Of a stretch of 21,728 bases of DNA, positions 1-21,728 are shown one piece after another. Position 1 is the stretch's first letter. Every line of letters begins with the position of its first letter. Origin of the DNA: a virus; IMG/VR virus record IMGVR_UViG_3300032293_002603, positions 1-21,728 of that record; one strand, written 5' to 3'. Position numbers and translations under genes: made by a program. Under the pieces are notes generated by a model. That model was not told the DNA's origin. It was given only the letters and a program-made list of their open reading frames with translations, and made no database searches.

Positions 1-135
1 GACGCGGGTGTAGTTGCTGCGGTTGGCGATGGTGCAGTCACCGATGGTCAGGTTGCGCTCCGCGCTGCGGAGGTTGTCGATGACGCGGGAGGGGGAGAGG
101 ACGATGTCGATCGGGCTGTGGTAGGTGGTGCTCAT
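1..135 (-). CDS. Small early protein, truncated by window edge
   Basis: The frame is open from an ATG at 133-135 to the left edge, giving 45 codons that begin MSTTYHSPIDIVLSPSRV; the C-terminus lies outside the window. I do not recognise the product. The start is fixed by a strong sigma70-type promoter ending 6 nt upstream. There is no Shine-Dalgarno sequence and no room for one. The first four residues (MSTT) and the bases around the start match two other leftward genes here (starts at 558 and 978), so the promoter-plus-start segment appears duplicated. Codon use is GC-rich, unlike the tail genes. It is probably an early host-takeover or accessory gene, inferred from promoter type only. Confidence 0.6.
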   Translation of the reverse strand, partial: MSTTYHSPIDIVLSPSRVIDNLRSAERNLTIGDCTIANRSNYTRV

Positions 136-192
136 GCGTACATTGTAACCGATGGCGGGTGAGAATGCAAGCGGGGGCAAAGAAATTTCTTT
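136..192 (-). promoter_or_regulatory. Leaderless sigma70 promoter P1 with upstream palindrome
   Basis: Read on the minus strand: -35 TTGCAT (165-170), a 17-nt spacer, -10 TACAAT (142-147), six bases, then the ATG. With a usual start about 7 nt past the -10, the first transcribed base would be the A of the ATG. The perfect palindrome AAAGAAATTTCTTT (179-192) lies 8 bp upstream of the -35, in UP-element position. Confidence 0.8.
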
Positions 193-226
193 CTTTCTGG
201 TTATCGGGCGGGGGCCTGGGCCTGGG

Positions 227-287
227 CTACTATCCGGCTCGAGGACCATCCCATAACATCCGCCGCCCTGTGGGCGGCGGATAGTAG
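227..287. other. Competing inverted repeats in a gene-free spacer
   Basis: The bases 258-268 and 272-282 form a perfect 11-bp hairpin with a TGT loop. The 10-mer CTACTATCCG at 227-236 is also perfectly complementary to 278-287, which overlaps the 3' arm, so the two pairings exclude each other. Two further hairpins lie nearby, GCCCCGA/TCGGGGC around 303-321 and GGCACC/GGTGCC around 353-376. The region is immediately downstream of the leftward gene ending at 364, so it could be a terminator or attenuator. No protein or tRNA fits. Confidence 0.4.
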
Positions 288-363
288 TCTCCCCAAACAG
301 CCTAGCCCCGAACGAATCGGGGCAGGGAACGAATCCTCTTCGGCTGTTACTGGCACCACCCAG

Positions 364-558
364 TTACTTGGTGCCCCGGTAGTATTCCTCATTCACCGCG
401 TTGGCGATGCGCCAGATCACGACCGACAGACCGCACAGGGCAAGGCAGACCGTGGCGCGGATGTAGTCGCCATTGTAGGCGAGTCCGCCTGCAAGGAACG
501 CGGCGAAGATGACGCAGAGGATCGAAACGATGGAAGCGATGCGGAGAGTGGTGCTCAT
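364..558 (-). CDS. Small two-helix membrane protein
   Basis: A 64-aa protein starting MSTTLRIASIVSILCV. Two hydrophobic segments, residues about 7-27 and 34-52, are separated by a short polar turn (YNGDYIR). The C-terminus is polar and charged (NAVNEEYYRGTK). This predicts a small inner-membrane hairpin protein. The family is unknown to me. It has its own sigma70-type promoter ending 6 nt before the ATG and no Shine-Dalgarno sequence, like its four neighbours, which suggests early expression. Small early membrane proteins are common in T4-type phages, but no specific role can be assigned. Confidence 0.65.
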   Translation of the reverse strand: MSTTLRIASIVSILCVIFAAFLAGGLAYNGDYIRATVCLALCGLSVVIWRIANAVNEEYYRGTK

Positions 559-623
559 GGGTGTAGTATACCAGATCGGGTGCGAGAATGCAAGTGGGGG
601 AGAGAAAGAAATTAAGAATCTTT
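559..623 (-). promoter_or_regulatory. Leaderless sigma70 promoter P2
   Basis: Minus strand: -35 TTGCAT (588-593), a 17-nt spacer, -10 TATACT (565-570), six bases, then the ATG at 556-558. A degraded form of the palindrome (AAAGAAATT at 605-613 followed by TCTTT) lies upstream, offset by about 3 bp compared with the other copies. Confidence 0.78.
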
Positions 624-639
624 CCCTCCCCCCGTGGGG

Positions 640-978
640 TTAGTGGTTGTTCTCGGGCGCGTCCGCCGGGATCACCACGGCGCGCAGATCCTCCACGCAC
701 AGGGAGCGGATGCCCCCGGCGCTGTGGTCGAAGTAGACGATGGGGGTGCCATCGAAGTCCTTATCGGACTTGCGGATCGCCTCGCTGTCGGAGTGGTTGC
801 CAAACGCACCCACGATCGTGGGGTTGCGGGTGGCGAGCCGGGTCACGACCTTGCCGTCACCCTTGCGGTAGGTGACTTCCACCCACCCGTTGGCGAGGAG
901 GGACATCACCTCGGCGGTGCGGGCGTAGAGGTTCGAGGAGAGGGGGAAGCCGATGCCGTTGCGGGTGGTGGTGCTCAT
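640..978 (-). CDS. Small early protein, possible SH3-like fold
   Basis: A 112-aa protein starting MSTTTRNGIGFPLSS. I chose the ATG at 976-978 over an upstream in-frame start at 1023 because the promoter -10 lies at 985-990, inside the longer version. The middle, residues about 30-50 (GWVEVTYRKGDGKVVTRLAT), and the end (VYFDHSAGGIRSLCVEDLRAV) alternate beta-strand-like segments. They resemble small phage SH3-like proteins that carry a 'V.Y.KkDG..R...T' strand and a closing 'V.D...gg.RSl..d.l..v' strand; this match is from memory and weak. Expression is probably early from its own promoter. Confidence 0.6.
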   Translation of the reverse strand: MSTTTRNGIGFPLSSNLYARTAEVMSLLANGWVEVTYRKGDGKVVTRLATRNPTIVGAFGNHSDSEAIRKSDKDFDGTPIVYFDHSAGGIRSLCVEDLRAVVIPADAPENNH

Positions 979-1035
979 GCGTACATTGTACCACAACGCG
1001 AGTGAGAATGCAAGCCCTCTCAAAGAAATTTCTTA
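979..1035 (-). promoter_or_regulatory. Leaderless sigma70 promoter P3 with upstream palindrome
   Basis: Minus strand: -35 TTGCAT (1008-1013), a 17-nt spacer, -10 TACAAT (985-990), six bases (GTACGC, identical to P1), then the ATG. The palindrome copy at 1022-1035 is 8 bp upstream of the -35. It stands back to back with P4, whose flank GAGAGGGCTTGCATTCTCAC is also present here. Confidence 0.8.
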
Positions 1036-1065
1036 AAGTTTGTTATGGGACTCTCGAGCACCGCG

Positions 1066-1122
1066 AAAGAAATTTCTTTGAGAGGGCTTGCATTCTCACG
1101 GTGGGCGTGGTATCATACGCTC
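1066..1122 (+). promoter_or_regulatory. Leaderless sigma70 promoter P4 with upstream palindrome
   Basis: The perfect palindrome AAAGAAATTTCTTT (1066-1079) is followed by 8 bp, -35 TTGCAT (1088-1093), a 17-nt spacer, -10 TATCAT (1111-1116), six bases, and the ATG at 1123. It diverges from P3, and the two form a near mirror image. Confidence 0.8.
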
Positions 1123-1449
1123 ATGCCCAACAGCACCACCCACAACCACGAACACGAACACTTCCCCTGCGAGTGCCACCGCCCCGAGTACGCCTACGAT
1201 GACCGCCCGTGCCCCTCCTGCGAGGAGCAGCAGGAGCGGGAGCGCGAGGCGAAGCGCGAGGCGAAGCCCACGGGTTCCCGCGAGAACCGATGGGAGATCG
1301 CCGGGTACGGCGAGGAGCGGAAGGCTCAGGATGACGCGGAGCGCGATGCCGACAACCAAGCGTTCAGCGATGCGGCTAGCCGGATGAGCCGCGAGGACTG
1401 GGACGCGGACAACGACTGGCTAGCGAGTGCCGGATGGGGCGAGATGTAA
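1123..1449 (+). CDS. Small acidic His/Cys protein, putative zinc binder
   Basis: A 108-aa protein starting MPNSTTHNHEHEHFPCECHR. Residues 7-13 alternate histidine, and C16/C18 and C30/C33 could form a small zinc site (CxC followed by CPSC). The rest is highly charged and probably helical or disordered, with EREAKREAKP-type runs and a C-terminal DWDADNDWLASAGWGEM. The ATG at 1123 is chosen because the promoter ends 6 nt upstream; a longer frame from 1045 would run through the promoter. Family unrecognised. The next gene (1606-1812) has the same plan, an N-terminal Cys-pair motif and an acidic Trp-containing tail, so the two may be distant paralogues. Confidence 0.65.
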   Translation: MPNSTTHNHEHEHFPCECHRPEYAYDDRPCPSCEEQQEREREAKREAKPTGSRENRWEIAGYGEERKAQDDAERDADNQAFSDAASRMSREDWDADNDWLASAGWGEM

Positions 1450-1474
1450 AGCCCACCGCCTAACCCCAAGCCAC

Positions 1475-1543
1475 CCACCGCCCCCGAAGCACGCCCCCTA
1501 CCCGTTACACGGGTCGAATGATGGGGCAGCAGAGGGGCGGTGG
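1475..1543 (+). other. Nested GC-rich hairpin after the 1123-1449 gene
   Basis: CCACCGCCCC (1475-1484) pairs with GGGGCGGTGG (1534-1543). Inside it GCCCC pairs with GGGGC, and ACCCGT/ACGGGT closes a 3-nt loop. This long stem sits in the 156-nt gap after the gene and just before promoter P5. It could act as a terminator, although the run of T after it is short (TGTTTAT). Confidence 0.4.
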
Positions 1544-1548
1544 TGTTT

Positions 1549-1605
1549 ATAGAAATTTCTTTCGACGCGCTTGCACCCGGCCTACCGGCATGGTATCATG
1601 GGGGC
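1549..1605 (+). promoter_or_regulatory. Leaderless sigma70 promoter P5 with upstream palindrome
   Basis: The palindrome copy ATAGAAATTTCTTT (1549-1562, one base off the perfect form) is followed by 8 bp, -35 TTGCAC (1571-1576), a 17-nt spacer, -10 TATCAT (1594-1599), six bases, and the ATG at 1606. Confidence 0.78.
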
Positions 1606-1812
1606 ATGTGCCACCCCGCCAACAACGAAGAAACCCGCCGCACCTACTGCTCGCGTTGCGAGGAGGTCGCCATCAGCCCCACGGACAATATGTGCCTGGA
1701 CTGCTGCGACGCCATCGACGCGGAACGGGACGCGCAGCGAGCAGAAGAGGACTGGGCGACCGGCTACGAGGCCGATGAGGATCCCTACTGGGATCAGCAT
1801 GCGGAGGGCTAA
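1606..1812 (+). CDS. Small zinc-ribbon-like protein with acidic tail
   Basis: A 68-aa protein starting MCHPANNEETRRTYCSRCEE. C15-x2-C18 and C30-x2-C33 (followed by C34) form a two-knuckle zinc-ribbon pattern. Residues 37-68 are strongly acidic (ERDAQRAEEDWATGYEADED, then PYWDQ). The start is set by promoter P5 ending 6 nt upstream. Small zinc ribbons with charged tails are typical of early phage proteins that bind host polymerase or nucleic acid, but no target can be read from the sequence. A strong terminator follows 14 nt after the stop, so it is a one-gene unit. Confidence 0.65.
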   Translation: MCHPANNEETRRTYCSRCEEVAISPTDNMCLDCCDAIDAERDAQRAEEDWATGYEADEDPYWDQHAEG

Positions 1813-1825
1813 CCCTCCCAGCCCC

Positions 1826-1854
1826 CAATGCCTGCCCCGAAGGGGCAGGCATTG
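1826..1854 (+). terminator. Intrinsic terminator
   Basis: A perfect 13-bp stem (arms 1826-1838 and 1842-1854, core CCTGCCCC/GGGGCAGG) with loop GAA is followed by TTATTTTTAAATTT. It ends the unit of the 1606-1812 gene and marks the right edge of the GC-rich block. Confidence 0.85.
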
Positions 1855-1968
1855 TTATTTTTAAATTTAATTGAAAGATTTGAAACACTACCCCCCTAAC
1901 CCGTGTCCGACTAGTAAATTGGGTCCCATATAGGATTCCGGTTATCGGACGGGCTAGCCCCAACCCCC

Positions 1969-2024
1969 TCAAATTTTCTCAAATATTCTCAAATAAAACC
2001 AAAATTCTCAAATATTCTCAAATA
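1969..2024. repeat. Phased 10-bp repeat CTCAAATATT
   Basis: Copies of CTCAAAT(A/T)TT begin at 1969, 1979, 1989 (partial), 2008 and 2018 (partial). Spacings are 10, 10, 19 and 10 bp, close to helical repeats. The stretch lies in the 408-bp gap between the genes ending at 1812 and 2221. Protein binding, DNA bending or replication-initiation iterons are possible. Apart from this repeat and the two flanking terminators I see nothing else firm in the gap. Confidence 0.5.
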
Positions 2025-2168
2025 CCTCATATGCCTTAAAAATTTTCCGGGCCCCATAGCCCTTCAAAACCCTTCTGTAGAGCCCTACGATTGACGGAGA
2101 GCGATTCTTTGGTTCATTTAGGGTATCTGGAGCCCTTTGGGGGCAAAACACGCCATATACAAAAAAAA

Positions 2169-2193
2169 TTCTGGGCCCCGGAGAGGCCCAGAA
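2169..2193 (-). terminator. Intrinsic terminator of the 2221-2886 gene
   Basis: TTCTGGGCC (2169-2177) pairs with GGCCCAGAA (2185-2193) around a 7-nt loop. On the minus strand it is followed by a run of eight T. It lies about 28 nt after the stop of the leftward gene. Confidence 0.85.
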
Positions 2194-2220
2194 AGTTTAT
2201 CTAAAAATTTTAAAGCTTTA

Positions 2221-2886
2221 TTAACCGTGCTTCTTCTTCAGTGCCTGACCGATGGAGTGAATGAGATCTGCTTTGTGTTCTTCTTCATTATCCATTACAT
2301 GATCCTCGTACCAACTATGCTCTGAAGGATCTCCTCCCATGGCTCTTTCGCTGGCTGAGTCATATCCTGCCATTTCCAATGCATTGTTTCCTTGGATGGC
2401 ATGTGGGTGAATTGCCTCTACGGCTGCGCTTACGGATGTGAAGGGAGCTTGCTTGTGAGTATTGAGAATTTCCCTTGCGTGTGCCTCGGATCTCTTTGCG
2501 TTTGGTGCTTGCGATCCGGGACCGGCGGTCAAGTGAGGGAACTTTGTGACGTGCTGGGCCACGATCTCGTCAACGATGGAGTTGTGTGCGGCCTGGGGGT
2601 CTAGTCCGGCGAGAGGTGCGTCGATCTCTCTCTGATAGCCACGTTCATCCGCTGCTGCGCCTCTGGCGAGTAATGCCCTGCCTCTCATCTCGGTTGGGCT
2701 TTTGTACGGGGATTGGCCTGTTCCGATCAGTGCGCTGAAGGCTTTGTCTCTTGCTCTGTTGATGACTTGGCGTCTTCCTGGGGTCATTCCACCGGGATAG
2801 GCTTCATTGAGCATTTGCTGAAGATTATTAACTCTCTTTTGGAGTTGTTCCGATAGATTCTTGTAGTAGTTTGTCAGGTAGTCCAT
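2221..2886 (-). CDS. MNYLT-tag protein A, putative capsid-targeted late protein
   Basis: A 221-aa protein of unknown function. Its first 25 residues (MDYLTNYYKNLSEQLQKRV...) match those of three other genes here (starts 3525, 3949, 4531), while the remainder is unrelated to them. The tag is a predicted amphipathic helix ending in LNE-A at residues 26-29, which fits the (L/I)xE|(A/G) cleavage rule of T4 prohead protease gp21. The body is Ala/His-rich and probably helical, ending KADLIHSIGQALKKKHG. It has its own late-type promoter (TCTAAATA ending 5 nt before the ATG) and its own terminator. It is more GC-rich than its tagged relatives. Capsid targeting is inference; a scaffold or tail role is possible. 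Confidence 0.65.
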   Translation of the reverse strand: MDYLTNYYKNLSEQLQKRVNNLQQMLNEAYPGGMTPGRRQVINRARDKAFSALIGTGQSPYKSPTEMRGRALLARGAAADERGYQREIDAPLAGLDPQAAHNSIVDEIVAQHVTKFPHLTAGPGSQAPNAKRSEAHAREILNTHKQAPFTSVSAAVEAIHPHAIQGNNALEMAGYDSASERAMGGDPSEHSWYEDHVMDNEEEHKADLIHSIGQALKKKHG

Positions 2887-2891
2887 GAGAA

Positions 2892-2899
2892 TATTTAGA
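2892..2899 (-). promoter_or_regulatory. Late promoter 5 nt from ATG (2886 gene)
   Basis: Minus strand TCTAAATA, one base off the T4 late consensus TATAAATA, then TTCTC and the ATG. No Shine-Dalgarno sequence fits between. Confidence 0.55.
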
Positions 2900-2919
2900 A
2901 AATTAAAAACCGAAAAAAA

Positions 2920-2943
2920 TCCCGGGCTGGTGAGAGCCCGGGA
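2920..2943 (-). terminator. Intrinsic terminator of the 2968-3525 gene
   Basis: TCCCGGGCT (2920-2928) pairs with AGCCCGGGA (2935-2943) around a 6-nt loop. On the minus strand it is followed by a run of T. Confidence 0.85.
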
Positions 2944-2967
2944 AGTTCTTTGGAATATTTGAATTTT

Positions 2968-3525
2968 TCAGTAGTGAGATGGGGTGACGTGCATTGTTTC
3001 CGGTGTCGGGAACGGTGCCGTGTATTGGCGCTTGCCCATTGATACGACTTTTCTCATTGCTGCAATGTCTGCGGGGACATTTACGTCCGTGCCACGGTCT
3101 CTGAAGCCTTTCATTTCTTTTGCAAATCCCGGTGTAGTTTCTTCGGGGCTTGCTTGTTTCAATGAAGACATTCTAGTCATATCAGAAACAACATCACCAT
3201 ATTGTTGTACTGTCTCGACATCTCCCGACAAAGCAGCAGATCCAACTTGTGCTCCTGCAGTTCTTATTAAATCCTCACGTTTAATGGCTCTTTTTAAATA
3301 TGGATTATAATGTTTTTGAAGAAGATCGTCAATTTCAGCACTTGACAAAATACCACTTCCTCCTTGTGCCTTTTTTTGAGCTTTAAGCTCATCTCCGGCT
3401 TTCATGTATGCTTCGAGCCCTATGTTTTCTATTTCTTTTGGAGAACGAATTCTGGCTTCAAGGATATCAATTCGTTCCTGAAGTTGCTCGCAAAGATTCT
3501 TGTAGTAGTTTGTCAGATAATTCAT
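2968..3525 (-). CDS. MNYLT-tag protein B, putative capsid-targeted late protein
   Basis: A 185-aa protein of unknown function starting MNYLTNYYKNLCEQLQERID. The tag helix runs to about residue 23 and ends ILE-A (residues 21-24), again a fit to the gp21-type (L/I)xE|A rule. Beyond it the protein is charged and helical to about residue 110 (SAEIDDLLQKHYNPYLKRAIKREDL), then Pro/Met-rich towards the end. It shares nothing with the other tagged proteins past the tag. A consensus late promoter TATAAATA ends 5 nt upstream and a private terminator follows, so it is a self-contained late unit. Confidence 0.65.
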   Translation of the reverse strand: MNYLTNYYKNLCEQLQERIDILEARIRSPKEIENIGLEAYMKAGDELKAQKKAQGGSGILSSAEIDDLLQKHYNPYLKRAIKREDLIRTAGAQVGSAALSGDVETVQQYGDVVSDMTRMSSLKQASPEETTPGFAKEMKGFRDRGTDVNVPADIAAMRKVVSMGKRQYTAPFPTPETMHVTPSHY

Positions 3526-3530
3526 GAAAT

Positions 3531-3538
3531 TATTTATA
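3531..3538 (-). promoter_or_regulatory. Consensus late promoter 5 nt from ATG (3525 gene)
   Basis: Minus strand TATAAATA, then ATTTC and the ATG. This is an exact T4 late -10 element. The implied transcript starts at or within a base or two of the ATG. Confidence 0.75.
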
Positions 3539-3540
3539 AA

Positions 3541-3571
3541 AAAAAAGAATCCTTTTTCAGGATTCTTTTTT
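3541..3571 (-). terminator. Intrinsic terminator of the 3590-3949 gene
   Basis: AAAAAAGAATCC (3541-3552) pairs with GGATTCTTTTTT (3560-3571) around loop TTTTTCA. It follows the leftward gene ending at 3590 and abuts the late promoter at 3531-3538. Confidence 0.8.
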
Positions 3572-3589
3572 CTGTGTTTTTATTATAAA

Positions 3590-3949
3590 TCAGGGGCCGG
3601 GTGGATTGTTGTAGTAATCCCATTCCCATCTATAGAATTCGTCGCTACCGACTTTATAAGGATTATTTTTGTGATAATTTGCGGGATTGGATATCCATTG
3701 TCTCCATTCCCTGCTCTTTGGTCCCTTTTCGTGTGGCTTGTTGTATCCAGGTGAAAGACCATCGGGACGACCACCGTTTCCACGATCACCCTCTCTCGCG
3801 GGTGGTGTCTGGGCATCGGCTTCCATTGGAGCAGGCATCTCCAACTCTGTTGGCATTGGAGCAGACATTTCTACCAATCTAGTCAATTGGTGGATTCTCT
3901 GTTCGAGAATTTCACATTTGTTTTTGTAGTAATTTGTCAGGTAATTCAT
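3590..3949 (-). CDS. MNYLT-tag protein C, putative capsid-targeted late protein
   Basis: A 119-aa protein of unknown function starting MNYLTNYYKNKCEILEQRIH. The tag is followed by LVE-M at residues 25-28, in the position where A and B have LxE|A but with Met instead of Ala after the Glu. Residues 29-75 are low-complexity (Met/Pro/Glu, then Gly/Pro/Arg), and the C-terminus is aromatic and polar (EWRQWISNPANYHKNNPYKV). Unlike its relatives it has a Shine-Dalgarno-like AAGGAAA, and its late-type promoter (AATAAATA, 3969-3976) is 19 nt upstream, overlapping the stop of the preceding gene. Confidence 0.65.
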   Translation of the reverse strand: MNYLTNYYKNKCEILEQRIHQLTRLVEMSAPMPTELEMPAPMEADAQTPPAREGDRGNGGRPDGLSPGYNKPHEKGPKSREWRQWISNPANYHKNNPYKVGSDEFYRWEWDYYNNPPGP

Positions 3950-3968
3950 TGATTTCCTTTTACTGTAT

Positions 3969-3976
3969 TATTTATT
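3969..3976 (-). promoter_or_regulatory. Late-type promoter with leader (3949 gene)
   Basis: Minus strand AATAAATA, one base off consensus, lies 19 nt before the ATG with AAGGAAA in between. It overlaps the stop codon of the gene ending at 3975. It contrasts with neighbours whose promoters leave no leader. Confidence 0.45.
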
Positions 3977-4508
3977 ATTTGTTGTATGTCTGATGAACGA
4001 GAGTTACAAGATTGTGTAATTGCGGTGGCCATGCTATATTCGGCATGGTTGCAAATGCTTTTGTATACTGACCAACTAAACGTTGACGCCCTTCAGGGGT
4101 TCCGGCCTGTGAGCCAAATCTTTGAATCAAAGCTTGTGGATTGTTCCAATTTTGTATGATAAATTCTAATGAACTTAGGAAATTCAATCCACTTGGGGTA
4201 GACCAGAATGGATCATTGGGATTATATGGTGCAGATCTTCCAGGTCCAAGTGCTCCTCTTGTTGACAATCCAACTTGGCCTTGTGCAGCATATGGGGTTC
4301 CTGCAAAAGGATTATCATCTGGTCCAAGGACAAGGTTTCCATATGGAATTGCATTGCTACCAGCCATTTCAGTTGGTGGAAATATAAAATTTCTTGTTTC
4401 GCTGTCTCCAAGAGATTGAGTTCTGGACTCAGCTTCCTTTAATAACCTTTTTCTTATTTGAAGATTATCATTGAGATTGTTTGAAAAGTTTAAATGGTCG
4501 TTAAACAT
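3975..4508 (-). CDS. Putative late virion protein with cleavable N-terminus
   Basis: A 177-aa protein of unknown function starting MFNDHLNFSNNLNDNLQIRK. It lacks the MNYLT tag but also begins with about 25 helical residues ending LKE-A (residues 23-26), a fit to the gp21-type cleavage rule. Residues 40-110 are rich in Gly, Pro, Asn and Phe (for example GSNAIPYGNLVLGPDDNPFAG) and probably extended. The C-terminal 65 residues look helical (SSLEFIIQNWNNPQALIQRFG). It diverges from the 4531 gene across only 22 bp holding two overlapping late -10 elements. It is likely a structural or internal protein; the role is inference. Confidence 0.6.
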   Translation of the reverse strand: MFNDHLNFSNNLNDNLQIRKRLLKEAESRTQSLGDSETRNFIFPPTEMAGSNAIPYGNLVLGPDDNPFAGTPYAAQGQVGLSTRGALGPGRSAPYNPNDPFWSTPSGLNFLSSLEFIIQNWNNPQALIQRFGSQAGTPEGRQRLVGQYTKAFATMPNIAWPPQLHNLVTLVHQTYNK

Positions 4509-4530
4509 ATAATTACTTATAAATAATTTT
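4509..4530. promoter_or_regulatory. Overlapping divergent late promoters in 22 bp
   Basis: Plus strand TATAAATA (4518-4525), then ATTTT and the ATG at 4531. Minus strand TATAAGTA (complement of 4514-4521), then ATTAT and the ATG at 4508. The two -10 elements share four base pairs (4518-4521), and each ends 5 nt from its start codon. Confidence 0.75.
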
Positions 4531-5139
4531 ATGAACTACCTAACAGAATATTATAGAAATAAATCAATTGTTCTCGAGCAAAGAGTTAAAGAACTTCAAG
4601 ATATCTTGGTTTTAGTTGAAAATAATAAAAATTATTATCTAGAAGAAAACTGGAGAGAATACTTGGCAAAATTAGTTGGTGGTGCTGCTGATGAGGTAGC
4701 TGCAGCCGCAAGTAGAAAAGTTAAATGGTCTACTAAACTCCATCCAAATAAATGGAGAGATTTAGTCAAAGAAGATTTATTAAAATTTGTTGGTCCTCCA
4801 TTAACTTGGACAAGACCGGGTCCAGGTGGAACCGCAAAGCAATATATATTAAAAAGAATTCCTTTAAAAGAAGGTGAAGTATATGAGGTTTGGGTGTGGG
4901 ATGAAGCAGGTGAACAATGGTTGAGAGGTAGAAATGGTCCTACGCCTTGGGGTAAGGTTGGGCCTTCCGGGTATGTACCCGAACCGGGGCGCGGTCTCGT
5001 ACCAGGACCAGATGGAAAATGGTTTAATCCTAATGCAAAACTTTCAGCTGATGTCGGTGATGCCGGACCAGTAAGAGCAACCGTTGCCGGTAACGAAACT
5101 CAGGGTGCAGGGGGCAGTGATGAAGAAATCACTATCTAA
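4531..5139 (+). CDS. MNYLT-tag protein D, putative capsid-targeted late protein
   Basis: A 202-aa protein of unknown function starting MNYLTEYYRNKSIVLEQRVK, the fourth copy of the N-terminal tag and the only one on the plus strand. LVE-N occurs at residues 28-31 after the tag. The body has a charged helical part (LHPNKWRDLVKEDLLKF), a possible small beta domain (residues about 105-130, YILKRIPLKEGEVYEVWVWD), then a Gly/Pro-rich tail. A consensus late promoter ends 5 nt before the ATG. It overlaps the next gene by 20 nt, so the two are co-transcribed. Confidence 0.65.
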   Translation: MNYLTEYYRNKSIVLEQRVKELQDILVLVENNKNYYLEENWREYLAKLVGGAADEVAAAASRKVKWSTKLHPNKWRDLVKEDLLKFVGPPLTWTRPGPGGTAKQYILKRIPLKEGEVYEVWVWDEAGEQWLRGRNGPTPWGKVGPSGYVPEPGRGLVPGPDGKWFNPNAKLSADVGDAGPVRATVAGNETQGAGGSDEEITI

Positions 5140-5503
5140 AACCGTATTAAACAATAAAATAAATTTATTGTTAGAAAAAAAACTAGGTGTTATATATTTT
5201 AATGAGTGGATGGCTCAAAATTATGGCTGGCAGTGGTATGATGTTATTCCTAAAGCTTTTCATCCAGCAATAAAAAGGTGGTTTGAAACTCATCAAGGTC
5301 AAACCCCACCACCTAATTGGTATGACATTATAGATCCTGATGAGGAAATTTTTGACGAACCAGAACGTGAAATAGAGGGGCCTGGTGGTGATATTCCATT
5401 CGGTATTGACGTTTTCTTACCTAATGTAGTCGCTCCTTGGTTTATGGGTGGCGGTGGTGCAAGAAACCACCCGGTAGAAGAAGTAGCCCCACCAAACCCA
5501 TAA
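5120..5503 (+). CDS. Hypothetical late protein
   Basis: A 127-aa protein starting MKKSLSKTVLNNKINLLLEK. The ATG at 5120 is preferred over one at 5084 because it carries a G-rich Shine-Dalgarno-like GGGGGCAG and overlaps the previous gene less. The N-terminal 45 residues are helical, residues about 55-70 aromatic (FHPAIKRWFETHQG), and the C-terminal half is acidic then Gly/Pro-rich. No family recognised. Its place behind a tagged protein suggests the same late structural group. Confidence 0.55.
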   Translation: MKKSLSKTVLNNKINLLLEKKLGVIYFNEWMAQNYGWQWYDVIPKAFHPAIKRWFETHQGQTPPPNWYDIIDPDEEIFDEPEREIEGPGGDIPFGIDVFLPNVVAPWFMGGGGARNHPVEEVAPPNP

Positions 5504-5541
5504 TATAATTTACCCGGTAGTGGTACAAATGACGGTGTACG

Positions 5542-5724
5542 ATGAAATCATTAGAAGAAACAATAAGAGAACTTCAGAAAAAAAATAAGAACAAACCTTC
5601 TCCTCTATCCGAGCAATACAGAAGGGGAGAAGGTACAGTTCACTTCATTTCATCTGAGGTCAAGCAAGCATCTCCAAGAGATTTTTTGCTCAACCAATTC
5701 AAGCCAACCGCAAAAGATTTTTAA
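5542..5724 (+). CDS. Small hypothetical protein
   Basis: A 60-aa protein starting MKSLEETIRELQKKNKNKPS, basic and hydrophilic with a helical first third. It ends by overlapping the convergent leftward gene by 4 bp. No promoter of its own is evident, so it is probably the last gene of the 4531 unit. Function unknown. Confidence 0.5.
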   Translation: MKSLEETIRELQKKNKNKPSPLSEQYRRGEGTVHFISSEVKQASPRDFLLNQFKPTAKDF

Positions 5725-6428
5725 TCTTTGTTCGGTAAAGCGGTTGCAGTCAGTGCCATCTCATGGGTTCCACCATTGGTAAACACATGTTTTACTGAGA
5801 GAACCATGTAAAGTCCCGAGAACAAGGATTTTTTCGTGGTATCGTTTGCGTATCTTGTTGGGTGATCTACCAGGATTTCTATAATAGCTCCCGGTGTGAC
5901 ATTAAAATCACCAGCAACCGTGAGTTCTACTTTTGTATTATACTTCAGTTCATCTAAAAATGCTTTTCTTTCAACCGGAACCTTGATTGGTGTTTTCCAG
6001 AAGGAAGCAACATTCAATCTTAATTTTAAATATGCTTCAAATTTTTCACCAATATAAGGGCAGCTGCAGCTGAATGGAGCCATTGGACTTCCCCAAAGAC
6101 AACCCAACCAGTCCGGTCCCAGATTTTGACTTATTTGCTTACACTCTTCGGAGGTTATGCCAGTATAAAGATCTTTTATTACACCTATTCCAGCCTTTGG
6201 TCCAGAAAAAGTAGGTCCATAAAAAGTATCATGACCTACTCCAAATTCCTTCCAGATCGTTTCTATCTGGGGAAATTTTGTAAGGCATTCTTCGAGAGAT
6301 GTTGGTGCTCCAGTAAAACCTCTGGTTATATCTGCATGTGCACACTCATATGATTCTCTGGAGTTTAAAACTCCATCAGCTTGCTGGTATATATTTGCGC
6401 CGAGTGTTTTTATTTGTTTTGCTGTCAT
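5721..6428 (-). CDS. Putative baseplate hub-associated protein
   Basis: A 235-aa protein. The start is taken as the ATG at 6426-6428, which shares bases with the upstream stop (TAATG) and implies translational coupling; an upstream GTG at 6437 is less likely. The last 50 residues (AIIEILVDHP..., then SGLYMVLSVKHVF and GTHEMALTATAL) have the 'G.Y.V..v.H.f..gg....l...' pattern that closes the second beta-barrel of contractile-tail hub proteins of the gp27/gpD kind. Residues about 100-130 contain several cysteines (GCLWG...FSCSCPYIG). It is the last gene of the leftward tail operon. It may supply the second half of a split hub; this is inference. Confidence 0.5.
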   Translation of the reverse strand: MTAKQIKTLGANIYQQADGVLNSRESYECAHADITRGFTGAPTSLEECLTKFPQIETIWKEFGVGHDTFYGPTFSGPKAGIGVIKDLYTGITSEECKQISQNLGPDWLGCLWGSPMAPFSCSCPYIGEKFEAYLKLRLNVASFWKTPIKVPVERKAFLDELKYNTKVELTVAGDFNVTPGAIIEILVDHPTRYANDTTKKSLFSGLYMVLSVKHVFTNGGTHEMALTATALPNKD

Positions 6429-8413
6429 TAGGTGCACTCTCCATCTACAATGTTTTCTGCAGAGAAATAATAAAAATATCTTGATTGATAATCAACATCT
6501 TGCAGTATATTAAATGGATCTCCAGAATCTCTCAATAAAGACGTTATTGATTTTTTGTACATTTTCACCACGTGTGATGTATTTAACTGTATTCCATTGT
6601 TTGGGTTTCCATAGCCGATATGTCTATAGGTAAAAGTACCAGGAGGAACGTTCCATCCAGGTCCAAGATAATAATTTCCTACGGAAGAAGCGCCGCTATT
6701 TCCTCTTTCATTTAAATTGACTGCAGCTGGTTTTCCTTTATATCCGGTGCTATTTACTTTTGTTAAATCGCAATACTCTTTTGTGTCATATGTCCATCCG
6801 GCACCAATAATATCGCGTACAATATCAGTATTAAAATTTGGTAATGTACCCTCGGTTGATGTGAATACTAATTTATTCCACCCATATTCATATCTTTTTC
6901 CTATTATTGCACTTGTAGAATCTACAGAGAATTGTGTCAAAACTGCAAAAAAGGATTCTTCATCTTCATCTTCAACGCAACACAATACGTATTTTACAAA
7001 ATTTAAAAGTTCTTGTTGTCTTATGTGAAAGCTTTGACTACCACTTAAACCAGTTCCATATTGATTCAGAAGAGAGTTGTGTCTTACGTCAATAACTTTT
7101 TGCAAGTTTGAATTAATAGCATTTTGTTGTCCAATTTTACTTTCTGGATAATATGGATCGATTGGAGTTAAATCAAACATGTTTTTCCACATCTCGGAAT
7201 TGTCAAGATAATTGAATGCTCCAGTCAATCCGTCACCGTGAATCATTCTATAATAATCAGGCTCGGTGTTATACTTCGAATTCATGTTTGATGCAACTGA
7301 ATTTTTTGGATTGGAAATCGCATCTTCTACAAATCCCCATTCACCCTCATAAACCAATTCTTGTGCGCCAGCCGCATAACGATTAAACCCAGAGGTATTT
7401 CCAACCATCATTATGTTGTATTTCTCTCCCTCTGGTAAGAATTGATATGCTAGGCGAGAATAAGTGTTTCCAGTTAAGCCATAAACTGCAGATTTTGGAT
7501 ATACTGATCCTCTATCGTAGGATATGTCATCCAAGACCTTCGGTGTTTTTCTGATATAGAAATATTGCTTAGTAAAATACTGGTTGCCTTGATTAGTTGA
7601 ATAGTTGTATATTTTTTTGTAGAAATTATTACCAAACTTTTGATTAGGTATGTCATTATTATAAATGGCATACCTAAAATTGTTTGTCTCGTATCTTTCA
7701 AGCTCTGCAGTATCATCTATAACGGATGATAGGAATTTAAAATTCAGATAGCTTCCCCAGTCAGTCCAGAAAAAATATCTTGGTTTTTCTGCATATCCTG
7801 CATAAGGACCATTTTGCAGAGGAACTGCATAGTTTGCAACATAGTTTAAGTACTTTGCAATATCATCAGACGCAATTTCAGTTCCATCCATGTTTGGGTT
7901 GAATGGTCTGTACATTACGTAATTGTCGGTTGCATCAAGATATGATGTCCCTTGTGTTGCAATCGACCCAATTTTATTAGCAACTTCTTTTACAAACTGA
8001 TCAATTCTAAAAACTTTTGGCTTAGTCAGTTGCATTATCTGGGATAAGCTGTTTTCCTGACAATACGTATAGAGGTAATTGCTGAAATGTAATGCAATAT
8101 ATGACTCTTCGGTTGCTGAAGCCGCGTTGTTTAGATTTGATATTGAGTGTATGCGTACTTTAAGAACTTGTGTATTTTCGAATAAAAACTGAATGTATAT
8201 TACACCAAAAGTATTCATTCTCGTTATGAGATCCGACTTATCTTTTACTACCAGCACACCTGATGGGTACACATCAAACATGCTCTCCGTCAATTCTAGA
8301 CGGTGGTATTCGCACTCTACATTTCTTTGAAATATGTCGAGTGATGTTGTTGCGTCGGAATTTTGTAATAAAATACCGACAATCGGAGAATTAAAAGGAT
8401 TTGTATTGCTCAT
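6428..8413 (-). CDS. Large baseplate hub-like virion protein
   Basis: A 661-aa protein starting MSNTNPFNSPIVGILLQNSD. The first 150 residues are beta-rich (YHRLELTESMFDVYPSGVLV, then VIYIQFLFENTQVLKVRIHS) and lead into a helical segment (FRIDQFVKEVANKIGS). This is the order seen in N-terminal hub domains of T4 gp27-like proteins of environmental myoviruses, as remembered. The middle and C-terminal parts are Tyr/Asn-rich, with PGTFTYRHIGYGNPNNG near residue 595. It overlaps the upstream gene by ATGA. Its position after 48- and 53-like genes supports a hub or central tail role. A gp27 assignment is not certain: T4 gp27 is only 391 aa, so extra domains would be present. Confidence 0.5.
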   Translation of the reverse strand: MSNTNPFNSPIVGILLQNSDATTSLDIFQRNVECEYHRLELTESMFDVYPSGVLVVKDKSDLITRMNTFGVIYIQFLFENTQVLKVRIHSISNLNNAASATEESYIALHFSNYLYTYCQENSLSQIMQLTKPKVFRIDQFVKEVANKIGSIATQGTSYLDATDNYVMYRPFNPNMDGTEIASDDIAKYLNYVANYAVPLQNGPYAGYAEKPRYFFWTDWGSYLNFKFLSSVIDDTAELERYETNNFRYAIYNNDIPNQKFGNNFYKKIYNYSTNQGNQYFTKQYFYIRKTPKVLDDISYDRGSVYPKSAVYGLTGNTYSRLAYQFLPEGEKYNIMMVGNTSGFNRYAAGAQELVYEGEWGFVEDAISNPKNSVASNMNSKYNTEPDYYRMIHGDGLTGAFNYLDNSEMWKNMFDLTPIDPYYPESKIGQQNAINSNLQKVIDVRHNSLLNQYGTGLSGSQSFHIRQQELLNFVKYVLCCVEDEDEESFFAVLTQFSVDSTSAIIGKRYEYGWNKLVFTSTEGTLPNFNTDIVRDIIGAGWTYDTKEYCDLTKVNSTGYKGKPAAVNLNERGNSGASSVGNYYLGPGWNVPPGTFTYRHIGYGNPNNGIQLNTSHVVKMYKKSITSLLRDSGDPFNILQDVDYQSRYFYYFSAENIVDGECT

Positions 8414-9261
8414 AAACCTGAATATTTAGGGGTCACTATCGGAGATAAAGATGAAGACATATCCAAAGGAGAAATAGAATTCAAATTTTTAGTATCGTTT
8501 TTTACTTCTTCTTCGATTGTTGTTGCTTCTGCTGTTGGATTTTGTGTGTCAAATTTTGATGGAGCACTATTTGAATCTTTGCTTCCACCTAAAGTTCTAT
8601 ACACTATTTCTTTTCCTTTGGCAGTTTCTTTGTATGTGCTTTTTGTATATTCGATTGCATCTACTGTTACTGTGTTATTGCCTATGGAATAATATGTGTC
8701 GCCTTTTCCTATGTACGTAATGAAACCATTTGTAATATTTGGCTGTATTAAAGTGATGCCTGTGCTATCGCCTTGATATTTTGTGCTTAAAGAAGTGTTA
8801 TAAGAGTTGTTTTCTTCAACCAGAGCGAATGGTCCGTTTAAATTAAAATTTCCAACAGATGTGTATTCCCAAGATGCCCCGCTAGGTATAACAAATCTTG
8901 CTGCTATACTTCCTACTGGTAAGGTGAATGTAACGCCAGAAGCATAAAAAGACGAGCTGGTTGTGGTTCTGGCACTAAAGGCAGTTTTATTTTCATTTTC
9001 TGTGATATAATTTGTGCTATTTGTTTTTAATAAATCAAATGGGTTTATTTTATTATTTGAAAATAAGAATGCCCATGTGCTATCCGTATCGTCAAAAACT
9101 GTCAATGAAGCCTCAACTAAAGTAGTATTGTTATCTACTACAACTGAATTCGTTCTTTTTCCTGCAGTTCTTTTTTCATAAAAACTATAAAAACTGGAAA
9201 GACTTAAATTTCCAATTTCGGTGCTGTACTGCTTTTTTGGTAAATTTTGAAAAAATTTCAT
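8410..9261 (-). CDS. gp53-like baseplate wedge protein (putative)
   Basis: A 283-aa protein starting MKFFQNLPKKQYSTEIGNLS. Residues about 42-78 (VVVDNNTTLVEASLTVFDDT, then STWAFLFSNNKINPFDLL) resemble the gp53/LysM-like stretch in which 'D..T..elS..vY.d...wl.lf.NN.i.P...l' is typical. The rest is Ser/Thr/Asn-rich and beta-like, with a disordered acidic linker (TIEEEVKNDTKNLNS) before the C-terminus. It is coupled by ATGA overlaps to genes on both sides. Its setting between gp48-like and hub-like genes fits a baseplate role. The gp53 name is tentative. Confidence 0.5.
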   Translation of the reverse strand: MKFFQNLPKKQYSTEIGNLSLSSFYSFYEKRTAGKRTNSVVVDNNTTLVEASLTVFDDTDSTWAFLFSNNKINPFDLLKTNSTNYITENENKTAFSARTTTSSSFYASGVTFTLPVGSIAARFVIPSGASWEYTSVGNFNLNGPFALVEENNSYNTSLSTKYQGDSTGITLIQPNITNGFITYIGKGDTYYSIGNNTVTVDAIEYTKSTYKETAKGKEIVYRTLGGSKDSNSAPSKFDTQNPTAEATTIEEEVKNDTKNLNSISPLDMSSSLSPIVTPKYSGL

Positions 9262-10067
9262 TGTCCGTTGAATCCAAATAAATTATAAGAAACTTCAGAT
9301 TTAGACCATAGATAATTTGCAGACGGTACGTATGTGCCAGTTTCGAATTCTGTAAAAACCAACGACATCAAAGTATAAGATGACGCGCCATTGGGTAGAT
9401 ATCTTACTATTGGATCTGCGCCGCTATCATTTTTCTTCACCATTACTGTTTCAAGAACACATGGCAAAGGTTCTCCTAACCATATTTCTCCCAAATTTTC
9501 AAATGACGTTGGTTGATTTCCAGAAGTTACTTTTATCGACCAAAGGCTTTGTGGTGCGGTTCTTTCGGGGTATGTTGATATAAATGGATAAGAAAATTTT
9601 CTAAAACTTGCAACTATATTTTCAACAGCCAGGCTATCTGCTTCATTGTGTGGGGCAAAAATATAATCAAATTGGTAGCTCTTTCTGGCCTCACTGATCA
9701 TAGAATATTCAGTAATATTTGAGAATCTTCTATATGTTGAAGTTGCAAATTGTTTTTCTGTATAAAATTGGGCAGGTTGCAATGATCTGTCAAATAAGGT
9801 ATCAAAATTACCAAACCCACCAGCGTTTGCTACTCCAGCCATGGAAAAAACTGGCCCAACTGGATTGTCAGCCTGTCCAAATTCATGTCTTGCCATGAAG
9901 CCTGGTTCCTTTGGCAAAGGAAGCTTCAATAAAGCATAGCTTCGGTTTATTATTCCGGATCTAGTTCTCTCAAAATTTTTAAGAGAATATGGTGCTGCAT
10001 AAAAATTGACCCAGAGTGGTTGCTCTGAGGCATATGCACCTGTTGGATATTGAGCGAAGTATGCCAT
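9258..10067 (-). CDS. gp48-like baseplate tail-tube cap protein
   Basis: A 269-aa protein starting MAYFAQYPTGAYASEQPLWV. I use the ATG at 10065-10067: a longer frame to 10202 would run through the late promoter and 100 bp into the divergent gp4 gene. The C-terminal half follows the T4 gp48 layout: YQFDYIFAPHNEADSLAVEN and FRKFSYP (about 130-160), then LWSIKV, LGEIWLGEPLPCVLETVMVK and a closing SYTLMSLVFTEFETGTYV strand. gp48 sits on the hub with gp54 and starts tail-tube polymerisation. It is shorter than T4 gp48 (364 aa). It is first in a four-gene operon driven by a late promoter 7 nt upstream. Confidence 0.6.
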   Translation of the reverse strand: MAYFAQYPTGAYASEQPLWVNFYAAPYSLKNFERTRSGIINRSYALLKLPLPKEPGFMARHEFGQADNPVGPVFSMAGVANAGGFGNFDTLFDRSLQPAQFYTEKQFATSTYRRFSNITEYSMISEARKSYQFDYIFAPHNEADSLAVENIVASFRKFSYPFISTYPERTAPQSLWSIKVTSGNQPTSFENLGEIWLGEPLPCVLETVMVKKNDSGADPIVRYLPNGASSYTLMSLVFTEFETGTYVPSANYLWSKSEVSYNLFGFNGQ

Positions 10068-10074
10068 ACTAGAA

Positions 10075-10095
10075 TATTTATCATTTTCATAAATA
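10075..10095. promoter_or_regulatory. Divergent late promoters of the tail module
   Basis: Minus strand GATAAATA (complement of 10075-10082), then 7 nt to the ATG at 10067. Plus strand CATAAATA (10088-10095), then 6 nt (ATTTTA) to the ATG at 10102. Together they launch the leftward 48/53/hub operon and the rightward 4/54/26 operon. Neither start has a Shine-Dalgarno sequence. Confidence 0.65.
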
Positions 10096-10101
10096 ATTTT
10101 A

Positions 10102-10521
10102 ATGGCATATAAAACAAAGTACAAGCCCACAAATAAAGAAAAATACATTGGGAATGTTGAGGATATCGTATGCCGTTCACTCTGGGAGCGATCTGTCTGC
10201 AAGTTTTGTGATGAAAACCCAAATATACTTTTATGGTCTTCAGAGGAAATAATGGTTCCTTATTTGAGTCCGGTTGAAAATAAAATTAGAAACTATATTC
10301 CAGATTTCTTGATAAAGATAAAAACAGACAAAGGGATTGAAACCTGGATGGTTGAGGTAAAACCAAAAAAACAAACAATTTTGAAAGAAAATTCTTCCAA
10401 AAAAGAAAAGATAACATGGGCCATTAATATGGCTAAGTGGAAAGCTGCAGAGGCTTATTGCAAAAAGAACAATTTTACTTTTAAAATTTTAACAGAAAAA
10501 GAGCTTTTCTCAAATGCTTGA
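10102..10521 (+). CDS. 4: Head completion protein gp4-like nuclease-fold protein
   Basis: A 139-aa protein starting MAYKTKYKPTNKEKYIGNVE. It has the gp4 signature: SLWERSVCKFCDENPNILLW (27-45), then SPVENKIRNYIPDFLIKI (56-73) and WMVEVKPKKQ (82-91). P67-D68 with E85 and K87 matches a PD-(D/E)xK nuclease core. In T4, gp4 (gp50/4) acts in head completion and in preparing DNA-filled heads for tail joining. Length is close to T4 gp4 (150 aa). The ATG is 6 nt after a late promoter. Its end overlaps the next gene by 8 nt. Confidence 0.8.
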   Translation: MAYKTKYKPTNKEKYIGNVEDIVCRSLWERSVCKFCDENPNILLWSSEEIMVPYLSPVENKIRNYIPDFLIKIKTDKGIETWMVEVKPKKQTILKENSSKKEKITWAINMAKWKAAEAYCKKNNFTFKILTEKELFSNA

Positions 10522-11077
10522 TAACAGTATAATAAGTTTAAAAAATTATTTTAAACGGCATAAGGGTATCCAAAGACCCAACAGATATTCAATATCTTTC
10601 AGAAATCTTCCAGCAGGTGTACGTTATCAGGATAGCGATTATATCGTAGATGAGTTTTTACTTAACCAAAGAGCTATAGATCACGTAGCAGACAATCTTT
10701 CTGGATATGGTTTAGGGAGATTGCTGCCAAGAAGACAAAGATTTGCAAATGGTTTTGCTGCATCTTTTCCAGTTGGTGGCGACAACAACATCATGTTGAT
10801 GTTTAATGATTGGTTCAATGCAATCTACAGCGGTGGTTACTCCGGTGGCGGTTATGCAGCCCCATTCAGATCATCATATTACGATGATGTTGTAAAAAGA
10901 TGCAATGTAATTTTAAAAGTATTGGATCTGAATGGAAATACAGCAAGTACATTTACTTTTTATGAAGTTTTTCCAACAGAAACTTATCCAATAAAATTAA
11001 ATAGCATATCTGGTGGGGATCCATATATGAAGTATAACGTTATTTTTAATTATAGAGATTATTCACATGAAAAATGA
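10514..11077 (+). CDS. Tail-tube/baseplate tube initiator, gp54-like (or gp19-like)
   Basis: A 187-aa protein starting MLDNSIISLKNYFKRHKGIQ. After a basic N-terminus, RPNRYSISFRNLPAGVRYQD (22-41) resembles the first strand of tail-tube-fold proteins ('nRf.v.f..lPa'). NNIMLMFNDWFNAIYSGGYS is the middle 'w...i' helix, and the end (YYDDVVKRCNVILKVLDLNG, then YEVFPTETYPIKLNS and MKYNVIFNYRDY) matches closing strands of gp19/gp48/gp54. The gp4/gp26 neighbours and a gp48-like gene across the divergent promoter favour gp54, which joins baseplate to tube. T4 gp54 is longer (320 aa), so gp19 or a minor tube protein remains possible. It overlaps the next gene by 11 nt. Confidence 0.6.
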   Translation: MLDNSIISLKNYFKRHKGIQRPNRYSISFRNLPAGVRYQDSDYIVDEFLLNQRAIDHVADNLSGYGLGRLLPRRQRFANGFAASFPVGGDNNIMLMFNDWFNAIYSGGYSGGGYAAPFRSSYYDDVVKRCNVILKVLDLNGNTASTFTFYEVFPTETYPIKLNSISGGDPYMKYNVIFNYRDYSHEK

Positions 11078-11738
11078 TTTATTATCGGCGTTGACAGATT
11101 CTTTACCAAAATATGAAGTTACCCTTCCAGTATCAGGAAAACTGATCGTTTTTTCTCCTTTTAAAGTAAAGGATGCAAAAAACTTATCAATAATATTTCA
11201 AGAAAACAATAAAAAACTGGCTTTGAAAGCTTTATACGAAATATTAAAAAGCAATTCGGACATTGATAATTTGGATTCTGTTTGTTTAGCAGACGCAGAA
11301 TACCTGTTTCTCCATATACGAGCAAAAAGTATTGATGAGGTAATAAGTGTAATTTTTCAGGATCAAAAATATCAATTAAATATATCTGATATAAAATGCA
11401 TAAATGGCATTTCTAAAAAAATAATAGATATTGGTCCTGAATTAAAAATAGAACTGGGATCGCCCCTTTTAAATGATTTTACAAACTTGCAAAATTTTGA
11501 TGACGATGTCATCAAAAAAACATGCATAAAAAAGATAATATTAAAAAATGAAATTTTTGATTTAAAAAAGTTTGTGCCAGAGGAATTAAAAACATTCATC
11601 AATAATCTTCCTATTACGGTAATGAAGAGCATTGATGAATTTATGTTATCACAACCCAGACTTACTGCCTCTATAAAGCTTGATGATGGTTCCGACAAGG
11701 AGGTTGGAGGCTCATTAGATTTTTTTATCTTGCGGTAA
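11067..11738 (+). CDS. 26: Baseplate hub protein gp26-like (0-frame product)
   Basis: A 223-aa protein starting MKNDLLSALTDSLPKYEVTL. N-terminal PKYEVTLPVSGKLIVFSPFK followed by 'VKDAKNLSIIFQENNKKLAL' is the gp26 opening (a short beta hairpin, 'rpf..ke...l'). Then come an alpha-helical part with AEYLFLHIRAKSIDEVI and a region that in relatives binds target as a small beta unit. Length is close to T4 gp26 (208 aa). In T4, gp26 and gp51 act in assembly of the central hub. The last codons contain a -1 slippery heptamer (11720-11726), and the stop TAA lies inside the hairpin that follows, so part of the product should be extended in frame -1. Confidence 0.65.
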   Translation: MKNDLLSALTDSLPKYEVTLPVSGKLIVFSPFKVKDAKNLSIIFQENNKKLALKALYEILKSNSDIDNLDSVCLADAEYLFLHIRAKSIDEVISVIFQDQKYQLNISDIKCINGISKKIIDIGPELKIELGSPLLNDFTNLQNFDDDVIKKTCIKKIILKNEIFDLKKFVPEELKTFINNLPITVMKSIDEFMLSQPRLTASIKLDDGSDKEVGGSLDFFILR

Positions 11739-11756
11739 GATATTTTGATCTTACCG
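11720..11756 (+). promoter_or_regulatory. Programmed -1 ribosomal frameshift signal
   Basis: The slippery heptamer T_TTT_TTT (11720-11726) is in the right phase: 0-frame codons are 11721-11723 and 11724-11726, both TTT. A 6-nt spacer ATCTTG (11727-11732) follows. Then a 9-bp perfect stem CGGTAAGAT (11733-11741)/ATCTTACCG (11748-11756) with loop ATTTTG. The 0-frame stop TAA (11736-11738) lies in the 5' arm. Heptamer, spacer length and stem all meet the usual rules for bacterial -1 frameshifting. Confidence 0.8.
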
Positions 11757-11932
11757 ATTATTATAAGACAAATTTTAAATTAATAAATCACTATAGATGG
11801 TCCTTATATGATCTGGAAAACATGTTTGTCTGGGAAAGAGAAATATACATCAACCTGCTAATGGATCATATACAAAACAGTGAAACGCAACAACAAGCCA
11901 ATGGAAATCCTTTCGAGATGTTTAGACAATGA
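11726..11932 (+). CDS. gp51-like C-terminal extension reached by -1 frameshift
   Basis: In the -1 frame the ribosome would add 68 residues to gp26 (288 aa in all): YLAVRYFDLTDYYKTNFKLI, then NHYRWSLYDLENMFVWEREI, then YINLLMDHIQ and a polar tail ending FEMFRQ. The tail resembles gp51-type hub-assembly proteins ('y...y..i....SL.ELE.M.pwEr.iy'). The frame opens only at 11687, after a TGA at 11684-11686, and has no ATG, GTG or TTG before ATG 11822. A start there would drop half the domain. No Shine-Dalgarno sequence precedes it. The stop overlaps the next start (ATGA, 11929-11932). That the tail is gp51-like rests on pattern memory; the open frame and signal are seen directly. Confidence 0.7.
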   Translation, partial: YLAVRYFDLTDYYKTNFKLINHYRWSLYDLENMFVWEREIYINLLMDHIQNSETQQQANGNPFEMFRQ

Positions 11933-12402
11933 ACGAGAATAACACATTTAAGTTAGATATAGATTCAGAAAAAACAAATTTTGATTCTCTTATTCGCACC
12001 CCACAATCGGAGCAAGCTGTTGCAGCTGTTCAATTTCAGCCAGTAACGTTTTCTTCTGAAAATTATTTAAAACCTGATTTTGGATCGTATTCCACACCAT
12101 CAATGGAAACCCTACGACCTATGTCTGGGAAGCTTACGGCTTCTCTAGCTGAGACTTCTCCGCTATTGCCAGATTCTGCTTCTACGGGACAAATAAACCA
12201 AGGAAGCAGTCAGGAAGACATCTATCTGCAGATGAATAATATGTCTCTTGCAATGAATGAATTAAATTCAAAAATATCAAAAAAACAAGATTTGTTGAGT
12301 AGCGACAAAGCCGTTACAGAAGCAAGGGTAACCAACGATCAAAAAAATATAATGTTTTTTGACAGAGTTGCAAGAAGCTCAAACAGATTTACATGGTCAT
12401 AA
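11929..12402 (+). CDS. Hypothetical protein at end of hub operon
   Basis: A 157-aa protein starting MNENNTFKLDIDSEKTNFDS. Low-complexity and Ser/Pro/Gln-rich up to about residue 95, then a helical segment (EDIYLQMNNMSLAMNELNSK, then ISKKQDLLSSDKAVTEARVT) that could be a coiled coil. No family recognised. Its ATG overlaps the stop of the gp51-like frame (ATGA), so its translation may be coupled to ribosomes that shifted frame. It is last in the gp4-54-26 operon before a strong terminator, and is plausibly a hub assembly or minor tail protein. Confidence 0.55.
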   Translation: MNENNTFKLDIDSEKTNFDSLIRTPQSEQAVAAVQFQPVTFSSENYLKPDFGSYSTPSMETLRPMSGKLTASLAETSPLLPDSASTGQINQGSSQEDIYLQMNNMSLAMNELNSKISKKQDLLSSDKAVTEARVTNDQKNIMFFDRVARSSNRFTWS

Positions 12403-12403
12403 A

Positions 12404-12427
12404 AAAAGCCCCCTTGCGGGGGCTTTT
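12404..12427. terminator. Bidirectional intrinsic terminator
   Basis: AAAAGCCCCC (12404-12413) pairs with GGGGGCTTTT (12418-12427) around loop TTGC. It has A/T runs on both sides. It separates the rightward tail operon from the leftward gp32 gene. Confidence 0.9.
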
Positions 12428-12428
12428 C

Positions 12429-13286
12429 TCAATCGTTCTCCATTTCGGAGAAGTACTTTAGAGGATCTTTTTCCTCTACATCTTCCGACACCAGCGTCTC
12501 ACTCACATCGTCCTCAATGCTCTTGGACTCGGTGAACTGCGCACGGATATCGTCGCCAGTTGCCTTCTTAAGGCGCTCCTGAAGCTCCTGGTAGCTCTTG
12601 AACTGGCTCTTGTCAGTAAACTCTTTGAGAGAGTACTGCTTCTTCCAGAGCTCCTCTAGCTTCTTATCGTCCCCTCCAAACAGCGGGGCAGGAGATGCAA
12701 ATTCGCTACGATCATAATTTACATAACCACCAACGTTGCGAATCTTGATCTTGAAATCAGCACCAGTCCAGAAGTTGAACGGATCAACCGCAACCTCATC
12801 TTGATACTCGGGATGAGCGAGGCTCTGGATCTTCTGAAAGATCTTGGTACCGTACTGATACAGGAAGTTTTTACCCTTGTTCTCTGGATTGGCAGGATCT
12901 TCAATGACCAGGATGTTAGAAATGTACGTAAGCTTACGCTTGCGCTGTCTCGCAATGTTCTTGTCATCCTCAATACCGCTATTCCAAAGTTCAGTGTTTG
13001 CCGCACATACCGGGCACTTTTCACCGATGGTCGTGGGGCAATTCTCGTAAAACCAACCACCCTTACCCTTAAAGGTGTGACTGTAGACCGCCACAAACGG
13101 GCTGTCTTCGCCATTAATCTCTGGAAGGAACCGGATCACTGCGTAGCCGTTGCCAGCCTTATCGATACCGGGCTTCCAAATACGCTCGTCCTTGTAGCTC
13201 TCCTTGGAGTTGAGCTTGTCAAGACGCTCGGTTAGGGATGCGACTGAATTCTTACTCTTCTTCTTAAAATCTGAAAAATTTGCCAT
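12429..13286 (-). CDS. 32: Single-stranded DNA-binding protein gp32
   Basis: A 285-aa protein starting MANFSDFKKKSKNSVASLTE. It coats ssDNA in replication, recombination and repair. The basic N-terminus (KKKSKNSVASLTERLDKLN) matches the cooperativity region. The core opens with ERIWKPGIDKAGNGYAVIRF, a hallmark of the family. The zinc site is visible as H-x12-C-x7-C-x2-C (SHTFKGKGGWFYENC, then PTTIGEKCPVC). The acidic C-terminus (DVEEKDPLKYFSEMEND) matches the protein-recruiting tail of T4 gp32. Length is close to T4 (301 aa). Codon use is richer in GC-ending codons than the tail genes, as expected for high expression. It has its own sigma70 promoter and a leader hairpin. Confidence 0.93.
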   Translation of the reverse strand: MANFSDFKKKSKNSVASLTERLDKLNSKESYKDERIWKPGIDKAGNGYAVIRFLPEINGEDSPFVAVYSHTFKGKGGWFYENCPTTIGEKCPVCAANTELWNSGIEDDKNIARQRKRKLTYISNILVIEDPANPENKGKNFLYQYGTKIFQKIQSLAHPEYQDEVAVDPFNFWTGADFKIKIRNVGGYVNYDRSEFASPAPLFGGDDKKLEELWKKQYSLKEFTDKSQFKSYQELQERLKKATGDDIRAQFTESKSIEDDVSETLVSEDVEEKDPLKYFSEMEND

Positions 13287-13298
13287 ATGTTTCTTTCC

Positions 13299-13315
13299 CC
13301 GAGGATCTACCTCGG
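13299..13315 (-). promoter_or_regulatory. gp32 leader hairpin, possible translational operator
   Basis: CCGAGG and CCTCGG form a 6-bp stem with a 5-nt loop, beginning 12 nt before the ATG and abutting the Shine-Dalgarno-like GGGGAAAG. In T4, gp32 represses its own translation by binding the leader mRNA nucleated at a pseudoknot. A similar control is possible here but not shown. Confidence 0.45.
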
Positions 13316-13327
13316 CCTTTCATTTCA

Positions 13328-13355
13328 AGTATATAGTGACTTTTTCCTTAGTCAA
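13328..13355 (-). promoter_or_regulatory. Sigma70-type promoter of gp32
   Basis: Minus strand -35 TTGACT (13350-13355), a 16-nt spacer, -10 TATACT (13328-13333). This gives a leader of about 35 nt. The -35 lies within the last codons of gp33. Confidence 0.7.
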
Positions 13356-13584
13356 TCGGCAATTTCTTGCTTTTTGATTTGTTTTTTATTAGATGTAAAT
13401 TTTTTGCTTCTATTTCTATTTTTTCTATTAAAGGCTTGGTTAGCAACTTTCCTGCAGCGGAGGCATCTAAACCATGTTCATCCGCTAGTTCCAAAACACA
13501 ATCCATAAAGGATAAGTTTGTTGATTTTACTCTATCTAAAACTTTATTAGAAAATTTTTCTTTGGCTGAGTCATCTATATACAT
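13348..13584 (-). CDS. 33: Late promoter transcription co-activator gp33
   Basis: A 78-aa protein starting MYIDDSAKEKFSNKVLDRVK. It fits the small gp33 family of T4-type phages. The pattern 'F..kV...v...nlsymDaVLe.aee.GlD...a.kLl..pikeKiE.Ea...nl' is matched across its length, for example STNLSFMDCVLELADEHGLD and KPLIEKIEIEAKNL. gp33 bridges the beta-flap of host RNA polymerase to the sliding clamp, so that the sigma factor gp55 can fire late promoters. The ATG at 13582-13584 is preferred over an in-frame TTG at 13602, because a TATAAT lies exactly 6 nt upstream of the ATG. The neighbour is gp32, as in other T4-type genomes. Confidence 0.8.
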   Translation of the reverse strand: MYIDDSAKEKFSNKVLDRVKSTNLSFMDCVLELADEHGLDASAAGKLLTKPLIEKIEIEAKNLHLIKNKSKSKKLPID

Positions 13585-13619
13585 GGCAGTATTATACAAC
13601 AATTATATCATAAATCCAA
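13585..13619 (-). promoter_or_regulatory. Leaderless promoter of gp33
   Basis: Minus strand: -35-like TTGGAT (13614-13619), a 17-nt spacer, -10 TATAAT (13591-13596), ACTGCC, then the ATG. The 17 and 6 spacings equal those of promoters P1-P5, although the sequence here is AT-rich and lacks the palindrome. Confidence 0.65.
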
Positions 13620-13631
13620 TAATTTATTACA

Positions 13632-13639
13632 CCTAAATA
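13632..13639 (+). promoter_or_regulatory. Late-type promoter with leader (13667 gene)
   Basis: CCTAAATA lies 27 nt before the ATG, with Shine-Dalgarno-like AGAGGA at 13657-13662. CTAAATA (13633-13639) is complementary to TATTTAG (13652-13658), so the leader may fold near the ribosome site. Confidence 0.5.
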
Positions 13640-13666
13640 TTCTAGACTAATTATTTAGAGGACCAA

Positions 13667-14590
13667 ATGGCAGCAGATAATAATGAAAACATTGTAATTG
13701 AGACATCAGGACTGACAGCAGCCGTCGCCACAGACGTTGCGCAGTTTGCTGGTATTACTGCACACTTTCAAATTTTGAAGATCGCACATGGAAACAGCGG
13801 TATTGCCAACATGGTTTCCAGCAGCAGCCCACTGCCAGTAACAATAGCTACCGGAATGACCGCTACGATTGCGGGCTTTACCGGAACTTTAAATGTTCAA
13901 GGAGTAGGTGGATCGCCAGTTGTAGTCAGCGGAACAGTCAATACAACTGGTTTGAGCGGTTCTCCGGTATACGTTTCAACACAAAGCGGATATAGAGTTG
14001 AAGTAACCGGTGGTAGACCTCTGAATAAGTCAACAGACTCAGTTTCAGTTTGGGGTCCCAGCGGATTGACCTACATCTATACACATCTCGTTGATTCGAC
14101 GGGAACTGGAATCGGTGTTTCGGGTGGAGCTCTACAAGTTGCGGTTGTTGGTGCATCTATAAACGCTACGGTAGGAACAACATTATCTGTTCAAGGATTT
14201 ACCGGTGCATATCCTTTAGCAATAAATGATGCATCAATTTTAACAGGCATGACTGCAATCTACGGACAGATTGTAGGGCTTAGAACAGATTTTACGTCAC
14301 TGGGAGTAGGTAGACCATCAACATTTAAGACGGGTAGACTTTCTGTTTCTTCGGCATCTGTTGGTCAATTGGATTCAGGTGGTTACACAACTTCTGCTGG
14401 AATTAATATTAAGGCTCTCTCAACAAATACGGATTTTGTTTATATCGGAAACACATCTGGATTGATTGGATCTTCTTTTGGATATGCTCTGGATCCAGGC
14501 GAAAGTGTAGAGGTTAATGTAATTAACACAAATACACTATTCGCTATATCTAACACAGGAACTCAGGTAATTACGTACTTAGCTTCATAA
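13667..14590 (+). CDS. Beta-rich virion structural protein (putative)
   Basis: A 307-aa protein starting MAADNNENIVIETSGLTAAV. It is rich in Gly, Thr, Ser and Val with recurring short 'GxTGT' and 'SGSPVxVS' units (TATIAGFTGTLNVQGVGGSP, then VVVSGTVNTTGLSGSPVYVS). The C-terminus (TDFVYIGNTSGLIGSSFGYA, then LDPGESVEVNVINTNTLFAI) resembles the exposed beta-sandwich of virion proteins seen in marine T4-type phages. A head-decoration, whisker or fibre role is possible; none can be fixed. It has a late-type promoter and a good Shine-Dalgarno sequence. It is followed after one base by the next large gene, so they form an operon. Confidence 0.6.
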   Translation: MAADNNENIVIETSGLTAAVATDVAQFAGITAHFQILKIAHGNSGIANMVSSSSPLPVTIATGMTATIAGFTGTLNVQGVGGSPVVVSGTVNTTGLSGSPVYVSTQSGYRVEVTGGRPLNKSTDSVSVWGPSGLTYIYTHLVDSTGTGIGVSGGALQVAVVGASINATVGTTLSVQGFTGAYPLAINDASILTGMTAIYGQIVGLRTDFTSLGVGRPSTFKTGRLSVSSASVGQLDSGGYTTSAGINIKALSTNTDFVYIGNTSGLIGSSFGYALDPGESVEVNVINTNTLFAISNTGTQVITYLAS

Positions 14591-14591
14591 A

Positions 14592-15869
14592 ATGGGTTTA
14601 TATACTCTAAATGCAGCGCAGTCAATTGTAAACTACGGATTCCAAGTATTGGGATCCACATACGATCCTGTTTTTACAAAAAGTTATCTACAAAGTTCTC
14701 CTAATATTTCTATATCAGGAAATAGTCTTTATATAGACTATTCAAATAGCTTTAATAATTCCGACAGAACCACATTAATAAAATTATTTAAGAATACCCC
14801 AGTTGGAACCACGTTTTCAGTTTCAAACGCTGAATATGTTGACAGAGAGCTTTCTGTTGTATCTGATTTATCTGTTATTTTTAGTTTAGAAAATCTCACC
14901 AACAATGATCAACTCATTGTTGGTGGTCTAGTAAGTGGTATTACCGTAGATCCCACATATACTTACTACGTTTCAGATAATTTTTCTAACCCTCCTCAAT
15001 ATTCTACAAATTATACTGGTGGCACTGGTGTAAATTACATAATCAATACTCTTAACGATTTGAAGTTTAAATCATTATCAAATAAAGGTTTGTTAGGTAG
15101 TGTTTTTTCAAAAGAAGAATATATTGAAATATCTGGTAGCACCTTAAATTCTGGAAAACTATTAGTTAATGGATGTCTTCAATTAAAAGATAAAAAAGAA
15201 GTATTGTATTGTGGAGTAACCTTGACAAATGAAAATTTGTTAAACCGTGAAACAACAATGACTCAATATCTAAGAGGCGAATCAAATCCCGAAATTTTAT
15301 CTAAAAGCAGAAAGTCTCTGGGTTGCTATGTTATCTATGATGAGTTGGGAAATCAGATAGATTGTTTCGAAAGACAAAATGAGTTGCAAGCATATTTAAG
15401 AAGTCAATTTGAAGGAGCAACACTAAGCACACAGTGGTTTGTATGTGATTCCTGTTCAAGACTTGGAGAAAATGCATTTGATGCCGCAAATCCAGACAAA
15501 TCATTTGAGTTTGAAGCTTCAATATTTGCAAAAGTTTTAACTAGTTTTGACAACAACAATAACCCAGTATACCAACTTTTACTTAATTATCCGACCTCAT
15601 TTACACTAAGAACTTCAAGTTCTATAGCAGTATCTGTTACCAATGGATTTAAGTTGGATTTGAGTCATCCAACATTAAAGGGTTATTCTATAACTACATA
15701 CGGAGAAGAAGAAAAGATCAACGAAGTTACTCAAAGCATTTATTATTATGGTGTTCCCGGGTATGATCAATCTTCTCTAGTATATCAAAAAACCTTAACT
15801 TCTCCCAGAAGTTTATATATTGTTTTTGAAGGACCTGTAATTTTTACACTAGAAGTTGTAATAGGATAA
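14592..15869 (+). CDS. Large putative virion protein
   Basis: A 425-aa protein starting MGLYTLNAAQSIVNYGFQVL. Beta-rich and Ser/Asn/Tyr-rich. The centre (residues about 220-290) is more charged and helical, with NRETTMTQYLRGESNPEILS and a CDSC pair. The C-terminal third returns to beta strands (NPVYQLLLNYPTSFTLRTSS, then SLYIVFEGPVIFTLEVVIG). No family recognised with confidence. Its ATG lies 1 nt after the previous stop with no Shine-Dalgarno sequence, so translation is coupled. It ends at a strong terminator. The pair 13667-15869 probably encodes partner structural proteins. Confidence 0.55.
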   Translation: MGLYTLNAAQSIVNYGFQVLGSTYDPVFTKSYLQSSPNISISGNSLYIDYSNSFNNSDRTTLIKLFKNTPVGTTFSVSNAEYVDRELSVVSDLSVIFSLENLTNNDQLIVGGLVSGITVDPTYTYYVSDNFSNPPQYSTNYTGGTGVNYIINTLNDLKFKSLSNKGLLGSVFSKEEYIEISGSTLNSGKLLVNGCLQLKDKKEVLYCGVTLTNENLLNRETTMTQYLRGESNPEILSKSRKSLGCYVIYDELGNQIDCFERQNELQAYLRSQFEGATLSTQWFVCDSCSRLGENAFDAANPDKSFEFEASIFAKVLTSFDNNNNPVYQLLLNYPTSFTLRTSSSIAVSVTNGFKLDLSHPTLKGYSITTYGEEEKINEVTQSIYYYGVPGYDQSSLVYQKTLTSPRSLYIVFEGPVIFTLEVVIG

Positions 15870-15890
15870 AACCCCCATTTAGGGGGTTTT
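15868..15890. terminator. Bidirectional intrinsic terminator
   Basis: AAAACCCCC (15868-15876) pairs with GGGGGTTTT (15882-15890) around loop ATTTA, followed by ATTTTTG. The arm overlaps the stop of the 14592 gene. It can also serve the leftward gene ending at 15917. Confidence 0.88.
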
Positions 15891-15916
15891 ATTTTTGTTT
15901 AATTACTTAATTAAAC

Positions 15917-16153
15917 TTAACGAGAACGGTTACGAACAATCCGGTAGTATGAACGACCGTTACGAACCTCGCGGGTTACGGTGTAGTTCATATCGAAGCG
16001 GTCAAATGCCTCGCGGAGGTCGTGCATGGTAGCACGTATATTGCTTACGCGGAAGCGCTTGCGAGCCTCACCTGCGGTGAGGGTGCTGCCGGAACGCATA
16101 TAATCAAACACACGCTGAATCTTAGTAGGACGGTCAACAGTAGTAATTTCCAT
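15917..16153 (-). CDS. Helix-turn-helix DNA-binding protein
   Basis: A 78-aa basic protein starting MEITTVDRPTKIQRVFDYMR. Residues about 10-50 form a winged-helix or helix-turn-helix pattern: TKIQRVFDYMRSGSTLTAGE is helix plus turn, then ARKRFRVSNIRATMHDLREA has the recognition helix. A beta wing follows (YTVTREVRNGRSYYRIV). Similar small phage proteins with 'K.Q.Vf..l.sG..LTa.eA..rF.v.n.raTv..lR' are common in T4-type phages. It probably acts as an early transcription regulator. It has a consensus sigma70 promoter (TTGACA) and Shine-Dalgarno-like AAGGAAA. GC content is above the late-gene average. Confidence 0.7.
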   Translation of the reverse strand: MEITTVDRPTKIQRVFDYMRSGSTLTAGEARKRFRVSNIRATMHDLREAFDRFDMNYTVTREVRNGRSYYRIVRNRSR

Positions 16154-16185
16154 ATAAATTTCCTTTCTTATAAGAAGTTGCCATA

Positions 16186-16213
16186 ACTATAGCCAATAAA
16201 TCCGGAGTGTCAA
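16186..16213 (-). promoter_or_regulatory. Sigma70 promoter of the HTH gene
   Basis: Minus strand -35 TTGACA (16208-16213), a 16-nt spacer, -10 TATAGT (16186-16191). The leader is about 25-32 nt and carries AAGGAAA before the ATG. Confidence 0.75.
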
Positions 16214-16220
16214 GCAATTC

Positions 16221-16228
16221 CCTAAATA
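16221..16228 (+). promoter_or_regulatory. Late-type promoter of the metallopeptidase gene
   Basis: CCTAAATA lies 21 nt before the ATG, followed by a strong Shine-Dalgarno GAGGAGG (16238-16244). The promoter diverges from the sigma70 promoter of the HTH gene. Confidence 0.5.
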
Positions 16229-16249
16229 ATCTTGACTGAGGAGGTTTCG

Positions 16250-16849
16250 ATGGCAAAGACCCACCATCAGTTTGTAAGATTTGTGAAACAACATCTTGCA
16301 GAATACGGAATGCGTCTGATTATTGGGCGCGGAAAGTATGTTAATACCGGGCACGGAAGATGCGAAGGCTATTTTAACGAAATTGAAAAAATAATTCGCA
16401 TTGGCGGAAATAATCAATATTTTTTGCAAACTTTGGTCCATGAATATGCCCACTTTTTACAATACATAAACCAAGTTCAGGTCTATACAAAGTCAGATAA
16501 AGCTGGTTTGATTGTAGAAAATTGGTTTAAGGGTAGAGAATATGACAAAAAAACCCTTAAAAGGGCTTTTTTGCTTGTTAGAGCGATGGAAAGAGACTGT
16601 GAAAAGCGTGCTTTAAAGTTAATTGACGAGTTTAATCTTAAAATTGATAAAAAACTTTACGCAAAACGCGCAAACTGCTACATTTACACGCATTTTTTGA
16701 TGGAAAAAACCAGAAAATACGGAACTTATAGAAAAAGTCCATATTTTAGCAAGTATGTTCTCAAAATTATGCCGTCAAATATGGCAGTTTTGAGCCACAA
16801 GTCTATTCCACCAAAAATTTACTCAATACTTGAGTCATTTACTCTTTGA
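16250..16849 (+). CDS. Zinc metallopeptidase-like protein (HExxH)
   Basis: A 199-aa protein starting MAKTHHQFVRFVKQHLAEYG. The ATG at 16250 is chosen for the Shine-Dalgarno GAGGAGG 5 nt upstream; an ATG at 16232 lies before that site. HEYAH at residues 64-68 is a zincin motif in a helix (LQTLVHEYAHFLQY), preceded by a strand-rich segment (CEGYFNEIEKIIRIGG) as in SprT/minigluzincin-like phage proteins. A later acidic residue that would complete the site may be in RAMERDCEKRAL (about 113-125). The substrate is unknown; a virion or host-protein protease is possible. The 3' end overlaps the convergent gene by 31 bp. Confidence 0.65.
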   Translation: MAKTHHQFVRFVKQHLAEYGMRLIIGRGKYVNTGHGRCEGYFNEIEKIIRIGGNNQYFLQTLVHEYAHFLQYINQVQVYTKSDKAGLIVENWFKGREYDKKTLKRAFLLVRAMERDCEKRALKLIDEFNLKIDKKLYAKRANCYIYTHFLMEKTRKYGTYRKSPYFSKYVLKIMPSNMAVLSHKSIPPKIYSILESFTL

Positions 16850-17184
16850 GATTTCAGGTATTGTGAGATAAATTTGGTAAAGTTTTCGTTACCATAAGGC
16901 CACCGGTCATCCTTTTCCATAAACTCATAATGAACTAGTGCATCAATATGCTCTTCTAGCATTTTTAGAGTTACATCATCCACATTCCATTTGATTTCGA
17001 TTTCTGTTTCTACGGAGGGCTTTTCTGCTGCTCTGTGTTCTGCGACCGCAAGATCAGCAACCTTGGCAATATTTCCAAGAATTTCCATAGACTTGGCGCA
17101 TTGATAAAAAAGATCCTTTTTGACAGGATCTTCTTCTTTGCGAGCCAAGTTGCGAATTTCGTAAACTAGCTCTGGGATTTTCAT
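16819..17184 (-). CDS. Hypothetical phage protein
   Basis: A 121-aa, largely helical acidic protein starting MKIPELVYEIRNLARKEEDP. Residues 1-55 look like two helices and 64-110 (IKWNVDDVTLKMLEEHIDAL, then VHYEFMEKDDRWPYG) are more mixed. I do not recognise the family. It has a clear Shine-Dalgarno AAGGAG that overlaps the stop codon of the upstream DUF5856-like gene, so translation is coupled. It overlaps the metallopeptidase end by 31 bp. Confidence 0.6.
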   Translation of the reverse strand: MKIPELVYEIRNLARKEEDPVKKDLFYQCAKSMEILGNIAKVADLAVAEHRAAEKPSVETEIEIKWNVDDVTLKMLEEHIDALVHYEFMEKDDRWPYGNENFTKFISQYLKSQRVNDSSIE

Positions 17185-17196
17185 TTTGGTAACTCC

Positions 17197-17559
17197 TTAA
17201 CTTAGTGTTAGGAGATACTTGGTTTGTTGAATCAGACCAAGCATCTCATCACGTATATTTAACAGTGCTGTCTGATCTGGTTTGATTTCTTTTGGCAATT
17301 CATTTTTCAGATAATCTTCAAATGAATCTAGTACTGAATTTACTCCGACTTTAAAAGGGCCGTTCAATTTGAGTTCAGGAAAATCTTTTAACTCTTGTTT
17401 TCCGAGTACACCCATATAAGTTTCTGCAAATGTATCCAGTAGAGCATCAATGCCCTCATATGCTTTTCCTAGGGCTACGTGAGCAGCATAGGATTGGGTA
17501 CCCCAGTGGTGAAGGCGAATTTCATTATTGAAGTTTAATATTTTTTGAATACAGGTCAT
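17197..17559 (-). CDS. DUF5856-like protein, possible Dps/ferritin-like fold
   Basis: A 120-aa helical protein starting MTCIQKILNFNNEIRLHHWG. Residues 12-50 (NNEIRLHHWGTQSYAAHVAL, then GKAYEGIDALLDTFAETYMG) match a family found in many large phages ('lHWqt.syaeH.alg.lYe.l..liD.fvE.yqG'). The spacing of HHW, H and acidic residues recalls the Dps ferroxidase arrangement, so a four-helix ferritin-like fold is likely. Any metal or DNA-protection role is inference. Late-type promoter GATAAATA ends 7 nt before the ATG with no Shine-Dalgarno sequence. The next gene is translationally coupled. Confidence 0.65.
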   Translation of the reverse strand: MTCIQKILNFNNEIRLHHWGTQSYAAHVALGKAYEGIDALLDTFAETYMGVLGKQELKDFPELKLNGPFKVGVNSVLDSFEDYLKNELPKEIKPDQTALLNIRDEMLGLIQQTKYLLTLS

Positions 17560-17565
17560 GGTAAA

Positions 17566-17775
17566 TTATTTATCTTTATGAGCTTGTGAAAATACTATGA
17601 AATTTTCGGGCACATCTTCTTTGTTTTTTGTTGCTCTTTGTTTGGCTTTTTTATACTCTACGTCTGTCAAGAGCAAAGGTGTGACTTCGCCAGAAGAATC
17701 TACATGGGCCACAAAATAATAGCTATAGTCTTCGTTTGGTTTTCTTTTTTTATTTTTTATTCTTTGTTTTGCCAT
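17566..17775 (-). CDS. Small basic hypothetical protein
   Basis: A 69-aa protein starting MAKQRIKNKKRKPNEDYSYY. The Lys/Arg-rich N-terminus suggests nucleic-acid binding; the rest (YFVAHVDSSGEVTPLLLTDV, then EYKKAKQRATKN) looks like a small alpha/beta unit. Family unknown. It overlaps the end of the upstream gene by 26 bp, so it belongs to the leftward operon started by the Cys-rich gene. The late promoter of the downstream gene lies at the end of this gene. Confidence 0.55.
   Translation of the reverse strand: MAKQRIKNKKRKPNEDYSYYFVAHVDSSGEVTPLLLTDVEYKKAKQRATKNKEDVPENFIVFSQAHKDK
17567..17574 (-). promoter_or_regulatory. Late promoter 7 nt from ATG (17559 gene)
   Basis: Minus strand GATAAATA, then ATTTACC and the ATG. 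It overlaps the stop region of the 17566-17775 gene and would give an almost leaderless transcript. Confidence 0.6.
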
Positions 17776-18079
17776 GTTCGTATATCTTTGTTATTATTTT
17801 TTCAAGCCAGTTTGGCGTGATTTGATTTAAATATTTTCTACGTTTATTGCAAGGTGCACATGGTTTAAATCCAAACAATTTTGTTATAGAAGCAATAACT
17901 TCTCCAATTCCATAATTTTTATTTTTATTGTTTAAATTTTTATTTTCAGATATAACCGGTTGTTTTATTTTTGGATCTTCAATTTTAACTATTTCTAAAG
18001 TATCGTCATTATTGATCTTTATTGTGGCTACTTTTTTTTCTTGCTTGTTATTGTAATAACTTAATTTAACAAAACCCAT
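17750..18079 (-). CDS. Hypothetical protein with CxxC motif
   Basis: A 109-aa basic protein starting MGFVKLSYYNNKQEKKVATI. The first half is beta-like then Asn/Lys-rich and flexible. The second half (IGEVIASITKLFGFKPCAPC, then NKRRKYLNQITPNWLE) has 'G..ia.itk.lG.kpC..C..R...LN', a motif recurring in small T4-type phage proteins and probably a metal-binding element. Function is unknown. It starts 2 nt after the Cys-rich gene, so the two are co-translated and may be partners. Confidence 0.55.
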   Translation of the reverse strand: MGFVKLSYYNNKQEKKVATIKINNDDTLEIVKIEDPKIKQPVISENKNLNNKNKNYGIGEVIASITKLFGFKPCAPCNKRRKYLNQITPNWLEKIITKIYEHGKTKNKK

Positions 18080-18081
18080 TT

Positions 18082-19554
18082 TTATTCTTCCTCTACTAAA
18101 ATAGTATTTTCAAAAGCAAACCACTGACATTGATTGTAAAAAGTGGTTGGAGCTTCTGTATTTAATGTATCTGGGCAATATTGAATAACATTTTGCCAGG
18201 CAGGTTCAAAAAAATCTGGCGTAAACACATATTGTTCTCTTCCAAATAAACATTGTCTGTATTCATCCCAGTAAGACGTATCATTGTAACATAATCCTGG
18301 GTACCCGGTGCTATAATAAGGAAGACAATCTTGACTGTATCTTTGTGTTGAAAGTGGAACACACATATTCATTGGATCGCTTTCAAAGCTTGGGCGATTA
18401 AATGCTGCTGTTATTGTTGGACCACCAAAAAAATATTGAATCTCAGTAAACGGATCAGTAAATATTGTTAATGGAAACTCTAATGTTTCGTAAACGGGTT
18501 CTTCATCTGTACCACAATTAAATTCATTAAAATAACCAAAAGCCAATTTTATGTCTATATTATAGCCTCTTCGTGGTATCTCTGTCCAATTTCCATAATA
18601 TCTTGCTGTTTTACTACAATGGTATTGAAAAGATATTAATTCCGGTTGAAGTTTTGGAAGGTAATTTTCGTCTAATTGTTCTGGATATGCTGGGTTGGGT
18701 ATAAATTGAATACTATAAGAGTCTGCTATATTTGCAATATTTTGATCTGCTCCAGTTGCAGAGCAACCTGGTCTGCAATTTGGGTCTCCCGGTGGAGGAG
18801 TATATGGAGGAGTGCATGGATTTGGAAAATCATTTTCAACAAATTGATCTGAGTATCTTCCCAAGTAGTATTCTTCGTAGCAATTACACCAAAAATTTGT
18901 TGGATATGATCCAGCAAGTAACAGTGTTGGATCTGCATACGCGCCAAAACCATTAGAGCAACGCGGTATTGCTGGAGTTCCCAAAAATTCTGGGCCATAT
19001 GGAGATGAAAAAATTTCCCCATTAGGGCAACCATATATCCAATTTTTTTGTCCTGATGAACATTCACAGTCGCTCAATTTATCATCACCAAAATTGCAAC
19101 TGGCATACGGTTCTACAGTATAACAATCACATCCCGTACAATTACATCTACTACCAAAAGGCCATCCTGCCTCTGGTGGAAACTCTACACTATTTTTCCA
19201 TGTATTTGGATTGGTTGGATCATAATCTTCACCAAAACATCCAAAATTATTAGCACTATAAAAAACACCATCCCCTGATTCAAAGAGTCTATCACTTATT
19301 TTAGGAACTTTATTTATCGTATGTCTTACAACAATTTCATATGTTTCTGGGTTACCTGGAATTGAAAATCTTTTATTTGATGATTTGCAATCATAAAATT
19401 GATCTGCAGCAAAAAAATTCATACACGGATAACGCGCAGTAAATTTTATAGAAAAAACATAAGTTTTATTTAAACATCTATTGTAGATTGGACGACAACA
19501 GCTTAATGGCTCTGGTGGCGGTGGTTGAACACAACAACATGTTTTTGTAGGCAT
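18082..19554 (-). CDS. Large cysteine-rich late protein
   Basis: A 490-aa protein with 31 cysteines by hand count (6%), starting MPTKTCCCVQPPPPEPLSCC. It has dense Cys clusters (GSRCNCTGCDCY; SDCECSSGQ; FWCNCYEEYY) and Pro/Tyr/Asn-rich linkers such as NPCTPPYTPPPGDPNC. There is no signal peptide or membrane helix. I know no family for it. The even spread of Cys suggests either many metal sites or a disulfide-stabilised exposed virion protein. A consensus late promoter TATAAATA ends 5 nt before the ATG, so it is a late gene made in quantity. Beta-strand pieces (TYVFSIKFTARYP; YNIDIKLAFGYFNEF) suggest a structural role. Confidence 0.65.
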   Translation of the reverse strand: MPTKTCCCVQPPPPEPLSCCRPIYNRCLNKTYVFSIKFTARYPCMNFFAADQFYDCKSSNKRFSIPGNPETYEIVVRHTINKVPKISDRLFESGDGVFYSANNFGCFGEDYDPTNPNTWKNSVEFPPEAGWPFGSRCNCTGCDCYTVEPYASCNFGDDKLSDCECSSGQKNWIYGCPNGEIFSSPYGPEFLGTPAIPRCSNGFGAYADPTLLLAGSYPTNFWCNCYEEYYLGRYSDQFVENDFPNPCTPPYTPPPGDPNCRPGCSATGADQNIANIADSYSIQFIPNPAYPEQLDENYLPKLQPELISFQYHCSKTARYYGNWTEIPRRGYNIDIKLAFGYFNEFNCGTDEEPVYETLEFPLTIFTDPFTEIQYFFGGPTITAAFNRPSFESDPMNMCVPLSTQRYSQDCLPYYSTGYPGLCYNDTSYWDEYRQCLFGREQYVFTPDFFEPAWQNVIQYCPDTLNTEAPTTFYNQCQWFAFENTILVEEE

Positions 19555-19559
19555 AAAAA

Positions 19560-19567
19560 TATTTATA
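19560..19567 (-). promoter_or_regulatory. Consensus late promoter 5 nt from ATG (19554 gene)
   Basis: Minus strand TATAAATA, then TTTTT and the ATG. It overlaps the 3' end of the upstream deaminase-like gene. No Shine-Dalgarno sequence. Confidence 0.75.
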
Positions 19568-19937
19568 GCTGCTGTATACCGTCATCATTGGTATAATAAA
19601 TTTTATAAAATGCCTCTTCACACCACTTGGCGCAAACAGGGCAAGGCTTGGAGTTTCTAAAATTTCCAAACCGGTTAAATCTAAAGTTCAATAGAATCAG
19701 CTTTTCCCCGCGCATGTTTTTAGGAATTTTTCTCCATGCGTCCAATTCCGAGTGCATTTCCGCACAGCGATACCCCAAACGAAAAGTATCGGGGTGGGTT
19801 TTAAAAATATTTTGACCCACCGCGATTATCTTTCGCTTATGAATTACCAGCGATATGTGCTTCTTCTGTCTGTCCATTGCCATAGACAGAGGCTTTGCAA
19901 TAGGAACAAACTGTTCCATCACTTGTTCTATGTTCAT
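19563..19937 (-). CDS. Cytidine/deoxycytidylate deaminase-fold protein
   Basis: A 124-aa protein starting MNIEQVMEQFVPIAKPLSMA. It has the two zinc motifs of the deaminase superfamily: H62-x-E64 in CAEMHSELDAW and PCPVC (C99, C102) in SKPCPVCAKWCEEAFY. The beta strand before each is present (KIIAVGQNIF; EKLILLNFRF). The order fits a CDA/dCMP-deaminase core in a minimal length; T4 dCMP deaminase (Cd) is 193 aa. Substrate cannot be read: nucleotide, nucleic acid base or another amine are possible. It lies 3 nt after the Sm-like gene and is probably in one unit with it. Confidence 0.7.
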   Translation of the reverse strand: MNIEQVMEQFVPIAKPLSMAMDRQKKHISLVIHKRKIIAVGQNIFKTHPDTFRLGYRCAEMHSELDAWRKIPKNMRGEKLILLNFRFNRFGNFRNSKPCPVCAKWCEEAFYKIYYTNDDGIQQL

Positions 19938-19940
19938 AGT

Positions 19941-20249
19941 TTACGTACTGAGCTTAAGCCTACTGAGCGGGTCAACTCCCTTGGAGGGTGTTACGATTCC
20001 CTGGTTCAAACTTGAATCATACTGCTTTTTGAGTTCTTCAAGTGGCTCAACGGTAAAGGCAACAAATGACTTTGGAATTTCAACTCCCTTTGCTGCCTTT
20101 GTATACATCATCCAAGGCATAAGACCAATCTGTCCCTGACCCACGGGAACCAAAATTGCCGCATCCTTGAGAATAAAAGTAGTGTCCTTTTCCTCAAAGC
20201 GTGCGAGAATTTCTTCACCAGAGTTTAGTCTAAATACTTTTACATTCAT
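19941..20249 (-). CDS. Sm-like (LSm-fold) phage protein
   Basis: A 102-aa protein starting MNVKVFRLNSGEEILARFEE. Residues 1-60 show the five-strand Sm-like pattern common in marine T4-type phages: 'mnVkv.rL.sGEeiia....e....i.lkdp..l.p.g.g.igl.Pwm.yt', with DAAILVPVGQGQIGLMPWMM here. The tail is helical then polar (VEPLEELKKQYDSSLNQGIV). It possibly binds RNA like Hfq, but that is inference. It has a sigma70-type promoter and Shine-Dalgarno AAAGGAAAC. GC content is higher than in late genes. Confidence 0.65.
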   Translation of the reverse strand: MNVKVFRLNSGEEILARFEEKDTTFILKDAAILVPVGQGQIGLMPWMMYTKAAKGVEIPKSFVAFTVEPLEELKKQYDSSLNQGIVTPSKGVDPLSRLKLST

Positions 20250-20270
20250 ATGTTTCCTTTGTTGGTCTGT

Positions 20271-20298
20271 AGTATAGCACTTATTCTTTCACCTACAA
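20271..20298 (-). promoter_or_regulatory. Sigma70-type promoter of Sm-like gene
   Basis: Minus strand -35-like TTGTAG (20293-20298), a 16-nt spacer, -10 TATACT (20271-20276). Leader of about 15-20 nt with AAAGGAAAC before the ATG. Confidence 0.55.
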
Positions 20299-20309
20299 GC
20301 AATAATACC

Positions 20310-20981
20310 ATGAAATCATTCAAGACATTTTTATCAGAAATGGCTCCCCCCGCACCAAGGCAAATTAAATGTGATATTAATGGTATTTGCAACAAAATCA
20401 GATCAGACGAATCTGCCGGTAATGAAGAAAAAATATTATCCGTCTATAAAGATAACAAAGGACTTCCTACAATAGGGCACGGGCATCTTATTACAAAAAA
20501 TTCACCAAAAATTTTTGGTGAAGTGTTTTCCCAAGAACAAAAAGAAAATCCAAATTTTACAACAGAAGTATTGGGCGGAAAAAGAAGAATTACAACCCAG
20601 CAGGCAGAGCGTTTACTTAGAAGAGACGTTGAAAAGCGTATACCAGAAGTAGTAAAACTTGTACCAAAATTTGAATCTATGAGTACTGATTTGCAAGCAA
20701 ATCTTGCATCAGAACATTTCAGAGGGATGTTGGGACAGTCTCCAAAAGCACTGACAGCTTTAAACGATGGCGACTATGAAGGGTTTGCCCGTAATTATAT
20801 TGACGCAAAAGACTACAGAGAATCCAAAGAAGTAGATAGTGGAATTTACAAAAGAATGGATAGATTGGCAAATTCTGCTAGAACGGAAGTAGCTCGTCAG
20901 AAGAAACTTCAGCAGTCTTCGAAGTCCACCACTCCGGTTCCTCCGAGTAATTCCAAGCCGCAAACCGGGATTTCTCGTTAA
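20310..20981 (+). CDS. GH24 lysozyme with capsid-targeting-like N-terminus
   Basis: A 223-aa protein starting MKSFKTFLSEMAPPAPRQIK. The ATG at 20310 is preferred over 20250, whose extra part reads through the divergent promoter. Residues 1-10 resemble the T4 capsid-targeting peptide MKTYQEFIAE, with LSE-M at residues 8-11 as a possible gp21 site. The body is a T4-type lysozyme: E34, D48 (VYKD) and T54 (LPTIGHGHL) align with T4 E11, D20 and T26. A second domain half follows (ITTQQAERLLRRDVEKRIPE, then DLQANLASEHFRG). The end is Ser/Pro-rich. It cleaves peptidoglycan. The tag would place it in the head rather than in the cytoplasm; that is inference. No close promoter is clear. Confidence 0.75.
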   Translation: MKSFKTFLSEMAPPAPRQIKCDINGICNKIRSDESAGNEEKILSVYKDNKGLPTIGHGHLITKNSPKIFGEVFSQEQKENPNFTTEVLGGKRRITTQQAERLLRRDVEKRIPEVVKLVPKFESMSTDLQANLASEHFRGMLGQSPKALTALNDGDYEGFARNYIDAKDYRESKEVDSGIYKRMDRLANSARTEVARQKKLQQSSKSTTPVPPSNSKPQTGISR

Positions 20982-21441
20982 GATAATAACTGCGATAGGC
21001 AACAACAGCATTTTCGTGGTGATACTGCTCCGGCATTGCTTGAGCAAACTTGGTAAGCTTGGCCTTGGTAATGTTGACCGGAGGATCGTAGAGTTCATCA
21101 AGAAGCATGGACTCCATCTTGTGCACCCTACCATAGCGACGAGTGTACTCCTTACAGAGAGCATACGCATGTCTCCACAGCCAAATGTAGTTTGCCCGAG
21201 TCTCCCGTGCCCAGATGGTGCAGGGGTGGTTGATCATCGTAGCTTTGCAGATATTCTTTTTGGTGCAGATGTATGACTTATACCTGCGCTTTCCGGTGTT
21301 GACAATCAATTCATCACCATCAAGAACATGGTGAGCGGTTGAAAGCAATTGGCAAGATTCAACAACCATTTTACACACATGTTTATCACACATCATACGG
21401 GCGGAAGTAGCGGCGTCGTTGTCGAGGACAAAGATGTTCAT
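20878..21441 (-). CDS. Conserved phage protein (MNIFVLD family), unknown function
   Basis: A 187-aa protein starting MNIFVLDNDAATSARMMCDK. The ATG at 21439-21441 is chosen over 21465 because the promoter -10 lies between them. It belongs to a family seen in many tailed phages and recalled by DKHVCKMVVESCQLLSTAHH, NHPCTIWARETRANYIWLWR (with HAYALCKEYTRRYG) and the closing FAQAMPEQYH, VVAYRSYYLNEKSRFAAWN, PEWW. Conserved His, Cys and Trp suggest an enzyme, but I know no proven activity. It overlaps the convergent lysozyme end by 104 bp. It has a consensus sigma70 promoter and is GC-richer than late genes. Confidence 0.7.
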   Translation of the reverse strand: MNIFVLDNDAATSARMMCDKHVCKMVVESCQLLSTAHHVLDGDELIVNTGKRRYKSYICTKKNICKATMINHPCTIWARETRANYIWLWRHAYALCKEYTRRYGRVHKMESMLLDELYDPPVNITKAKLTKFAQAMPEQYHHENAVVAYRSYYLNEKSRFAAWNYSEEPEWWTSKTAEVSSDELLPF

Positions 21442-21450
21442 AGGTTGGTT

Positions 21451-21478
21451 ATTATAGTACATCATGATCCTGTGTCAA
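21451..21478 (-). promoter_or_regulatory. Consensus sigma70 promoter of MNIFVLD gene
   Basis: Minus strand -35 TTGACA (21473-21478), a 16-nt spacer, -10 TATAAT (21451-21456), then 9 nt (AACCAACCT) to the ATG. Both hexamers are perfect. The leader is at most 2-3 nt and has no Shine-Dalgarno sequence. Confidence 0.82.
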
Positions 21479-21490
21479 GATAAAAAGAAA

Positions 21491-21540
21491 CAACTCCCAC
21501 ACAATCTGGGAGTTGTCGGACCAAAGATACGATCTTTGGT
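21491..21540 (-). terminator. Twin hairpins, terminator of GMP reductase-like gene
   Basis: ACCAAAGAT (21520-21528) pairs with ATCTTTGGT (21532-21540). CAACTCCCA (21491-21499) pairs with TGGGAGTTG (21507-21515). On the minus strand the second is followed by TTTCTTTTTAT, a good terminator run. Both lie between the stop at 21555 and the next leftward promoter. Confidence 0.75.
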
Positions 21541-21554
21541 GGGGTTAAAGTTAT

Positions 21555-21728
21555 TTATATTTCGTGATTCTCGAATACGTTGTTTATGGTTCGGTTTACC
21601 TTGATCAGCGAACCGCGCTCATATAGTTGAGGCAGACTAAAAGCCCCGACATAAGAGCAAGCCGAGCGCAAACCACCAAGAATTTCCTGTATCGTGTGTT
21701 GTACGGGTCCACGGTATGGTACTTCAAC
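21555..21728 (-). CDS. guaC: GMP reductase-like protein, C-terminal fragment
   Basis: A frame of 57 codons and a stop runs leftward from the right edge; the N-terminus is outside the window. It reads VEVPYRGPVQHTIQEILGGL then RSACSYVGAFSLPQLYERGS. The YRGPV..TI..ILGGLRS.C.YVGA run is the C-terminal signature of GMP reductase, which converts GMP to IMP with NADPH. IMP dehydrogenases end differently (GGLRSGMGYCGA-type), which favours GuaC. Catalytic Cys and nucleotide loops are not in the window. A purine-salvage enzyme on a T4-type phage would be an auxiliary metabolic gene. Family match is strong, exact activity inferred. Confidence 0.75.
   Translation of the reverse strand, partial: VEVPYRGPVQHTIQEILGGLRSACSYVGAFSLPQLYERGSLIKVNRTINNVFENHEI

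Follow-up and report, generated by a model that had tools for sequence, protein, structure and literature searches.

Genes 26 and 51 of a T4-like phage and of nearly all relatives examined very probably form one gene with a programmed -1 frameshift of the lambda G/GT type

Frameshifting in the tail assembly chaperone (TAC) genes of phages is a classical observation (Xu, Hendrix and Duda 2004, as cited in PMC5009743) and has been stated to be a widely conserved trait of long-tailed phages, 'except T4' (PMC5009743). In lambda gpG/gpGT and HK97-type systems the short chaperone gene has a slippery heptamer at its 3' end, where a -1 shift is made, and the long form bears a C-terminal domain. The locus described here is laid out in the same way, but its slip site is U_UUU_UUY, accompanied by a Shine-Dalgarno (SD)-like element and variable hairpins. 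Its short product, gp26, is about twice the size of the HK97 TAC and has no detectable sequence similarity to solved chains. As to T4-like phages, Vladimirov, Gautam and Davidson (2022), a study available to us through the papers that cite it, identified their TAC genes as gp26/gp51 (cited in PMC12846349 and PMC10885494). PMC12846349 also attributes to that study poly-T slip sites in the TAC-N genes of T4-like phages, and its title, as given by the citing papers, argues for a mechanism other than frameshifting. The initial annotation of the DNA analysed here knew of no description for the gp26/gp51 pair, a statement that has to be withdrawn, since the 2022 study had named these genes. A description of the anatomy of the signal and of its breadth in T4-like phages was not found in the available literature, in which the 2022 study is represented by its citations; these two aspects, and a gp51 hidden in Aeromonas phages, are what our analysis adds. 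Also close is the TAC frameshift of the Vandenendeviridae and Andersonviridae (PMC12846349), which shares a poly-T slip site at the end of TAC-N and a -1 extension that precedes the tape measure gene and is left unannotated. Those are other phage families, their slip site is an invariant GTTTTT, and an upstream SD or RNA structure is not reported in the available part of that paper.

We analysed a window of 21,728 nt, the whole of an IMG/VR virus record (21.7 kb), whose relevant features are collected in Table 1. The gp26 frame ends with the in-frame codons GAT TTT TTT ATC TTG CGG TAA, which contain an in-phase X_XXY_YYZ heptamer ahead of the 0-frame stop. After a spacer of 6 nt (11727-11732) follows the hairpin CGGTAAGAT-ATTTTG-ATCTTACCG, a perfect 9-bp stem whose 5' arm holds the 0-frame stop TAA (11736-11738). 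The -1 frame stays open up to a stop that overlaps the next ATG and has no ATG, GTG or TTG before about residue 32 (scored on locus L001, which is identical to the window over 45 bases counted from the slip site). Its product matches phrog_634, annotated as 'baseplate hub assembly catalyst' gp51 (4e-19). The heptamer with its spacer and hairpin, the open -1 frame of 68 codons, the lack of a usable start before the middle of the domain and the resemblance to gp51 had all been claimed in the initial annotation, and all were confirmed. Joining gp26 residues 1-220 to the extension gives a predicted long product of 288 aa. There are 73 in-frame X_XXY_YYZ heptamers in the genes of the window; the one in gp26 has the longest -1 extension (68 codons; runner-up 34), and no other stands immediately in front of a stop. 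The gene that follows gave no significant family match in profile searches of the Pfam and PHROG type (PF, phrog).

Table 1. Features of the gp26/gp51 locus, with positions in the 21,728-nt window.
Feature	Position	Strand	Evidence
Gene 26, short product (TAC-N), 223 aa	11067..11738	+	PF12322 T4_baseplate 1.5e-26; phrog_150 6.8e-29; AlphaFold pLDDT 90
AAGGAGGT, SD-like, 15 nt before slip site, common to window clade	11697..11704	+	Sequence; spacer of 15 in 12 loci
GGAGG, second SD-like element, 9 nt before slip site	11706..11710	+	Sequence; counterpart of the GAGG/GGAGG of relatives at about 10 nt
Slippery heptamer T_TTT_TTT	11720..11726	+	Sequence; TTTTTTN in 148/149 loci
Presumed stimulatory hairpin, 9 bp, loop 6	11733..11756	+	Folding; arms invariant in ten-sequence alignment A4; relatives also have excess structure there
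-1 frame extension (gp51/TAC-C domain), 68 codons + stop	11726..11932	+	phrog_634 4.1e-19; tblastn to 529 phage records
Next gene, 157 aa	11929..12402	+	ATG overlaps stop of the extension (11930-11932)

The initial annotation had suggested comparing the heptamer and the hairpin in related genomes. The heptamer is retained in all nine IMG/VR relatives of gp26, and in a set of 149 non-redundant loci from IMG/VR contigs and GenBank T4-superfamily phages, which are related sequences and so not mutually independent, TTTTTTN was found in 148, always in frame and separated from the gp26 stop by 0-3 codons. These come from cyanobacterial, pelagibacter, rhizobial, Caulobacter, Pseudomonas, Ochrobactrum and Vibrio phages and include P-SSM2, S-PM2, HTVC008M, Cr30, pf16, Milchi, Vibrio R10Z, phiM12 and ORM_20. 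The single locus of the 149 without the heptamer, L152, has a gp26 that ends early, with an apparent internal deletion. Over 20 codons, 148/148 have an open -1 frame, and the +1 frame is stopped in 146 of these and open in 2. Conservation extends to synonymous sites: the first Phe codon of the slip site is TTT in 148/148, versus 74% TTT elsewhere in gp26, and the codon before it is always NNT, versus 83% NNT (S/D/N codons) elsewhere. Phe-Phe pairs elsewhere in gp26 genes are mostly TTCTTT, so that protein constraint alone does not explain the invariant TTT.

Upstream of the heptamer the relatives carry GAGG or GGAGG at a distance that peaks at 10 nt (about 100-109 of the 148 loci). The Glu-Gly residues that carry this element use GAG in 107/123 cases, versus 28% elsewhere. 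In E. coli dnaX an SD-like element lies about 10 nt before the heptamer and a hairpin about 6 nt after it, and the spacing of the three elements here is similar. The slip site of dnaX is A_AAA_AAG, in contrast to U_UUU_UUY, and frameshifting there yields a shorter, not a longer, protein.

Downstream, positions 11718-11780 of the window fold with a minimum free energy of -13.3 kcal/mol (z -3.5 against 200 dinucleotide shuffles). Among 63 representatives under 80% identity, with synonymous-codon resampling as the null, the 66 nt after the slip site have a mean z of -2.04, with 57% below -2, versus mean z values of -0.25 to -0.55 in six control stretches of gp26 and gp51. The stems vary by clade, often starting 5-7 nt past the heptamer. 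In the largest clade (59 sequences) the hairpin pair 21-35 covaries (UA37/AU10/GC7), with 17 doubly changed cells versus 5.1 in shuffles; it links a synonymous Ala site with a non-synonymous Glu/Val/Ala site, and it is the only covarying pair out of 11 there. Both hairpin arms are identical in the ten sequences of the window clade (alignment A4), so covariation is uninformative in that clade, where the case for the hairpin is its stability and position. An SD-like element upstream and structure downstream thus accompany the slip site, with covariation in one clade. As to conservation of the hairpin, what stood was unchanged arms within the window clade and an excess of structure in relatives; the stems themselves differ between clades.

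The family relationship of the two genes is clear from profiles: the N-terminal part in the window belongs to PF12322/phrog_150 and the C-terminal part to phrog_634, the same protein family as T4 gp26/gp51. T4 gp26 and gp51 are paralogues, each matching PF12322 over its full length, and the phrog_634 tail is found in T4 gp51 and not in T4 gp26. A profile of 61 predicted fusion proteins was aligned with both: the T4 gp51 alignment spans 23 to 282 and crosses the junction, whereas that with T4 gp26 stops at the slip site. Near-full-length gp51 matches number 1334 records, chiefly from enterobacterial, Acinetobacter and Aeromonas phages. These alignments indicate that T4 gp51 is a full gp26 paralogue plus the small domain, that is, the in-frame counterpart of the predicted fusion. 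The earlier description of gp51 as a separate gene in T4 is correct as far as the gene goes, but T4 gp51 is not merely the small domain. Unlike the loci described above, T4 has one gene for the short form and another for the long, diverging on opposite strands, and gene 26 has GAG TTC TTT GAG, no slip site, at the equivalent position.

The initial annotation had read the product as a baseplate hub fusion. We modelled gp26 with AlphaFold (pLDDT 90) and compared the model with the PDB. Foldseek gave no significant match, and we judged the folds in its list meaningless. Upon realignment of its top 1000 chains (999 aligned), 3fgx came first (Z 5.9, 83 aligned, rmsd 4.3) and the HK97 TAC 2ob9 second (Z 5.1, 83 aligned, rmsd 4.7), the next being at Z 2.8. 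On this realignment the gp26 model may resemble the HK97 tail assembly chaperone, with a modest Z and over its N-terminal part only. Profiles of gp26 and of the extension gave chance-level matches only against the sequences of solved structures. In Cr30, HTVC008M and phiM12 the gene pair lies close upstream of the annotated tape measure gene, with one small gene between; within the window, family profile searches identified no tape measure gene. The frameshift architecture, the fold realignment and the proximity to the tape measure gene in those three phages fit a TAC-N/TAC-NC pair, and, with 3fgx and 2ob9 as the best matches of the model, gp26/gp51 would be better called a tail assembly chaperone pair than a hub fusion.

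Taken together, the comparative evidence strongly supports the proposal that a programmed -1 frameshift gives products of 223 and 288 aa as in lambda G/GT, and we consider it very probable that genes 26 and 51 of this phage are one gene making a short and a long chaperone. Most ribosomes would read gp26 to its stop and release the short form. A minority would slip back one base on tRNA-Phe at T_TTT_TTT, aided by the upstream SD-like element, which could pair with 16S rRNA, and by the hairpin downstream; reading on in the -1 frame, these would miss the stop and append the 68 residues of the gp51 domain, giving the long form. The tape measure protein would be covered by many short and few long copies, which would bring in the tail tube subunits. 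We infer slippage and its rate, the ratio of the products, the chaperone role and the binding of tape measure and tail tube by analogy with lambda (PMC5009743).

gp51 could instead be a separate protein, its synthesis beginning either by coupled re-initiation past the gp26 stop or at a non-standard start, the T run being plain Phe-Phe codons. Many relatives do annotate gp51 as its own gene, with a start that overlaps the gp26 stop or lies a few nt after it; an ATG occurs within 8 codons past the slip site in 34/63 representatives, and the -1 frame of the window holds an ATT at 11714. In Pseudomonas phage Cygsa01 (L172 472-1382) gp26 and gp51 are arranged in the same way but the heptamer is absent (ATT TTC ACC TAA TG), so the slip-site rule is not universal, and the TAATG stop-start overlap suggests that at least one lineage may use restart. 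Some other phages could also start gp51 separately. Against this as the general route, 21/63 representatives, the window clade among them, have no ATG, GTG or TTG before the domain, and a separate start in the window is accordingly unlikely. Moreover, the SD-like element stands 10 nt before the slip site and not before an ATG, the annotated gp51 start of L010, L014 and the P-SSM2-type clade sits within the conserved hairpin stem, the synonymous positions of the heptamer are fixed, and T4 gp51 is a full-length fusion. On balance we regard separate synthesis as improbable.

Slippage of RNA polymerase on the T run, rather than of the ribosome, could also make a -1 message, and the seven T of the window would favour it. 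However, 120/148 loci have only six T followed by C, which is short for bacterial transcript slippage, and the SD-like element and downstream structure fit ribosomal slippage; we hold this even less probable than separate synthesis. A one-base assembly error splitting a truly continuous gene would be helped by the homopolymer run and would recall the fused, single-frame form of T4, but the same frame relation recurs in 148 loci, drawn from isolate genomes as well as from many metagenomes, always with the 0-frame stop just past the slip site. Retention of the heptamer in the nine IMG/VR relatives and across the comparative set excludes such an error, and the isolate genomes refute it; its probability is close to nil.

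The ribosomal frameshift made a prediction, which was tested on Aeromonas phages Ah1 (L170 538-1480) and phiAS5 (L171 535-1484), taken by us as relatives of Aeromonas phage Aeh1: both carry T_TTT_TTC before the gp26 stop, with the gp51 domain hidden in the -1 frame. In the Ah1 record gp51 is unannotated, and the phiAS5 record has only a 123-bp hypothetical ORF there. More broadly, gp51 was left out of the annotation in several relatives, and among 14 annotated relatives none records a joined CDS for gp26/gp51. In phiM12 (L020) gp26 bears locus tag 161 and gp51 locus tag 164, a gap that looks like the removal of two earlier gene calls from the junction. gp51 has been reported missing in Aeh1 and 'reduced' in cyanophages and vibriophages (PMC3037559); frameshifting would explain both the missing gene and the truncated look of cyanophage gp51. 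It also suggests that hundreds of genomes have gp51 annotated with a wrong start or not at all.

With these loci the T4 superfamily would fall in line with other long-tailed phages, in which frameshifting as a rule sets the ratio of the tail chaperones. We think it fairly likely that the frameshift is the ancestral route of the superfamily to two tail chaperones and that T-even-type phages swapped in a gene duplication, a polarity read from distribution only. Gene 26 would have lost its slip site and gene 51 would have turned into an uninterrupted fusion. Recoding would thereby have given way naturally to duplication, with the product ratio controlled by different means, and the short 'gp51' annotated in cyanophages would be an artefact. 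T4-type and frameshift-type relatives offer a ready comparison of recoding with gene duplication.

Two other features of the window may be mentioned. Four neighbouring small genes (2221-2886, 2968-3525 and 3590-3949 on the minus strand, and 4531-5139 on the plus strand) have a common N-terminus, M(N/D)YLT(N/E)YY(K/R)N, which leads into a likely coiled coil, and unrelated C-terminal parts, as if one N-terminal tag had been put on different cargo. Positions 1-2000 have a G+C content of about 60-62%, versus 30-45% in most of the window, and several short ORFs with variants of RGLAF...WYH; this may be a foreign segment or a contig chimera.
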